This document shows, piece after piece, positions 1 through 64,000 of a stretch of 64,000 nucleotides of DNA. Source of the stretch: Methylophilus sp. 13 (GTDB lineage Bacteria > Pseudomonadota > Gammaproteobacteria > Burkholderiales > Methylophilaceae); the NCBI RefSeq assembly GCF_015354335.1, contig NZ_JADKYR010000003.1, positions 620,001-684,000 of the forward strand. The letters are read 5' to 3'. Under the pieces are notes generated by a model. It was not told the DNA's origin, did no database searches, and worked only from the letters and a program-made list of their open reading frames with translations. Within the stretch, counting starts at the first letter, position 1. Each line of letters begins with the position of its first letter. Position numbers and translations under genes: made by a program.

Positions 1-1420
1 CGCCAAAGTCGGTCAAGACTGTTTCTACGCCATTGGGCAGCTTGCTGATTTCTTGCCACAACCCAAGCACCTGTAGTAACTCAATCACCTGATCAAGTGT
101 CACCTCTGGCCGTTGCAACCTCAGATTATCCAGAATAGAGCCATGCTGCCACTCGACTTTGTTCGCCACGCCAATCCGGTCACGCAAATGTGCCAGGTCA
201 AGCTGGCGCACATCAATGTCGTTGTAGCTGACATGTCCTTGCAGCGGCTGCCTCATACCGGTGATCAGCTCCAGCAACGTCGTTTTACCGCTGCCTAAGC
301 CACCGATCAACGCCAGGCTTTCGCCACGTTGCAAGTGAAAACTCAGGTTGCTGACCAAAGCGGCTTGATCCGCGTGTTGAAAAGTCAGCTGATGCACCTT
401 TAGGGTAGTGTAGCCTTCCTGACCTGACTGATGCTCCCCCGAGCGCTCTACAGGCAAGGTTTCCAGCACGCCAAGTTTATCGACCGCCGCAAGCAGATCA
501 TAGAAATACTCCAGCTTGGTCACAAATCGTACAAACGCAGAAAGCACCCCAAAAATAATCAGCTCTGCGGCAACAAACTGGCCCAGATTGATCTGGCCTT
601 TAATCACCAGCGTCCCACCTAAAATCAGCATACCCGTGCCAATCAAGGCATAGAGGCCCACCGCGCCTATCAGTTGCATCATGAGTACTTTAAAGTGCTT
701 GGTCCTGACTTGCAGATAGCCTTCTGCAAGCTGCGCGGTATTCGCCGTGTTGCGCTGAGTCGCACCATAAAACTTTGAGAGCCATTTATTGCGGGCAATG
801 GTTTCCAGCCAAGCCGCCATTTCATATTTGGCTTTAGACTCTTTGATCGATGTCTCTTCTGCCTGTTTACCCAGGCCAAAAATAATCACCCACAACACAA
901 TCAGCATGAGGATGACCAAAATGCCAAAATACAGACTATAAAAAAGCAGCACAATGCTGCCGATGATGCCTTGCAACAAGGCGGTCAAGCCAACCGTGAG
1001 TAAGGTGGCCATCGATTTCTGCACCGTTTGAATATCAAAATAACGATTCACCAGTTCTACCGGATTGAATTTGTCATACACAGAAATATGAATTTGCCCG
1101 GTATTTTGCGCAATCTGTAAGCTATACCGTACAAAAAGCCGTCGTTGAATCATCTCAACCAGAAAACTCTCAATCGCATAAATCGCACCAGACAACGCCA
1201 GCAAACAAAACAGGATAAACCCCACGACGTACAGCGGCTGCAATACGCCGCCCATGGTGACGATATTCACCATCGCCTGCACGGCAACAGGTGTCGCGAT
1301 ACCCAGCACACCGTAAGCCGCAGTTAAATAAAAAAGCAGCAAAATGTCCTGTTTTTCAAATGAGAGTAATTTGACGACTCTTTGAAAAGGGCTGAGAGAT
1401 GTTGTATGAATGTTTGCCAT
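1..1420 (-). CDS. ABC exporter, fused membrane and ATPase domains (partial, C-terminus outside window)
   Basis: This gene enters from the left edge; about 473 N-terminal residues are visible. It starts at an ATG at 1420-1418. The first roughly 310 residues form a hydrophobic transmembrane domain with several long membrane segments, and no N-terminal peptidase domain precedes it. The nucleotide-binding domain follows, with Walker A GGLGSGKT near residue 374. The window ends about 100 residues later, just before the expected LSGGQ signature, so that motif cannot be checked. The fold is that of a type I ABC exporter half-transporter (toxin, bacteriocin or type I secretion style). The substrate is unknown, and partner adaptor genes would lie to the left of the window. 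Confidence 0.8.
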   Translation of the reverse strand, partial: MANIHTTSLSPFQRVVKLLSFEKQDILLLFYLTAAYGVLGIATPVAVQAMVNIVTMGGVLQPLYVVGFILFCLLALSGAIYAIESFLVEMIQRRLFVRYSLQIAQNTGQIHISVYDKFNPVELVNRYFDIQTVQKSMATLLTVGLTALLQGIIGSIVLLFYSLYFGILVILMLIVLWVIIFGLGKQAEETSIKESKAKYEMAAWLETIARNKWLSKFYGATQRNTANTAQLAEGYLQVRTKHFKVLMMQLIGAVGLYALIGTGMLILGGTLVIKGQINLGQFVAAELIIFGVLSAFVRFVTKLEYFYDLLAAVDKLGVLETLPVERSGEHQSGQEGYTTLKVHQLTFQHADQAALVSNLSFHLQRGESLALIGGLGSGKTTLLELITGMRQPLQGHVSYNDIDVRQLDLAHLRDRIGVANKVEWQHGSILDNLRLQRPEVTLDQVIELLQVLGLWQEISKLPNGVETVLTDFG

Positions 1421-1481
1421 AATAAGAATTGTTGTTAACTAGGCCCTGTAAATGGATAACAACCGTTTATATTAGTTCCCC

Positions 1482-1511
1482 AAAAAAAAACGGCTCTAAC
1501 TAGAGCCGTTT
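1482..1511 (-). terminator. Intrinsic terminator of the amtB operon
   Basis: An inverted repeat AAACGGCTCTA / TAGAGCCGTTT with a 2-base loop is followed, in minus-strand reading, by a run of nine T. It lies about 20 bp beyond the amtB stop and separates that operon from the ABC gene. Confidence 0.85.
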
Positions 1512-1529
1512 CTTTATACCACACAACGA

Positions 1530-2933
1530 TTACAAGCTGTAAGCACGCTCGCCATGTTCAGTCGTGTCCAAACCTTCGCGCTCATATTCTTCACTCACAC
1601 GCAGACCGACAACCGCATCTACCACTTTGTAAAGAATGACGCTCACAATACCTGTCCAGATCAATGTCACTACCACTGCGATGATCTGAGTAGAGACCTG
1701 ACCACCCATCGTCACACCTTCTGCGTAACCAACACCACCCAAACCTGGTGACATCAATACGCCAGTGCCCACCGCACCCCAGATACCGGCCAAGCCGTGC
1801 ACACCGAACACATCCAGTGAGTCATCGTAGCCCAGCGCACCTTTCAGTTTGGTCACACCCCACAGGCTGACAAAGCTGGCAGTGAAGCCAAGGATGATAG
1901 AACCCATCGGGCCGATAAAGCCGCAAGCAGGGGTAATGGCAACCAGACCAGCGACTGCACCAGAAGCGGCACCCAGCATGCTTGGCTTACCTCTGAACAA
2001 CCATTCAGCAAAAATCCAGCCCAATACAGCAGAACCTGTTGCCAATTGTGTATTGATCAGCACCATACCGGCAATGCCATCAGCAGCCAGTTCACTACCG
2101 ACGTTAAAGCCAAACCAACCTACCCACAGCAAGGAAGCACCAATCATGGTCATCACCAGGTTGTGCGGAGGCATGGCTTCTTTACCGTAACCAATACGTT
2201 TGCCCAACATGATGGCACCAATCAAGGCAGCGATACCAGCGTTGATATGTACGACAGTACCACCAGCAAAGTCTTTGGCACCCAGCTCTGCCAGGTAACC
2301 ACCGCCCCATACCATGTGTGCGATTGGGATGTAGGCAAAAGTCACCCACAATGCCGTGAACAACAATACAGCAGAGAACTTCATACGCTCAGCAAAACCA
2401 CCAACAATCAACCCCGGTGTAATGGCAGCAAATGTCAGCTGGAAGGTCAAGAATACATACTCTGGAATCGTGCCAGACAAACTAGCAGGTGTAATACCCG
2501 CCAGAAACGCCTTGCTTAATCCACCGACAATCATGTTACCTTCGCTGAAAGCCATGCTGTAACCATACGCAGCCCACAATACAGAAATCATAGAGAAGAC
2601 AACAAACACTTGCATCAGCACTGACAACATATTTTTCTGACGTACCAAACCGCCGTAGAACAACGCCAGGCCAGGAATCGTCATCAAAATCACCAGCACA
2701 GTGGCAACAATCATAAACGCGGTATTACCCACATCCAGCGTCGGGGCTGGTGCTGCTTCAGCAGCAGGGGCAGCTTCGGCCGCTGCAGGCGCTTCGGCCG
2801 CAGGTGCCGCATCAGTAGAAACGGTTTCTTGTACTGTGATGGTTTCGGTCACAGTTTCTTCTGCATAACTGACTGGGCTTGCCGCCAGACCCATCACGGC
2901 GACCAGCGATAATATGGAAAGAATTTTCTTCAT
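1530..2933 (-). CDS. amtB: Ammonium transporter AmtB with acidic Ala/Pro-rich N-terminal extension
   Basis: A 467-residue ammonium channel of the inner membrane. A signal peptide (about residues 1-24, ending VSYA) is followed by a 40-residue Ala/Pro/Glu-rich stretch and then the Amt domain with about eleven membrane helices. The two pore histidines are recognisable in TVVHINAG and DVFGVHGLAG, and the phenylalanine gate region is present. Amt proteins gate ammonium uptake and are blocked by a PII protein, which is encoded immediately upstream with a 15-bp gap. Expression should follow the sigma-54 promoter ahead of the porin gene. The low-complexity extension is unusual in length; the rest is a typical Amt. 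Confidence 0.97.
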   Translation of the reverse strand: MKKILSILSLVAVMGLAASPVSYAEETVTETITVQETVSTDAAPAAEAPAAAEAAPAAEAAPAPTLDVGNTAFMIVATVLVILMTIPGLALFYGGLVRQKNMLSVLMQVFVVFSMISVLWAAYGYSMAFSEGNMIVGGLSKAFLAGITPASLSGTIPEYVFLTFQLTFAAITPGLIVGGFAERMKFSAVLLFTALWVTFAYIPIAHMVWGGGYLAELGAKDFAGGTVVHINAGIAALIGAIMLGKRIGYGKEAMPPHNLVMTMIGASLLWVGWFGFNVGSELAADGIAGMVLINTQLATGSAVLGWIFAEWLFRGKPSMLGAASGAVAGLVAITPACGFIGPMGSIILGFTASFVSLWGVTKLKGALGYDDSLDVFGVHGLAGIWGAVGTGVLMSPGLGGVGYAEGVTMGGQVSTQIIAVVVTLIWTGIVSVILYKVVDAVVGLRVSEEYEREGLDTTEHGERAYSL

Positions 2934-2948
2934 AACAGAAGCCCTTTC

Positions 2949-3302
<354 letters not shown>

Positions 3303-3347
3303 TTAACTCTGGCAGGCACATGCCCGCCAGATCTAAAACTTGCTTAC

Positions 3348-4310
3348 TTAGAATGTACGGCCTAATGTTAAAACTAAACGACCATCATTCAGGTTTTTGC
3401 TTTCAACTGCGCCGTTAGTGCCTTTACCATTAAAGCTTGAGCCGCCGTAGCCTCTGTAACCCCAGTAGCGTGAGTTATCAGACTCAATCCAATACACACC
3501 CGCATTCCAGCCTTCTGTAGCACCGATTTTGAATGCTTTGCTTAAGCCGATTTTCCAGTCTGTGTAGTCTGGGTCAGTTGCTTTAGAAAGAGAATCGCTA
3601 GGCAAGTTAATGCCGTCGGTGGAGAACGTTCTATCAAGTTTACCAGAGACGTTCAAACGCCCAACGTGAGCAATCAGAGTCAAATCCCACCATGGCAATG
3701 GATAAGCAGCGTTCAGCTCAACATAGGTTGAACCTTTAGTACTGCCATCCCAACCAGTAGACTTATCTGCACCAAACCAATCGGTCAGAGTGTACGACAG
3801 TTTTGCACTGATCCAGTCATAAGAAACACCCACGTTTGCTTCGTAAGTATCCCAACGCCCACCCCCTGGAGTCAAAGGTCTATTCGGATCTGGGTTGCCA
3901 TTTACGTCAACTGTAGTAGAGCCTCTGTATTTTTTCCATGAACCACCTGGATACAGGTAGCCGTAAATACCAACGGTGTAGCCTAATTTCTCTACGGTTG
4001 GAATCGTACCGTTATAACCGGCATAGATATCAATTTCAGTAGTGGCATCAGGATAGGTATTTGGTGTTACACCAGAACCCCAAAGGCCAGTATAGAAACC
4101 GCTGGAATGCGTAATATCCATACCGCCTTGCACGGTTGGCTTATGCCAGGATTGTGAAATACCACGGAAGTAGTAGTCAGATACCACACCGATGTTACCA
4201 GTGGCAGTCCAGTCAGATTTGGCTTCTTCCTTGGCTTCTTCAGCTGCGTATGAAACTTGTGCAAATGACATTGCACTCAATACTGCTGTGAGCAAAATAG
4301 ATTGACGCAT
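3348..4310 (-). CDS. TorF-family putative porin (outer-membrane beta-barrel)
   Basis: A 320-residue exported protein with a signal peptide (about residues 1-22, ending VSYA). The start of the mature part (TATGNIGVVSDYYFRGISQS) is the signature of the TIGR02001/TorF-like porin family. The rest alternates short beta strands rich in Tyr, Trp and Gly and ends LVLTLGRTF, with the terminal Phe typical of outer-membrane proteins. It is the first gene of an operon with glnK and amtB, so it is probably a nitrogen-starvation outer-membrane channel; that role is inferred from position only. The gap to glnK is 60 bp. Confidence 0.85.
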   Translation of the reverse strand: MRQSILLTAVLSAMSFAQVSYAAEEAKEEAKSDWTATGNIGVVSDYYFRGISQSWHKPTVQGGMDITHSSGFYTGLWGSGVTPNTYPDATTEIDIYAGYNGTIPTVEKLGYTVGIYGYLYPGGSWKKYRGSTTVDVNGNPDPNRPLTPGGGRWDTYEANVGVSYDWISAKLSYTLTDWFGADKSTGWDGSTKGSTYVELNAAYPLPWWDLTLIAHVGRLNVSGKLDRTFSTDGINLPSDSLSKATDPDYTDWKIGLSKAFKIGATEGWNAGVYWIESDNSRYWGYRGYGGSSFNGKGTNGAVESKNLNDGRLVLTLGRTF

Positions 4311-4380
4311 TTATAGGTCCTCTCTCTGTGAAAATCTTGATCAAATTGTTGTAAACGAGAATGAAACAACATTGACCTAA

Positions 4381-4398
4381 AAGCAAGGCACGTGCCAA
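4381..4398 (-). promoter_or_regulatory. Sigma-54 promoter of the porin-glnK-amtB operon
   Basis: Minus-strand reading gives TTGGCACGTGCCTTGCTT. The GG and GC doublets are separated by exactly 10 bases and the element matches the sigma-54 consensus TGGCACG-N4-TTGC completely. It ends about 70 bp upstream of the porin ATG. I did not find a convincing NtrC dyad further upstream in 4400-4560. Confidence 0.87.
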
Positions 4399-4566
4399 CC
4401 CACATAGCTATTAAAAATCAATACCTTAATTAAAATACTTAAATTAAATACTTACATTAGCAACACAACAACATGTTTTTAATTGAAAACACATAAAAAT
4501 CAACCATTTACACCCCTTTTTTCGAGGGCCTTACATGCTAAAATGTGATCCCAAGGAGAGCCTGCC

Positions 4567-4815
4567 ATGCTATTTTCAAATGAAAAAATTAAAGAATTAT
4601 CTTTTAAAATCAAACAACTAATTGATTCAAGCCCCATTTCAGAGCTTGAAAGCAACTTGCATGCACTAATTCAGGGCATGCTCCCCAAAATGGAACTTGT
4701 TTCGCGCGAGGAATTTGATATTCAGGCCGCTTTGCTGGCACGCACGCAGCAACAATTAAAACAGCTTGAAGAAAAAATCAGCCAGCTAGAACAAGCCAAC
4801 GCCGCCAGAAAGTAA
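4567..4815 (+). CDS. ubiK: Ubiquinone biosynthesis accessory factor UbiK (BMFP/YqiC family)
   Basis: An 82-residue protein of the BMFP domain family. It has an N-terminal amphipathic part (NEKIKELSFKIKQLIDSSP) and a C-terminal coiled coil (QQLKQLEEKISQLEQ), which gives a trimer in relatives. UbiK assists aerobic ubiquinone synthesis by the Ubi complex. A strong ribosome site (AAGGAGAG) precedes the ATG. It lies just upstream of comM on the same strand, a pairing common in proteobacteria. Confidence 0.88.
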   Translation: MLFSNEKIKELSFKIKQLIDSSPISELESNLHALIQGMLPKMELVSREEFDIQAALLARTQQQLKQLEEKISQLEQANAARK

Positions 4816-4860
4816 AATTTAATTTACAATTGTTAGCATTCTTTGGTGCGGGAGTGCTAC

Positions 4861-6360
4861 ATGAGTTTGGCCGTGTTATACAGTCGGGCCCTAAGCGGGA
4901 TGGATGCACCAGAAGTGGTGGTAGAAGTGCATCTCGCCAATGGCCTGCCCAGCTTCACTATCGTCGGGCTGCCAGAAACCGAAGTGAAAGAGAGCAAAGA
5001 CCGGGTGAGGGCCGCGATTCAAACCGCACAGTTTGAATTCCCGGCGCGGCGGATTACAGTTAACCTGGCACCGGCAGATCTGCCCAAAGAGGGGGGCCGC
5101 TACGATTTACCGATTGCGCTTGGGATTCTGGCAGCCTCCGGGCAATTACCTAAACAAGCGCTGGCCAACTATGTCATCGCTGGTGAGCTGGCACTAACAG
5201 GCGAGTTAAGGCCGATACGCGGCGCCCTGGCGATGACTTACCAACTGATTCAGGGCCCGGCGCACAAAAGGGCGGCGATTTTGCCCCAGGAGAGTGCGCA
5301 TGAGGCAAGCCTGGTAGAGGGCTGTTCCATTTTTGCCGCGAATAGTTTGCTTGAAGTCTGCGCCCATCTGTCGGGCAAACAATCGCTGTCCCCTCACCCG
5401 CTGGTGCTGTCAGAATCCTCATTAAGCTTTCCGGATTACTTCGAAGTCAAAGGTCAATTACGCGCCAAGCGCGCCCTGGAAATTGCCGCGGCGGGTCAAC
5501 ATAGTTTATTGATGAGCGGCCCGCCAGGCACAGGCAAAAGCATGCTGGCGAACCGATTTAATAGCATTTTGCCGGACATGACTACGCAGGAAGCGCTGGA
5601 AAGTGCGGCAATTTTGTCACTGACCGGCCAATTTCCGGCCAGCCAGTGGAAAAAGCGGCCATTCAGGGCGCCACATCACACCGCCTCTGCCGTGGCACTG
5701 GTGGGTGGCGGCAGTGTGCCCAGACCCGGAGAGATCAGCCTTGCCCATCACGGCGTGTTATTTTTGGATGAGCTGCCTGAGTTCGACAGGAAAGTGCTGG
5801 AGGTGCTCCGCGAGCCTCTGGAAAGTGGCAATATCACCATTTCTCGCGCAGCCAGACAAGCAACTTTCCCAGCTCAGTTTCAACTGCTTGCAGCGATGAA
5901 TCCTTGTCCATGTGGCTATTACGGGCACTATAACCAACGCTGCCGCTGTACGCCTGAGCAAATTCTGCGCTATAAAAACAAACTTTCCGGCCCGCTGCTC
6001 GACAGGATAGACATGAATATTGATGTGCCAGCACTCAAGCCAGAAGAGTTGTCACATAACCATCATGGTGAGCAGAGTGCGGCCATTCGTGCACGCGTGA
6101 TTCAGGCGCGAGAACGTCAACTGACCCGCCAACAGAAACCGAATGCAGCCTTGGGTGCGCTCGAAATTTCCACCCATTGCCAATTGGGTGACCAGGCGAA
6201 TCACTTACTGCAAATGGCGGTGCAAAAGTTTTCACTGTCTGCCCGCAGCTATCATCGCATCCTCAAGGTCGCCAGAACCATCGCTGACCTGGCCCAGGCC
6301 GAACACATTCTGGATAAGCACATTGCTGAGGCGCTACAATATCGGCGTCATGACTATTGA
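4861..6360 (+). CDS. comM: YifB/ComM family Mg-chelatase-like AAA+ ATPase
   Basis: A 499-residue AAA+ protein starting MSLAVLYSRAL. I prefer ATG 4861 because GGGAG lies 6 bases upstream; a TTG at 4843 would extend it. The N-terminal Lon-like ChlI domain (PSFTIVGLPETEVKESKDRV) is followed by Walker A GPPGTGKS near residue 220 and Walker B VLFLDELPEF near residue 300. The cysteine-rich NPCPCGYYGH segment is typical of the family. ComM is a hexameric helicase that drives branch migration during natural transformation in relatives; here it sits far from pilus genes in transcription but within the same region. Confidence 0.95.
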   Translation: MSLAVLYSRALSGMDAPEVVVEVHLANGLPSFTIVGLPETEVKESKDRVRAAIQTAQFEFPARRITVNLAPADLPKEGGRYDLPIALGILAASGQLPKQALANYVIAGELALTGELRPIRGALAMTYQLIQGPAHKRAAILPQESAHEASLVEGCSIFAANSLLEVCAHLSGKQSLSPHPLVLSESSLSFPDYFEVKGQLRAKRALEIAAAGQHSLLMSGPPGTGKSMLANRFNSILPDMTTQEALESAAILSLTGQFPASQWKKRPFRAPHHTASAVALVGGGSVPRPGEISLAHHGVLFLDELPEFDRKVLEVLREPLESGNITISRAARQATFPAQFQLLAAMNPCPCGYYGHYNQRCRCTPEQILRYKNKLSGPLLDRIDMNIDVPALKPEELSHNHHGEQSAAIRARVIQARERQLTRQQKPNAALGALEISTHCQLGDQANHLLQMAVQKFSLSARSYHRILKVARTIADLAQAEHILDKHIAEALQYRRHDY

Positions 6361-6877
6361 AAGCGTATTCCACATGCAACTTTATGATGCCAGTATCGCC
6401 CCGCTGATTCGTAACCTGCAAAATCTCGAGCACATTCTGCAGCAAGGAGAAGCCTATGCAGAACAGAAAAAAGTCGCACCAGAAGTGCTACTGAATAGCC
6501 GTTTGTATGTGGACATGTACCCATTAACCAAACAGGTGCAACTGGTGAGCGACATGAGTAAAGGGGCGGGTGGACGACTGGCAGGCATAGACATTCCACA
6601 ATATGCGGATGATGAAGCAAGTTTTGAACAGCTCTACGCAAGAATCGCCAAGACAGTCGCGTTTCTCGAAGCCATCAAGCCTTCACAGCTGGAAGGCGCC
6701 GAACATAAAGAAGTGGTGTTAACCATACGTAAAGTGGATCTGACCTTCACCGGCTTGGATTATCTCGAAAAATGGGTCATGCCCAATGTGTATTTTCATG
6801 TCACCACGGCATACAACATTTTGCGCCATATTGGGGTGCCACTGGGCAAAACCGACTACCTGGGTCAAAAGCGTTGA
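6350..6877 (+). CDS. DUF1993 family protein
   Basis: A protein of about 175 residues that matches the DUF1993 style: LYDASIAPLIRNLQNLEHIL near the N-terminus, then a helical body with DMYPLTKQVQLVSDM and the late segment YFHVTTAYNILRHIGVPLGKTDYLG. The family has a DinB-like four-helix bundle and no established function. The ATG at 6350 overlaps the comM stop by 11 bases, suggesting coupling; an in-frame ATG at 6374 fits typical family N-termini slightly better. Neither has a strong ribosome site. Confidence 0.8.
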   Translation: MTIESVFHMQLYDASIAPLIRNLQNLEHILQQGEAYAEQKKVAPEVLLNSRLYVDMYPLTKQVQLVSDMSKGAGGRLAGIDIPQYADDEASFEQLYARIAKTVAFLEAIKPSQLEGAEHKEVVLTIRKVDLTFTGLDYLEKWVMPNVYFHVTTAYNILRHIGVPLGKTDYLGQKR

Positions 6878-6881
6878 TGCC

Positions 6882-7289
6882 TCAAGGCCGTTTGCGCCAG
6901 TAGCCCGGTTGCTGGTCTGACTGCAACATGGCTTTACGGCGCAATGTCTCATAGGCTTCGCTGTCTGAAATTCCTTGTGCAGAGGCCATCGCTTTCGCCT
7001 GATTGTTCGCGGCAACCACCCAGTCAGGATTTTCCTGATAGCCCCGGTCTTGCATGCAATGTTCCAACACGCGTGACTGTCTAGCCGCTTTTTCCAGCTT
7101 CTGGAAGGGCAGTTGCTCTGGTAACGCGGCCGCTGCCTTACTGGCAATCAAATCACACTCATTGATAGTATGAGCCAGCGCACTTTGCGCAGGTGCAGAC
7201 GCTGGCAACTGCAGCGATTGCCAATACCAATACCCCACCGCCGCCAGCATGGCCATCAACACAAACCACATAAACCGACTCGCACGCAT
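6882..7289 (-). CDS. Hypothetical membrane-anchored protein
   Basis: A 135-residue protein I do not recognise. Residues 7-26 (MWFVLMAMLAAVGYWYWQSL) form one membrane segment or an uncleaved signal anchor. The remainder is soluble and would face the periplasm. It contains two cysteines (ECDLI and EHCMQDRGY) about 45 residues apart that could form a disulfide. It converges with the DUF1993 gene, ending only 4 bp from it, and stands alone on its strand. Confidence 0.6.
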   Translation of the reverse strand: MRASRFMWFVLMAMLAAVGYWYWQSLQLPASAPAQSALAHTINECDLIASKAAAALPEQLPFQKLEKAARQSRVLEHCMQDRGYQENPDWVVAANNQAKAMASAQGISDSEAYETLRRKAMLQSDQQPGYWRKRP

Positions 7290-7494
7290 GCATCCGACTC
7301 CTTTTTGTTGTTCAACCCTGCCAATATTTTAAGCCAAACCGGCCGACAGCCCTTATAAAAGCTGGATTGGTTCATTAAAGCGTCATACAAGACCATTAAC
7401 ATAGATTTAAATGATCGCATGAACAAATTAATTCAAGAATGGAAACCTGATGACGTTAATACAAGTATACATAAACAGAACTAAAGGACGCCCC

Positions 7495-7653
7495 ATGAAA
7501 GACTTGCAACAAGACGAGCCGCTGACTTATACCGCCAGCATGCCAGAATTGATGACGGCGCAGGACATTATGTATCTGGCTGAAGATATCACTGCAGACA
7601 GCAACATTCAGGCAATTTACAAACCTGCTGAGCTGACGCTGGAAGTCGTGTAA
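7495..7653 (+). CDS. Small acidic hypothetical protein (52 residues)
   Basis: A short ORF starting at ATG 7495 with a good ribosome site AAAGGA 6 bases upstream. The product is acidic, with no membrane segment or signal peptide: it begins MKDLQQDEPLTYTAS and ends PAELTLEVV. It contains TAQDIMYLAEDITAD, which would form an amphipathic helix. I do not recognise the family. Good translation signals and a balanced residue composition support it; an upstream in-frame ATG at 7450 has no ribosome site. Confidence 0.5.
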   Translation: MKDLQQDEPLTYTASMPELMTAQDIMYLAEDITADSNIQAIYKPAELTLEVV

Positions 7654-7755
7654 AACAACACCGGCAGTTTGCATCACACCGCTACGCAGTTCATAGCGTG
7701 GCATAGCATCGCATGTTGCTTGCCCAGACACCCAACTGGTCCAGCCCTCAACTGA

Positions 7756-7784
7756 TAGACACCCGCCTGACGTTTGCCTACAAT
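7756..7784 (+). promoter_or_regulatory. Sigma-70-type promoter for the 30-residue membrane protein
   Basis: TAGACA (-35 like) and TACAAT (-10 like) are separated by 17 bp, each matching consensus at five of six positions. The expected transcription start is near 7791, 30 bp before the ATG at 7821. Confidence 0.5.
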
Positions 7785-7820
7785 AAAACTTCTCTTCAAC
7801 AGGACGAGAAGGAGGCAACC

Positions 7821-7913
7821 ATGTTTTTAGGCGCAGCAGGCATCTACACACTGATTGGCATCGTCGTCGCAATTTGCCTGATATTGTATGTATTTGCAAA
7901 AAAGGTAAAGTAA
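7821..7913 (+). CDS. Single-pass membrane microprotein (30 residues)
   Basis: A 30-residue ORF with a textbook ribosome site (GAAGGAGG, 5 bases before ATG). It begins MFLGAAGIYTLIGI and is one continuous hydrophobic helix, ending in a short basic tail (FAKKVK), so the positive-inside rule puts the C-terminus in the cytoplasm. It has its own promoter-like element upstream and a strong terminator 13 bp downstream. This makes it a real gene rather than a chance ORF. The size resembles accessory subunits of membrane complexes (CydX/KdpF-like), but no partner gene is adjacent, so no function is assigned. Confidence 0.7.
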   Translation: MFLGAAGIYTLIGIVVAICLILYVFAKKVK

Positions 7914-7925
7914 TCCGTATCACAT

Positions 7926-7953
7926 AAAAAAGCCCCGTTTACGGGGCTTTTTT
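7926..7953. terminator. Bidirectional intrinsic terminator
   Basis: A hairpin AAAAAAGCCCCG / CGGGGCTTTTTT with a TTTA loop has A and T tracts on both sides. It serves the microprotein gene on the plus strand and pilY1 on the minus strand. Confidence 0.9.
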
Positions 7954-7985
7954 ATTGCACAACTCAGATTGGTTACTGGGATTGG

Positions 7986-10900
7986 TTACTGGATCAATTC
8001 ACGCCAGCTTTGCTTGGTGCCATAGCTACCATTGCTTTTTTGCTTGAAAATCACCGTGGCCTTGCTGGATCCCGACAGACCGAATATCTGGTCATCCAGG
8101 CTTAATTGCTGCGGGGTAGGGTCATTACTGCCAGTCACCACAACATGTGGCACGCCATTCCCGTCATAGACAATATTAAAACCAACGGCGGGTGTGGTCA
8201 TACGCTCAGAAATGGCACCACCAGGCAACAAAGAGCCGCCTTTTTTATAGTTAAAGAAGTTAAACCAGCCATAGCCGGCACCACTACAAGCCTCGCTACT
8301 TGGTACAAGTGTTGGCATCATCAGGGCGCCATTGAGTAACAATGGATCCAGATTGACACGTTCCCCTACAGGAAAATCCAGCACCCAGCCATAGCCAGAA
8401 TCAAAATTCACCGTGCCAGTGGAGGACACCGTACGATCCCCGCTTAACACTTGCGTCGTTAACTGACTACGGCCAATTGGCGTGGTCTGCCCGCTATCCT
8501 TGAACACATAGACTGAGTTCTGAGGCGTATTGGTCAAATCGGCAGGCTCCAGAAACTTGCCGGTACCCACCATGACCACCATATTCTTATCGACCTTGCC
8601 CAACTCTGGCTGGGTAGTCACTTTTTGTGCAGTACCGCCACCCGCAGTCAAGCTGGCAATTTTATTGACGGTATTGGTATTGATATTAAAACGCCAGATA
8701 TTGCCATTTAAATCGCCACCATACACATTTAATACCGTGTTGTTCTCAAACATTTGCTCAGCGTAGCCGGAAATTTTTGCCAAGCCGCTAGGGTTGGCAG
8801 CATCCCCCTCGCCAGTCGTCAATGTTTTTAACAGGCTGCCTGTTCTTGCATCGAGGACATATAAATAGCCACGGCCATCGCCGACCGGATTGTTTGCAAC
8901 AAAGGTGCCATCGTTGAGTTTGCGAGCATTGGTGCCGTTGTTGTAACCAGAAGTCAAAAGCACCACCCAGCGCCCATCCAGCATTTTAGTCACCATCGGG
9001 TTACCAAAGCTGTAGCCTAGCGTATTGTTTATGCCATCTGGCTGAGCATAAAACTCCCAAAGCACTTGTGGGTTTTCCGGTGTGGTCACATCCAGCGCAA
9101 AATAGCCACGCCCGCCCCCGTTTAGCCCGGAAACCAAAATCGTACGCCACTCCGCATTGTCCCCGGTGCAAGCTGAGATACAGATATCCGTGACCACCGG
9201 GCTGCCATTGACATAATTTGTATGGTAATTGGCACCATATTCCTTATCTGCCAGATTGGCCAGATTCGGAATGACTGGGGATGGGATAAAAGCCCATAGC
9301 TCTGTGCCGTCATTGGCATTGAACGCATGTAGCATGCCATCGTTAGCCCCGACATAGACGGCGGCTGTGCGTGTTTTAGCCCAAGTTTTGTAAGCCTTAT
9401 AGCCGGGATCGAGATAATCAACGTTCGAAGCCCTGAAATAACTGGGGCGAGATTGTGAGATATCGCCCAGTGTTGCCTGCCGCTCTCTGAATAAGCGGTT
9501 GGCAGGCGCTGTATTCATACTGTTGTCTTCATAGGTCTTATTCCCAATCAGGTAATCAACCAGCTTGTCGGCTTTTTGAGTATCTGTCATTTTCGGATCG
9601 GTGGCAGGCAAGGCTTTCATCTGGCTTAAAGCGTTATAACCCTCTTCCAGTTTAGTTCTATACGCTGCCGGTAAATTACCAGGTTTAAAGTCAGCACGTG
9701 CATTGTTATTGTTAAAGTAAATTTTACGTTGCCCAATTTGCGTTTTGAGTTTGCCATCGCAGCTACGGGCAATGGGCACATAGCATGCTGTTGCGTCACC
9801 AAAATTCAGCACTGATCCCAGAGAACCGTTAGCGTTGCTACAAGTTGAATCGGTGGAGTTGCTGGTTTTGCAATACAAGTTACTGTCTGGTCCGGTATAG
9901 GCTGTGGCTGGAGAGGTACAGGCCTCAGCCGCCACATTTTCCACACACCAAACTGCGGTTTCTGAGGTTTGCAAGGAATTGGTATTGACCGTCCGCGCTT
10001 CCAGGTTACCCGTCCATTTTACTGACTGATAACTGGCCACATACTGGAAGTTATCGCCATTGGTCGGCGCCAGGCTACTGGCCGCAGCCGCGGCACTCGC
10101 ACCCTGGATGGATTTAATCTCTGACAAGCCCTTGGCCAAGGACTCGCGCAACAGTTTGGGGTTGCTGGCACTATAGTAGGTGCCGCCGGCATTCACAGCC
10201 GCATGCCATAAATCATCAATGCGGGTGCCGTTTTCCGCCAGGGTGGGATCAGGCCAGTTTTTGCGCATGGGCGTCGCGCTTAAGTCTTTAAAGTCGCCCA
10301 TGGTCTGCGTTTTATAATCATCGGTATAAAGCAGGGTCCCTGCAATGCCCAGGCCCAAGGTCAAGGTGACCATGTTTTGCTTGGGGTAATCCGTCGCCGT
10401 GCCACAAACGGATGAACCCAAAGATCCCGTGCAATTGGAGAGCGTGCTGTCACGGATATCCGTGTCATAAAAATACTTGGCCGTATCCGCCAAGGTATTG
10501 GATTTGTTACTGCTATCAAACTGTGGCGCAGGCGTACTGCCGCCATCCTGATTACCTATCGCAGTTGAACCATTAATGCGCGTAGGATTGCCGTTATCGT
10601 TCCAATAGCCGTCGGTGGTCAACAAGGTAAAGTTGGATTGGCAGGCATACTGTATCGGATCATCGGTTCCTAACGTCTTTTTGCCAGCATAGTGTTTGCC
10701 CACATTGGCAAGGGCAGTGCGCAACGGCGTCCCGCCACTAGGATTGACTGCAAACAATTTATCGTACCAGGATTGCTTTTGCGAGCTGTCAAAAGGAGCC
10801 AGCGGCAGATAATTAGAAGATGAATTATTAATCGTCACAAATCCCACCCTATACCTGGAATCCAGGGCTTTAAACGCTTGGCTGGCGGCAGTTTTCATCG

Positions 10901-12089
10901 AGAGCATGCGTGTACGATAATAGGTGACCCAATTAGCATAATTGGTAAACTCTTCGCTATAGGTGCAAGTAGCCGCAGCACAATCGGTTCGCTCGGCGCC
11001 TTTGCTGGTTGCCCCCGGCGCGCTATAACTGGTTTGGGCAGTCGTAATTTCCTGATATATCAGGCTGCCAGGAATATCCGTGTTATTCGTGGATAATTGT
11101 GTGGCCGTATAGCTGCCTCCCGACCCGGAAAAAGTCACTTGTATCGGACTAGCCGGGTTGAGGGCATCCCCGGCAAAGGTACTAAAATCAAAACTACTGC
11201 CATTGTTGCTGATGACAACATTGCCTGCCAATTTGCAAGCGCCTGTCATGGAGGAGTTACAGAGATTATTTTGTACGCGGCTAGAGACTGTCGAGGCGTT
11301 GGAACTCGAGGTGGTCGCGGCAGACAGCAACTCAATATTATTGATTTTGACGCTGGTCACTCTCACCGAACCACTGATACTAAAACTCAGCCGATACCGC
11401 GCGCTTGGTTCCCTCAAGTAAACATAGGTATTGCTATCATTCACTGTAGAGACATTATTGCGGATGCCCTGGCAACGGTCTTGCGTCCCACCACTGGAAT
11501 CGAGCGTTCTTTTTTTAGAGGCAGCATCCGAGTTACACCAGCGCAAGGTGGCCGGATAATTATAGGCAACGCCATTCACCGTGGTTTTAGTTTTTGAAAC
11601 TACACAACTGGTCAATGCAGGCGTGGTACAAAACTCACCCGGCACATAAGCGTAGTAATAGGCTGATGAGCCTCGCGTAATATTGCCATACACTGTGGTG
11701 ACGTTTTCAGAAAAACCACTGAACGAGGTTTTATTGGCAAGGCTCGTCCCCAAGTAATTGAGCGGTGTACTGTAGGTCACTTCAGGGTTATAAAACTGTG
11801 TATTGTAGGCCGAGTTACTAAATAACCAGTCGGCGGCATCATAGGTATACCAGGACCAGCCGCTGGAATAGGAACGGCCATCAGGATCATCCGCGGCCCA
11901 GTCAGGGGTATAGTTGAAGCCCATACTGCCGGAGTTATCCAGCACAAACATCAGATTGGGTTTTACATCCGAGCTCCCGGAAGTTTGTAGCGGCATGGTG
12001 GCCAGGTCGAGAAACTCCGCCATGACCAAACCAGGCAATGCCAGTATCAGGAAAACAATTGTATGAAGGCAACGTGTTGGTTTCATCAT
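7986..12089 (-). CDS. pilY1: PilY1-type type IV pilus tip adhesin / assembly protein
   Basis: A 1367-residue exported protein with a signal peptide (about residues 1-24, ending LVMA). A von Willebrand A-like domain begins near residue 46 with the MIDAS motif DNSGSMG at residue 51. The C-terminal PilY1 beta-propeller starts near residue 910 (AAVYVGANDGMLHAFNANDG) and includes a repeated DGxxxALD-type blade (GRGYFALDVTTPENP). PilY1 sits at the pilus tip, promotes assembly against PilT-driven retraction, and acts in adhesion and surface sensing. It is the last and largest gene of the minor-pilin operon, 9 bp after pilX. Confidence 0.95.
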   Translation of the reverse strand: MMKPTRCLHTIVFLILALPGLVMAEFLDLATMPLQTSGSSDVKPNLMFVLDNSGSMGFNYTPDWAADDPDGRSYSSGWSWYTYDAADWLFSNSAYNTQFYNPEVTYSTPLNYLGTSLANKTSFSGFSENVTTVYGNITRGSSAYYYAYVPGEFCTTPALTSCVVSKTKTTVNGVAYNYPATLRWCNSDAASKKRTLDSSGGTQDRCQGIRNNVSTVNDSNTYVYLREPSARYRLSFSISGSVRVTSVKINNIELLSAATTSSSNASTVSSRVQNNLCNSSMTGACKLAGNVVISNNGSSFDFSTFAGDALNPASPIQVTFSGSGGSYTATQLSTNNTDIPGSLIYQEITTAQTSYSAPGATSKGAERTDCAAATCTYSEEFTNYANWVTYYRTRMLSMKTAASQAFKALDSRYRVGFVTINNSSSNYLPLAPFDSSQKQSWYDKLFAVNPSGGTPLRTALANVGKHYAGKKTLGTDDPIQYACQSNFTLLTTDGYWNDNGNPTRINGSTAIGNQDGGSTPAPQFDSSNKSNTLADTAKYFYDTDIRDSTLSNCTGSLGSSVCGTATDYPKQNMVTLTLGLGIAGTLLYTDDYKTQTMGDFKDLSATPMRKNWPDPTLAENGTRIDDLWHAAVNAGGTYYSASNPKLLRESLAKGLSEIKSIQGASAAAAASSLAPTNGDNFQYVASYQSVKWTGNLEARTVNTNSLQTSETAVWCVENVAAEACTSPATAYTGPDSNLYCKTSNSTDSTCSNANGSLGSVLNFGDATACYVPIARSCDGKLKTQIGQRKIYFNNNNARADFKPGNLPAAYRTKLEEGYNALSQMKALPATDPKMTDTQKADKLVDYLIGNKTYEDNSMNTAPANRLFRERQATLGDISQSRPSYFRASNVDYLDPGYKAYKTWAKTRTAAVYVGANDGMLHAFNANDGTELWAFIPSPVIPNLANLADKEYGANYHTNYVNGSPVVTDICISACTGDNAEWRTILVSGLNGGGRGYFALDVTTPENPQVLWEFYAQPDGINNTLGYSFGNPMVTKMLDGRWVVLLTSGYNNGTNARKLNDGTFVANNPVGDGRGYLYVLDARTGSLLKTLTTGEGDAANPSGLAKISGYAEQMFENNTVLNVYGGDLNGNIWRFNINTNTVNKIASLTAGGGTAQKVTTQPELGKVDKNMVVMVGTGKFLEPADLTNTPQNSVYVFKDSGQTTPIGRSQLTTQVLSGDRTVSSTGTVNFDSGYGWVLDFPVGERVNLDPLLLNGALMMPTLVPSSEACSGAGYGWFNFFNYKKGGSLLPGGAISERMTTPAVGFNIVYDGNGVPHVVVTGSNDPTPQQLSLDDQIFGLSGSSKATVIFKQKSNGSYGTKQSWRELIQ

Positions 12090-12098
12090 TCCACCTGT

Positions 12099-12794
12099 TT
12101 AGTTGGAGATAAATGACTGCATATAAGTCACCGTATTTTTAGGGCCAGCGATACGCAAAGTAACGCGGTAGAGTGGCGAGTCCGAACTTGAGACGCAACG
12201 TTTGAACAGCTCCATGTTGTTGATATTGTGTGAGCAGTTTTCACCATTGTTGGGCGAGCTGGCCATCATGCAGCGCGAGGCATTGGTGGCTGCACTGCCT
12301 GCATTGATTTCGGCATTGCTGAAGTTACACATGCGCTCAATGACAAAGCGAATCTGATTACCCTGACGGTCCATGCCATTACGAATTTCGTCATTGCCGT
12401 CAGTCTGGTTAGGGACCTGGCTACTGTTGCTGTCATCCCAGGTCATGGTAGTGAGCTGCTTGCCATCACAAATCTGTGCATCCGGATTAGTATCAAACTG
12501 ACTGCAGTTTGCGTAATAGCCCAGCTGCGGATGATGGGTGGTACTGACCTCAAGCACGACGTTTTTGGCAATATATTCAGTAATCCCTTCTAGCACGACA
12601 TTGGCCGTGGTAGTCGCGGATTGGCGATAGACGAGGTTGCCGGACACCAGCGCATTGGTATCTACGCTACGGATCAAGGCAACGGCGGCAATAGACATCA
12701 CTGCCAGCGCCAGCAAGGCAAAAAACAAGACGATCCCTCGCTGTGCTAAGGGCAGCGGGGCTTGATTGGAAGGGGTATACGGATCAGAGCGCAT
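12099..12794 (-). CDS. pilX: Minor pilin PilX
   Basis: A 231-residue minor pilin. I place the start at ATG 12794, 11 bases inside the end of pilW, because the upstream alternative would overlap further. A long N-terminal hydrophobic helix (QRGIVLFFALLALAVMSIAAVALIRS) follows a short basic leader, as in PilX N-domain proteins. The cleavage region is QRG|IVLFF, lacking the usual Glu at +5, which is common for PilX/GspK-like tip pilins. Four cysteine-containing segments near the C-terminus could form disulfides. It acts with PilW, PilV, FimT and PilE in priming pilus assembly. Confidence 0.85.
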   Translation of the reverse strand: MRSDPYTPSNQAPLPLAQRGIVLFFALLALAVMSIAAVALIRSVDTNALVSGNLVYRQSATTTANVVLEGITEYIAKNVVLEVSTTHHPQLGYYANCSQFDTNPDAQICDGKQLTTMTWDDSNSSQVPNQTDGNDEIRNGMDRQGNQIRFVIERMCNFSNAEINAGSAATNASRCMMASSPNNGENCSHNINNMELFKRCVSSSDSPLYRVTLRIAGPKNTVTYMQSFISN

Positions 12795-13923
12795 CACGAT
12801 TCCAAAGAATATTTCTGAGAGGAATGTTGGCCTCAAAGGTCCGGTAGCGATACTGTTGCCATTGAGGCACCGCTGTTAAATCGACATTGGCAGGATTGGC
12901 ATCTGCCTGCCAGACACAGACCTTGGCGAGCCCGGCAACGGAACCATTACATGCCTGGCTAACGGCTTTTTTCTGTAGATTGCCATCCCTGGTCACCACC
13001 GCAATGCGGATGGCACGGATACGGTTTCTGTCGATGAGCGAAATCGTGTCACCAAAGATGCCGGTGGCATCCACCCAGCGGTCAACCCGGTTTAAAAAGC
13101 CGGCAGCCGTGGCCGAGGGCGATGCAGGATCAATGGTATCAGAGATGCCATATTGCGCCTGCAAGCTCACTATGTCACTGGCAACAGGGATCGCAGCGGC
13201 ATTGGGGAAAGGATCTGTCCCTGGCGTGCCGCCGCTCCTGGTCAACTCCAGGTTGGCGCTGACACGGTACTCATACTGGTTCCAGGCGCCCAGGCAAGAG
13301 AATCGTACCCAGTCAGCCCCGTTCAAAATCGTTACCGGGCTGGCGGTGGGTGGCGTATTGAGCTCGCTCAGCGTATTGATGGTCCGGTCAGCGTTTAACT
13401 TTTTCAGCCTGGCCAGACTACAGTTGGGACTGCTCGGCGTTTGGTGATAGAGCACCACATCGTTTTCCTGGCAGCCAATCAGGCGGCCATCCAGCGTAGG
13501 CGTAGTAATCGTGCCCGTCGCACGCAGTGACGCACCACCGCTGGCCGGATTACCATAGCGAATGCGCACAATATCACTGCCTGCGCCGCCATCCACAATC
13601 ACCACGGGTGATAAATTGATGACGACGCCCCCTTGATTGATGGATGTCTCTATCGGGCACAACAACGGGGATGGGTCTGAGCTGTTATAAAGCGGCAGTC
13701 CATATCCGGCATTCTGTGCATCGCGCTGCATGTAGTACATGGCCAGCACGCCATTCGACTGCGCATCGCTACCGCCGGTAATGGCACGTTTTCTTGCTTC
13801 AAAACCGGTAAACAGGTTGCTGATCGCCAAAGTAGCCACCAGACCAATCAGCAACCCGACCAGGAGCTCTACCAGGCTAAAGCCTGACTGCAACCGCTGT
13901 GATTTTATGCCTACCCTATTCAT
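12784..13923 (-). CDS. pilW: Minor pilin PilW
   Basis: A 379-residue protein with a class III signal: SGFSLVELLVGLLIGLVATLAI, with cleavage after Gly14 and Glu at +5. This matches PilW minor pilins (N-methylation motif followed by a long globular domain). The rest is a beta-rich pilin head with paired cysteines. Neighbours pilV and pilX fit the canonical fimT-pilV-pilW-pilX-pilY1 order, and the stop overlaps the pilX start. Confidence 0.9.
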   Translation of the reverse strand: MNRVGIKSQRLQSGFSLVELLVGLLIGLVATLAISNLFTGFEARKRAITGGSDAQSNGVLAMYYMQRDAQNAGYGLPLYNSSDPSPLLCPIETSINQGGVVINLSPVVIVDGGAGSDIVRIRYGNPASGGASLRATGTITTPTLDGRLIGCQENDVVLYHQTPSSPNCSLARLKKLNADRTINTLSELNTPPTASPVTILNGADWVRFSCLGAWNQYEYRVSANLELTRSGGTPGTDPFPNAAAIPVASDIVSLQAQYGISDTIDPASPSATAAGFLNRVDRWVDATGIFGDTISLIDRNRIRAIRIAVVTRDGNLQKKAVSQACNGSVAGLAKVCVWQADANPANVDLTAVPQWQQYRYRTFEANIPLRNILWNRDAL

Positions 13924-13937
13924 CTGCTGGCCTTTGC

Positions 13938-14342
13938 TCAGGGTGTGACATCAAACAAATAGCTGGACGCATTGACTAAATGGCGCGTGCCGCCCGGTAC
14001 TTGCCAGCCCACCGTGACGGTGATCATGCTGTTGGTGATGGCAGAAAAACTCAGGGTGCCGTTGGGTAACTGGGTTTTAATACTTTCCGTATCCACCTGG
14101 CTGACATAAGTCGCAGCATCACCGCCATAGGCCATCAGATTGGCAATATGGGTCTGTGCAATCAACTGTGCCTCGGCACGGTAACGATTGTCACTGCTGT
14201 TCTTGATCATGGCGCTTTGCAAGCCAACCAGGGCCAGCACCCCCATGCTAAAAATCACGACCGCCACCATCGCCTCAATCAATACAGATCCGGCTTGCTG
14301 GCCCAAGGTGCGTCGCGCCCTGTTAATGGATGTTTTTAACAT
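13938..14342 (-). CDS. pilV: Minor pilin / modification protein PilV
   Basis: A 134-residue pilin-like protein starting at ATG 14342, which overlaps the fimT stop (ATGTTAA). The leader MLKTSINRARRTLGQQAG is followed by the helix SVLIEAMVAVVIFSMGVLAL, with processing after Gly and Glu at +5. That pattern is characteristic of PilV. An in-frame start 39 bases upstream would lie inside fimT and is less likely. The gene precedes pilW by 14 bp. Confidence 0.88.
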   Translation of the reverse strand: MLKTSINRARRTLGQQAGSVLIEAMVAVVIFSMGVLALVGLQSAMIKNSSDNRYRAEAQLIAQTHIANLMAYGGDAATYVSQVDTESIKTQLPNGTLSFSAITNSMITVTVGWQVPGGTRHLVNASSYLFDVTP

Positions 14343-14848
14343 GCGCGGGTATCCCCAACCGTGGTCACCGCAGGGTCGCAAACCTTGACGTTGCCGCCTG
14401 CCGCCAATGTCACTCTCAAGGCTTTACGTTCTTCTGCCTTGACCTGGCTGTTACTCACATTCACCATGGTCAGCGCATCCGGGCTAGCCGGGTCGCGCGT
14501 ACCAAAACTGCTAAACACCGCGGTATAGTTATCTGCAGTCACGGTGACATTGCTGGATGCGCCTTCGGTGGCACTTTTCTGGGTGATGACCGCTGGGCAG
14601 GCTGGCGTGATGGCAACGCAGCCAATCTGCCAGGCACTGTTGGTTTGCAATGTGAATTTCACTCGACTATTACGCTTGATCGCTTCGGCACGTGATTGCT
14701 GCAGACCGTTCCTGACAGACTCGGCCACGGTTCTGATTTGCGAATTGCCAATCGCCGTCTGAAAAGCCGGGATGGCAATACTGGAGACCGCCACCATCAC
14801 AACCACGGTGACGACCAGCTCAATCAAGGTAAAGCCTTGCTGCTGCAT
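14336..14848 (-). CDS. fimT: GspH/FimT family minor pseudopilin
   Basis: A 170-residue protein starting at ATG 14848, which overlaps the pilE stop (TAATG). The short leader MQQQG precedes FTLIELVVTVVVMVAVSSIA, the classic type IV prepilin motif with Glu at +5. The body contains the GspH/FimT pattern (RTVAESVRNGLQQSRAEAIKRNS). FimT is a minor pilin that in some transformable bacteria binds DNA; that activity cannot be inferred here from sequence alone. Confidence 0.88.
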   Translation of the reverse strand: MQQQGFTLIELVVTVVVMVAVSSIAIPAFQTAIGNSQIRTVAESVRNGLQQSRAEAIKRNSRVKFTLQTNSAWQIGCVAITPACPAVITQKSATEGASSNVTVTADNYTAVFSSFGTRDPASPDALTMVNVSNSQVKAEERKALRVTLAAGGNVKVCDPAVTTVGDTRAC

Positions 14849-15258
14849 TAGCAACTTCCTGAGGATGAAGTCAGCCAGCAAGTGGCGCCAGTGGTGCCGT
14901 CGTAAATAGAGGTCTTGGCGTTATCCTGGTTGACGGTAAATGAAAAATTACCCATGTTCTGCGCTGATTTGCCTGTCGCTTTCAGGGTGTAAGTCGTCGC
15001 TGACTGGTTATCAATCGAGTAATCGAAATACTTGGCATCACTTGGGTTGCAGACAAAGCCCACATAGGTAAAGTTATCCTGGTAAAACTGTTCGACCTGC
15101 ACACGGCAATTGGCCAGATTGGCAGGTGCCTCAGCCGCATTGCCACTTTTGACATAATCCTGGTAACCCGGCACGGCAATGCTGGCGAGCAAGCCGATAA
15201 TGGCCACCACCACCATGACTTCAATCAGACTAAAGCCTTGTTGTAAAAGACGCTTCAT
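14848..15258 (-). CDS. pilE: Type IV pilin-like protein (PilE family)
   Basis: A 136-residue pilin. The start at ATG 15258 has the ribosome site GGGG 7 bases upstream. The leader MKRLLQQG precedes [20 protein letters not shown], with Glu at +5. The head ends with [12 protein letters not shown]; two terminal cysteines could form the D-region disulfide, and a second pair (ANCRVQ, FVCNPS) lies in the middle. As first gene of the minor-pilin operon it is more likely a PilE-type minor pilin than the major subunit; the major pilin gene is not in the window. Confidence 0.85.
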
Positions 15259-15283
15259 GAATATCCCCTTTTTGCACAGCCTT

Positions 15284-15312
15284 ATCATGCAAACAGCGAT
15301 TCTTCCTGTCTA
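15284..15312 (-). promoter_or_regulatory. Possible promoter of the minor-pilin operon
   Basis: Minus-strand reading shows TAGACA, 17 bp, CATGAT, placing a transcription start near 15277, about 19 bp before the pilE ATG. The -10 matches only four of six bases, so this is tentative. No sigma-54 motif of the pilA type was found here. Confidence 0.35.
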
Positions 15313-15440
15313 GCAGTAGCCGACTAGCGGTTAACTCTGGCTGACAAACGGTAGACTTGGCCCAAGCGCGCGCGACCAGGGATGGGCCAGCGCAGCTTTA
15401 GTGGTAAAATCTGGCTTTATTTTGATTGGACGCCAGGATC

Positions 15441-15581
15441 ATGTTTGCCAGCTCTACAAAATTAATAGCACTTGCCCTGCTGTTATGCACCCTGGGTGCT
15501 TGTGGCCTCAAAGGCAATTTGTATCTTCCCGAGCGTCAGTATCCTCAACCACAACCGCCATCAGACAAGTCGCCATCGTGA
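15441..15581 (+). CDS. lptM: Small lipoprotein LptM (YifL-like)
   Basis: A 46-residue lipoprotein with a hydrophobic signal and lipobox LGAC at residues 18-21, followed by GLKGNLYLPE and a Pro/Gln-rich tail. This CGLKGxLYLP motif directly upstream of lysA is the hallmark of LptM/YifL, which helps mature the LptD-LptE outer-membrane LPS translocon in Escherichia coli. AGGA lies 4 bases before the ATG. The stop codon overlaps the lysA start (GTGA). Confidence 0.85.
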   Translation: MFASSTKLIALALLLCTLGACGLKGNLYLPERQYPQPQPPSDKSPS

Positions 15582-16822
15582 TCCCGTTTTCAACCCAACA
15601 AGGCCTGCTACATGCCGAAAATGTAGCCTTGCGTGATATTGCGCAAACCCACCAAACCCCCACCTACGTCTATTCGCGGGCGGCACTCACCCAGGCGTTT
15701 GAGCGTTTTGCTGCCGGGCTGCGTGGGCATGACCATTTGATCTGTTTTGCCGTGAAGGCCAACCCTAGCCTGGCGATACTGAATCTGTTTGCCCGCCTGG
15801 GTGCCGGCTTTGATATTGTGTCTGGCGGTGAGCTGGCCCGTGTAATTGCAGCTGGCGGTGATCCGAAAAAAGTCGTGTTCTCTGGCGTAGGGAAATCCCA
15901 CGCTGAAATTGAGGCCGCCCTTGAAGCAGGGATCTATTGCTTTAACGTAGAGTCTATCAATGAGCTGGACCGTATCCAGCAAGTGGCGGCTCGCTTGGGT
16001 AAACAGGCCCCGGTTTCGTTGCGGGTCAATCCAAACGTAGACGCAAAAACCCACCCCTATATCTCTACCGGCCTTAAAAATAACAAGTTTGGCGTGGCAT
16101 TTGAAGATGCACTGGCTTTGTATGAAAAAGCGGCGCAATTGTCCAACATTGCCGTGCATGGCGTCGATTGCCATATCGGCTCGCAGATTACCGAGCTATC
16201 GCCGTTTCTAGATGCGCTGGATAAAGTCCTCGGTTTAGTGGATGCGCTGGCGGCCAAAGGCATCCCTATTCAGCATATTGATGTCGGCGGCGGCGTAGGC
16301 ATTACCTACAGTGACGAAACCCCGCCGGACTTTGCCGCCTATACGGCCGCCATCCTGCAAAAACTGGCAGGCAGAAACGTCAAGGTACTGTTTGAACCCG
16401 GCCGCGCGCTGGTCGGCAATGCAGGCGTATTACTGACCAAAGTCGAATACCTCAAGCCCGGTGAGACCAAAAACTTCGCCATCGTCGATGCCGCCATGAA
16501 CGACCTCATGCGCCCCGCCTTGTACGACGCTTTTCACAATATCACGACCATTGCCCCGTCTGCGGCACCCACTGCGGTCTATGAAATCGTAGGTCCCGTC
16601 TGCGAAAGTGGTGACTTTTTGGGCCATGACCGGACACTGGCAATTGCAGAAGGCGATTATCTGGCCATACACTCTGCCGGTGCTTATGGCATGAGCATGG
16701 CCAGCAACTACAACACGCGTGCACGTGCCGCAGAAGTACTGGTCGACGGCGATCAGGTGCATGTGATTCGCGAGCGCGAGCAGATTGCTGATCTGTTTAA
16801 ACTGGAGCGCGTCTTGCCGTAA
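15578..16822 (+). CDS. lysA: Diaminopimelate decarboxylase
   Basis: A PLP-dependent enzyme of 414 residues that makes L-lysine from meso-diaminopimelate. The PLP lysine lies at residue 60 (CFAVKANPS), the glycine-rich phosphate-binding region is GGGVG, and the C-terminal substrate motif CESGDFLG is present. I place the start at GTG 15578, overlapping the lptM stop, because the family begins near IPFSTQQGLLHAENV; a longer frame would read through lptM. Coupling with lptM is likely. Confidence 0.95.
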   Translation: MIPFSTQQGLLHAENVALRDIAQTHQTPTYVYSRAALTQAFERFAAGLRGHDHLICFAVKANPSLAILNLFARLGAGFDIVSGGELARVIAAGGDPKKVVFSGVGKSHAEIEAALEAGIYCFNVESINELDRIQQVAARLGKQAPVSLRVNPNVDAKTHPYISTGLKNNKFGVAFEDALALYEKAAQLSNIAVHGVDCHIGSQITELSPFLDALDKVLGLVDALAAKGIPIQHIDVGGGVGITYSDETPPDFAAYTAAILQKLAGRNVKVLFEPGRALVGNAGVLLTKVEYLKPGETKNFAIVDAAMNDLMRPALYDAFHNITTIAPSAAPTAVYEIVGPVCESGDFLGHDRTLAIAEGDYLAIHSAGAYGMSMASNYNTRARAAEVLVDGDQVHVIREREQIADLFKLERVLP

Positions 16823-16855
16823 GATTGGCCGGCATTGCAATTTTCAGCAGTAATC

Positions 16856-16897
16856 AATAAAAAAACCGAAGCATTTGATTGCTTCGGTTTTTTTATT
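16856..16897. terminator. Bidirectional terminator between lysA and purU
   Basis: Two 17-base arms, AATAAAAAAACCGAAGC and its exact complement, flank an 8-base loop. A-rich and T-rich flanks make it work on both strands for the convergent genes. Confidence 0.92.
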
Positions 16898-16912
16898 GTT
16901 AAAAGATACGTG

Positions 16913-17767
16913 TTAATCAAAAATCACGGTCTTGTTCGCATAAAGCAGAATACGATGCTCAATATGCCAGCGTACGGCTTTGGAGAGCACAACCCGTTCC
17001 AGATCACGGCCTTTCTGAATCAGGTCCTCGACCTGGTCACGGTGAGAAATACGCGCCAGATCCTGCTCAATAATAGGGCCCTCATCCAATACCTCAGTCA
17101 CATAATGGCTGGTCGCACCAATCAGCTTCACACCGCGCTCAAAGGCACGGTGATAGGGGCGCGCACCGATAAAGGCTGGCAAAAATGAATGGTGGATATT
17201 GATAATCCGCTGAGGATAGCGCGCGACAAACTCGGGAGACAGAATCTGCATGTATCTTGCCAGCACAATCAGGTCAATCTTGTGTTGGTCAAACAAAGCA
17301 AACTGCTGCGCCTCGACGTCGGCTTTGGTCTCTTTGGTCATCGGCAGATAGTGAAACGGGATGCCATAGAACTGTGCCAGTTTCTCCGTATCTCTATGAT
17401 TGCTGATAATCAGTGGAATCTCGCAGGCCAGCTCGCCACTATGATGACGGTGCAGCAGGTCTACCAGGCAATGATCATATTGCGACACCATGATCGCCAT
17501 GCGTGTTTTTTGCTCGGACAACTTGAGTTGCCAGGTCATGCCAAAGCGTTGCGCCACCGGGCCAAACGCCTGCTCGAAATCGGCAACGGCCACATTGAAA
17601 TTGGTCAGGTCCCACTCGACGCGCATCAAAAACAGATTATTTTCCGCATCCTGATGCTGGTCTGCGTGTAAAATATTGGCATTGTGCTCATACAAAAATT
17701 GCGCAATCGCCGCCACAATCCCTTTGGTATCCGGGCAGGTAATCAGCAAGGTAGCAGTGTTTTTCAT
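16913..17767 (-). CDS. purU: Formyltetrahydrofolate deformylase
   Basis: A 284-residue enzyme that hydrolyses 10-formyl-THF to formate and THF. An N-terminal ACT domain ([22 protein letters not shown]) regulates it in relatives by methionine and glycine. The C-terminal formyltransferase-like domain contains the catalytic region [16 protein letters not shown] and the late motif LDEGPII. The true start is ATG 17767; the frame continues upstream antisense to ispH, but nothing there resembles PurU. In a methylotroph this step links folate-bound C1 units to formate. Confidence 0.95.
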
Positions 17768-17884
17768 AACATGGGCTTTAAGCGAGCAACAAAAATGCAG
17801 ATTATACCTGATGCCTGCCAGCCCTTGTGGTTGACCTTGGCAGTTGCAGGCGCAGACAGCAGCAGACTCTTGACGGAATTCATT

Positions 17885-18847
17885 ATGCAAACAGAAGTGA
17901 CACCTGAGATCGTATTGGCCAACCCGCGTGGCTTTTGTGCGGGCGTAGACCGTGCCATTATTATTGTCGAACAGGCACTCGAAAAATTCGGCGCGCCGAT
18001 TTATGTGCGCAATGAAGTGGTTCACAACAAATTTGTCGTGGGTCAATTGCGCGACAAAGGCGCCATTTTTGTCGATGATCTGGAAAAAATTCCGGCAGGC
18101 AGCATTGTGATTTTTAGTGCGCATGGCGTTTCCAAAGCGGTGCGCGCAGAGGCAGAGTCGCGCGGCCTGACCGCGTTTGACGCCACTTGTCCGCTGGTGA
18201 CCAAGGTGCATATCGAAGTCGCCAAAATGCGTAAAGATGGCCTGGAGATCATTATGATCGGCCACAAAGGCCATCCAGAAGTCGAAGGCACCATGGGCCA
18301 ATCCGAAGCAGGCATGTATCTGGTGGAAACCCCGGAAGAGGTGACCGCCCTCACCGTCACCGACCCTGACAAACTGGCCTATGTGACACAAACCACCTTA
18401 TCGGTGGATGACGCCACTCAGGTCATCAACGCCCTTAAAACACGCTTCCCCAACATCAAGGCACCCAAAAGCGATGATATTTGCTACGCCACGCAAAATC
18501 GCCAGGATGCGGTCAAAATCATGGCCAAAGACTGTGATCTGGTCATCATTGTCGGTTCGCCCAATAGCTCCAACTCAAACCGCCTGCGTGAAGTTGCCAA
18601 AAACCAAGGGGTAGAAGCCTATATGGTCGATAATGCCAGCCACCTGCAAGCGGCCTGGTTACAAGGTAAAAAGAAAATCGGCATTTCCGCCGGTGCCTCA
18701 GCCCCTGAGGTGTTAGTACAGGAAGTGATTGCTGCTTTGAAAAACATGGGTGCTAACCAGGTGGAAGAGTTGCAAGGGGTAGTGGAAAACGTCGTGTTCC
18801 AGCTGCCCAAAAACCTGGTCAATGCAGAGAAGCGCAGCACGGTTTAA
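17885..18847 (+). CDS. ispH: 4-hydroxy-3-methylbut-2-enyl diphosphate reductase
   Basis: A 320-residue [4Fe-4S] enzyme of the MEP isoprenoid pathway, producing IPP and DMAPP. The three cluster cysteines appear in [23 protein letters not shown] and [10 protein letters not shown]. The catalytic glutamate region [11 protein letters not shown] is intact. I place the start at ATG 17885 ([16 protein letters not shown]); the open frame extends 200 bp upstream with unrelated sequence. It is divergent from purU and ends 65 bp before tRNA-Thr. Confidence 0.96.
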
Positions 18848-18859
18848 ACGCTTGCCGCA

Positions 18860-18888
18860 TTGATTGGCTGGCCGTCCCTTGCTAAGAT
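18860..18888 (+). promoter_or_regulatory. Possible promoter of tRNA-Thr
   Basis: TTGATT and TAAGAT are separated by 17 bp, and the expected start is near 18895, about 18 bp before the tRNA. Each box matches consensus at four of six positions. Confidence 0.45.
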
Positions 18889-18912
18889 TGGCAAACAATG
18901 TTCGCCTTGTTT

Positions 18913-18988
18913 GCCGGTGTAGCTCAGTTGGTAGAGCGGTTCATTCGTAATGAAAAGGTCGGGGGTTCGATTCCCTTCTCCGGCACCA
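18913..18988 (+). tRNA. tRNA-Thr (anticodon CGT)
   Basis: A complete 76-base cloverleaf with encoded CCA. D arm GCTC-AGTTGGTAGA-GAGC, anticodon loop TTCGTAA (anticodon CGT, reads ACG) and T loop TTCGATT are recognisable, and the anticodon arm resembles Escherichia coli thrW. Two weaknesses are visible: a T:T mismatch at acceptor position 6:67 and two G:T pairs at the base of the T stem. Confidence 0.93.
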
Positions 18989-19021
18989 TCCACACATCAA
19001 AAAATTCCGACCGGCCACCGG

Positions 19022-19137
19022 CAAAAAAAAGCCCAAGCCATTTCAGCTTGGGACAAGCAATATCCTCGGGAAAGGATAGTCGGGAAACTCGCATGTGATT
19101 GTTGTTAACTGCCATTGCGATTGAATTCCACTACACT
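19022..19137 (-). ncRNA. Candidate small RNA between tRNA-Thr and the metal-efflux operon
   Basis: The 296-bp gap 18989-19284 has no credible ORF. On the minus strand it contains a sigma-54-like element, a predicted start near 19137, an internal stem TATCC/GGATA, and a strong intrinsic terminator ending in T8 at about 19023. The result would be a RNA of about 115 bases. An FNR-type box lies 100 bp further upstream. An ATG-led frame inside it has no ribosome site and no stop before the terminator, so it is treated as noncoding. It could instead be the 3-prime UTR of cusA. Confidence 0.4.
19023..19052 (-). terminator. Rho-independent terminator (minus strand)
   Basis: CCCAAGC / GCTTGGG arms of 7 bp with a 7-base loop are followed in minus-strand reading by C and eight T. 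It ends the candidate small RNA or the long 3-prime UTR of the efflux operon. Confidence 0.8.
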
Positions 19138-19146
19138 GATTCACGT

Positions 19147-19164
19147 ATGCATGATTTGTGCCAA
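19147..19164 (-). promoter_or_regulatory. Sigma-54-like promoter element or palindromic site
   Basis: Minus-strand reading gives TTGGCACAAATCATGCAT, with TGGCAC, GG and GC doublets exactly 10 bases apart and TGCA at the -12 side. It differs from consensus at the G after TGGCAC and one T. The same bases form an inverted repeat ATGATTT-GGCAC-AAATCAT, so a transcription-factor site is an alternative reading. Confidence 0.4.
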
Positions 19165-19236
19165 ATCATTTAAACAGTCCAAGCACTTGATTTTAATTGA
19201 ATAAATCTAGATATGGGGCGCACTCACCCACACGAA

Positions 19237-19250
19237 TTGATTGATATCAA
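19237..19250. promoter_or_regulatory. FNR/Anr-type box
   Basis: TTGAT-TGAT-ATCAA is an exact match to the FNR/Crp-family consensus TTGAT-N4-ATCAA. It lies 35 bp beyond the cusA stop and about 107 bp upstream of the predicted start of the candidate sRNA. No protein gene lies downstream in either direction within a usual distance, other than the RNA. Confidence 0.5.
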
Positions 19251-19286
19251 CCACCACTCTGGTTTCATAGAACCAAATTGGTGGTT
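19249..19286 (-). other. Stem-loop at the 3-prime end of cusA
   Basis: AACCACCA and TGGTGGTT form an 8-bp stem overlapping the cusA stop, with a second short GGTT/AACC stem inside. There is no T tract, so it may stabilise the message rather than terminate it. Confidence 0.35.
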
Positions 19287-22200
19287 ATTCAGCGCGCGGA
19301 CGGCGCAGGTCGGAAAACAGCGGGAACAACAAAGGCAACAACAACAGTGTGAACAAGGTCGCGGTAATTAACCCACCGACAATCACCACCGCAAACGGCC
19401 GCTGGGTTTCGGAGCCAATGCCATGCGAGAGCGCCGCTGGCATCAAGCCCAACCCGGCCATCAAGGCCGTCATCAATATCGGGCGCAAGCGGGCAACTGC
19501 GCCTTCAATCACCGATTCCGACAGCTCTCTGCCTTCGCGCATCAAACTCTTGATCTGCTCGACCATGATCACCCCGTTTTGCACCGAAATGCCGGCCAGC
19601 GCAATAAAGCCGACGGCGGCAGAGACAGACAAATGCAGTCCGGCCACGGCCAGCCCCGCCAGGCCGCCCACCAGCGTAAATGGAATCATCAGCAACACCA
19701 GCAAGGCATTTTTGACCGACTTGAATGCCCAAAACAGCAAGACAAAAATCAACAACACAGACAAGGGCACAATCACCATCAACCGCTTCATGGCCCGTTG
19801 CTGGTTTTCAAATTGTCCACCCCAGGTCATGCTATAGCCAGGCGGCAGCTTGACCTTTGCCTCGACCTGCTGCATGGCTTCTTGCACGAAACTGCCCTGA
19901 TCGCGGTCTGTAATATTGGCTTTGATGGAGACAATACGCGAGCCTGATTCGCGGCTGACACGAGAAGCCCCTTCTTTGATGGTCACCTCGGCCACCTCGC
20001 TGAGCGGGATGCTACCGTTTCCATTTGGTAAGGCAATCGGTAACTCGTCAATATCATCCACAGAATCGCGGAAAGGTCTGTCCAGCCTTAACGTAACATC
20101 AAAATGCCGGTCGCCATCGTAAAACGTATTGGCCGGATTGCCGGCTAAAGCGGTTTGTACCGTATTGTTAACATCGCCCGCCATCAGGCCATAGCGCGAC
20201 AATTGGGCACGGTTAAGCGTGATATCGAGCTCAGAGTTGCCTGAAATGCGGACTGCCGCCACATCGGTTGCGCCACGGACGTGATTGATGACATCGACCA
20301 CCTCTGCCGCTTTCTGCTCGAGAATCGTTAAATCAGGGCCAAAAATCTTGACTGCAATTTCACCTTTCACGCCAGACAACGCCTCCTCCACACTGTCCTG
20401 AATCACTTGCGAAAAGTTGGTAGGCACGCCCGGAATCTCGTGGATACGGCGCGACATATCCTTGATCAGCGATTCCTTATCGGCAAACTTCCATTCGCTG
20501 TGCGGCTTGAGATCAGCCAGAATCTCCATGTGATAAGGCCCCTTAGGGTCGGTGCCGTCATCTGGCCGTCCGACATGCGACACCACCAACCTCACCTCTT
20601 GGTAGCTATTCAGAATCTTGCGGATTTCTCGCTCGATCTCTTTGGTTTTTTCCAGGCCAGCCGAGGGTGGCAAATCAACGGTGAGCCAGATATTGCCTTC
20701 ATCCAGCTTGGGGAGGAATTCCGAGCCTAACATGGGCGCAGAGAGCACGGATATAACCAAAATGCCCCCGGATAAAATGACCACCCATGCGCGGCATTTG
20801 CGGGTTTTAAGCAAAATATGACGATAGGCATTTTGCAAGCTTTGCATCCAGTGGCTGTGCTTTTCCGCCATATCCTCACGCTTCATGGTGTATGACAACA
20901 AGGCTGGCACCAGCGTCAAAGTCAGGATAATGGCGCCCAGCAAGGCAAAACTCAAGGTGAATGCCATCGGCGAGAAAATTTTTCCTTCTACGCGTTGAAA
21001 GGTAAAAATCGGCAAAAAGGCAGTGATGATGATGGCTTTGGAGAACAGAATCGGGTGCCCCATATCAATCGCCGTGCTTTTAAGCGTCTGCATGCGCCAG
21101 GCCAGCCCCATATTGCCTTGTGTTTTATCCACCTCAGCCACCGCCAGGCGCACCATCAGCGCCTCTACCAGCACCACTGCACTGTCAATAATAATGCCAA
21201 AGTCTACCGCCCCGAGCGAGATCAGGTTAGCGGAGACACCGCGTAAATCCATGACAATAAAGGCAAATAACAGGGATAACGGAATCACCGAAGCCACAAT
21301 CAGGGCGGCGCGCCAGTTGCGCAAAAACACTACCAAAATCGTCACCACCAGCAATGCGCCGACAATCAGGTTTTCTGCCACGGTATGCACGGTGTGGTGA
21401 ACCAGGCCGGTGCGGTCATAAAAAGGCACGATTTTGACGCCGGGCGGCAGGGTCTGATTGACCAGATCCACCTTCTCGCGCAAGGCGTCGATCACTTTGG
21501 CGGCATTCTGGCCCTTGGTCATCAGCACGATGCCTTCAATAATGTCATCCTGCTGATTAAAGGAAACGATGCCTGAACGGGGGCGGTCACCAATCACCAC
21601 CTGACCAAGGTCGCTGACCAGAATCGGCTTGCCATCCCGCGTATCCACGACGGATTGCGCAATATCATCCAGACTGCGAAACAGGCCTATGCCACGCACC
21701 ACCAGCGACTCGTCGCCTCTGTGCATGAGTCCGCCACCCACGTTACTGCTGTTGTTGCTGACCGCCTGGTTAACCTGATCAATACTCACATCAAACTTTT
21801 TCAAGCGGTAAGGATCCAGCTTGATTTGGTATTCCTTGACCGTCCCGCCAAAACTGGTGATATCGGCCACCCCTGGCACCATGCGCAATTGCGGGATAAT
21901 TTTCCAGTCCTGGATAGCGCGGATTTCGCGTTGCGGCATCTCTGCCGGTGCTTCAACCAAATAGCGGTAAACCTCCCCCACCGCCGTCGTCAGCGGTGCC
22001 AGCGTGGGTTGCAAGCCGATGGGCAAGCTCACCCCTTGTAAACGCTCTAACACCTGCTGCCGCGCAAAATAATCTTGCGTGCGCTCGGCAAAAGTGAGGG
22101 TGACCACGGAGAGCCCGGTAATAGACACCGAACGGATTTGTGCCAGTCCCGGCACCCCGCTCATCCCATGCTCAATCGGCAGTGAAACGACGCGCTCGAC

Positions 22201-22380
22201 CTCCTCTGGCGCCATGCCCGGCGATTGTGTCACGATAATCACGTGCACATCTTCAACATCGGGGAACGCTTCAATTGGCAGGTTTTGCACCGCAAACCAG
22301 CCAAAAATCATGAGCACAACCGCGCCAATCAGCAGAAATACACGCTGTTGCAGTGAGAAGGTGATCAAGCCTTTTAACAT
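19285..22380 (-). CDS. czcA: Heavy-metal efflux RND transporter, CzcA/CusA family
   Basis: A 1031-residue inner-membrane pump of the heavy-metal RND class. The N-terminus (VFLLIGAVVLMIFGWFAVQN, then LPIEAFPDV) and the late segment SEFLPKLDEGN are family hallmarks. The TM4 metal signature reads DFGIIIDSAVVLVEA, which departs from the common DGA...VEN form, so the metal cannot be assigned. It is the last gene of the operon outer-membrane factor - adaptor - pump; the adaptor ends 3 bp upstream. Proton-driven export of metal from periplasm or cytoplasm is the expected role. Confidence 0.92.
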   Translation of the reverse strand: MLKGLITFSLQQRVFLLIGAVVLMIFGWFAVQNLPIEAFPDVEDVHVIIVTQSPGMAPEEVERVVSLPIEHGMSGVPGLAQIRSVSITGLSVVTLTFAERTQDYFARQQVLERLQGVSLPIGLQPTLAPLTTAVGEVYRYLVEAPAEMPQREIRAIQDWKIIPQLRMVPGVADITSFGGTVKEYQIKLDPYRLKKFDVSIDQVNQAVSNNSSNVGGGLMHRGDESLVVRGIGLFRSLDDIAQSVVDTRDGKPILVSDLGQVVIGDRPRSGIVSFNQQDDIIEGIVLMTKGQNAAKVIDALREKVDLVNQTLPPGVKIVPFYDRTGLVHHTVHTVAENLIVGALLVVTILVVFLRNWRAALIVASVIPLSLLFAFIVMDLRGVSANLISLGAVDFGIIIDSAVVLVEALMVRLAVAEVDKTQGNMGLAWRMQTLKSTAIDMGHPILFSKAIIITAFLPIFTFQRVEGKIFSPMAFTLSFALLGAIILTLTLVPALLSYTMKREDMAEKHSHWMQSLQNAYRHILLKTRKCRAWVVILSGGILVISVLSAPMLGSEFLPKLDEGNIWLTVDLPPSAGLEKTKEIEREIRKILNSYQEVRLVVSHVGRPDDGTDPKGPYHMEILADLKPHSEWKFADKESLIKDMSRRIHEIPGVPTNFSQVIQDSVEEALSGVKGEIAVKIFGPDLTILEQKAAEVVDVINHVRGATDVAAVRISGNSELDITLNRAQLSRYGLMAGDVNNTVQTALAGNPANTFYDGDRHFDVTLRLDRPFRDSVDDIDELPIALPNGNGSIPLSEVAEVTIKEGASRVSRESGSRIVSIKANITDRDQGSFVQEAMQQVEAKVKLPPGYSMTWGGQFENQQRAMKRLMVIVPLSVLLIFVLLFWAFKSVKNALLVLLMIPFTLVGGLAGLAVAGLHLSVSAAVGFIALAGISVQNGVIMVEQIKSLMREGRELSESVIEGAVARLRPILMTALMAGLGLMPAALSHGIGSETQRPFAVVIVGGLITATLFTLLLLPLLFPLFSDLRRPRAE

Positions 22381-22383
22381 CGC

Positions 22384-23544
22384 CTATTTACTCACGGACA
22401 AATCTGAATTGAGCAGAATGGCGCCGCTGGTCACGATGCGCTCACCCGGGTTTAAGCCGGTTTTCACGGTGGCATATTCCCGCCGTTGTAAATCCAGCAC
22501 GACTTTACGCTTGCTAAAATGCAAGGGCTGCTCTTCTACAAAGACATAGCTGTAGAGTCCCTCGGTAATCAGGGCACTGTTGGGCACGCGGATGACGCGA
22601 TGCTGGCTGGTATCCAGCGGCGTGATGCGCGCATACATTTCTGGCTTGAGCTTGCCTTTGCTGTCGAGCAGGCAACGCACAGGAATCCGGCGCGTGGCCG
22701 GGTCTACCATGATGCCTATTGTTTTAATTTCGCCGTCAAACACCTCGTCAGGATAGGCATCCACCTGGACACTGAGCTTTTGCCCTTGCGAAATCCGGCT
22801 CAAGTCCCGCTCTGGCAAATCGATACTGGCCCAGACATGGCTGGGATCCGTGATCAAAAACAAAGGATCTGCCGCATCGGGGCGGACCTCGCTGCCAGGA
22901 TTCACTTTCCGGTCAACCACCACCCCCGCGATTGGCGAGCGCACGACATAGCGATCACTTGCCCCGGTCGACACCCGCAGGTTTTTCAACCTCGCCATCG
23001 CGCGCTCATGTTCTGCACGCGCACTCGCCCAATCCGCCTGTGCGACTTCCATGTCTTTTCTGGCCAGCACCCCGCCTTCAACCAGCATGCGGCTACGCTC
23101 CAGCGCCTGTTGCTTGAGCCCCAAATCGGCCTGCGCCTTGCGCACATCCGCGACCGCCGCCCCCACATCCGGCGAGTCCATCACCAGCAAGGGCTGACCG
23201 GCTTTCACGGCTTCGCCGACTTGTGCCTGAATATTCAGCGCTCGTCCGGCCACTGGCGAATACACCCGTGCTGTCCGGTTTTCATCAAACACAATCTTGC
23301 CGTTGAGGGGCTCGGTCACCGGCACCGGGATCTCGGTGACGGGTTCAATTTTGAGACTGTTTAATTGTGGCGAACCCGACGTCAGTACAATCTGGTTGGC
23401 TGGTTGCGCGGGCACTCGGGCATTTTTGTCTGCAGCCATGGCTGAAGCCATGCAAATCCCTATCGCGCACAAGATAAATACGATCTGGCGCATCGCCTTG
23501 ACGGTAGCAGGGGGGGAAGCCATGGAAGTGAATGAGCGCATCAT
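22384..23544 (-). CDS. czcB: Periplasmic adaptor of metal RND efflux system (CzcB/CusB family)
   Basis: A 386-residue membrane-fusion protein. A signal region (FILCAIGICMASAMAA) is followed by a lipoyl-like half (VYSPVAGRALNIQAQVGEAVKAG), an alpha hairpin, and a second lipoyl and beta-barrel part (VRSPIAGVVVDRKVNPGSEV). I chose ATG 23544 over a TTG 21 bases upstream that would overlap czcC further. No His-rich metal-binding N-terminus is present. It connects CzcA to the outer-membrane factor. Confidence 0.9.
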   Translation of the reverse strand: MMRSFTSMASPPATVKAMRQIVFILCAIGICMASAMAADKNARVPAQPANQIVLTSGSPQLNSLKIEPVTEIPVPVTEPLNGKIVFDENRTARVYSPVAGRALNIQAQVGEAVKAGQPLLVMDSPDVGAAVADVRKAQADLGLKQQALERSRMLVEGGVLARKDMEVAQADWASARAEHERAMARLKNLRVSTGASDRYVVRSPIAGVVVDRKVNPGSEVRPDAADPLFLITDPSHVWASIDLPERDLSRISQGQKLSVQVDAYPDEVFDGEIKTIGIMVDPATRRIPVRCLLDSKGKLKPEMYARITPLDTSQHRVIRVPNSALITEGLYSYVFVEEQPLHFSKRKVVLDLQRREYATVKTGLNPGERIVTSGAILLNSDLSVSK

Positions 23545-23548
23545 AAAA

Positions 23549-24877
23549 TTATTCTTGATAGACAAATGCCTGGCGGGTGGCCGCTAACCAGGCGGATAAG
23601 GACTTGGCATAATCAGCTTTGACGCTGACTGCCTCCAGTTGGAGCGTGCGTAAAATACGTCTGGCATCGAGCAAATCCATGACATTCATGGCGCCATGCT
23701 TGTAAGCAAACTCTGCCGCATCTGCTGCGTTTTGCGCTTCACGCAGAATGCTCTGGTCAAAACGTCGATTTTTATCAATCGCGGCATCCAAATCTGCTTT
23801 GGCCTGCCTCATTTCGGCAATCGCCGCCGCCTGCACACGCTCTCTGGCCTCGATTGCACTGGTATAGCCAACTTCAGCCCGTGCGGCCTCGCCCTCATAC
23901 TGATAATTGGTAAACAAAGGAATACTCAATGAAGCGCCTATGGTATCTGGTGCCGATCCAGGCTCCTGCCCGGGAAAATGCTGGTAAGCAAACGACCAGG
24001 TAAAATCTCTGACCTTGAGCGACTCCGCAAGCTTTCTGGTCTGCTGGGCCTGCTCCATGCGCGCTTCAGCAGCCTTCACATCCGGACGTTGTGGTAACCA
24101 GCCAGTGTCTTTCTCAGCCGCTGGATTGGCCGAGGGCTCTGTAATCAGGGCGGGCCAGGGGTCCGTCACACGGAGCTTACTCGCATCCTGATCCTTGCCA
24201 AGCAAGTAAGCCAGCATGGCTTGCGCTTTTTGCACAGTCGCCTCAGCCTGGCGCAAATCATTGCTGGCCCGCAGGGCATCTACCCGGATGCGCGCTACAT
24301 CGGCCGACGCCACATCGCCTGCTTTCAGACGCAATTGCGCTGCCTGCAGTGTTTTCTCGTAACTACTGACATTCGCCTGCTGAATGAGCAGACTTTCCTG
24401 GGCAAGTTTGAGATCAAAATAGGCATTGGCCATGGCCAACGCCTGTTGACGATAGGTTTCCCCCAGGTCGAGCCGGCTCGCTTTGACCGCACTTTCCGCC
24501 ACGGCAGAACGCAGTGCCCGCTTGTCACCACGCTCATACAACTGAGTGACCTGCACCGCCGAGTTATAGGTTTGATCCAACAGGTCTCGTTTGCCGTTTT
24601 GGTTTTTATTGCCTTGGCCGCGATTGAGGTTGAGACTGGAAAGGCCGAGTGACAAGACCGGGTTTGGTTTTTGGCCAGCAATCAGGGTATCGGCTTCTGC
24701 ACTTTCAATCGCCCGCTTGGCAGCGAGCAGATCACGGTTATTGCCTGCAAACACAAGTTCCGCCTGTTGCAGGCTGAGCTGGTCCCATGCAACTGCTGGA
24801 GCGACACCGGAATCCGCAACCGCCTCTAAACAGACCATCAGCAACACGCAAAGCCAGCCCTGCTGACGCCTCAACAT
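23549..24877 (-). CDS. czcC: Outer-membrane factor of metal RND efflux system (CzcC/TolC family)
   Basis: A protein of about 442 residues of the outer-membrane efflux family with two OEP repeats, each forming long helices (for example QKPNPVLSLGLSSLNLNRGQG and AYKHGAMNVMDLLDARR). I place the start at ATG 24877 (MLRRQQGWLCVLLMVCLEAVA, a signal peptide) with AGGT just upstream; ATG 24898 is also possible. It is the first gene of the operon and its stop lies 4 bp before the adaptor start. Confidence 0.88.
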   Translation of the reverse strand: MLRRQQGWLCVLLMVCLEAVADSGVAPAVAWDQLSLQQAELVFAGNNRDLLAAKRAIESAEADTLIAGQKPNPVLSLGLSSLNLNRGQGNKNQNGKRDLLDQTYNSAVQVTQLYERGDKRALRSAVAESAVKASRLDLGETYRQQALAMANAYFDLKLAQESLLIQQANVSSYEKTLQAAQLRLKAGDVASADVARIRVDALRASNDLRQAEATVQKAQAMLAYLLGKDQDASKLRVTDPWPALITEPSANPAAEKDTGWLPQRPDVKAAEARMEQAQQTRKLAESLKVRDFTWSFAYQHFPGQEPGSAPDTIGASLSIPLFTNYQYEGEAARAEVGYTSAIEARERVQAAAIAEMRQAKADLDAAIDKNRRFDQSILREAQNAADAAEFAYKHGAMNVMDLLDARRILRTLQLEAVSVKADYAKSLSAWLAATRQAFVYQE

Positions 24878-25054
24878 AACACCTATCCCTGTGCTCATCA
24901 CTTAAATTTTTATGGTATACACCTGATTATCCTTATCATAGTAGGCTTATCTGCTTACGACAATCTTTCACTGAACGCATCCTGACAAAAAAGAGTCTAT
25001 TGTAAACACCGTCAGCCATGGACAAGGCCGCGGGCTTTATAGACAATCCTCCTT

Positions 25055-25510
25055 ATGACACAACATTTCAAGATTCCCGTTTCCGCATTGGTATTGATTC
25101 ATACGCCAGATTTGCAAGTCCTGTTGATGGAGCGTACGGACAAACCGGGATACTGGCAGTCAGTGACCGGGAGCATAGAAGCAGAAGAATCGCCCTATCA
25201 GGCAGCGATCCGCGAAGTGCGGGAAGAAACCGGCTTGGACGCGCTGGCTTACGACTTTGAAGATTGGCACGCCAGCAATGTGTATGAAATCTATCCGCAT
25301 TGGCGTCACCGATATGCGCCCGGCGTCATGCAAAACACCGAGCACCTGTTTGGCTTGTGTCTGCCAGAGCCTCAGCCAGTCACGCTGGCGCCAGACGAAC
25401 ACACGCACTATGAATGGGTGGACTGGCGGCAAGCGGCTAAAAAAGTCTTCAGCTGGACGAATGTGGATGCCCTTAGACGACTCGGTGAAAAACACCGTTT
25501 AACACTGTAA
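25055..25510 (+). CDS. nudB: Dihydroneopterin triphosphate diphosphatase (Nudix hydrolase)
   Basis: A 151-residue Nudix enzyme. The Nudix box is intact: GSIEAEESPYQAAIREVREE then TGL, matching GX5EX7REUXEEXGU. The N-terminal FKIPVSALVLIHTPDLQVLL and the PGYWQSVTGS context are typical of NudB, which hydrolyses dihydroneopterin triphosphate in folate synthesis. The ATG has no good ribosome site. It lies 63 bp upstream of nadA on the same strand. Confidence 0.88.
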   Translation: MTQHFKIPVSALVLIHTPDLQVLLMERTDKPGYWQSVTGSIEAEESPYQAAIREVREETGLDALAYDFEDWHASNVYEIYPHWRHRYAPGVMQNTEHLFGLCLPEPQPVTLAPDEHTHYEWVDWRQAAKKVFSWTNVDALRRLGEKHRLTL

Positions 25511-25573
25511 TTGCCAGCTTTGCAATTGGGATAAATCCACATCGGTTGTAAAATAGCGTTTTACCCTCAACTA

Positions 25574-26683
25574 ATGGCTATGACCATGCAAACCGCCACT
25601 ATCAAATTTGAAAAGTTCCAGTCGGCCAAAGACGATGACTGTCAGGCCCGTATTCTGGCTGCCCGCGAAAAGCTGGGTAAGCGACTGGTGATTCTGGGCC
25701 ACCATTACCAGCACGAGAGTGTTTACCGCCATGCGGATTACTCTGGCGACTCACTGAAACTGTCTAAATATTGTGACAGCCTGGATGCGGAATACATCGT
25801 CTTTCTGGGTGTGCATTTCATGGCCGAGGTGGCTGACATCTTGAGCCGCCCGGATCAGGTCGTGATCTTGCCAGACTTGGCCGCAGGCTGCTCCATGGCA
25901 GACATGGCCAATCTGGCCAAGGTTGAGCGTAGCTATCGCGAACTCAGCAAAGTCCTTGATTTTGATGAAACCATCACACCGGTCACGTATATCAACTCCG
26001 CGGCAGACCTGAAAGCCTTCTGTGGTGAACATGGCGGCATTGTGTGCACCAGCACCAATGCCCCCAAAATCCTGGAGTGGGGCTTCAGCCAGCGCGAAAA
26101 AATCCTGTTCTTCCCGGATCAGCATCTGGGCCGTTGGAGCGGCTACAAAATGGGTATCCCATTAGAGCAAATGCCTGTCTGGGATCCAGATCTGCCCATG
26201 GGCGGCTTGACCGAACAGCAAATCAAAGACGCAAAAATCCTGCTGTGGAAAGGTCATTGCTCAGTACACCAGATGTTCCGCAAACAGAATATCGACCAGT
26301 TCCGTGCCCAGCATCCAGATGGCAAAGTCATCTCTCACCCTGAAACGGCGTTTGAGGTCTGCATCAACTCAGATTATGTCGGTTCTACAGAATACATCTT
26401 GCGTACCGTGAGTGAAGCCGAGCCTGGGACGAAATGGCTGGTAGGCACCGAATTGAACCTGGTCACACGCCTGGCCGAAGAAATGAAACCGCAAAACAAG
26501 CTGGTACAGTTCATGAGCCATGTGGTTTGCGAATGCTCAACCATGGCACGTATTGACCCGCAACACCTGGCCTGGTGCCTGGAAAACCTGGCCGATGGCA
26601 ATGTGGTCAACCAGATTAAAGTGCCCGCGCATGAAGCCAAACTGGCCAAACTCACACTGGATAGAATGCTGGCCGTTTCCTGA
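25574..26683 (+). CDS. nadA: Quinolinate synthase A
   Basis: A 369-residue [4Fe-4S] enzyme that condenses iminoaspartate and dihydroxyacetone phosphate to quinolinate for NAD synthesis. The three cluster cysteines are in AAGCSMADMANL, GGIVCTSTNA and HVVCECSTMARI. The GHHYQ motif near residue 40 and the pseudo-threefold repeats are recognisable. Its stop overlaps the HIT gene start (TGATG), so the two are probably co-transcribed. Confidence 0.96.
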   Translation: MAMTMQTATIKFEKFQSAKDDDCQARILAAREKLGKRLVILGHHYQHESVYRHADYSGDSLKLSKYCDSLDAEYIVFLGVHFMAEVADILSRPDQVVILPDLAAGCSMADMANLAKVERSYRELSKVLDFDETITPVTYINSAADLKAFCGEHGGIVCTSTNAPKILEWGFSQREKILFFPDQHLGRWSGYKMGIPLEQMPVWDPDLPMGGLTEQQIKDAKILLWKGHCSVHQMFRKQNIDQFRAQHPDGKVISHPETAFEVCINSDYVGSTEYILRTVSEAEPGTKWLVGTELNLVTRLAEEMKPQNKLVQFMSHVVCECSTMARIDPQHLAWCLENLADGNVVNQIKVPAHEAKLAKLTLDRMLAVS

Positions 26684-27111
26684 TGCGTAATTGCCCGCTG
26701 TGCCAACCAACCCCCTACGACTTGCTATGGCAGGATGATTTTTGCCGGGTAGTGTTATTGCACGACGCAGATTACCCTGCCTATTGCCGGGTGGAATTAA
26801 TTGCACACGTCAAAGAAATGACCGACCTGCCTCCCGCAGCGCGAGCACGCACCATGAAAGTCGTGTTTGCTGTCGAAACTGCACTGCGGGAAGTCATACA
26901 ACCGGATAAAATCAACCTGGCTAGCCTGGGTAATAAAACGCCGCATATGCACTGGCATGTGTTGCCAAGATTCGAGAGTGACAAACACTTTCCGAATAGC
27001 CACTGGGGCAGCGCTATGCGGGATTCCGAGAGTCAGCCTATGAGACAGGATGTTCGGGATCACCTACAACGCGTTGTAACTATGCGAGTGGAATGTGCGC
27101 TCAATAGCTAA
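26683..27111 (+). CDS. HIT family protein
   Basis: A 142-residue histidine-triad hydrolase-like protein. It begins with a Cys pair (CPLCQP) and carries the catalytic motif HMHWHVLPRF near residue 88. Family members hydrolyse dinucleoside polyphosphates or AMP-lysine compounds; the substrate here is not known. The ATG overlaps the nadA stop by one base. Confidence 0.88.
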   Translation: MRNCPLCQPTPYDLLWQDDFCRVVLLHDADYPAYCRVELIAHVKEMTDLPPAARARTMKVVFAVETALREVIQPDKINLASLGNKTPHMHWHVLPRFESDKHFPNSHWGSAMRDSESQPMRQDVRDHLQRVVTMRVECALNS

Positions 27112-27145
27112 AGCTTAAAGAGCTCCTCGATATTTAGGAGTTAGT

Positions 27146-27165
27146 GTTGCAACAGCTGTTGTAAC
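27146..27165. repeat. Near-perfect 20-bp palindrome in a convergent gap
   Basis: GTTGCAACAGCTGTTGTAAC has an exact 12-bp core CAACAGCTGTTG. A smaller stem CTCCT/AGGAG lies just before it at 27123-27141. Both sit between the convergent HIT and RND genes and may act as weak terminators; there is no T tract. Confidence 0.4.
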
Positions 27166-27213
27166 GCATACCCACCCTCATCACTATCGTAATCACCATT
27201 TCGTGCGGGTGCA

Positions 27214-30200
27214 CTAAGCATGCTTCTTAAGCCAGCTGCTTACGCCCCTCAACCATCCCAGTAAATCATCCACGTAGGTGTACAGCACCGGGATCACCAC
27301 CAGACTCAGCACGGTTGAAGTAATTAATCCGCCAATCACCGTAATCGCCATTGGCGCGCGGAAGCTAGGATCCGCACTCCAGCCCAGTGCAATCGGCAGC
27401 ATACCGGCAGCCATGGCAATGGTGGTCATGACAATCGGCCGCGCACGTTTATGGCACCCATCGATAATCGCATCAAACCGGCTTAACTGGCGCTCTTTTC
27501 TGGCCATGATGGTGTACTCCACCAGCAAGATCGAGTTTTTGGTCACCACACCCATCAACATCAACAACCCAATCACACTCGGCATGGAGAAGCTGTTGTG
27601 GGTGACCAGCAGGGCAAAGAAGGCCCCACCCAGTGACAAGGGCAGCGCCCCCAAGATGGTCACTGGTTGCAGAAAGTCGCCAAACAGCAAGACCAGCACC
27701 ACATAGATGCACATCACGCCGATGACCATGGCGCCGCCAAAGCTGGCAAACAACTCGTTCATGCGTTTGGCGTCACCTGACTCCAGCTGCTTCACGCTGG
27801 GCGGCAGCGATTGCATGGCGGGCAGCTGTTGTACTTCACGCATGACCTCACCAATCTGACGCTTGTTGAGTTCGATATCGAAGGTCACATTGCGCATGCG
27901 GTCCATACGGTCAATTTGCTGCGGGCCACTGCCCATGCGCACGGTGGCAACAGTTTCTAAACTGACACTGCCGTTGCGTGCGGGTACCCGCAACTGGGCA
28001 ATTTCTTGCAGGCTGGTGCGCACACTGGAACCCAATCGCACCCGGATAGGCACCTGGCGCTGAGGCAAATTGAGCTTGGGCATGGTGTTGGAGAAGTCGC
28101 CAGAGGTGGCAATGCGAATCACCTGTGCAATCGACTCTACCGTCACCCCCAGCTCGGCGGCCTTGTCGATATCGGGGATGATCTGCACCTCTGGCCGTTG
28201 CAGGCTGGCACTGGAAGTGATGTTGCCGACACCGCTCAAGGTACGCAATTGTTGCTCCAGCTGTTGGCTGGCATTGCCCAGCGCAATGCCATCATCGCTG
28301 GCCAGTGTGATCTGCAGTTTTTCACCGGATTCCCCAATGCCGACGTTGACGCGTGCGCCCGGCAAGGCCTTGAGTCGCTCACGTAACTCGGCTTCAATTT
28401 CGGATTGCTTCTGATGCCGCTCACTACGATCCGTCAGACTAATCACCAGGCTGCCCTTGCGCACATCCGTACTATTCTGCGAAGCATTGGGCCCACCCCC
28501 ACCGGTGCTGGCCGTGCCCGCGGCACTAAACACTGCCTTCACTTCCGGGTGCTGCTTGACGATCTGCTCTGCCAGACTAACCACTTCGCGCGTCTGTTCC
28601 AGCGCGGTCCCCGGCTGCAACTCAATATTGACCTTGGTCTGGCTACTGTCAGAGGAAGGCACAAAGCCTTTAGGCAACAGTGGCATCAAACTCAATGAGC
28701 CGACAATGAACAATACAAATGCCAGCACCACGGTTTTGCGGTGGCGCAAACACCACTCCACACTGCGTAAGTAAGCGCGCATAAAGCCAGAGATTTGTTC
28801 TTCCTTGACTGGGTGCGGTTTTAACAAATAGGCTGACATCATGGGCGTCAACAAGCGGGCGACCACCAGCGAGCCCATGATCGCAATGGCCGCCGTAATG
28901 CCAAACTGCTTGAAGAATTTACCCGGAATACCGCCCATAAATGCGGTGGGTAGAAAAATCGCCACCAGCGTAAATGTGGTGGCAATCACCGCAAAGCCGA
29001 TTTCATCAGCGGCCTCCATGGCGGCCTGATAAGGGGATTTGCCCATGCGCAGGTGGCGGACAATGTTTTCGATTTCCACAATGGCATCATCGACCAGAAT
29101 CCCCACCACCAGCGCCATGGCAAGCAAAGTAAGAATATTGAGCGAGAAGCCGAAATATTGCATAAATGCAAAGGTCGGGATCATGGATAAAGGCAGAGCG
29201 ACGGCGGCAATAATGGTGGCGCGCCAGTCGCGCAAAAACCACCACACCACCAGAATAGCGAGCAATGCCCCCTCGTACAGCAATTGCATGGAGCCGTGAT
29301 AGTTATCTTCTACCGGCTTGACCATGTTAAAGGCCTCCACAATCTTCACTTGTGGATGCAAGACCCTGAATTTTTCCAGCGCGGCACGCACATCTTTGGC
29401 CACCGTCACCTCACTGGTGCCTTTGCTACGCGTAATTTCAAACCGGATGACTGGCTTGCCATCATAGCTGGCATAGGTGGTGCGCTCGGCATAGGTATCA
29501 ATCACCTCCGCCACTTGCGACAACTTGATGTGGCGACCATCGCCGATGGGAATATCCAGATTGCGGACTTCATCCGCACTATGCAAGGCGCCCAGGGTGC
29601 GTACCGACTGAATATTGTCGCCAATATCCCCTCGCCCGCCCGAGGCATCCTGCTGTACGCGTTTGAGCTGTGCAGACACATCGCTGACATTGACACCCAA
29701 ACCCGCCATCAAGGTCGGATCAAGATTAACCTGCACTTCGCGGTCTACGCCACCGGTACGCGTAATCTTGCCCACGCCATTCACTGCCAGCATGGCCTTG
29801 CTCACTTCGTTGTCAACAAACCACGATAGCTCGCCTTCATCCATATTGTCAGCCGAGGCGACGAAAGTGAGGATCGCGCTGCCCGAAGTCGTCACTTTAG
29901 ACACGGTAGGCGTCAGTACCGCAGCGGGCAACTCCGAGCGCGCGCTATCAACCGCATTACGTACCAGATTCAGCGCCTCTTCACTGTTGGTATCTATGGT
30001 GAACTGCACACTGATGCTGACACTGCCATCGGTGATTTTGGTGGTCATGTGCTCGATCCCACCAATGGTCGCAATCTTGTCTTCAATCTTGCGGGCCACT
30101 TCGGTTTCCAGCTGTGGCGGGGCCGCACCTTCCAGCGTCGCACTGACCGAAATCACCGGCAGCTCAATATCCGGAAAGTTCTGTTTGCCTAATTGATTAA

Positions 30201-30285
30201 GTGATTTGAGACCAAGAAAGCTCAACACCACGAACAGCAGAATGGCGGGAACCGGATTGCGGATAGACCAGGCTGAAAAATTCAT
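27214..30285 (-). CDS. Multidrug efflux RND permease (HAE-1 / AcrB-like)
   Basis: A 1023-residue inner-membrane drug/proton antiporter of the HAE-1 class. The N-terminus NPVPAILLFVVLSFLGLKSL, the TM4 acidic pair in LVVGILVDDAIVEIENI and the internal two-fold repeat of TM and porter domains are visible. It is the last gene of the operon tetR - outer-membrane factor - adaptor - pump, with a 4-base overlap to the adaptor. Substrate is unknown. Confidence 0.92.
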   Translation of the reverse strand: MNFSAWSIRNPVPAILLFVVLSFLGLKSLNQLGKQNFPDIELPVISVSATLEGAAPPQLETEVARKIEDKIATIGGIEHMTTKITDGSVSISVQFTIDTNSEEALNLVRNAVDSARSELPAAVLTPTVSKVTTSGSAILTFVASADNMDEGELSWFVDNEVSKAMLAVNGVGKITRTGGVDREVQVNLDPTLMAGLGVNVSDVSAQLKRVQQDASGGRGDIGDNIQSVRTLGALHSADEVRNLDIPIGDGRHIKLSQVAEVIDTYAERTTYASYDGKPVIRFEITRSKGTSEVTVAKDVRAALEKFRVLHPQVKIVEAFNMVKPVEDNYHGSMQLLYEGALLAILVVWWFLRDWRATIIAAVALPLSMIPTFAFMQYFGFSLNILTLLAMALVVGILVDDAIVEIENIVRHLRMGKSPYQAAMEAADEIGFAVIATTFTLVAIFLPTAFMGGIPGKFFKQFGITAAIAIMGSLVVARLLTPMMSAYLLKPHPVKEEQISGFMRAYLRSVEWCLRHRKTVVLAFVLFIVGSLSLMPLLPKGFVPSSDSSQTKVNIELQPGTALEQTREVVSLAEQIVKQHPEVKAVFSAAGTASTGGGGPNASQNSTDVRKGSLVISLTDRSERHQKQSEIEAELRERLKALPGARVNVGIGESGEKLQITLASDDGIALGNASQQLEQQLRTLSGVGNITSSASLQRPEVQIIPDIDKAAELGVTVESIAQVIRIATSGDFSNTMPKLNLPQRQVPIRVRLGSSVRTSLQEIAQLRVPARNGSVSLETVATVRMGSGPQQIDRMDRMRNVTFDIELNKRQIGEVMREVQQLPAMQSLPPSVKQLESGDAKRMNELFASFGGAMVIGVMCIYVVLVLLFGDFLQPVTILGALPLSLGGAFFALLVTHNSFSMPSVIGLLMLMGVVTKNSILLVEYTIMARKERQLSRFDAIIDGCHKRARPIVMTTIAMAAGMLPIALGWSADPSFRAPMAITVIGGLITSTVLSLVVIPVLYTYVDDLLGWLRGVSSWLKKHA

Positions 30286-31475
30286 TTTGCAGCCTCAGGT
30301 TTGGTCACCGTCACGATTTTGACCCTATCCCCATCGTTGAGAAAAGCGCCACCACTGAGCACCAGCGAGGCCCCTGCCTCCACGCCACCAAGCAACTCTA
30401 TCAGCTGCTCGCGGGTACGGCCGGTTTGTACCTTGCGCTGTGCGACCTGGCTGATACCGTCAGACCCGGATGGCGCCAGTTCAAACACATAGGCAAAGCC
30501 ATCGCGGTAGGTGACGGCACTCAGTGGGACCGCCAACCCTTGCTGCTGGCCGATATCCACCTGTCCCTGCACATACATGCCAGGCTTGGCACTGCCTTTG
30601 GGGATATCCACATACACCAGCGCATTACGGGTATTGTTGTCGACGGTCGGCGAAATCAACCGCACGGTCCCGGCTACCTTCTTGCCGCCCGGCAAACTCA
30701 GGTTGACCGCTTGTCCGGCATGCAAAGCATTTTGCTGATCCGCATTCACCTCACCGCGCCACTCAATACGACTTTGCCGCACCAGTCTGAATAACTCCGC
30801 CCCGGCCGACACCACATTCCCCAAATTGGCAGAACGTGATGAAATGACCCCATCGTCAGGCGCCACCACTTTGGTCTGGCGCAAGCGGATTTTCTGGTTC
30901 TCCAGCTCCGCCTCGGACAAGGCGAGATTGGCCCGTGCCGTCTGCTCGGCAATCATGTATTCATTGATTTTTTGCGCCGATAGCGCGCCACTGTCCTTGA
31001 TTTCACGCGCACGGTCTGCATTACTCTTTGCTTCAGCCAGCGCGGCCTTGTCTTTTTCAACCGTGGCGAGCTGTTTTTGCAAATCCGCCTTGACGGTTTC
31101 ATCGGCCAAGACAACCAGCAACTGTCCCTTGCTCACTTGCGCGCCGACATCGGCCAGCACTTGCTGTATGCGCAATCCAGCTATTTCCGCACTGACCAGG
31201 GCCTCTTGCCAGGGATAGACGCTGCCATTTAGCATCAGAGTCGTCTGCCATTGCACCTTCACGGGCCGGGTGACCTCCACGCTCAAGGCGGCTTTGCCCT
31301 TGCCCGCTGACTGCGGCGCATGTTCTGTTTCAGTTTGATTGACGGCCGCGCGGTTAGCACGTTTTTCTGCCAGCTCGGCCTGATGACGCGGATGTTGCCA
31401 GAACCAGGCACTCACACCCACCAGCACGGCCGCAATGATTAAGAATTTGGTTTTTTTTGTCAGTCTGCTCGCCAT
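30282..31475 (-). CDS. Periplasmic adaptor of RND drug efflux system
   Basis: A 397-residue membrane-fusion protein with an N-terminal membrane anchor (FLIIAAVLVGVSAWFW). The lipoyl motif is split around a long alpha hairpin (VSAEIAGLRIQQVLADVGAQVSKGQ and VVAPDDGVISSRSANLGNVV). The C-terminal beta-barrel part ends with GGAFLNDGDRVKIV. It should bridge the pump and the NodT-like channel. It overlaps the pump start by 4 bases and follows the channel gene by 6 bp. Confidence 0.92.
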   Translation of the reverse strand: MASRLTKKTKFLIIAAVLVGVSAWFWQHPRHQAELAEKRANRAAVNQTETEHAPQSAGKGKAALSVEVTRPVKVQWQTTLMLNGSVYPWQEALVSAEIAGLRIQQVLADVGAQVSKGQLLVVLADETVKADLQKQLATVEKDKAALAEAKSNADRAREIKDSGALSAQKINEYMIAEQTARANLALSEAELENQKIRLRQTKVVAPDDGVISSRSANLGNVVSAGAELFRLVRQSRIEWRGEVNADQQNALHAGQAVNLSLPGGKKVAGTVRLISPTVDNNTRNALVYVDIPKGSAKPGMYVQGQVDIGQQQGLAVPLSAVTYRDGFAYVFELAPSGSDGISQVAQRKVQTGRTREQLIELLGGVEAGASLVLSGGAFLNDGDRVKIVTVTKPEAAK

Positions 31476-31481
31476 TTTTAT

Positions 31482-32948
31482 TTACCTTTTTTCCATGGGC
31501 TTGAGGATGATGGGTTTCACCGTCGCCTGTGTTTCCAGCCAGTCACCACCAAATGCCTTGTATAACGCAATCCACTGCAACACACGGTTTTTTTGCTGGG
31601 TGATAACGTTCAGCTCGGCATTAATTTTTTGCCTGCGGGCATCTTCGAGTGACAATAAATCCAGCCCGCCTGATTTCCAGTTGATCTCGGCGGCCTTGAA
31701 ATATTGCTGATATTGCTGGGCACTGGCCTGCTCGGAGGTGGCGCGGCGGGTAGCACTTTCCAGATTCACCAAAGCCTGCTCTACTTCTTTGACAGCATTA
31801 CGCACATCCTGCTGATAGGTTGCCAGCAAGCTATCGTAATTGGCACGCGCTTCTGCCAGATCCGCACGCAAAGTGCCGCCATCAAAAATCGGCAACTTGA
31901 GAGAAGGGCCATACGACCAGGAGTCGGTGCGTGTCACCGTGCCATTAAAGTTGGTGCGGCGATAGCCGATCGATCCGGTCAGGGTCAGGCTAGGGTACAT
32001 CTGGGCTTTGGAGACGCCGATATTGGCACTGGCTTCCGCCAAGTTGCGCTCATCAATGGCCAGGTCTGGGCGCCGGGTCAGTAAACTGGCCGGCAAGGCC
32101 TGCACGTCAAACATGGCAGGCTCTGGCAAGCTTTTGCCTTTCGCCAACCATTGACGCAACTCAGGCTCAGGCAAATTGGTCAACGCCACCAGCGCTTTTA
32201 CCAGTCCATCACATTCGGCTTGCTGCCCATCCAGCGTAGACTCACTGGCGCGTGTCGCTGCCTCTGCGAGTGCCAGGTCTGACGGAGCGGAGAAACCAGC
32301 CTTGGCAGAAATGCCTGTCAAACGCGCGGTCTCTTTACGAGAGTCATAGGCCTGTTGCAGGGCGTCTACCGATGCCTGGCAGGCACGGTAATTCACATAA
32401 TTATTTGCTACCTCGGCGGCCAGGCTCAAGCGTGCATCGTGCCAGGCAATTTTCTTGGACTCCAGTTGCGCTTTGGCTGCCTGCTTGGCGGCTTTCACCT
32501 TGCCAAACAAATCCACTTCCCAGCTGGCATCCAGTGAAATCGAATCAACTTCAATGGTACTGGCCGGAAACGCGCCACCACCACCGCCTTTACTCTTGGT
32601 GGCACTGCCGGTGCTGGTTAAATCAGGGATCCCTTGCGCACGGGCAGACAAGACATTGGCGCGCGACACACGGATATTGGCCAGCGCAATTTCAAGCGAG
32701 GGACTTTCTTTCTGTGCCTCAGTGAGCAGATGGTCAAGCACAGGATCGTTGAATTGCCCCCACCAATTGTTCAGCGACGCCAGATTGCCGCCATGCGGCA
32801 ACGGCGCTTGCCATTCTGTAGCTACCTTGGGTTTTGGGCGGATATATTCATCCATCACCGAGCAACTCGCCAGCGGCAAACACACGACAGCCAACCATAG
32901 CGGCAGGCGACGCAGGTTTACCGCAACCTTTAAGACAGGCTGCTTCAT
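31482..32948 (-). CDS. NodT-family outer-membrane efflux lipoprotein
   Basis: A 488-residue TolC-like channel with a lipoprotein signal; the lipobox is LASC with the lipidated Cys at residue 29. Two repeats of OEP helices follow (for example ASLNNWWGQFNDPVLDHLL near the start, typical of NodT proteins). The ATG at 32948 overlaps the tetR stop (ATGA), so the two genes are coupled. An upstream extension within tetR is rejected. Confidence 0.92.
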   Translation of the reverse strand: MKQPVLKVAVNLRRLPLWLAVVCLPLASCSVMDEYIRPKPKVATEWQAPLPHGGNLASLNNWWGQFNDPVLDHLLTEAQKESPSLEIALANIRVSRANVLSARAQGIPDLTSTGSATKSKGGGGGAFPASTIEVDSISLDASWEVDLFGKVKAAKQAAKAQLESKKIAWHDARLSLAAEVANNYVNYRACQASVDALQQAYDSRKETARLTGISAKAGFSAPSDLALAEAATRASESTLDGQQAECDGLVKALVALTNLPEPELRQWLAKGKSLPEPAMFDVQALPASLLTRRPDLAIDERNLAEASANIGVSKAQMYPSLTLTGSIGYRRTNFNGTVTRTDSWSYGPSLKLPIFDGGTLRADLAEARANYDSLLATYQQDVRNAVKEVEQALVNLESATRRATSEQASAQQYQQYFKAAEINWKSGGLDLLSLEDARRQKINAELNVITQQKNRVLQWIALYKAFGGDWLETQATVKPIILKPMEKR

Positions 32949-33622
32949 TTTTGTTCCATCCCGTGTAATCCTCTCAAGAATAACTGCACCACAAATGCAA
33001 TGTGTGCTTCTGCATCCCAATCTGCTTCTTGCACCCCGAATAATGCTTTATGGCGAGGGCCGGCGATCAGTAGCTCGCAATAAGACTCAGCCGCCCGCAT
33101 AAAATTCAGTTGTGGCAACTCGCCTTTATCCGCATACGTTTTAAAGATATTTGCCAACATTTGATAGATGCGCTCCGGCCCCACTTCTTTGACTGCCCTC
33201 GCCAACTCCGGTAAATGTGATACTTCTGAAATCGCAATTCTAAAAAAGGACACCATGCGCGGTTCAAGGACTTTTTTCAACATCAGTCGCCCGATATGCG
33301 TGAGCACCGTGGCCAGCGAGGGGTCGGCTAACTGCTCAAGATTGGTCATGGCACGCACATCCTGCTCCACCATGTGCTTGAGCGCCGCGATCAATAACGC
33401 ATCCTTGTTGCTGTAACGCTCATAGATGGTTCGCGTCGAGACGCCACAGGTTGCGGCAATCCGCGCAATACTGGTCCGTGCCACGCCCTCGGTCATAAAC
33501 AGTTCGAGGGCCTGCGCCAGAAATTGGGCGTGCCGCTCCTGTGTTGTCCCGGTTTTTGGCCGCCCCACCTTAGGTTTGGCAGCGGCTGTGCGTGTAGAAG
33601 GCATGTCGTCCTGCGTATCCAT
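32945..33622 (-). CDS. TetR/AcrR family transcriptional regulator
   Basis: A 225-residue repressor. After a basic, disordered N-terminus (AAAKPKVGRPKTG), the helix-turn-helix lies at about residues 30-75 (GVARTSIARIAATCGVSTRT). The C-terminal ligand domain resembles the AcrR C-terminal family. It heads the efflux operon and presumably represses it, being relieved by a transported compound. A 20-bp palindrome directly upstream of the start is the likely operator. Confidence 0.9.
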   Translation of the reverse strand: MDTQDDMPSTRTAAAKPKVGRPKTGTTQERHAQFLAQALELFMTEGVARTSIARIAATCGVSTRTIYERYSNKDALLIAALKHMVEQDVRAMTNLEQLADPSLATVLTHIGRLMLKKVLEPRMVSFFRIAISEVSHLPELARAVKEVGPERIYQMLANIFKTYADKGELPQLNFMRAAESYCELLIAGPRHKALFGVQEADWDAEAHIAFVVQLFLRGLHGMEQK

Positions 33623-33628
33623 AAAATA

Positions 33629-33648
33629 AAAATAAAACGTTTTATTTT
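33629..33648. promoter_or_regulatory. Palindromic operator candidate for the TetR regulator
   Basis: AAAATAAAACGTTTTATTTT is a perfect 20-bp palindrome ending 7 bp from the tetR start codon. Position and symmetry fit autoregulation of the efflux operon by its TetR repressor. Confidence 0.6.
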
Positions 33649-33769
33649 CAATTTTATGAAGATTCTAAAAAAGCGCAAGCAGTTTGTTGTATCTGGCTGG
33701 CTACAAAGCGCTTAAGAGCATAGTTTAGTTTGTTATACTCGCTGCACTTTTTAATCGCAGGCAGTCGCC

Positions 33770-34303
33770 ATGGCTCTCAAATCCACCATTTATAAAATCA
33801 ATCTCAATATTGCGGATATGGACAGGCATTACTATCAGACGCATATGCTGACCTTGGCCAAGCACCCCTCGGAAACAGAAGAGCGACTGATGGTCAGACT
33901 GCTGGCGTTTGTGCTCTATGCGGATGAAGCCTTGCAATTTGGCAAAGGCCTGAGTGACGACGATGAGCCGGATCTCTGGCAAAAAGACCTTACCGGGGCA
34001 ATAGAACGCTGGATAGGCGTCGGCCTGCCTGACGAGCGTGAGATTCGCAAAGCCTGCGGAAAAGCCAAGCAAGTGGTGCAAGTGCTTTATGGTGGCAGAA
34101 CTGCAGAGATGTGGTGGGAGCAACAACAAAAAGCCATGCTTAAACTGGATAATGTCACGGTGATTAACCTGCCGGAAACCCAGGCACTCACAGCCGCTGC
34201 CTCACGCAGCCTGAGCATGAGCGTCACCATACAAGATCAGCAATTATTAGTGAGTCATGACAACGGGAGTTTTGAGCTTTCTCCCGTCATCCTCAAGGCC
34301 TAG
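33770..34303 (+). CDS. yaeQ: YaeQ family protein
   Basis: A 177-residue protein matching the YaeQ family throughout: ALKSTIYKINLNIADMDRHYYQ at the start, ARHPSETEERLMVRLLAFVLYA-like context, and the WWEQQ segment. YaeQ folds like a PD-(D/E)XK nuclease and has no agreed function. It stands alone and divergent from tetR, with a strong terminator after it. Confidence 0.93.
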   Translation: MALKSTIYKINLNIADMDRHYYQTHMLTLAKHPSETEERLMVRLLAFVLYADEALQFGKGLSDDDEPDLWQKDLTGAIERWIGVGLPDEREIRKACGKAKQVVQVLYGGRTAEMWWEQQQKAMLKLDNVTVINLPETQALTAAASRSLSMSVTIQDQQLLVSHDNGSFELSPVILKA

Positions 34304-34344
34304 CATCCTTCTTCCGTCTTGGAAGCTGATTGAGCACAGGCTCA

Positions 34345-34384
34345 AAAACAAAACCCTTCATGGATCACATGAAGGGTTTTTGTT
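34345..34384. terminator. Bidirectional terminator after yaeQ
   Basis: AAAACCCTTCATG / CATGAAGGGTTTT with a 5-base loop is flanked by A and T tracts. It separates yaeQ from the convergent KRPY-motif gene. Confidence 0.9.
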
Positions 34385-34423
34385 GCACCGGCACAGCCGG
34401 CGTTCAACAGCACTCAATTAAAT

Positions 34424-34711
34424 TCAGTCTGCCGGTGAGCCCATATAAGGGCGCTTGCCAATAAAGTTCAGGCGCATTTGCTGGTGCTTGTCCAGGCCTT
34501 TATCCGGGTTATCTGTGATCAAGCCTGTGCCTTCCCATTTATCTTCAGGGCTTTGCTGTTTTGCCTGTGGGGCTTTACTGTAAGGCCGCTTGCCGAGGAA
34601 GTGGTTCTGATGCAGATTGTGTACACCACTCTCAGCGTCAGAGGTATCGCCTGCTTGAACATTCGCCATGAAGCCAAATGTTACCAGAACTGCTAATAAC
34701 AATTTACTCAT
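34424..34711 (-). CDS. Small secreted protein with twin GKRPY motifs (paralogue A)
   Basis: A 95-residue exported protein of unknown family. The signal peptide covers about residues 1-20 (ending VQA). The mature part carries HFLGKRPYSK near its start and NFIGKRPYMG near its end, separated by a spacer with a conserved-looking Trp (DKWEGTGLITDNP). The ribosome site AAGGAG lies 6 bases before the ATG. The adjacent upstream gene encodes a paralogue with the same layout. No cysteines are present in the mature part. Function is unknown; export to the periplasm or outside is predicted. Confidence 0.72.
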   Translation of the reverse strand: MSKLLLAVLVTFGFMANVQAGDTSDAESGVHNLHQNHFLGKRPYSKAPQAKQQSPEDKWEGTGLITDNPDKGLDKHQQMRLNFIGKRPYMGSPAD

Positions 34712-34754
34712 TTTACGCTCCTTAAATCGCTCATTCTTTAATAGTTTTTACCGT

Positions 34755-34798
34755 TAGGGTGAGTAACGGTCAGGATTATGGTGGCATAGTTACCTGAC
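34755..34798 (-). repeat. Tandem stem-loops between the two KRPY genes
   Basis: In minus-strand order, GTCAGG...CCTGAC encloses TATG/CATA, and it is followed by ACCGTTA/TAACGGT. TACCTGAC also recurs as a direct repeat with 11-bp spacing at 34791 and 34802. These could be attenuator hairpins or regulator sites. Confidence 0.4.
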
Positions 34799-34808
34799 AA
34801 CTACCTGA

Positions 34809-35075
34809 CTAAAACGCACGTTTGGACAATTGATGCATTTTCATCACTTGCTGCGCTTGTGCGGATGCAGGATTTACAACCAAAGTCGCACCTACCCAGG
34901 CTTGATCAGCCGCTGCGCTAGCCACCACGGCAGGTGTAGCATAAGGCCGTTTGCTTAAAAAATGCTGTGTATGCGCGGTTTGTTGAATATTTTTCTCACC
35001 TTCAAATGCCACGACCGTTGAGGCCACGAACAAACTTGAAACCATAAAACCCACAGAAATAAATTTACGCATCAT
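34809..35075 (-). CDS. Small secreted protein with twin KRPY/KRAF motifs (paralogue B)
   Basis: An 88-residue exported protein. I place the start at ATG 35075, directly after AAGGAGACAC; the frame continues upstream to about 35219 but without a comparable ribosome site. The signal peptide ends VVA. The mature part has QHFLSKRPYAT near the start and HQLSKRAF at the very C-terminus, with a Trp-Gly-Leu-Asn-Pro spacer (AWVGATLVVNP) that aligns with paralogue A. It is probably co-transcribed with A, 97 bp upstream of it. The function is unknown. Confidence 0.7.
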   Translation of the reverse strand: MMRKFISVGFMVSSLFVASTVVAFEGEKNIQQTAHTQHFLSKRPYATPAVVASAAADQAWVGATLVVNPASAQAQQVMKMHQLSKRAF

Positions 35076-35307
35076 GTGTCTCCTTATACGGTTAATGTGA
35101 TTCATGTCTTCTCGTTTACATGTTTGCTCAATCACGATGGTTTGCATTTTGCCAGCCAGCAGACAAGAAAGAATCTCTCGATATACGTAGTTTGGTATAT
35201 ACCTAACGGCATACATCATTATTTAGATGGCTATTGAAAGTAAGTGCCTAGCCAACCAATGCGCTGAGATTGCTCGCCAGGTGAATGCCAGCAAACCAGA
35301 GGTATGC

Positions 35308-35823
35308 TCAAGGAAACAAGCGATGCTCGGCGGGCCAAACACCACCATACAAGGCTTCAGGATGGCGTAGCATCAGGCGCTGCCTGATCTCGCGTAACCT
35401 GCGCAATGGGACGGATACGACCATGAGGATATTGCCTTGCTCCAGCTGTTGACTGTGGGCACGCAAGCGATACCCGGGTGCGGCAGTCGCGATGGCCGCT
35501 GCCCACGCAGCACAGGCGAGTGCTCCAATGACCATGCAATACGGAATCACGGTGAAAGCAACTTCGCCAAACCACCATGGGAAAAAGCAGGCGAGTAAGC
35601 CGCTTAACAAGCCAACGATTGCGCCAAAGACAAACCCGGCCATCGCACTATAAAGAACATCGGATTTTTCTACGGCACCGGCTTTTGGTAATTGCGCTAG
35701 CAAATGTTCATGCCGGGCATGAAAATGGATGTGATTTTCATCAATACGATCAAGCAGTAATTCATTCATCACGGCCTGAGCACTGTGAAGATTGGGTAAA
35801 ATAAAATAGAGTCTGCGCCTCAT
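35308..35823 (-). CDS. DUF1269-like two-TM protein
   Basis: A 171-residue protein. The N-terminal 55 residues form a soluble alpha/beta domain (MRRRLYFILPNLHSAQAVMNELLLDRIDENHIHF) resembling the general-stress 17M-like or DUF1269 fold. Two adjacent membrane segments with Gly-rich helices follow (FVFGAIVGLLSGLLACFF and VIPYCMVIGALACAAWAAA). A soluble C-terminal domain binds the rest. The function is unknown. It is preceded by an unusual hairpin over the ribosome site. Confidence 0.65.
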   Translation of the reverse strand: MRRRLYFILPNLHSAQAVMNELLLDRIDENHIHFHARHEHLLAQLPKAGAVEKSDVLYSAMAGFVFGAIVGLLSGLLACFFPWWFGEVAFTVIPYCMVIGALACAAWAAAIATAAPGYRLRAHSQQLEQGNILMVVSVPLRRLREIRQRLMLRHPEALYGGVWPAEHRLFP

Positions 35824-35832
35824 CGTGTTCTC

Positions 35833-35866
35833 CTATCCATATTGTCATCAATATATTGATGGATAG
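35833..35866 (-). promoter_or_regulatory. Overlapping inverted repeats over the ribosome site of the DUF1269-like gene
   Basis: CTATCCAT pairs with ATGGATAG, and the second arm runs into the Shine-Dalgarno GGAG of the gene. A competing perfect 16-bp palindrome CATCAATATATTGATG (35846-35861) overlaps the first arm. The two stems are mutually exclusive in RNA, so this may be a translation switch or a DNA operator. Confidence 0.4.
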
Positions 35867-35933
35867 AAGAATGCGTTGAAGATTCACTTTTTAACACCTG
35901 TATGGCTGAAACAGGCTCACGCCAACAGAATCA

Positions 35934-37589
35934 CTAACGGTCCTCTAATTGACCGCTCCATACACGGGCCAGTTTTGATAATTTATAGCGCATGCCTGTG
36001 CTCTCATTAGAAAGCGCATCCAGAAACAATGACAGCCGACGCGATTTAATCACAGTATAAAAAGTAAGCAGGCTGACAGGCACAAAGACGATACCAAAAT
36101 ATGCCAGCTTCTCCAGCAGACTGGTTTGGGTCAGGTCGATTAAATTCATGCCCAGCAAGCCACTGGTCATGGTGCCGATGAGGCCCAGAATAGTGACCAC
36201 GGTAAGGCGGACGACCGTATCCGCCTGCCGCTTGATTTCTTCGCCTTCCAGATATTCGGCCATATCCATAATGCGGCGGCGAGTTTTCTCAAACAGGCTG
36301 ACCGAATCCAGTTGCTTGAGCATCAAGGCAAACAGGTCTTTGGCGACGGCCTGATCAGACACATTTTCAAACCAGTAGCGGTGTGTAAAGCGCAGAAACA
36401 CGGCCGTGACATGCCGGATATTGTTGCGGAAAGATTTGACCGAGTCCTCACTCTGCATATTCAGGCGGCTGATGGCTTGCACCATGCGGTCTGACAGCAT
36501 CAGCAAGGCCGCTTTTTGAAAATGGGCGATTAAGAACAATAGAAAATACTGGTTTTGGTAATGGCGCTTGATGCCGTTTTTGTCATTGCTGAACACGCGG
36601 TGCTGATGACTGCCTACCACGACAAAATTCTGGCCGGTACACATTATGCGCGTGGTGCTCCAGGGGTCTTGGCGGACCTCATCCCAGTAGCGGTCATAGC
36701 AATGCTGTTGCTCAAAGTCTTGCAAAAACTGTTCACTAAACGGCAAGGTATCTGAATGCCAGGGCTGGCAAACCAGGCCCAGCCGGATCAAGTCTCCGCG
36801 CGACAAGGTACTCACATCATCAAACGCCAGATAAGCCATCAAGGGCATGCGCTGATATTCAATTTCACGGTAACGCAACTCGCCAGACTGGCCGGAGTAA
36901 TGTTGCACGAGCGGCGACATCAGTGCTGACCAGTGCAATGAGACACAAGGGACGTGATTCTCTTTCACAAAGGCCAGGTAGCGGGCCTTGTCTTCATAAT
37001 CAGAGGCAGCAATGACCTGATCGTGCTGATCCAGCCACTCCACCCGTTTTGCGCAATGCCCGCCCTCGCCGGTATCATCCCAGTAATTGGGATAGGTGCG
37101 GCCCAGACGGTAGAGGATTTCCATAGCGTCGTTAAGCGCGAGATCACTGGCGGTCACTTCTAGCGCCAGCATGGCAACATCAATATCAAAAAAGAAATAC
37201 AGCTCGATATGCGCAACCCGCAAAGTGAGCGGGGTCGCATGCTCCGGCAAGGTGATACGGACGGCACGGATATCCTGACGACTAAAAATATGCAGTGGCG
37301 ATTCGCCATAGCCGCCAGAAGCATGGCCATGCTTGCCCTCGCCATACAAAAAACGCTGGGCAAAAGGCATAAAGGTGACGAACTCTTGATAGCGCGTTTC
37401 ACTTAAGTGCGGGGCGCTATGTAAAAAATCATCCTCAATTTCTACCCAGGGCGAATCCTTGATGGCCTTGAGCGTTTCCCAGGGCGCATCTACGGCGCCG
37501 GGGACAAGATGATCAGTCATCAATTGCACGGGCCACAGCAAAGTTTGCCGAAAATCCCTGACGATACTGGTGTGCAGATTGTCTGGCAT
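35934..37589 (-). CDS. Divergent CorA-like cation transporter
   Basis: A 551-residue protein. The C-terminus has the CorA layout: a helix bundle (RRIMDMAEYLEGEEIKRQAD), then two membrane segments, the first ending in the GMN selectivity motif (GLLGMNLIDL). Classical CorA proteins have about 320-370 residues; this one carries a long N-terminal region with no family I recognise. CorA proteins transport Mg2+, Co2+ or Zn2+ as pentamers. The ion and the role of the extra domain are unknown. The gene has no close operon partner. Confidence 0.7.
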   Translation of the reverse strand: MPDNLHTSIVRDFRQTLLWPVQLMTDHLVPGAVDAPWETLKAIKDSPWVEIEDDFLHSAPHLSETRYQEFVTFMPFAQRFLYGEGKHGHASGGYGESPLHIFSRQDIRAVRITLPEHATPLTLRVAHIELYFFFDIDVAMLALEVTASDLALNDAMEILYRLGRTYPNYWDDTGEGGHCAKRVEWLDQHDQVIAASDYEDKARYLAFVKENHVPCVSLHWSALMSPLVQHYSGQSGELRYREIEYQRMPLMAYLAFDDVSTLSRGDLIRLGLVCQPWHSDTLPFSEQFLQDFEQQHCYDRYWDEVRQDPWSTTRIMCTGQNFVVVGSHQHRVFSNDKNGIKRHYQNQYFLLFLIAHFQKAALLMLSDRMVQAISRLNMQSEDSVKSFRNNIRHVTAVFLRFTHRYWFENVSDQAVAKDLFALMLKQLDSVSLFEKTRRRIMDMAEYLEGEEIKRQADTVVRLTVVTILGLIGTMTSGLLGMNLIDLTQTSLLEKLAYFGIVFVPVSLLTFYTVIKSRRLSLFLDALSNESTGMRYKLSKLARVWSGQLEDR

Positions 37590-37699
37590 GTGCAGTCTCC
37601 TGACCGCGATTGTGATGGCAAACTATAGCGCGTTTGACCATGGCGACATGGCGCAAAAAACAGTCATTTTGTGGACTAAATGACAAGATTGCTGGCCAT

Positions 37700-37727
37700 A
37701 AAAAAACCGGCACGAGGCCGGTTTTTA
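37700..37727. terminator. Intrinsic terminator downstream of thiC
   Basis: AAAAACCGGC / GCCGGTTTTT arms flank a 5-base loop, with A and T tracts outside. It lies about 20 bp beyond the thiC stop and between thiC and the CorA gene. Confidence 0.88.
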
Positions 37728-37748
37728 AAAGCTTAAGGCACCAAAAAA

Positions 37749-39638
<1,890 letters not shown>

Positions 39639-39668
39639 TTAAAAGAAAAGACGTAAGGATGCGAAGAC

Positions 39669-39764
39669 TTGCATTCCCTACGGCGGTATGACCCGCATCA
39701 GGTTCGAAGGGTAACTCTCACTGCAAAAACCTCACAAAATGAAGTATTTACAGACCCCTAGCAA
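39669..39764 (-). promoter_or_regulatory. TPP riboswitch (THI element) of thiC
   Basis: In minus-strand reading the element shows P1 arms TTGC/GCAA, TAGGGGTC, the junction GTGAGA, ACCCTTCGAACCTGATGCGG, then ACCGCCGTAGGGAA. It lies 40 bp upstream of the thiC start. The usual CTGAGA appears as GTGAGA, a tolerated variation. Confidence 0.95.
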
Positions 39765-39829
39765 CGGACGAATTGTGCGGGAAAAAGCCTGATAACGCAA
39801 GTAAAACAAAGTTTTGCGTCTGCCTGCGC

Positions 39830-39857
39830 TTGACAAGTAGACAGACCTGTCTACAAT
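39830..39857 (+). promoter_or_regulatory. Strong sigma-70 promoter of the unknown membrane gene
   Basis: TTGACA (perfect -35) and TACAAT (-10, five of six) are separated by 16 bp. The expected start is near 39864. The spacer is almost entirely occupied by a palindromic operator. Confidence 0.72.
39837..39854. promoter_or_regulatory. TetR-type operator inside the promoter
   Basis: GTAGACAG-AC-CTGTCTAC is a perfect inverted repeat with 8-bp arms. It lies between the -35 and -10 boxes, so repressor binding should block RNA polymerase. The TAGAC half-site is like those of NemR-type TetR regulators; no TetR gene lies next to it. Confidence 0.65.
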
Positions 39858-39918
39858 TCACCTGCCCGACACAAAAAACATCACGGGTTAATTTTTTAAT
39901 AGGCTCAGGAGAGAAAAT

Positions 39919-40326
39919 ATGAACGTGTTATTAATAGGTGCAGTGGCTTGTATCACTGCGTTGATTTTGTCTGCATGGCTGATGACTTTTGCCCGCTGGT
40001 TTCCGATCAAGGGTATAGATGGCGAGTTTTTGGTGGACTATAAAACCATGATACGCGCCCATGTCGACTACGCCCTTATGGCCCTGTTTGGACTGGGATT
40101 TTATGGCGCAGCCAAGGCCGCAGGCATAGAGTTGCATTATTTTGCCTGTGTGTGCGTGGCTATCGGCGGCTTTACCAACCCGACCGTGTTTGTGATTGCC
40201 GCATTTGATCCCGACTTCTGGAACAAAACCAAATGGAAAGTTTATTCTGCCATCAGCTTCGTGCTCACGACCATCGGCTTTATGACGATCTCATGGCAGC
40301 TGATTTGCCATGCCTTGGGCCAATAG
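39919..40326 (+). CDS. Unknown four-TM membrane protein
   Basis: A 135-residue integral membrane protein with about four hydrophobic segments. A central histidine (MIRAHVDYALMALFGLGFYG) and a later HYF segment are the only polar membrane residues that stand out. The RAH-x-x-x-AL pattern recalls styrene-oxide isomerase-like proteins, but this is weak. The ribosome site CAGGAG is good. Transcription is probably repressed by a TetR-type regulator at the overlapping operator, which suggests a role in response to a small molecule. I do not recognise the family with confidence. Confidence 0.7.
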   Translation: MNVLLIGAVACITALILSAWLMTFARWFPIKGIDGEFLVDYKTMIRAHVDYALMALFGLGFYGAAKAAGIELHYFACVCVAIGGFTNPTVFVIAAFDPDFWNKTKWKVYSAISFVLTTIGFMTISWQLICHALGQ

Positions 40327-40379
40327 CGAATAGATGAACTGAGGTCTCTAACCCGGGTTTATCCAGTTTTAGTTTGATG

Positions 40380-40434
40380 CTTGCCTGCCGATAACTATTT
40401 ATGCGTGTGACGAACGTCATGCGCAGGCAGCAAA
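40380..40434 (+). other. Nested inverted repeats upstream of the His/Cys peptide
   Basis: TGCGTGTGACG-AA-CGTCATGCGCA forms a nearly complete stem (40402-40425, two G:T pairs). TTGCCTGC at 40381 also matches GCAGGCAGCAA at 40424. It lies between the unknown membrane gene and the small peptide gene and could be a terminator without T tract, a leader structure or a protein site. Confidence 0.35.
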
Positions 40435-40469
40435 TGACTTTACACTTGAAATGCTAACAGGAGATCAGA

Positions 40470-40577
40470 ATGAAAAAATTCGCAGCTTTAGTATTGGTAA
40501 TGATGGCCGTATTCTCAAATGTTTCTTTTGCAGATGAGCATTGCAAAGACCATCACGACAAAGAGCATTGTAAGTAA
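40470..40577 (+). CDS. Exported His/Cys-rich microprotein (35 residues)
   Basis: A 35-residue ORF with ribosome site AGGAG 7 bases before the ATG. The first 20 or 21 residues are a clear signal peptide (MKKFAALVLVMMAVFSNVSF). The remaining tail ADEHCKDHHDKEHCK has four His, two Cys and five acidic residues, an arrangement suited to binding Zn, Cu or Ni. A strong terminator follows at 40609. No homologue is recognised, but the signal peptide, ribosome site and terminator support a real gene. The metal-binding role is inferred only from composition. Confidence 0.7.
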   Translation: MKKFAALVLVMMAVFSNVSFADEHCKDHHDKEHCK

Positions 40578-40608
40578 TCCTGAGCCACCAAGCTTAGAGA
40601 GTCGTGTC

Positions 40609-40648
40609 AAAAAAACAAACCCCGCCAAAAGCGGGGTTTGTTTTTTTT
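40609..40648. terminator. Bidirectional terminator between the microprotein and gatB
   Basis: AAAAAACAAACCCCGC / GCGGGGTTTGTTTTTT arms flank a CAAAA loop. T and A tracts on both sides serve both convergent units. Confidence 0.92.
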
Positions 40649-40669
40649 ATCCAACTGCCAATTAAGGGA

Positions 40670-42115
40670 CTAGCCCAACATCTTCTTAAGTAGCTCATTG
40701 ACCTGCGCCGGATTCGCCTTGCCTTTAGAGGCTTTCATACACTGGCCTACCAGCGCATTAAAGGCTTTCTCCTTGCCAGATTTGTACTCATCGACCATGG
40801 CCTGGTTCGCCGCCAGCACCTCTTTGATGATGGCTTCAATCGCGCCTGTGTCAGACACTTGCTTGAGACCTTTGGCTTCGATAATGGCATCTACTTCACC
40901 CTCGCCTGCCCACAAACCTTCAAACACCTGTTTGGCGGCATTGTTGGAAATGGTGTTGTCAGCAATACGCTTGAGCAAGGCAGCCAACTGCTGGGCAGAG
41001 ACGGGACTGTCAGTAATCGTTTTTTCTTCCGCATTGAGCTTGGCAGAAAGCGCGCCCATCAGCCAGTTAGCCGCCTGTTTGGGCTCGGCACCTGCTTGTA
41101 CCGTGGCCATAAAATAATCAGCCATGCTGCGTGAAGCCGTCAATGTGCTGGCATCATAAGCAGAGAGTTGGTACTCGCTCACCAACCGCGCCTGCAAGGC
41201 TTGTGGCAACTCTGGCATCTCGGCACGCACGCGTGCTTTATCGGCCTCAGTCACTTCCAGCGGCAGCAGGTCCGGGTCAGGGAAATAGCGATAATCATTG
41301 GCTTCTTCCTTGGTACGCATGGCACGCGTTTCACCGGTGTCCGGGTTAAACAGGACAGTTGCTTGCTGGATGGTGCCGCCATCCTCCAGCGTTTCGATTT
41401 GCCACTGGGTCTCATACTCAATGGCTTGCTGCATGAACTTGAACGAGTTCAGGTTTTTGATCTCGCGGCGGGTACCGAACTTTTCAGTTCCCTTGGGGCG
41501 CACCGAGACGTTGACGTCGCAACGGAAAGATCCTTCCTGCATATTGCCGTCGCAAATGCCTATCCACTGCACCAGTTCATGTAACTTCTTGGCATAAGCG
41601 ACCGCTTCGGCGGCACTGCGCATATCGGGTTCAGTCACGATTTCCAGCAAGGGCGTCCCCGCACGGTTCAAGTCTATGCCGGACATACCTTCGACGGCAC
41701 CGTGCACAGATTTACCAGCATCTTCTTCAAGGTGCGCACGCGTGATATTGATCACCTTCTCATAGGCCTCGGTATTTTTGCCCGCTGGGACCTGAATGGT
41801 CAGCTGACCTTTGCCAACTACCGGCAGCTCAAACTGGCTGATCTGGTAGCCCTTGGGCAAGTCGGGATAAAAATAATTTTTACGCGAGAATACGCTGCGC
41901 GGCGCCATTTCGGCATCAATCGCCAGGCCAAACTTGATCGCGCATTCCACGGCTTTTTTGTTGAGCACAGGCAACACCCCTGGCAGCGCAATACTCACCT
42001 CACAGGCTTGCGTATTTGGCGCCGCCCCATAAGTGGTGGAGGCCCCGCTAAACTGTTTGGAATTAGTTTGTAACTGTACGTGGGTTTCCAACCCGATCAC
42101 GACTTCCCACTGCAT
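40670..42115 (-). CDS. gatB: Asp-tRNA(Asn)/Glu-tRNA(Gln) amidotransferase subunit B
   Basis: A 481-residue subunit that activates the Glu or Asp on misacylated tRNA before amidation. It begins [20 protein letters not shown] at ATG 42115; an upstream frame overlapping gatA is rejected. Family motifs include [18 protein letters not shown] and the C-terminal YqeY-like tail that contacts tRNA. It follows gatA by one base and is the last gene of gatCAB. Confidence 0.97.
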
Positions 42116-42116
42116 G

Positions 42117-43607
42117 TTAGATGTTCTCCAAACCAGCTGGCATGCGTGTATGCCAGTCTGTGACTTGTTGATAGGCATGGCCAACATTGAGCATGCGCGC
42201 CTCATCAAAATAATTGCCAATAATCTGCAAACCAACCGGCAAGGCCTTGCCTTCGCTGCTGGAGGTAAACCCGGCCGGGATGCTCATGCCGGGCAAGCCC
42301 GCCAGGTTCACGGCAATGGTGTACAAGTCTTCGAGATACATGGCTACCGGGTCGCTGGTTTTTTCACCGGCTTTAAAGGCCGCTGAAGGCGCGGCCGGGC
42401 CCATGATTACATCACACTGCTTGAAGGCTTCCACAAAGTCCTGGGCAATCAGGCGGCGGATTTGCTGGGCCTTGAGGTAGTAGGCATCGTAATAACCGGC
42501 ACTGAGCACATAGGTGCCAATCAGGATACGGCGCTTGACCTCGGCACCAAAACCCTCTGCGCGCGACTTCATGTACATGTCGAGCAGGTCATTGTATTCC
42601 GCCGCACGGTGACCATAACGGACGCCGTCATAGCGTGACAGATTGCTCGATGCCTCGGCTGGGGCGAGCACGTAATACACCGGAATCGACAGATTGTTAT
42701 TAGGCAAGCTGATCTCGACAATCTCTGCACCCAGCTTTTTGTATTCTGCAATCGCCGTTTCAATCACTTTAGCCACGTCAGCATTCAAGCCTTCGGCAAA
42801 ATATTCTTTGGGCAGGCCAATCCGCAAGCCTTTGAGCGGCTGCGCGCCTTGCATGGCGCTCAAGCCACGCGTGTAATCTTCTTGCTCGCGCTGCACGCTG
42901 GTGGAGTCACGCTCGTCAAACCCGGCCATGACATTGAGCATGAGCGCACAATCTTCGGCCGACTTGGCCATGGGCCCTGCCTGATCCAGCGAAGAGGCAA
43001 ACGCGATCATGCCGTAACGTGAGACCAGGCCATAAGTTGGTTTAAGGCCAGTAAAGCCGCACAATGAAGCGGGTTGGCGGATGGAACCGCCAGTATCTGT
43101 CCCGGTGGCCGCAGCACACAAGCGGGCGGCCACAGCCGCCGCGGAACCGCCAGAGCTACCGCCAGGCACACGATCAAAGTCCCATGGATTTTTGACACCG
43201 CCAAAATAACTGGTTTCGTTGGAGGAACCCATGGCGAACTCATCCATATTGGTTTTGCCCAGATTCACTGCACCGGCCGCATCAAACTGGCTGATCACAT
43301 GCGCGTCATAGGGGGCAATAAAGTTTTCCAGCATTTTGGAGCTACAGGTGGTGCGCCAGCCCTGGGCACAAAAAATATCTTTTTGCGCGATGGGGATGCC
43401 AGTGAGCGGGCCGGCTGTACCGGCGGCGATACGGGCATCTGCCGCTTGCGCCTGCGCCAGGGTTTTTTGTTCGTCTATGGTGACATAGGCATTGATGCTG
43501 GGGTTGAGTTTGGCCATGCGTTGCAAATAGGCCTGCGTCAACTCCACGCTGGAAACTTGTTTGCTGGCCAACTGCTGGCCCAGCTGTTTTAAACTACTGT
43601 TTATCAT
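42117..43607 (-). CDS. gatA: Asp/Glu-tRNA amidotransferase subunit A
   Basis: A 496-residue amidase that releases ammonia from glutamine. The Ser-cisSer-Lys triad is visible: Lys in [14 protein letters not shown], the cis-Ser region [13 protein letters not shown] and the nucleophile region [13 protein letters not shown]. It lies between gatC and gatB. Presence of gatCAB implies indirect synthesis of Gln-tRNA or Asn-tRNA. Confidence 0.97.
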
Positions 43608-43654
43608 AATGGAAACCGTAAAAATGAACCGTCAAAGCAGGGGCTGGCAAGCGC

Positions 43655-43942
43655 TTATTCAATGACTTTGGGCACCAGGTATAAGCCATCTTGCGTGGCT
43701 GGTGCAATGGATTGAAACAGTTCGCGCTGGTTGGTTTTAGTCACCACGTCTTCACGCAGACGCTGTGTCACGTCTTGCGAGTGCGACATGGGGGTGATGC
43801 CGGTGGTGTCCACCGCCTGCATTTGCTCAATCAGCCCCAGAATACCGGAAAGTTTGCTTAGGGTTTCTTGCGCTTCACTGTCGCTGACCTCGATGCGGGC
43901 CAGGTGCGCGATACGCTTGATATCATCTAGATTCAGTGCCAT
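43655..43942 (-). CDS. gatC: Asp/Glu-tRNA amidotransferase subunit C
   Basis: A 95-residue stabilising subunit starting [21 protein letters not shown], the usual GatC opening. It wraps around the GatA-GatB interface. It is first gene of the operon, 47 bp upstream of gatA, and divergent from mreB. Confidence 0.95.
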
Positions 43943-44067
43943 GTGTGGTTAATTGTCTATAAGATTTTGAAAACACATCTTAATTTCATGTGCGTTTTGC
44001 GCTATTATACCTTGATTTTATGCCGCACCCAGCGGGCAGCACCAAAGTCAGAATTTTCACAGGATAA

Positions 44068-45114
<1,047 letters not shown>

Positions 45115-45143
45115 ATCCGCACCCAGTTGGCGCGACCCTGACT

Positions 45144-46253
45144 ATGCTTAAAGGCATCCACCAACAGCTTGATCCGCAAGAGTCGCCGGCCTTTTTTATC
45201 CAAGGGCCCAAGCCTTTCTCGCGCCTGATGTTTTTTTGTACGCTATCTTTGGTCATGATGGCGGTCGATGCACGCTTTGACTATTTGAGCCAGGTAAGGC
45301 AATGGTTCAGTACCGCCCTGCACCCGCTTGAAGTGATCGCCAGCGCCCCTAACGAATGGGGGCGCAACATCAATACCTACTTTACCTCGCATAACCAGCT
45401 GATTCAGGATAACTTCAAGCTCAAACAGCAGGCGCTGATCGATCATGCAGCCTTGCAGCGCCTGGCCACTGTCGATGCCGAAAATGCGCATTTACGCACA
45501 TTACTGGCCGGGGATGCACCGATTATCCCGGAAGCCACACTGGGTGAAGTCATGCATATGGGACGCGACCCATTTAGCAACATCATCACGCTGAACCGCG
45601 GCAGTCACCACCACATCACCCCCGGGCAAGCGGTGGTTGATGAACAGGGCGTGGTGGGTCAGATCACCCGGGTGTATCCGTTCACCAGCGAAGTCACGCT
45701 GATCACGGATAAAAAACTGTCGATTCCTATTCAGATCGAGCGCAACCAATTACGCGCCATTGCCTTTGGGGAGGGCAAACGCAACACGCTGGACATTCCC
45801 TACCTGCCTACCAGCGTCGACATCAAGGTTGGTGACAAACTGGTAACCTCGGGCATTGACGGCGTCTATCCTGCCGGTTTGGCAGTGGCCATCGTCACCC
45901 AGATCAAGCAAAGTCAGGATTCGCCGTTTGCCAAGATTATCAGCCGCCCGATTGCCGGCGTGAATAACCACAAACATGTGCTGATCCTCAAAGTGCCAGA
46001 GTCTCCGGCCACCAATCCGATGTCCGAAAGCCGCCCCATGTTGCAACGCAACAACGCGCAGCACCTGGATCAGTCCGTGGTGGATGTCTTGCAAAAGAAC
46101 AATGCACTGGTTGATCCCAACCCGGTCACCACACCGCCCGTACTGGATGCCGGACAGCTGCCAGACACAGAAATGACCGCACAACCAGACAGCGCAGCGC
46201 CTACTGACCCAGTGGCCACGCCCACTCCACCAACCACACCGGAGCGTCGATGA
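45144..46253 (+). CDS. mreC: Rod-shape-determining protein MreC
   Basis: A 369-residue periplasmic elongasome scaffold. It has a single N-terminal membrane segment (FSRLMFFCTLSLVMMAVDARF), a coiled coil and the beta-domain (VVDEQGVVGQITRVYPFTSEV). An extended C-terminal Pro/Thr/Ala-rich tail of about 80 residues follows, as in many betaproteobacteria. It overlaps mreD by 4 bases. Confidence 0.95.
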   Translation: MLKGIHQQLDPQESPAFFIQGPKPFSRLMFFCTLSLVMMAVDARFDYLSQVRQWFSTALHPLEVIASAPNEWGRNINTYFTSHNQLIQDNFKLKQQALIDHAALQRLATVDAENAHLRTLLAGDAPIIPEATLGEVMHMGRDPFSNIITLNRGSHHHITPGQAVVDEQGVVGQITRVYPFTSEVTLITDKKLSIPIQIERNQLRAIAFGEGKRNTLDIPYLPTSVDIKVGDKLVTSGIDGVYPAGLAVAIVTQIKQSQDSPFAKIISRPIAGVNNHKHVLILKVPESPATNPMSESRPMLQRNNAQHLDQSVVDVLQKNNALVDPNPVTTPPVLDAGQLPDTEMTAQPDSAAPTDPVATPTPPTTPERR

Positions 46254-46726
46254 AACCGGTTAAGTTCAGCACGTTCTTTTTCACCTTGCTGGTCGGGTTG
46301 ATTTTTCAACTTTACCCCTGGTCAAATGCGGGCATTATTGTGCGTCCAGATTTTCTGCTGGTCATCATGCTGTATTGGCTATTGCAAGCACCCTACCACT
46401 GCAATATTGGCTGGGTATGGTTTGCTGGCTTGCTGGTGGACTTATCCACGGGCAGCCTGCTTGGACAACATGCCCTGACATTTGCAATCACCGCCTTTCT
46501 CGGCCTGATCTATCAACGCAGGCTGGTGCTGTTCAATCGCTGGCAGCTCTATTTATATGTGTTGTTTTTGTTTGGCGTAGAGCGCGGGCTGATTTTGCTG
46601 CTCAAGCTGTTTGCCGGCGGCGAATTGCCCGACTGGACCTACGCCTTCCCCATCGTGTCTGACCTGATACTGTGGCAATTCATGATTATCTGGTTTGGCG
46701 AACTGACCCGCCCGAAGAAATTGTAA
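46250..46726 (+). CDS. mreD: Rod-shape-determining protein MreD
   Basis: A 158-residue membrane protein with about five helices, including LLVGLIFQLYPW and LLVIMLYWLLQAPYHCNIGWVW. The MreD-specific pattern GLLVDLSTGSLLGQHAL is present. The ATGA overlap with mreC suggests coupling. Confidence 0.94.
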   Translation: MKPVKFSTFFFTLLVGLIFQLYPWSNAGIIVRPDFLLVIMLYWLLQAPYHCNIGWVWFAGLLVDLSTGSLLGQHALTFAITAFLGLIYQRRLVLFNRWQLYLYVLFLFGVERGLILLLKLFAGGELPDWTYAFPIVSDLILWQFMIIWFGELTRPKKL

Positions 46727-46730
46727 GCAC

Positions 46731-48665
46731 ATGGGGTATAGCACTGAACTCAAAAACCATCAAAACGAACAGCACAAGTTCCGGGTTCGTCTGGTTTTTC
46801 TGGTACTGTTGGTTTTGGCAGCGTTTTCTGCGCTGCTGGGCCGTTTTTATTTTCTGCAAGTCTTTCGCTATGACTATTATCAAACACTGGCAGAAAACAA
46901 CCGGATTTCGATTGTCCCCATTACACCGAACCGTGGCCTGATTTCTGACCGCAACGGCATTATTCTGGCGCATAACTTTTTTGTGTATACGCTGGAAATC
47001 ACGCCCTCCAAAACAGAAGACTTGCAGGACACAATTGCCGAGCTGGGCAAACTGGTCGAGATTTCGCCAACGGATCTCAAGCGCTTTAAAAAACTGCGGG
47101 CGCAAAGCCATACGTTTGAAAGCATTCCGATCCGCACCCACCTTAATGAATACGAAGCCGCCAAGTTTGCCGTGAACCGCTTCCGGTTTCCTGGCGTCGA
47201 GCTCAAATCGCGCCTGTTCCGCCATTACCCCTATGGCACCCTGGGCACGCATGGTATCGGCTATATCAGCCGGATCAATGAACACGATCTCAAGCAGCTC
47301 AAGGAAAACAACCAGCTATCCAACTACAAAGGCACTGAGCATATTGGCAAGGCGGGCGTCGAGCAAGCCTATGAAACCGAGCTGCATGGCGTCACCGGCT
47401 TTCAGCAGGTAGAGATTGATGCCGATGGCCGGGCTGTACGCGTGCTGTCCAGCGCCTCGCCCACCTCGGGCAACAACGTGGTGCTGTCCATGGACGCCAA
47501 AATGCAAGAAATCGCCGAGCAGGAATTTGCCGGACGTCGCGGCGCGCTGGTGGCAATCCAACCCAAAACAGGGGAAGTCCTGGCCATGGCCAGCATGCCT
47601 TCATTTGATGCCAACCTGTTTGTGGATGGCATTGATTTTGATAACTGGAACCTGTTGAACAATTCGCTGGATAAACCGCTGATCAACCGCACCTTGAAGG
47701 GGATTTACCCACCTGGTTCCACCTTCAAGCCCTTTGTCGCGCTGGCCGGGCTGGAATCAGGCAAGCGGCAACCGCCGTTTACCATCAGCGACCCAGGCTA
47801 CTACATGCTGCCCAACAGCCATCACCGCTACCGTGACTGGAAACCATCCGGCCATGGTTCTGTCGATATGCGCAAGGCGATTACCGTGTCTTGCGATACG
47901 TTTTTTTATGGGCTGGCCGTCGAGCTTGGTATAGACCGGCTGACCGACTTTGTCAGACATTTTGGTTTTGGTGAAAAAACCAATATTGATATCCAGGGCG
48001 AACTGGCGGGCTTGCTGCCGACGCCGGGCTGGAAGCAAAGACGCTTCAAACAGCCCTGGTATATGGGTGAAACTGTCATTGTAGGCATTGGTCAGGGGTA
48101 TACGCTGGTCACGCCCATGCAATTGGCCTACGCAACGGCCACGCTGGCCAATAGTGGCAAGGCCATCCAGCCGCATCTGGTCAATGCGATTGTGAATGCC
48201 AAAACCAACGAAGTCAGGATGTTGCCGCATAAAGTGGCGGACCAGTTGAACCTGAGCCCGGAGAATCTGGAGATTGTGAAACTGGGCATGATGGATGTGA
48301 CACGCCCGGGAGGCACAGCCGCCTCAGTAGGCGCCAATGCAGGCTATGACATCGCTGCCAAAACCGGTACGGCGCAAGTGGTAGGTATCAAGCAAAATGA
48401 AAAATATAACGAAAAAGCGACGGCAGAACGCCATCGCGACCACGCTTGGTTTATTGCTTACGCCCCGGCTGAAGACCCCAAAATTGCCGTGGCCGTCATT
48501 GTGGAAAACGGTGGCCACGGTGGCTCGGCGGCGGGCCCGATTGCACGCAAGGTGATGGACTATTACCTGCTGGGCAAAATACCCGCGGTGGCAACCCCTG
48601 CGGTGACTGCCGAAACGCAAGCACAAACCCCATCCACGGTCGTTGAGGAGGAAGAGCATGATTAA
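46731..48665 (+). CDS. mrdA: Penicillin-binding protein 2 (elongasome transpeptidase)
   Basis: A 644-residue class B PBP. An N-terminal membrane anchor is followed by the dimerisation domain and the transpeptidase domain with SxxK motif GSTFKP (Ser330), the SxD region and KTGTAQV. It cross-links peptidoglycan during rod elongation with RodA. It starts 4 bp after mreD, and its 3-prime end overlaps rodA. Confidence 0.97.
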   Translation: MGYSTELKNHQNEQHKFRVRLVFLVLLVLAAFSALLGRFYFLQVFRYDYYQTLAENNRISIVPITPNRGLISDRNGIILAHNFFVYTLEITPSKTEDLQDTIAELGKLVEISPTDLKRFKKLRAQSHTFESIPIRTHLNEYEAAKFAVNRFRFPGVELKSRLFRHYPYGTLGTHGIGYISRINEHDLKQLKENNQLSNYKGTEHIGKAGVEQAYETELHGVTGFQQVEIDADGRAVRVLSSASPTSGNNVVLSMDAKMQEIAEQEFAGRRGALVAIQPKTGEVLAMASMPSFDANLFVDGIDFDNWNLLNNSLDKPLINRTLKGIYPPGSTFKPFVALAGLESGKRQPPFTISDPGYYMLPNSHHRYRDWKPSGHGSVDMRKAITVSCDTFFYGLAVELGIDRLTDFVRHFGFGEKTNIDIQGELAGLLPTPGWKQRRFKQPWYMGETVIVGIGQGYTLVTPMQLAYATATLANSGKAIQPHLVNAIVNAKTNEVRMLPHKVADQLNLSPENLEIVKLGMMDVTRPGGTAASVGANAGYDIAAKTGTAQVVGIKQNEKYNEKATAERHRDHAWFIAYAPAEDPKIAVAVIVENGGHGGSAAGPIARKVMDYYLLGKIPAVATPAVTAETQAQTPSTVVEEEEHD

Positions 48666-49755
48666 ACAGTGGATCGGCCATTTTATCCGCCATATTGACT
48701 CCATCTTGCTGGCCACCGTTCTCATGGTGCTGGTGGTTGCGCTTATGGTGCTCTATAGCGCCTCGGGCCAGTCCCTGCTCAAGGTCAATGCACAGCTGAT
48801 TAATATCCTGGTGATGATGGGCGTAATGTTTCTGGTTGCAAACACACAGCCGCAACACATTGAACGCATTGCCCTGCCCGCCTATTTGTTCGGGCTGGCA
48901 TTGTTGATTGCGGTAGCGCTGGTCGGCGATATTAGCCATGGCGCCAGGCGCTGGCTCAATCTGGGCGTGACCAAAATCCAGCCCTCGGAACTCATGAAAT
49001 TGGCCGTGCCGATTATGCTGTCCTGGTATTTTTCAAAACGTGAATCCTTGTTACGTACCACGGACTATGTCGTCGCCGGGGTCATTTTGCTGGTGCCGGT
49101 CTTGCTGATTGCCAAGCAACCCGACCTCGGGACCGCCACCCTGGTCTTTGCCGCCGGTTTTTATGTGATTTTTCTGGCCGGTCTGAGCTGGAAATTTATT
49201 TTTGGCAGCGCGATTGCCTTTGGCGCGGCGCTGCCCATTTTATGGTCCATGCTGCATGACTATCAGCGGCGGCGGGTGGAAATTCTCATCGATCCTAGCC
49301 AGGACCCGCTTGGCGCGGGTTATCACATTATTCAGGCCACCATTGCCATTGGCTCTGGCGGCATGACCGGCAAAGGCTGGCTCAACGGCACCCAGTCACA
49401 GTTAGACTTTGTGCCAGAACGCACCACAGACTTTATTTTTGCCGTGTTTGCAGAAGAGTTTGGCCTCGTAGGCTGCAGCCTGTTATTGCTGCTGTTCGCC
49501 ATTATTATTGGCCGCGCTTTCATCATCGCGTCACAAGCCAAGAGTACTTTTTCCCGCTTATTGGCTGGCAGCATTGCCGCCACCTTTTTTACCTATTGCT
49601 TCGTCAACATGGGCATGGTGAGCGGCATTCTGCCTGTGGTCGGCATTCCCTTGCCGCTGGTCAGTTATGGCGGCACCTCACTCTTGACCTTAGGGCTAAG
49701 CCTGGGTTTGCTGATGAGCGTGCAGTCGCATAAACGGCTGGTAGCCACCGATTAA
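48658..49755 (+). CDS. rodA: Rod-shape-determining peptidoglycan glycosyltransferase RodA
   Basis: A 365-residue SEDS-family membrane glycosyltransferase. The start is ATG 48658 (MIKQWIGHFIRHIDS), preceded by GAGGAGGAAGAGC within mrdA. The catalytic-loop region and the motifs GARRWLNLGVTKIQPSEL and PERTTDFIFAVFAEEFG are intact. It forms the elongasome synthase with PBP2. Confidence 0.96.
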   Translation: MIKQWIGHFIRHIDSILLATVLMVLVVALMVLYSASGQSLLKVNAQLINILVMMGVMFLVANTQPQHIERIALPAYLFGLALLIAVALVGDISHGARRWLNLGVTKIQPSELMKLAVPIMLSWYFSKRESLLRTTDYVVAGVILLVPVLLIAKQPDLGTATLVFAAGFYVIFLAGLSWKFIFGSAIAFGAALPILWSMLHDYQRRRVEILIDPSQDPLGAGYHIIQATIAIGSGGMTGKGWLNGTQSQLDFVPERTTDFIFAVFAEEFGLVGCSLLLLLFAIIIGRAFIIASQAKSTFSRLLAGSIAATFFTYCFVNMGMVSGILPVVGIPLPLVSYGGTSLLTLGLSLGLLMSVQSHKRLVATD

Positions 49756-49783
49756 CGTGGCCAGAAACCACTGAAGGACCTCG

Positions 49784-50788
49784 ATGTCATTGTCCCTACA
49801 AAGACTCTTTATCGTGCTGCTGGCTGCCGGGCTGGTTGCCTGCGAAAGCAGCATGCCGTCACGTCCAACGGCGCCTGCGCCAATAAAACCCGTGCCCACG
49901 CCACGCCCCGCCGCGCCCGCAGCCTCGCCTGCGCCGCCTGCGGTATTGCCAGGTAGCAGTGCGCCGCTAGGTGCACCCAAAGTCATTAATATTGACCCCA
50001 AACCCGAGAGCACTGGCAATGCCACCGAAGGCATTGATCCTAACATTCCACTGGAAACCTCGGTGACGCCCAAGTTGGAGCCCATCGTGAAAGGGACCAC
50101 CAAGCCTTATATCGTGAATGGGGAACTAGTGTCTCCAATGTCGGAAATTACAACGCCGTTTACGCAAACCGGACACGCTTCCTGGTATGGTAAAAAATTT
50201 CATGGCCGCCGTACCGCCAGTGGTGAGCCTTATAACATGTATAAACTCAGCGCCGCCCACCGCACGCTGCCAATTCCAAGTTATGTGCGCGTCACTAACC
50301 TGAGCAATGGCAAAAACCTGATTGCCAGGGTCAATGACCGCGGCCCTTTTGGCCGCGACCGCATCATCGATTTATCCTATGCCGCGGCCAAACAACTCGA
50401 TATCACCCAGCATGGCTCGGCCCAGGTAGAGATCACTTTAATTGACCCCAACCAGCCGGAGATAGCTGCGGCCCCGAGCAGTGCAGGTGTCGCCAGAGAC
50501 ATTGCGCCGGCAAGCATGCCCAAAGCATCGGCAAAACCAGCTGCCTCACTCGACAACACCGGTGTGTATGTACAGGTCGGCGCCTTTGGCGTTGAAGAAA
50601 ATGCCGACCGCCTGCAGCAGCGCATTTCCAATGCGGTACCCGAGACACAAAGCCTGCTGAACAAAGTGTATAATGGCAAGATGTTCCAGGTTGTTCTGGG
50701 CCCATATCCTGATCACGCCATGGCCGCGCAAGCAGCCAATCAGATGCGTGACCAATTGCAGTTGCCAGCGCTTGTTTTTTCCCGCTAG
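49784..50788 (+). CDS. rlpA: RlpA-family septal lytic transglycosylase with SPOR domain
   Basis: A 334-residue lipoprotein. The lipobox is LVAC with a Cys near residue 20. A Pro/Ala-rich linker leads to the double-psi barrel (ASWYGKKFHGRRTASGEPY) with the catalytic Asp in VNDRGPFGRDRIID. The SPOR domain, which binds denuded septal peptidoglycan, occupies about the last 75 residues. RlpA cleaves denuded glycan strands at the septum. Confidence 0.94.
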   Translation: MSLSLQRLFIVLLAAGLVACESSMPSRPTAPAPIKPVPTPRPAAPAASPAPPAVLPGSSAPLGAPKVINIDPKPESTGNATEGIDPNIPLETSVTPKLEPIVKGTTKPYIVNGELVSPMSEITTPFTQTGHASWYGKKFHGRRTASGEPYNMYKLSAAHRTLPIPSYVRVTNLSNGKNLIARVNDRGPFGRDRIIDLSYAAAKQLDITQHGSAQVEITLIDPNQPEIAAAPSSAGVARDIAPASMPKASAKPAASLDNTGVYVQVGAFGVEENADRLQQRISNAVPETQSLLNKVYNGKMFQVVLGPYPDHAMAAQAANQMRDQLQLPALVFSR

Positions 50789-50822
50789 CACCGTTTTCTC
50801 GTTAAGTATTTTTTCTCGTTAA

Positions 50823-51971
50823 ATGATGACCATGTGGCGTTCTTGTATTGCTTTTCTACTTTCCATTCCTTTAATGACGGTGGCGGCTGAAGCCATTACC
50901 GGCAATGTACCTGTACCCACGCTGGCGGCCAAAGCCTTTGTGCTGCGCGATGCTAATACCGGCAATCTGCTGGCTGCGAACAACCCCGACATGCCGGTGG
51001 AACCTGCGTCACTGACCAAAGTAATGACCGCTTACCTGACCTTTGAAGCGGTCAAGCAAAAGCGCTTGTCACTGACACAGACTTTGCCCGTGAGTCAAAA
51101 AGCCTGGAAGGTCGAAGGCTCAAAAATGTTTATCGACACGACGATGACCGTCACTGTGGATGAGTTGCTTCATGGCCTGATTATTCAGTCAGGCAATGAT
51201 GCGGCAATTACCCTGGCCGAAGGCATTGCGGGCAGTGAAGAATTGTTCGCCACGCTGATGAACAAAAAAGCGGCCGCGCTGGGCATGAAAAATAGCCATT
51301 TTATGAATGCGACAGGCTTGCCAGACCCGGCCCATGTCACCACCGCACGTGACTTGTCCATTTTGGCCAATGCGCTGATTCGGGACTTTCCGCAAGACTA
51401 CGCGCGCTTGTATTCGCAAAAGTCTTACACCTACAACAATATCACCCAGCCTAACCGCAACCGCTTGCTGTTTATAGACCCCACGGTTGATGGCATGAAA
51501 ACCGGCCACACCGAATCCGCCGGTTATTGCCTGATTTCTTCGGCCAAACGCAATGACTTCCGCTTGATTTCTGTGGTACTTGGCACCACCTCTGACAATG
51601 TACGCGCCGCTGAGAGTCAAAAATTACTGAATTTTGGCTTCCAGTTTTATGAATCCAGACTGATTTATGCGGCGGACAAAGCGATTACGCGGCAAAAGGT
51701 ATGGAAAGGGACAGAAAACCAGGTTGACCTCACAGTGGTAAAACCGGTTTACCTGACGCTGCCCCAGGGTGAATATGCCAATATGAAAGCGAATCTACGC
51801 GTGCCCAAACCGCTTGAAGCGCCGTTAAAAGCACATCAAACGGTCGGTGCGGTGGATTTCAGCCTCAATGGCAAGGTGGTGCATAGCGTGCCGCTGGTCA
51901 CCGTGCAGGCAGTGGAGGCCAGCAATATCTTTTCACGCATGATCGATCAAGTCCGCTTGTATTTGCAATAA
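50823..51971 (+). CDS. dacC: D-alanyl-D-alanine carboxypeptidase (class C, low-molecular-weight PBP)
   Basis: A 382-residue exported peptidase with signal peptide SCIAFLLSIPLMTVAAEA. The catalytic motifs are SLTK with Ser63, SGN in IIQSGNDAAI, and KTG in GMKTGHTESAG. It trims the terminal D-Ala from stem peptides. The C-terminal PBP5-like beta domain and an amphipathic terminal helix (SRMIDQVRLYL) are present. It follows rlpA by 34 bp. Confidence 0.95.
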   Translation: MMTMWRSCIAFLLSIPLMTVAAEAITGNVPVPTLAAKAFVLRDANTGNLLAANNPDMPVEPASLTKVMTAYLTFEAVKQKRLSLTQTLPVSQKAWKVEGSKMFIDTTMTVTVDELLHGLIIQSGNDAAITLAEGIAGSEELFATLMNKKAAALGMKNSHFMNATGLPDPAHVTTARDLSILANALIRDFPQDYARLYSQKSYTYNNITQPNRNRLLFIDPTVDGMKTGHTESAGYCLISSAKRNDFRLISVVLGTTSDNVRAAESQKLLNFGFQFYESRLIYAADKAITRQKVWKGTENQVDLTVVKPVYLTLPQGEYANMKANLRVPKPLEAPLKAHQTVGAVDFSLNGKVVHSVPLVTVQAVEASNIFSRMIDQVRLYLQ

Positions 51972-52012
51972 ACAGGCTGACCGTCACTCACTGTTTAAAA
52001 GGTAGGTAACAT

Positions 52013-52300
52013 ATGACCAAGTTCGAGCAATTACCGGAAATAGAAGAGACCCTGATTGAGTTTCCCACCAATTTCCCGATCAAGGTCATGGGTGAAACGC
52101 ATGATGATTTCGCCAGCGAAATTACCCGCACCATCCAGTTGCATTGGCCAGACTTTGATACGCACCTGATTGAAATGCGTGGCAGCAGCAATGGCAAATA
52201 CCTGAGCCTGACCTGTCTGGTGTATGTCACCTCCAAGCCACAACTGGATGATATTTACCGCAGCCTGACCGCTCACCCCATGGTCAAGGTTGTGCTGTAA
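52013..52300 (+). CDS. ybeD: YbeD family (DUF493) protein
   Basis: A 95-residue protein of the DUF493 ferredoxin-like family, with the segment [16 protein letters not shown] and [14 protein letters not shown] typical of it. The gene routinely lies between dacA/dacC and lipB, as here. The biochemical role is not established. Confidence 0.9.
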
Positions 52301-52313
52301 GCCTTTTTCGATC

Positions 52314-52928
52314 ATGCCTGCCTTGGAAATCCGCCAGTTGGGGCTGACTGATTATGCAGCCACGCTGGCTGCCATGCAGGCATACACTGCCCAACGCACG
52401 ACCAGTACTCCTGACCAGCTCTGGGTCACCGAACATCCGCCTGTGTATACGCTAGGCCTCAACCGCCGCGGCGTGCGCCTGCCACAGAATGCAATTCCGG
52501 TGGTGAATGTAGACCGCGGTGGCAAAATCACCTACCACGGCCCGGGCCAACTCATTATTTATTGCCTGATCGATCTGGCACGCGGCCACTTGAATGTCCG
52601 GCAACTTGTCTCCATCTTGGAACACAGCCTGATAGAATGGCTGGCCGCACAAGGCGTGGTGGCTGTTGCCCGCGCGGATGCGCCTGGCGTGTATGTAGAC
52701 GGCAAAAAAATTGCCTCGCTGGGGCTACGCCTGAAAAACCAGTGCTGCTACCATGGCCTGAGTTTGAATATAGACATGGATTTACAGCCGTTTGCCGATA
52801 TAGACCCGTGTGGTTATGCCGGCATGCAAATGACGCAAACCCGGGAATTAAATATTGCGCTGCAAATGTCTGACATTGCCGCCGATTTAACCCAACGATT
52901 GAAAGAGAAGCTGACGCATGTCAGATAA
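52314..52928 (+). CDS. lipB: Octanoyl-[ACP]:protein N-octanoyltransferase
   Basis: A 204-residue enzyme that transfers octanoyl from ACP to lipoyl domains. I place the start at ATG 52314 ([14 protein letters not shown]); an upstream TTG overlaps ybeD. Motifs include [15 protein letters not shown] and the catalytic Lys/Cys regions KIASLGLRL and [11 protein letters not shown]. It overlaps lipA by 11 bases. Confidence 0.95.
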
Positions 52929-53901
52929 TTCGTCCCCAATAGATACAAGCAGCGCCCGTCCGGCCAAAAAAGTCGCTGGCGTGAAAGAAATCGACGCAGC
53001 AAAAACCTCGCGTATCCCGATCAAGATCGTGCCGCAACCCATGCTGCGCAAGCCCGAATGGATACGCATGAAAGTGCCGGATTCGGCACGGTTCCAGGAA
53101 ATCAAGCAAGTCCTGCGCGACAACAATCTGCATACCGTCTGTGAAGAAGCCAGCTGCCCTAATATTGGCGAATGCTTTAGTGGCGGCACGGCGACCTTTA
53201 TGATTCTGGGCGATATCTGCACCCGCCGTTGCCCGTTTTGTGATGTGGCGCATGGCAAACCCTTGCCGCCTGATCCGAATGAGCCAGAAAACCTCGCCCG
53301 CACCATCGCACAGATGAAACTGCGTTATGTGGTCGTCACCTCAGTAGACCGCGATGATTTGCCTGACGGTGGCGCGCAGCATTTTGTCGACTGCATCCGC
53401 GCCATTCGCGCCCAATCCCCAGCCATTAAAATTGAAATCCTGGTGCCAGATTTTAGGGGCCGCCTCGATATCTCGCTCAAAATTCTGCGTGAAGCACCGC
53501 CAGATGTCATGAACCATAACCTGGAAACGGTGCCGCGCTTGTATAAACAGGCGCGCCCTGGTTCTGACTACCAGCATTCGCTGGATTTGCTCAAACAGTT
53601 TGGTGAACTGTACCCAACGGTGCCGACCAAATCTGGCTTGATGCTGGGCCTGGGTGAAACAGATGAGGAAATTTTAGAGGTCATGCGTGACCTGCGCGCA
53701 CATGGCGTCAGCATGCTTACCCTGGGGCAATACTTGCAACCCAGCGTCCATCACTTGCCGGTGTTGAGATATGTCACGCCAGAGCGTTTTGAATGGTTTA
53801 AACAACAAGCCGATGCCATGGGCTTTGACAATGCGGCGAGCGGGCCCATGGTGCGCAGCAGCTATCATGCCGACCAGCAGGCGCATGCGGTCATCGCCTA
53901 A
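52918..53901 (+). CDS. lipA: Lipoyl synthase
   Basis: A 327-residue radical-SAM enzyme inserting two sulfurs into octanoyl groups. Both clusters are visible: auxiliary [12 protein letters not shown] and radical-SAM [10 protein letters not shown]. The family C-terminal RSSYHAD motif, with the Ser ligand of the auxiliary cluster, is also present. It overlaps the end of lipB, so both are co-transcribed. Confidence 0.98.
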
Positions 53902-53959
53902 TCATTGCATCAGCAGTGCCGGATAACCGGTGAATAAAATAACAAGCACAGGAGCAACC

Positions 53960-55285
53960 ATGGTTCCACACTTAACCACGGCTTTAAGCGGCCCTCTCTA
54001 CACGCTGGAAAAACGCGTTTTGCAAGCCATGCCGGATATTGAGCACTGGTTCCGCACCAAATGGCAGGAGATTCCCGCCCCGTTTTATGCCAGCGTGGAC
54101 CTGCGCAATGCCGGCTTCAAGATTGCCCCGGTGGATACCAACCTATTTCCAGGCGGCTTTAATAACCTGAATCCCGAATTTTTGAGCCTGGCTGTGCAAG
54201 CCGCACAAATGGCGGTCGAGAAAATCTGTCCAGATGCGCGCCGTTTACTACTGATCCCCGAAAACCATACCCGCAACACGTACTACCTGCGTAATGTGGT
54301 TGAGCTCTGTCACATTCTCAAAACCGCCGGCATGGAAGTCCGTGTCGGCAGCTTGTCGCCAGAGATTACCGAGATCACCAAACTAGAAACCCATGATGGC
54401 TTGCCGCTGGTACTGGAACCGCTGGTGCGCGTAAACAACCGCCTGCAACTGAAGGCGGCAACGTTTGAAGGCGTGGAGTACCCTGCCTTTGACAGCTGTG
54501 CCATTCTGCTCAATAACGATTTGTCCGGTGGCGTGCCCGACCTGCTGCAAGGCCTGGAGCAAACCCTGATTCCACCGTTACATGCAGGCTGGTTCAGTCG
54601 ACGCAAATCGCAGCACTTTAGCGCGTATAACACTGTTGTCGATGAGTTCTCGCAATTGCTGCAGATTGACCCCTGGTTGCTAAATCCTTACTTTGATACC
54701 GCCAGCGGCCTGGACTTTCACGCCCGGGTGGGTGAAGACCTGCTGGCCGATAAGGTCGAAGCCATCCTGAAAAAAACGCAGGCCAAATACGACGAATATG
54801 GCATCACGCAGCCACCGTTTGCGATTGTCAAAGCCGATGCAGGTACCTATGGCATGGGCATCATGAGCGTGAAATCGGCCGACGAGGTACGCGACCTCAA
54901 TCGCAAGGCGCGTAACAAAATGTCGGTGATCAAAGAAGGCATGCAAGTGTCTGAAGTGATGATCCAGGAAGGCGTTTATACCTTTGAAAGTATCAATGAC
55001 GCGGTAGCCGAGCCAGTGGTGTATATGATGGATCACTTTGTGATTGGCGGTTTTTACCGTGTGCACACCGGCCGTGGCGTCGATGAGAACCTGAATGCGC
55101 CCGGCATGCACTTTGCCCCGCTCGCGTTTGAAAAACCCTGCACCCTGCCCGACTGTGCCGGCGCCCCCGACGCGCCCCCCAACCGCTTCTATGCTTATGG
55201 CGTGGTCGCAAGACTGGCCCTGTTAGCGGCTGGCCTCGAGCTGCAAGCGCGGGACCTGCCGGAAAACGACCTGCTCACCGCATAG
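53960..55285 (+). CDS. gshA: Glutamate--cysteine ligase (proteobacterial GshA type)
   Basis: A 441-residue enzyme for the first step of glutathione synthesis. It belongs to the Acidithiobacillus-like GshA family, not the gamma-proteobacterial one. Recognised segments are ASVDLRNAGFKIAPVDTNLFPGG-like text near residue 45 and AIVKADAGTYGMGIM. I place the start at ATG 53960 after CAGGAG; an upstream frame start at 53930 is less likely. gshB follows after 12 bp. Confidence 0.93.
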   Translation: MVPHLTTALSGPLYTLEKRVLQAMPDIEHWFRTKWQEIPAPFYASVDLRNAGFKIAPVDTNLFPGGFNNLNPEFLSLAVQAAQMAVEKICPDARRLLLIPENHTRNTYYLRNVVELCHILKTAGMEVRVGSLSPEITEITKLETHDGLPLVLEPLVRVNNRLQLKAATFEGVEYPAFDSCAILLNNDLSGGVPDLLQGLEQTLIPPLHAGWFSRRKSQHFSAYNTVVDEFSQLLQIDPWLLNPYFDTASGLDFHARVGEDLLADKVEAILKKTQAKYDEYGITQPPFAIVKADAGTYGMGIMSVKSADEVRDLNRKARNKMSVIKEGMQVSEVMIQEGVYTFESINDAVAEPVVYMMDHFVIGGFYRVHTGRGVDENLNAPGMHFAPLAFEKPCTLPDCAGAPDAPPNRFYAYGVVARLALLAAGLELQARDLPENDLLTA

Positions 55286-55297
55286 CAAAGGTTCATC

Positions 55298-56233
55298 ATG
55301 AAACTGCTGTTTATTCTTGATCCACTGACCTCACTCAAAAGTTACAAAGACACCAGCCTTGCCATCATGCGCGCGGCGCAAGCGCGTGGACACGTGCTAT
55401 GGGTCTGCGAACAACACGACTGGCACTTGCAGCAAGCCGAGGTCAAGGTGGATGCGCAGACATTTGCGTTTAATGCAGACGGGCACTGGCAAACCGGTGA
55501 CAAAACCACACAAGCCCCCGCAAGTTTTGATGCCGTGCTGATGCGTAAAGACCCGCCGTTTGATAACGAATACCTGTATAGCACCTATTTGCTTGAGCTG
55601 GCGCAACAGCAAGGGGCACGTATCATTAACGACCCGTCATCCATTCGCGGCTGGAACGAAAAACTATCTGTCGCGCGCTTTCCGCAATTTGCCCCGCCGT
55701 TTATCGTCACCAGCCTGCAAAGCAAAATTCTGGCCTTTCTGGCCGAACATCAGGACATCATCGTCAAACCGCTGGATGGCATGGGTGGTAGCGGCATTTT
55801 CCGCTTGCGTCAGGACGACCCCAATATTTACGCCATCCTGGAAACGCTGACCCGATTTGAAGCACAAACCATCATGGTCCAGCGCTATATTCCAGAGATC
55901 GTCAAAGGTGACAAGCGCATCCTGATCATCAACGGTGAACCCCTGCCCTACGCCCTCGCCCGCATCCCCAAAACCGGCGAAACCCGTGGCAACCTGGCCG
56001 CCGGCGGCAAAGGCGTGGCCCAGCCCCTGACTGCCCGTGACAAAGAAATTGCCGAGACCGTCGGCAGTGTGCTGAAACAACACGGCCTGTTTTTAGTCGG
56101 GCTGGACGTGATTGGCGACTACCTGACCGAAGTGAATGTCACCAGCCCAACTGGCATGGTAGAGATTGCGGCACAAACAGACTGTGATCCGGCCAGAGTG
56201 ATGCTAGAGGCGCTGGAAAAGCAGATGGCCTGA
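55298..56233 (+). CDS. gshB: Glutathione synthetase
   Basis: A 311-residue ATP-grasp ligase joining gamma-glutamylcysteine and glycine. It begins MKLLFILDPLTSLKSYKDTS. The ATP-grasp elements VKPLDGMGGSGIFRL and the late segment VGLDVIGDYLTEVNVTSPTG are intact. The gene forms a compact unit with gshA. Confidence 0.97.
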   Translation: MKLLFILDPLTSLKSYKDTSLAIMRAAQARGHVLWVCEQHDWHLQQAEVKVDAQTFAFNADGHWQTGDKTTQAPASFDAVLMRKDPPFDNEYLYSTYLLELAQQQGARIINDPSSIRGWNEKLSVARFPQFAPPFIVTSLQSKILAFLAEHQDIIVKPLDGMGGSGIFRLRQDDPNIYAILETLTRFEAQTIMVQRYIPEIVKGDKRILIINGEPLPYALARIPKTGETRGNLAAGGKGVAQPLTARDKEIAETVGSVLKQHGLFLVGLDVIGDYLTEVNVTSPTGMVEIAAQTDCDPARVMLEALEKQMA

Positions 56234-56352
56234 CTTGCCCGTCTCATCCTTAACGCGATCATATTCCCCCTACTGACAGCCGATTTTGTTAACATTATCC
56301 AGTGCGGGTAAGTCCATCATGACTGCCTCGCTATCGTTGCAGGAGTGTCATC

Positions 56353-57624
56353 ATGCGGGTCTTAGTGCTGGGTTCTGGGGTCATAGGCGTTACAAGCGCT
56401 TATTATCTGGCGTTAAAAGGCTTTGAAGTCACGGTCATAGACCGTCAACCAGCGGTCGCCCTGGAGACCAGTTTTGCCAATGCAGGGCAAATTTCACCAG
56501 GTTATTCCGCCCCTTGGGCCAGCCCGGATGTGCCCCTCAAGGCGCTTAAATGGCTGTTTCAGCGCCATGCGCCACTCTCACTCAAACCGGATTTCACGCG
56601 TTGGCAATGTCAATGGATTGCACAGTTTTTAAGCAATTGCTCGCTCGAACGTTATGAATTGAATAAATCACGCATGGTGCGTCTGGCCGAGTATAGCCGC
56701 GATTGTCTGCGTCGTTTGCGCGCAGAGACGGGCTTGCATTATGAGCAACGCAGTCAAGGGACCTTACAGGTATTCCGCACCAAAAAACAACTTGCTGCCG
56801 AAGCCAAGGATATTGCCGTACTTGAACGCATGGGCGTGCCGTTTGAGCATTTGGATGCGGCAGGCTGTGTACGCATTGAACCCGCACTGGTTCACGTCCA
56901 AGATGCGTTGCTGGGTGGGTTGTATCTGCCTGGGGATGAAACCGGGGATTGCCAGCTATTTACCACGCAACTGGCAGCCAAGGCGCAAGCGCTTGGGGTG
57001 AAGTTCAGACAAGAAACGCAAATACACCGCTTACTGACACAGCAAAGCCAGTTGCTTGGCGTAGAAGTGCAAACGGCAAATGGTGTAGAAGTATTGCAGG
57101 CAGACCATTATGTGGTCGCCCTTGGCAGCTACTCGCGCCAACTTTCCCAGGCATTGGGACTCAATCTGCCGGTCTATCCCGTAAAAGGCTATTCTTTGAC
57201 CGTGCCCCTGATCAACGCTGCAGCCGCCCCCGTGTCCACCGTGATGGATGAGACTTATAAGGTGGCCATTACGCGCTTTGACCAGCGCATCCGGGTGGGC
57301 GGGATGGCGGAATTGCATGGGTTTGATTTAAGCCTCAACCCAAGCCGCCGAGCCACGCTGGAATTTGTATTCAACGGTTTGTTCCCGTATGCCGGGGATG
57401 TCGCACAAGCGCAATTCTGGACGGGGCTGCGCCCCATGACCCCGGATGGCACGCCGCTGATCGGCCAGGCAAGCGCGGCTTACCCCAATGTGTGGCTCAA
57501 TACCGGGCACGGCACGCTGGGTTGGACCATGGCCTGTGGCTCCGGGCAAGTACTGGCCGATTTGATGGCGCAGGAGACACCGGCCATCGAGACGCAAGAC
57601 CTGCAACTTTCCCGCTATCTCTAG
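56353..57624 (+). CDS. dadA: D-amino acid dehydrogenase small subunit-like (DadA)
   Basis: A 423-residue FAD enzyme of the DAO family. The Rossmann motif [19 protein letters not shown] starts near residue 4, and [20 protein letters not shown] is diagnostic of DadA. It oxidises D-amino acids to keto acids and passes electrons to the respiratory chain. No alanine racemase gene is adjacent. The ATG follows GGAGTG. Confidence 0.93.
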
Positions 57625-57689
57625 CCGCGGTCACCCAAGCCATCGCTGCTATTGAGTAAAATCACTCAGTAGAGAAATCGTCTGTGCAC

Positions 57690-58610
57690 TTACATCAGTA
57701 CAAATTCTTTGGCGGTCGGCAACGCGGGCAAATCACTTTGCCCCAAGGCTTCCATGAGCTCAATGTCTATGACTTCAGTCAGCGCGTTGATCGGCAGCGC
57801 ATTGGCAATCGGGGCAAAAGGCTCTTCGAGTTCATTACCGAGGGCATCGAGTCCAAACAGGGTATAAGCTGCCAATGCAGTCACAAACGGCGTGGCCCAG
57901 CCCAGGGTATTGGCAAAACAAAAGGGCATCAAAAAACAAAAAGTATAGGCGGTGCGGTGCAACAATAAGGTGTAGCCAAACGGAATCGGCGTGTTCTGGA
58001 TCCGTTCACAGGCGGCTTGCGTCGCCGCCAGCTTCTGAATCAATTCTTCGAGCAAATTAAACTGTATAGGCTGGATGCGGCCCTCCGCCAATGCCTGAAT
58101 CAGGATGCGCTCCATGGCACGTAAAATGACTTCTGGCGGATTTTTGCTCTGCAAGTATGCTTCTGCCACGGGCGCGGCTAACAGTTGCTTGATCCGTGGT
58201 AGTTGATCCCCTGGACGCAGCTGCTTCAGCAACGCGTGCGCGTAAGCAATATTGCATTCCAGCAATTGCTTGCGGGCGGCACTGAGTTCACCCTGGGTAT
58301 CCAGTATCTGGCTCAAGCGTGCCAGGTTTCTCGCGGTGAGCATAAACTCACCCCACACCTTCCTCGCCTCCCACCAGCGCTCATAACAGGCGTTGTTTCT
58401 AAAGGCGAGAAAAATAGACAGCGTGATGCCAAGCAAGGCGAACGGCCCGCCATCAAACTTGGGTAACCAGTCGGGCTTCAAGGTATAAATCGAGACCACG
58501 ACGGCTGACAGTGTTGCCACAAATGTCAGCAGCGGCATGATCTTGAGCACGATAGAACCTTTGATGATAAAAAACAGTTCAAACAAGTGCGGTCTTGGTC
58601 TAACAATCAA
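57690..58610 (-). CDS. Bestrophin family protein
   Basis: A 306-residue membrane protein of the bestrophin/UPF0187 family. The start MIVRPRPHLFELFFIIKGSI and the RNNACYERWWEARKVWGEF segment are diagnostic. Bacterial bestrophins form pentameric ion channels, some cation-selective and others anion-selective; the ion here cannot be predicted. It is a single gene on its strand. Confidence 0.9.
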   Translation of the reverse strand: MIVRPRPHLFELFFIIKGSIVLKIMPLLTFVATLSAVVVSIYTLKPDWLPKFDGGPFALLGITLSIFLAFRNNACYERWWEARKVWGEFMLTARNLARLSQILDTQGELSAARKQLLECNIAYAHALLKQLRPGDQLPRIKQLLAAPVAEAYLQSKNPPEVILRAMERILIQALAEGRIQPIQFNLLEELIQKLAATQAACERIQNTPIPFGYTLLLHRTAYTFCFLMPFCFANTLGWATPFVTALAAYTLFGLDALGNELEEPFAPIANALPINALTEVIDIELMEALGQSDLPALPTAKEFVLM

Positions 58611-58795
58611 GGCATGTCTCCCGTCTGGTGAACTATCACACCAGTGATATACTCGATAGTTTGTAGTTTATCTGTCAGCGCGGGTCGCAAATGTGGCGAT
58701 AAGACATGGAAATGCATGATTTAACGCCGTTTTCCCAGCGCTATACAAGATGAGAACCTTCAACAGAGACAAGTCACCGGGTTGGAAATTGATGG

Positions 58796-59251
58796 ATGGA
58801 TATCATGCTTAAATGGAAAGATATACTTAAACTCTCGCGCGAAGGGAATCTGCCCCCAGAACGCAAATTGCAAAAATCCGTGCGTGCCTGGCGCGAGATT
58901 TTGGATGACGATGTGTTTGCCATTACACGTTTAAGTGCCACCGAGCGGCCGTTTTCGTCAGAAATGTGTGTGGCGTTTACGCCAGGGCGCTATGCCTGCG
59001 CCTGTTGCGCGCAAACGCTGTTTGATTCTAGCCAAAAGTTTGACTCTGCCTCAGGTTGGCCTTCTTTTGACCAGCCCCTTGCAAAGAATGCGATTGCTTA
59101 TTACGCCGACGATAGCCATGGCATGCAACGCGTAGAAGTGAAGTGCAATGTGTGTGATGCGCATTTGGGCCACGTCTTCCCCGATGGCAAAACAGAGAGT
59201 GGACTGCGCTATTGCATTAATGGCAAAGCGATTGCATTTGTCGCCCAGTAG
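58796..59251 (+). CDS. msrB: Peptide-methionine (R)-S-oxide reductase
   Basis: A 151-residue MsrB. The two zinc-binding CxxC pairs are CACCAQ and CNVCDAHLGHVF, and the catalytic Cys lies in RYCIN near the C-terminus. The segment after it, GKAIAF, differs from the common SAALxF. It repairs oxidised methionine in proteins. ATG 58805 is an alternative start. It converges with the peroxidase gene. Confidence 0.92.
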   Translation: MDIMLKWKDILKLSREGNLPPERKLQKSVRAWREILDDDVFAITRLSATERPFSSEMCVAFTPGRYACACCAQTLFDSSQKFDSASGWPSFDQPLAKNAIAYYADDSHGMQRVEVKCNVCDAHLGHVFPDGKTESGLRYCINGKAIAFVAQ

Positions 59252-59269
59252 TTGGCCGGCGTTAAAAGC

Positions 59270-59305
59270 AAACGGCGCGGTTTGCTCACGCAAACAACGC
59301 CGTTT
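59270..59305. terminator. Possible bidirectional terminator between msrB and the peroxidase gene
   Basis: AAACGGCG / CGCCGTTT enclose a second stem GTTTGC/GCAAAC. The outer arms are GC-rich but no long T tract follows. Confidence 0.55.
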
Positions 59306-59338
59306 CAGATTCAGCTCGCCATGCTTTGCTGAATAAGC

Positions 59339-60331
59339 TTAATGCGCCAATCTTCTGCCATAACTGACGGCATAAGCCGCTGGTCTGGCCAGCAAAATAG
59401 GATCTTTGCTAGGCGCAATGCCGTCTGTCAGCTGTAGCGGATTGAACATGATGGGCTTTTCAGCCGCTTTACTGTCTGCCACAGCCTTATTCAAGGTCAG
59501 TGTTCCTAACTCAATCACCTTGCGGCTGTCCGGCCAAACGACGGTCGCGTTGTTGACTTCATCCCCGGCGTCAGCCAGTTGCAGCAATAATTTATATTGC
59601 ACCGCGCCTGTTTTTACACGCTCGACAATATCGGTCATCAGGTAGTCAGGTGCAGCTTTGTCAGCCGCTTCCTGGCTCAAAAATTTGGCGCCGGCCACGG
59701 GCACAATCTGGTACCGGCCAAAGACGGTTTTACCTGCAGCATTGGTAAACTCAAACGCGTTCACGCCATAAAAAGGTTGCGTCGCAAAACTCACAGGCGC
59801 CGGTTTGGGTGTGGTCACAAATTTGAGTGCAGCTGGATGGCTGCCTAAAAACTGCTCGACTGGGCTAGGCTTGGCCGTACTGCCCTGAGAGTCACGCACG
59901 GCATTGAGCAAGCCCAGAAAGTCTTCTGGCGTCGCCGTTGGAAAAGCATTCACCGAGATACTGACGATATCCGTTGCGGTGCCATCCGGTAATTGAAAGC
60001 GGATCGCAATGCCTTTAGGAAACGCATTGCCATTGGCATCCGGAATATTTGGCACGCCGGTGGCATTCGAGTAGCGGACCAACACCGGCGTTGCCTTTTG
60101 GAAGTGTGTTGCTTTACTGACCGAAGCCGCCTGTGCAGAAGGGGTAAATGTCCCCTCCACCATCACGCCTTTGGCATGGTTGGCGCGGTAGCCGGCATGG
60201 GGGCCGCCGGATAAAGTGGTCAAGGTGTCCACCAATTGTTCGGTCACCGGTTTTTCCTCTGCAAATACCGACGGGCTGGAGACAGTCAATGCTGTGGCAA
60301 ATAACACGGCAACTAACGCTTGTATCTTCAT
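59339..60331 (-). CDS. srpA: Exported catalase-family peroxidase (SrpA-like)
   Basis: A 330-residue haem protein with a signal peptide (ending VFA). The catalase core is reduced: the distal-His region GYRANHAKGVMVEGTF and the proximal haem Tyr region LARPAAYAVSYGRRL are visible. Members act as periplasmic peroxidases rather than true catalases. Its position downstream of an OhrR-type regulator suggests an organic-peroxide response. Confidence 0.88.
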   Translation of the reverse strand: MKIQALVAVLFATALTVSSPSVFAEEKPVTEQLVDTLTTLSGGPHAGYRANHAKGVMVEGTFTPSAQAASVSKATHFQKATPVLVRYSNATGVPNIPDANGNAFPKGIAIRFQLPDGTATDIVSISVNAFPTATPEDFLGLLNAVRDSQGSTAKPSPVEQFLGSHPAALKFVTTPKPAPVSFATQPFYGVNAFEFTNAAGKTVFGRYQIVPVAGAKFLSQEAADKAAPDYLMTDIVERVKTGAVQYKLLLQLADAGDEVNNATVVWPDSRKVIELGTLTLNKAVADSKAAEKPIMFNPLQLTDGIAPSKDPILLARPAAYAVSYGRRLAH

Positions 60332-60370
60332 GTTGAATCCTTTCTATGAAAATTCATATTGTTTAAAATT

Positions 60371-60385
60371 AAATCGCACACTACT
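60371..60385. promoter_or_regulatory. Shared promoter motif upstream of srpA
   Basis: AAATCGCACACTACT resembles AAATCGCGTGCTATT upstream of the OhrR gene at 12 of 15 positions, in the same orientation. A 7-bp inverted repeat CATAAAC/GTTTATG lies 10-30 bp further upstream. This may be an OhrR half-site. Confidence 0.35.
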
Positions 60386-60416
60386 TAAAACACCATAAAC
60401 CATTTGTTTATGTTTA

Positions 60417-60869
60417 CTACGCTTGATGCTGAATCAAATGGTTGCGCAGCGCATTCAAGCGCTCGCGTAACTCACCGACCTCTTGCAATGAGCAGCCCAT
60501 GGCACACAACATGTCATCCATAATCCCGGCGGCCTTCAGCCTCAGCTGACGGCCGGTCTGCGTCAGGCAGATAATCACTTGCCTTTCATCTTCGGTCGAG
60601 CGCACACGCTGCAAAAATTCAGCGGCTTCCAGCCTTTTCAACAAAGGGGTCAGCGTTGCCGAATCCAGAAACAACTGCTCACCAATATCACTGACGGTAC
60701 GCTGATCGCTCTCCCATAACACCATCATGACCAAATACTGCGGATAGGTTAATTCCAGTGTTTTGAGCAGTGGGCGATATACTTTGTTAATCGCCAGCGA
60801 CAGCGAATACACAGAAAAACATAACTGCTCATTAAGCAATGGCGTTTGGGTTGATGCAGAATTATTCAT
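60417..60869 (-). CDS. ohrR: OhrR-type MarR family peroxide sensor
   Basis: A 150-residue winged-helix regulator. It closely follows Ohr[24 protein letters not shown] with the reactive Cys17, [13 protein letters not shown] and the recognition region [15 protein letters not shown]-terminal Cys122 and Cys126 make it a probable two-cysteine OhrR, where disulfide formation releases DNA. Its likely target is the downstream peroxidase gene; no ohr gene is in the window. An inverted repeat lies 6 bp from its start. Confidence 0.87.
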
Positions 60870-60874
60870 ATACT

Positions 60875-60889
60875 GCGATTATAAATCGC
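60875..60889. promoter_or_regulatory. OhrR autoregulatory operator candidate
   Basis: GCGATT-ATA-AATCGC is a perfect inverted repeat with 6-bp arms, starting 6 bp from the ohrR ATG. The AAATCGC half recurs before srpA. Confidence 0.5.
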
Positions 60890-60920
60890 GTGCTATTATA
60901 TTTTCAACAACTTTTTAATC

Positions 60921-60992
60921 TTATTTGTTCAGCCACTGCATCATGTAGTGAATGATGAAGTTGGCTTTCTTGTGCATTCTGATTTGGCTCAT
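60921..60992 (-). CDS. Basic amphipathic microprotein (23 residues)
   Basis: A 23-residue ORF with ribosome site AAAGGAG placed 6 bases before the ATG. It starts MSQIRMHKKANFIIHY and ends MMQWLNK. It has five basic residues plus two His, and no signal peptide. It lies 51 bp upstream of ohrR on the same strand, so it could be a leader peptide or a regulator of its own. It does not match PqqA, which has a conserved Glu and Tyr. The strong ribosome site is the main support. Confidence 0.5.
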   Translation of the reverse strand: MSQIRMHKKANFIIHYMMQWLNK

Positions 60993-61048
60993 CTTGCGCT
61001 CCTTTCATGTATGAAGTGCATGATAAAACGCTTTTATTTTTAAATAAA

Positions 61049-61068
61049 ATTGAATTATTTAATTCAAT
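61049..61068. promoter_or_regulatory. AT-rich palindrome upstream of the 23-residue ORF
   Basis: ATTGAATTA-TT-TAATTCAAT is a perfect inverted repeat. It lies about 57 bp upstream of the microprotein ATG, where an operator of a sigma-70 promoter could be (TATCAT at 61019-61024 is a possible -10). Confidence 0.4.
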
Positions 61069-61132
61069 CGATAAATAATTCTTATAGATAGGCCAGTTGC
61101 CTTGAAATCAAGGCCTGGTGCGTAGCATTGAA

Positions 61133-63592
61133 TTAATTGAGGTTATCCAGCGTGTAGGGGTCTTGAGGCGCCGGCTCGATATCGAGCGGATTGACGGCAT
61201 AGTTAAAATCATCGCCGATATCAATGTCTATGTCGTTTTGACCTTGCCAGCGCTCGAGCCAGATCGAAAAGTCTTTTTCTGGCATGGGCTTGCCAATAAA
61301 GTAGCCTTGCCCCTCATTGCAACCGAGCTTGGCCAACTGGTTGAGCACCAGTTCGTTTTCTATGCCTTCGGCCACCACGATCAAGCCCAGGTTGTGCGCC
61401 AGATCGATGGTCGATTTCACGATGCTGGCATCGCCGGCGTTTTTATCCATAAACATGACAAATGAGCGGTCAATTTTAAGTTCTTGCACCGGCAGTTGAC
61501 GCAAATAAGCCAGCGAGGAGTAGCCGGTACCAAAGTCATCAATGGCCAGATGCAATCCCATAGCCGCCAGTTTGCGCACGACAATTTCCGCCCGCTCAGG
61601 ATCCTGCATCAAGCTGCCTTCGGTGATTTCAAGCTTGAGTGATTTGGTGGTCAAGCCATGTGCGGCCAACAAATCGGCAATCTGTTGCGGCAACTCCATG
61701 TTGTTGAGGTCACGGGTTGAAAGATTCACCGCCAGGCTGATATGCAAGCCTTGTTTTTTGAAATCCGCCAACGCTTCACAGGCGCGGCGCAACATCCATT
61801 GCGTGAGGTCACTGATAATACCGGTCTGTTCTGCAAACGGAATAAACTGGTCAGGGAAAATCATGCCTTTTTGCGGATGCACCCAACGAATCAGGGCTTC
61901 ACCGCCCAGCGCACGGCGGGTCGAGACATCGACCTTGGGCTGGATGTAGAGCAATAACTGGTTTTGCTGGATGGCTTCCTTAAGGTCAGAGATCAGGGTC
62001 AATGTCTCGGACTGGTCAATTTCCAGCGAGGTATTGTAGACAATCCAGGGCGTCTTTTTGAGTCTGGATTCTTGCAGTGCCGTCTCGGCGTGGTTGAGTA
62101 AAGATTCTTCGTCCATGCCATGTTCGGGATACAGCGCAATCCCCATGCCCGCCTGTACATCAATGGCTTGGCCCTGCACCTGCACCGGTTGCTCAAATAC
62201 CTGTTGGATGGCATCTGCAAAGCGGGTGGCTTGCGCCTGATCGGCATGCTGTAACAACACGGCAAATTCATCAGCATCAAGGCGCGCCACCATGTCTTGC
62301 TCACTCAATACATGCTGTTTGAGCACCTGACCGACGTGGCGCAGCAAATCATCGCCAAAATCCCGACCTAGCGTTTTGTTGATAGGCTTGAAGCGGTGAA
62401 TATTGATGACCAGAATACTCAGCTTGGCATTGCTCTGGGCATGGGCCAGCATGGCCTGATGTACGCCTTGGGTAAATGCCAGGCGGTTGGAAAGACCAGT
62501 CAGCTCATCATTAAATGCCAGCCGCTGGATGCGCAAGCTGCGTTGCAACACCGCTTCACGCATGCTGTTGAGGGCGGTTGCCAGCAATCCGATCTCATCC
62601 GTACTGGTCACCTGAATTGGCTTGTCATAATTGCCCATGGCAATGTCATCGGCATTTTTAACCAGCGTCGCAATCGGTTCGGTAGTTTTGCGCGAAACAT
62701 ACCAGATCAAGGCAGCGAAAATGACCACACCAAGCAAGGTCAGGAAAATCATCACTTTAAAAAGCGTGTTCAAATCCTGCAGGTAAGGTTCTACCGAGCC
62801 CTGCAGCACCACCAGCAAAGCTTCATCCTTGGTTTCATGCAAGGAACGTATTTTAAGATGGTAGGTAATGCCATCCAGGTCGACCTTGTGTAAAGACAGC
62901 TTCTGCGCATACACATCGGAAACGGTTTTGACCAGCAGGTTTGAAAGTTCGTGGTTGGCAGTCCCCGTAACCAGCGCCCAATCGTGCTGATGGGTTTTTT
63001 GTACAAAGGTGACATCCAGGTGCGTCAGTTGCTTGATTTGCGCGGCCAGGCGGTTATCCACGGCAAACCCCATCACTACCCAGCCGATCACTTCGGGTGC
63101 TTTAACCGGCACGGCAATCAACTGATAAGGTTTGCCATCCACCAGTTCAAACTTGAGTGTGCCGGTTTGATTCTCGATAATGGCCTGTACAAACTCCTGA
63201 TGGGCCGCACTGCCAGAAATGGCAGACTCGCTTTCCTGGGTGCCGATGACCATCGCTTCATCTTGACTGACGAAATAGGCGACCTGAGCATGGATGCGGC
63301 CCTGGTAGCTTTCCAGTGCGGAGGCAATCGTTTCCGCATCGTTGGTGGCAACGGCTTCCCTAAAGGCATAATCCGCGGCCAACACTTGCGTCGCCTGTTT
63401 GAGACTTTGCGTGTTGTGTTGCAGCAAATTGACAAATACCCGTTCGCCGACCTCCATCTGCTCTTCGGCCAGACGGTTGGCATGTTTTACCAGGGCATAT
63501 TTAAGCGGAACCAGACCTGCCAACTGAATGGCAATGACCACGGTTAAGAATGTAAAAGCAATTCGCGAGCGAATGTGTTTGAACTGGATCAT
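61133..63592 (-). CDS. Membrane EAL-type c-di-GMP phosphodiesterase with degenerate GGDEF domain
   Basis: An 819-residue inner-membrane protein: TM helix at about residues 10-30, a periplasmic sensor domain of about 250 residues, a second TM near 285-305, HAMP (PIATLVKNADDIAMGNYDKPI), GGDEF and EAL. The GGDEF signature reads LDADEF near residue 436, so cyclase activity is unlikely. EAL is intact near residue 563 (GGEALIRW), with DDFGTGYSSL. It should degrade c-di-GMP in response to a periplasmic signal. It follows the cupredoxin-like gene by 12 bp. Confidence 0.93.
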   Translation of the reverse strand: MIQFKHIRSRIAFTFLTVVIAIQLAGLVPLKYALVKHANRLAEEQMEVGERVFVNLLQHNTQSLKQATQVLAADYAFREAVATNDAETIASALESYQGRIHAQVAYFVSQDEAMVIGTQESESAISGSAAHQEFVQAIIENQTGTLKFELVDGKPYQLIAVPVKAPEVIGWVVMGFAVDNRLAAQIKQLTHLDVTFVQKTHQHDWALVTGTANHELSNLLVKTVSDVYAQKLSLHKVDLDGITYHLKIRSLHETKDEALLVVLQGSVEPYLQDLNTLFKVMIFLTLLGVVIFAALIWYVSRKTTEPIATLVKNADDIAMGNYDKPIQVTSTDEIGLLATALNSMREAVLQRSLRIQRLAFNDELTGLSNRLAFTQGVHQAMLAHAQSNAKLSILVINIHRFKPINKTLGRDFGDDLLRHVGQVLKQHVLSEQDMVARLDADEFAVLLQHADQAQATRFADAIQQVFEQPVQVQGQAIDVQAGMGIALYPEHGMDEESLLNHAETALQESRLKKTPWIVYNTSLEIDQSETLTLISDLKEAIQQNQLLLYIQPKVDVSTRRALGGEALIRWVHPQKGMIFPDQFIPFAEQTGIISDLTQWMLRRACEALADFKKQGLHISLAVNLSTRDLNNMELPQQIADLLAAHGLTTKSLKLEITEGSLMQDPERAEIVVRKLAAMGLHLAIDDFGTGYSSLAYLRQLPVQELKIDRSFVMFMDKNAGDASIVKSTIDLAHNLGLIVVAEGIENELVLNQLAKLGCNEGQGYFIGKPMPEKDFSIWLERWQGQNDIDIDIGDDFNYAVNPLDIEPAPQDPYTLDNLN

Positions 63593-63604
63593 GCAGTGAG
63601 AATG

Positions 63605-64000
63605 TTAGGGAAGCGCAATTTTCAGCTCGGTTGCGGCCCCTTCAATATTTACCTTTTGTTCTGTACCAGGTTTATTTTGTCCTGGTAGCCAGGCTTGATA
63701 ACTGTATTGACCATCACTGAGCTTGATCATGGCCTTGCCTTGGTCGTCCGTTTTGACAAAAAACGGGGTATCGACGACATAAATATACCCTACCATAGAA
63801 TCATGAATGTTGCACCCTAATGTCACCAATCCCGCCTGATCAAACAACACGGGGTCCGTTGGCACGCCGGAATACAACTTCAGCTCGAATTTTTTGGCAG
63901 GTGAAAATGAGTAGACATGGTGCCTCACCGTATCTTCATTCGGAAAATTCACCTTGGTACCGGTCTGGATTACAGTTACCTTGGGGTTAAACATTTTGTT
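63605..64000 (-). CDS. Cupredoxin-like periplasmic protein, methylamine-utilisation style (partial, N-terminus outside window)
   Basis: The C-terminal 131 residues of a protein that extends past the right edge, so the start is not visible. The segments NFPNEDTVRHHVYSFSPAKKFELKLYSG and LGCNIHDSMVGYIYVVDT have the His-Cys-His-Met copper ligands of a type 1 site. The pattern resembles MauL-like or plastocyanin-type proteins associated with methylamine use. The tail is a beta-sandwich. It lies 12 bp upstream of the phosphodiesterase gene, so both are probably co-transcribed. Confidence 0.75.
   Translation of the reverse strand, partial: NKMFNPKVTVIQTGTKVNFPNEDTVRHHVYSFSPAKKFELKLYSGVPTDPVLFDQAGLVTLGCNIHDSMVGYIYVVDTPFFVKTDDQGKAMIKLSDGQYSYQAWLPGQNKPGTEQKVNIEGAATELKIALP

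Follow-up and report, generated by a model that had tools for sequence, protein, structure and literature searches.

Small exported KRPY proteins of Methylophilaceae and their association with a CHASE3 kinase/LuxR module linked by position to carbonic anhydrases

What are the two adjacent genes for small exported proteins found in a 64,000-nucleotide stretch of the genome of Methylophilus sp. 13 (NZ_JADKYR010000003.1, positions 620,001 to 684,000; hereafter the window), and which cellular process could they serve? The first-pass annotation described them as paralogues that each carry twin KRPY or KRAF motifs. Both open reading frames were confirmed and belong to one profile family, referred to here as KRPY, with KRPY-A as the first gene and KRPY-B as the second (Table 1).

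The window pair and the KRPY family

KRPY-A and KRPY-B form a short operon with 97 bases between the genes and a strong terminator-like hairpin at its end. The 136-aa version of KRPY-A given by the ORF finder was rejected, as comparison with homologues places its start too early; an alternative start, the ATG at 35075, would yield 88 aa. Each protein begins with an export signal that includes an A-x-A-like site, and the two are only about 20% identical to each other. Open homologues reach 68% identity, which supports coding, and dN (0.08-0.40) was well below dS (0.47 to saturated) in all 11 pairwise comparisons made, as would be expected of real genes under purifying selection.

Table 1. Positions of the features in the window
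Feature	Position	Strand	Description
KRPY-A	34809..35072	-	87 aa, exported, first operon gene; flush end at second motif
KRPY-A first motif	34941..34964	-	HFLSKRPY, residues 37-44
KRPY-A second motif	34812..34835	-	HQLSKRAF, last eight residues
KRPY-B	34424..34711	-	95 aa, exported, second operon gene; C-terminal tail beyond second motif
KRPY-B first motif	34580..34603	-	HFLGKRPY, residues 37-44
KRPY-B second motif	34445..34468	-	NFIGKRPY, residues 82-89
Conserved operator upstream of KRPY-A	35175..35213	-	TATGCCGTTAGGTATATACC, three bases, then CTACGTATATCGAGAG; 24/28 core positions; about 130 bases before start codon
Intrinsic-terminator-like hairpin 3' of KRPY-B	34343..34385	-	AAAACCCTTCATG stem and T run
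YaeQ	33770..34303	+	flank of the window pair
TetR regulator	32945..33622	-	flank of the window pair
RND efflux operon	27214..33020	-	flank of the window pair
TPP riboswitch	39657..39769	-	immediately upstream of thiC
thiC	37749..39629	-	
PilY1-type pilus protein	7986..12089	-	1367 aa

The spacer pattern originally proposed, W-x-G-x-x-L followed by NP, is found in both window proteins (WEGTGLITDNP in KRPY-B and WVGATLVVNP in KRPY-A), but its NP is not conserved across the family in an alignment of 38 rows, and the spacers between the motifs vary. Invariant in this alignment are R42 and R87 (KRPY-B numbering), and the residues preceding KR differ outside the window pair (e.g., QNLSKRPY). The mature part of the 38 members, delimited by a crude cut-site rule, has no cysteine and a mean net charge of about +1. 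In every one of the 38, the BLOSUM62 score of the two motifs against each other exceeds that of either motif against any non-overlapping mature 8-mer, in a comparison whose positions were picked on the conserved arginines and which favours the pair in that respect; most members show a wide margin, a few a narrow one (e.g., 14 versus 10). The twin-motif pair is beyond chance. An origin by internal duplication, as first suggested, fits the presence of single-motif KRPY-like proteins at the same place in two genomes of one genus, g36 (L179:5929-6135, L180:5253-5459 and L098:6903-7145), which could be either an ancestral or a reduced form. The tree of 62 KRPY proteins, which is poorly resolved, needs at least three changes between the A and B layouts (flush end versus tail), and repeated duplication or concerted change of the layout is possible.

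Homologues with twin motifs are present in related genomes: the profile search detected the family in 42 of 187 Methylophilaceae genomes, distributed over 7 of 24 genera. Three profile matches were obtained in a sample of 300 genomes of the order, two of them in Methylophilaceae and the third false, a weak match in G335 that was rejected as a 246-aa protein without the twin motif. There can be up to 6-7 paralogues per genome, and Methylophilus sp. 13 itself has six members, namely the window pair, another pair at C1:442k and single genes at C1:428k and C1:432k. The copy at C1:428k (L035:10400-10693), a kinase-linked KRPY-B, is interrupted by an internal stop codon, while the counterpart in G098, the second genome of this species, is open. 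The pair was initially thought to belong to no known family, and this has stood up to searches of the curated libraries, since Pfam and NCBIfam at E 1 yielded no family for the window pair and nothing in the PDB was better than E 0.9. Membership in a known family was rejected on the basis of Pfam, NCBIfam, PHROGs and PDB, where the exceptions were weak matches to phrog_24782 (a PHROG of unknown function; 2 of 38 members, best E 0.00035) and to DUF6791 (2 of 38 members, best E 0.008); the LTXXQ model was absent among the matches of the 38 members at E 0.1. An origin in mobile elements or phages was rejected as well, as KRPY-B had no match in plasmid and phage records. Nothing on the family was found in the open-access literature searched, and the available part of PMC3728764 contains no mention of carbonic anhydrase, LuxR, histidine kinase or secreted.

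Structure prediction with AlphaFold gave no fold for KRPY (mean pLDDT 56, from a shallow alignment of 17 rows). Short helices lie directly before each motif in this low-confidence model, with which Foldseek returned no matches. KRPY proteins are small and exported, probably to the periplasm, and, as far as can be judged from these models, mostly unfolded and without enzyme activity. The neighbours of the window pair are YaeQ and an RND efflux operon, with no carbon genes, and YaeQ and TetR neighbours also adjoin KRPY genes in four other genomes. Elsewhere in the window there are a TPP riboswitch upstream of thiC and a large PilY1-type pilus protein (Table 1).

The regulatory module and its operator

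According to the gene maps, the usual KRPY locus is arranged back-to-back with a LuxR-type regulator that is accompanied by a CHASE3 hybrid kinase and a lone receiver. Domain scans, which covered the L042 module, the kinases of L177 and L178 and the LuxR of L176 (other loci were compared by blastp only), identified CHASE3, HisKA, HATPase_c and REC in the kinase, which together with the lone REC and the LuxR HTH make up a two-component module. The match of the LuxR N-terminus to GAF is weak (20 bits, with a cut-off of 22.4), and the AlphaFold model of LuxR is uninformative (pLDDT 35). The curated models closest to the kinase core, among them TorS, LuxQ and BarA, all match far below cut-off. CfcA of Pseudomonas putida, as described in the available part of PMC6849547, is also a hybrid kinase with a CHASE3 sensor, whereas the kinase described here has a lone REC and a GAF-LuxR protein as partners, and other neighbours.

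Counting one locus per genome, 33 LuxR loci were mapped (nine further genomes with LuxR lie outside this count), and KRPY is divergent from LuxR in 31 of them. The slot is without KRPY in G011, where a KRPY pair is found elsewhere and a nearly intact operator precedes LuxR, and in G080, where KRPY is on another contig. Locus L047 (locus read only) has KRPY, LuxR and receiver with no kinase gene between the latter two, and some other loci stop inside the module where the contig ends. Across the 187 Methylophilaceae genomes, KRPY is present in 42 and a LuxR orthologue (112 bits or more) in 42, with 41 genomes common to both; in the LuxR-only genome (G128) the protein of the slot is 68 aa long and has one motif only, KFLGSRPY, at its C-terminus, and the KRPY-only genome (G018) is 80% complete.

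Downstream of KRPY at these home loci there are, mostly, genes for a SulP permease and a beta-type carbonic anhydrase. SulP is next to KRPY in 26 of the 31 LuxR-linked loci, four being without SulP and one ending with the contig. Methylophilus methylotrophus DSM 46235 has the genes for KRPY, LuxR, kinase, receiver, SulP and carbonic anhydrase together at a single locus (L104). Close SulP matches were found in 49 of the 187 genomes, 41 with KRPY (G128 counted) and eight without it, and two KRPY genomes (G101 and G183) have no close SulP match. When compared to the DauA, SulP and BicA models, the permease gives matches only far below the cut-offs. About 17 of 23 loci have, by eye, a terminator-like hairpin between KRPY and SulP, which implies that SulP and the carbonic anhydrase need not be co-transcribed with KRPY, and they are probably transcribed apart from it. 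This arrangement beside most LuxR-linked KRPY loci recalls systems in which a SulP/BicA-type transporter goes with a carbonic anhydrase, although KRPY differs from them as a separate family in what is probably a separate transcription unit.

The first KRPY gene of an operon is preceded, about 104-205 bases before its start codon, by a conserved operator, TATGCCGTTTAGTATATACC-GAA-CTACCTATATCGGTAG. Its core was derived from the same 54 upstream regions (36 + 18) on which it was evaluated, and it was called present at 20-28 of 28 core positions, shuffles reaching 19 at most. By this measure the operator is present in 43 of the 54 regions, including all 31 LuxR-linked KRPY operons and 12 of 17 unlinked ones, among them the window operon; scanning the window gave one match at up to 3 mismatches versus 0.07 expected. 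It is absent upstream of all six KRPY-like genes located beyond the receiver gene, and in five unlinked relatives (L095-L098 and L182). The profile score does not separate operons with the operator from those without: three relatives that lack it (L095-L097) score 45-50 bits, and L179 and L180, which have it, score 21-25. A scan of 13 genomes of the genus agrees with these results: all 18 operator matches at 0-1 mismatch lie at KRPY operons or LuxR; at 2 mismatches there are ten, one of them at a KRPY locus, and a reversed control pattern gave nine matches at up to 2 mismatches. At LuxR-linked loci the operator overlaps the likely start of luxR, suggesting that LuxR could regulate its own expression. 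We infer that the LuxR protein binds the KRPY operator, and the window pair is a dispersed copy that would be controlled in trans. The 'ligand-binding or signalling' role initially entertained can be sharpened to this extent, that most KRPY copies look like part of a dedicated LuxR/kinase regulon which is linked by position to carbonic anhydrases.

The six KRPY-like genes past the receiver are diverged (L042:9470-9799, L043:12722-13051, L049:1244-1525, L035:14089-14346, L039:9465-9815 and L050:8767-9027) and have a partly conserved upstream sequence of their own; several of them have a regulator and kinase pair of the OmpR type next to them. The relative lacking the operator at L182:4137-4463 (G018) is an exported, histidine-rich protein of 108 aa with the motifs KHLSKRPY and KHTSKRPH. 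The L090 module (G123) may be in decay, since its first KRPY gene is truncated and the match to its LuxR gene is split in two.

Outgroup modules and carbonic anhydrases

In the sample of 300 genomes from the order, the LuxR profile matched three other genomes. Within one family it matched 6 of 126, two of which were already among those three, and within that of G029 it matched 1 of 4; among 369 genomes drawn from the class, it matched at 1e-30 the own genome only. The outgroup set consists of seven loci (L176, L177, L178 and L192-L195) from two families, one of which contributes six; L177 and L195 are nearly identical. Every locus of the set has its LuxR, CHASE3-type kinase and receiver genes side by side, with luxR oriented divergently to a gene whose product is exported. 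Two of three scanned slot proteins were above the cut-off for CaMKII_AD (PF08332) and SgcJ/EcaC (TIGR02246), and the third came nearest to NF047901, a model of metal-independent carbonic anhydrase, with 269.8 bits where the cut-off is 350; blastp showed 62-98% identity to the L177 protein for the remaining four. HHSS is found in all seven. Bacterial iota-carbonic anhydrases are annotated as SgcJ/EcaC proteins and have a common (H)HHSS motif, according to the available part of PMC8425729.

All seven outgroup loci also have the element TATATGCC-N3-CG[GA]C at -113 to -139, which aligns with the first half of the KRPY operator; the second half was not seen in them. Taken singly against 300 shuffles, the element is unusual in four of the seven (3 or fewer), borderline in L194 (15) and unremarkable in L177 (39) and L195 (158). 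Run on three of the seven loci, the KRPY profile gave no KRPY match. Conversely, a search at 1e-6 with the PF08332 model alone found this domain in none of the 42 KRPY genomes and in 2 of the 187 Methylophilaceae genomes, neither with KRPY. The possibility that KRPY is a diverged or shrunken iota-carbonic anhydrase was rejected, as hhalign gave a probability of 3% and aligned the two only on nine signal-peptide residues.

The iota-class enzymes (CaMKII_AD / SgcJ-EcaC; PMC8425729, available part) thus resemble KRPY in being exported and in occupying, in 7/7 outgroup loci, the same divergent slot next to a homologous LuxR-kinase-receiver set with a related promoter element. They are, however, NTF2-like enzymes with HHSS, and KRPY has neither the domain nor the motif. 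Going by these sequence comparisons, the position that a carbonic anhydrase occupies in related modules is taken in Methylophilaceae by a protein family unrelated to it. The link of a CHASE3 kinase/LuxR module with a carbonic anhydrase in Burkholderiales was not found in the literature searched. The parts of the module are of known kinds, and their combination and the KRPY family are new as far as the libraries and literature searched extend.

Possible roles of the KRPY proteins

We propose that a CHASE3 kinase/receiver/LuxR module linked to inorganic carbon has the KRPY proteins as its exported, mostly unfolded outputs, a proposal in which our confidence and our doubt are about equal. They would be the main visible output of the CHASE3 hybrid histidine kinase, the lone receiver and the GAF/LuxR-type DNA-binding protein, and the module would probably be part of the inorganic-carbon (CO2/bicarbonate) supply, as indicated by the gene neighbours and by the content of the syntenic slot. 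The input of the kinase could be tied to that supply, with a shortage of CO2 or bicarbonate turning on, via the receiver and LuxR, an exported product that would be a carbonic anhydrase in some lineages and KRPY in Methylophilaceae. The two KRPY motifs could act as short docking elements, giving a bivalent hold on an envelope partner; our guess at candidate partners includes SulP, the CHASE3 domain of the kinase and the partner KRPY protein. Bivalent docking seems the most likely mode because KRPY looks unfolded and has two copies of one short motif. More tentatively, and here we are rather doubtful, KRPY could represent a novel kind of periplasmic factor, unfolded and non-enzymatic, which replaced an exported carbonic anhydrase in a carbon-responsive circuit and aids bicarbonate capture or sensing via its repeated docking motifs.

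CpxP and Spy are small periplasmic proteins with a twin short motif, LTxxQ, and a helical fold, which are under a sensor-kinase system and feed back on it. KRPY proteins are likewise small, exported, endowed with a twin short motif and linked to a sensor kinase, but they have no Pfam match, their motif is KRPY and their model is mostly unfolded. Feedback similar to that of CpxP on CpxA would make KRPY an input of the module: secreted or periplasmic peptide ligands of CHASE3 could switch the kinase off in this manner, or switch it on like autoinducers, in a module that mainly regulates itself. This is attractive because it is the regulator set with which KRPY is most tightly associated, and because few further operator sites are seen. 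None of the 42 genomes that have the LuxR orthologue lacks KRPY (in single-motif form in one case), but a close SulP is sometimes missing, and the 18 strong operator matches leave few other targets visible; the operator is also kept in the twelve unlinked operons, and exported, unfolded-looking proteins with short repeated motifs would suit such a function. Nevertheless, we consider it unlikely, given that the slot of seven outgroup modules holds an enzyme gene, that L047 has KRPY, LuxR and receiver with no kinase gene between them, that variable spacers and 6-7 paralogues per genome would be unusual for a specific ligand, and that, on incidental inspection, no dedicated exporter or processing protease came to notice.

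Even less probable, in our opinion, is a general function of KRPY in envelope stress or at the cell surface, chaperone-like or polymer-binding, with the carbon neighbours as a historical accident. To our knowledge the ligands and signals of CHASE3 sensors are mostly unknown, and the distance of the kinase from its nearest models leaves its input open; moreover, the dispersed copy of the window is beside YaeQ and an RND efflux operon, not carbon genes. Yet SulP follows KRPY in 26 of 31 LuxR-linked loci and an iota-type carbonic anhydrase fills the slot in every outgroup locus, and with two separate associations with carbonic anhydrases an accident is hard to credit. The A/B pair could also be a two-peptide bacteriocin or another antimicrobial, to judge from the adjacency of two small genes for exported products, the kinase system linked to them and the occurrence of several paralogous pairs in a genome. 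We regard this as very improbable: the mature net charge averages about +1, there is no third (immunity) gene in the window operon before the terminator-like hairpin, KRPY-B is without plasmid or phage match, and KRPY presence tracks the regulator through 7 genera, whereas bacteriocins are patchy in distribution.

Our results offer a first handle on a protein family without a curated name in seven genera of Methylophilaceae, and point to a link, with a defined operator, between a CHASE3 kinase/LuxR module and carbonic anhydrase in several Burkholderiales. The KRPY-linked module also provides a candidate signal for a CHASE3 sensor. If the proposal of carbon-linked outputs is true, one and the same regulated slot would house an exported carbonic anhydrase or tiny unfolded proteins depending on the lineage, posing the new question of how non-enzymes could support the supply of bicarbonate.
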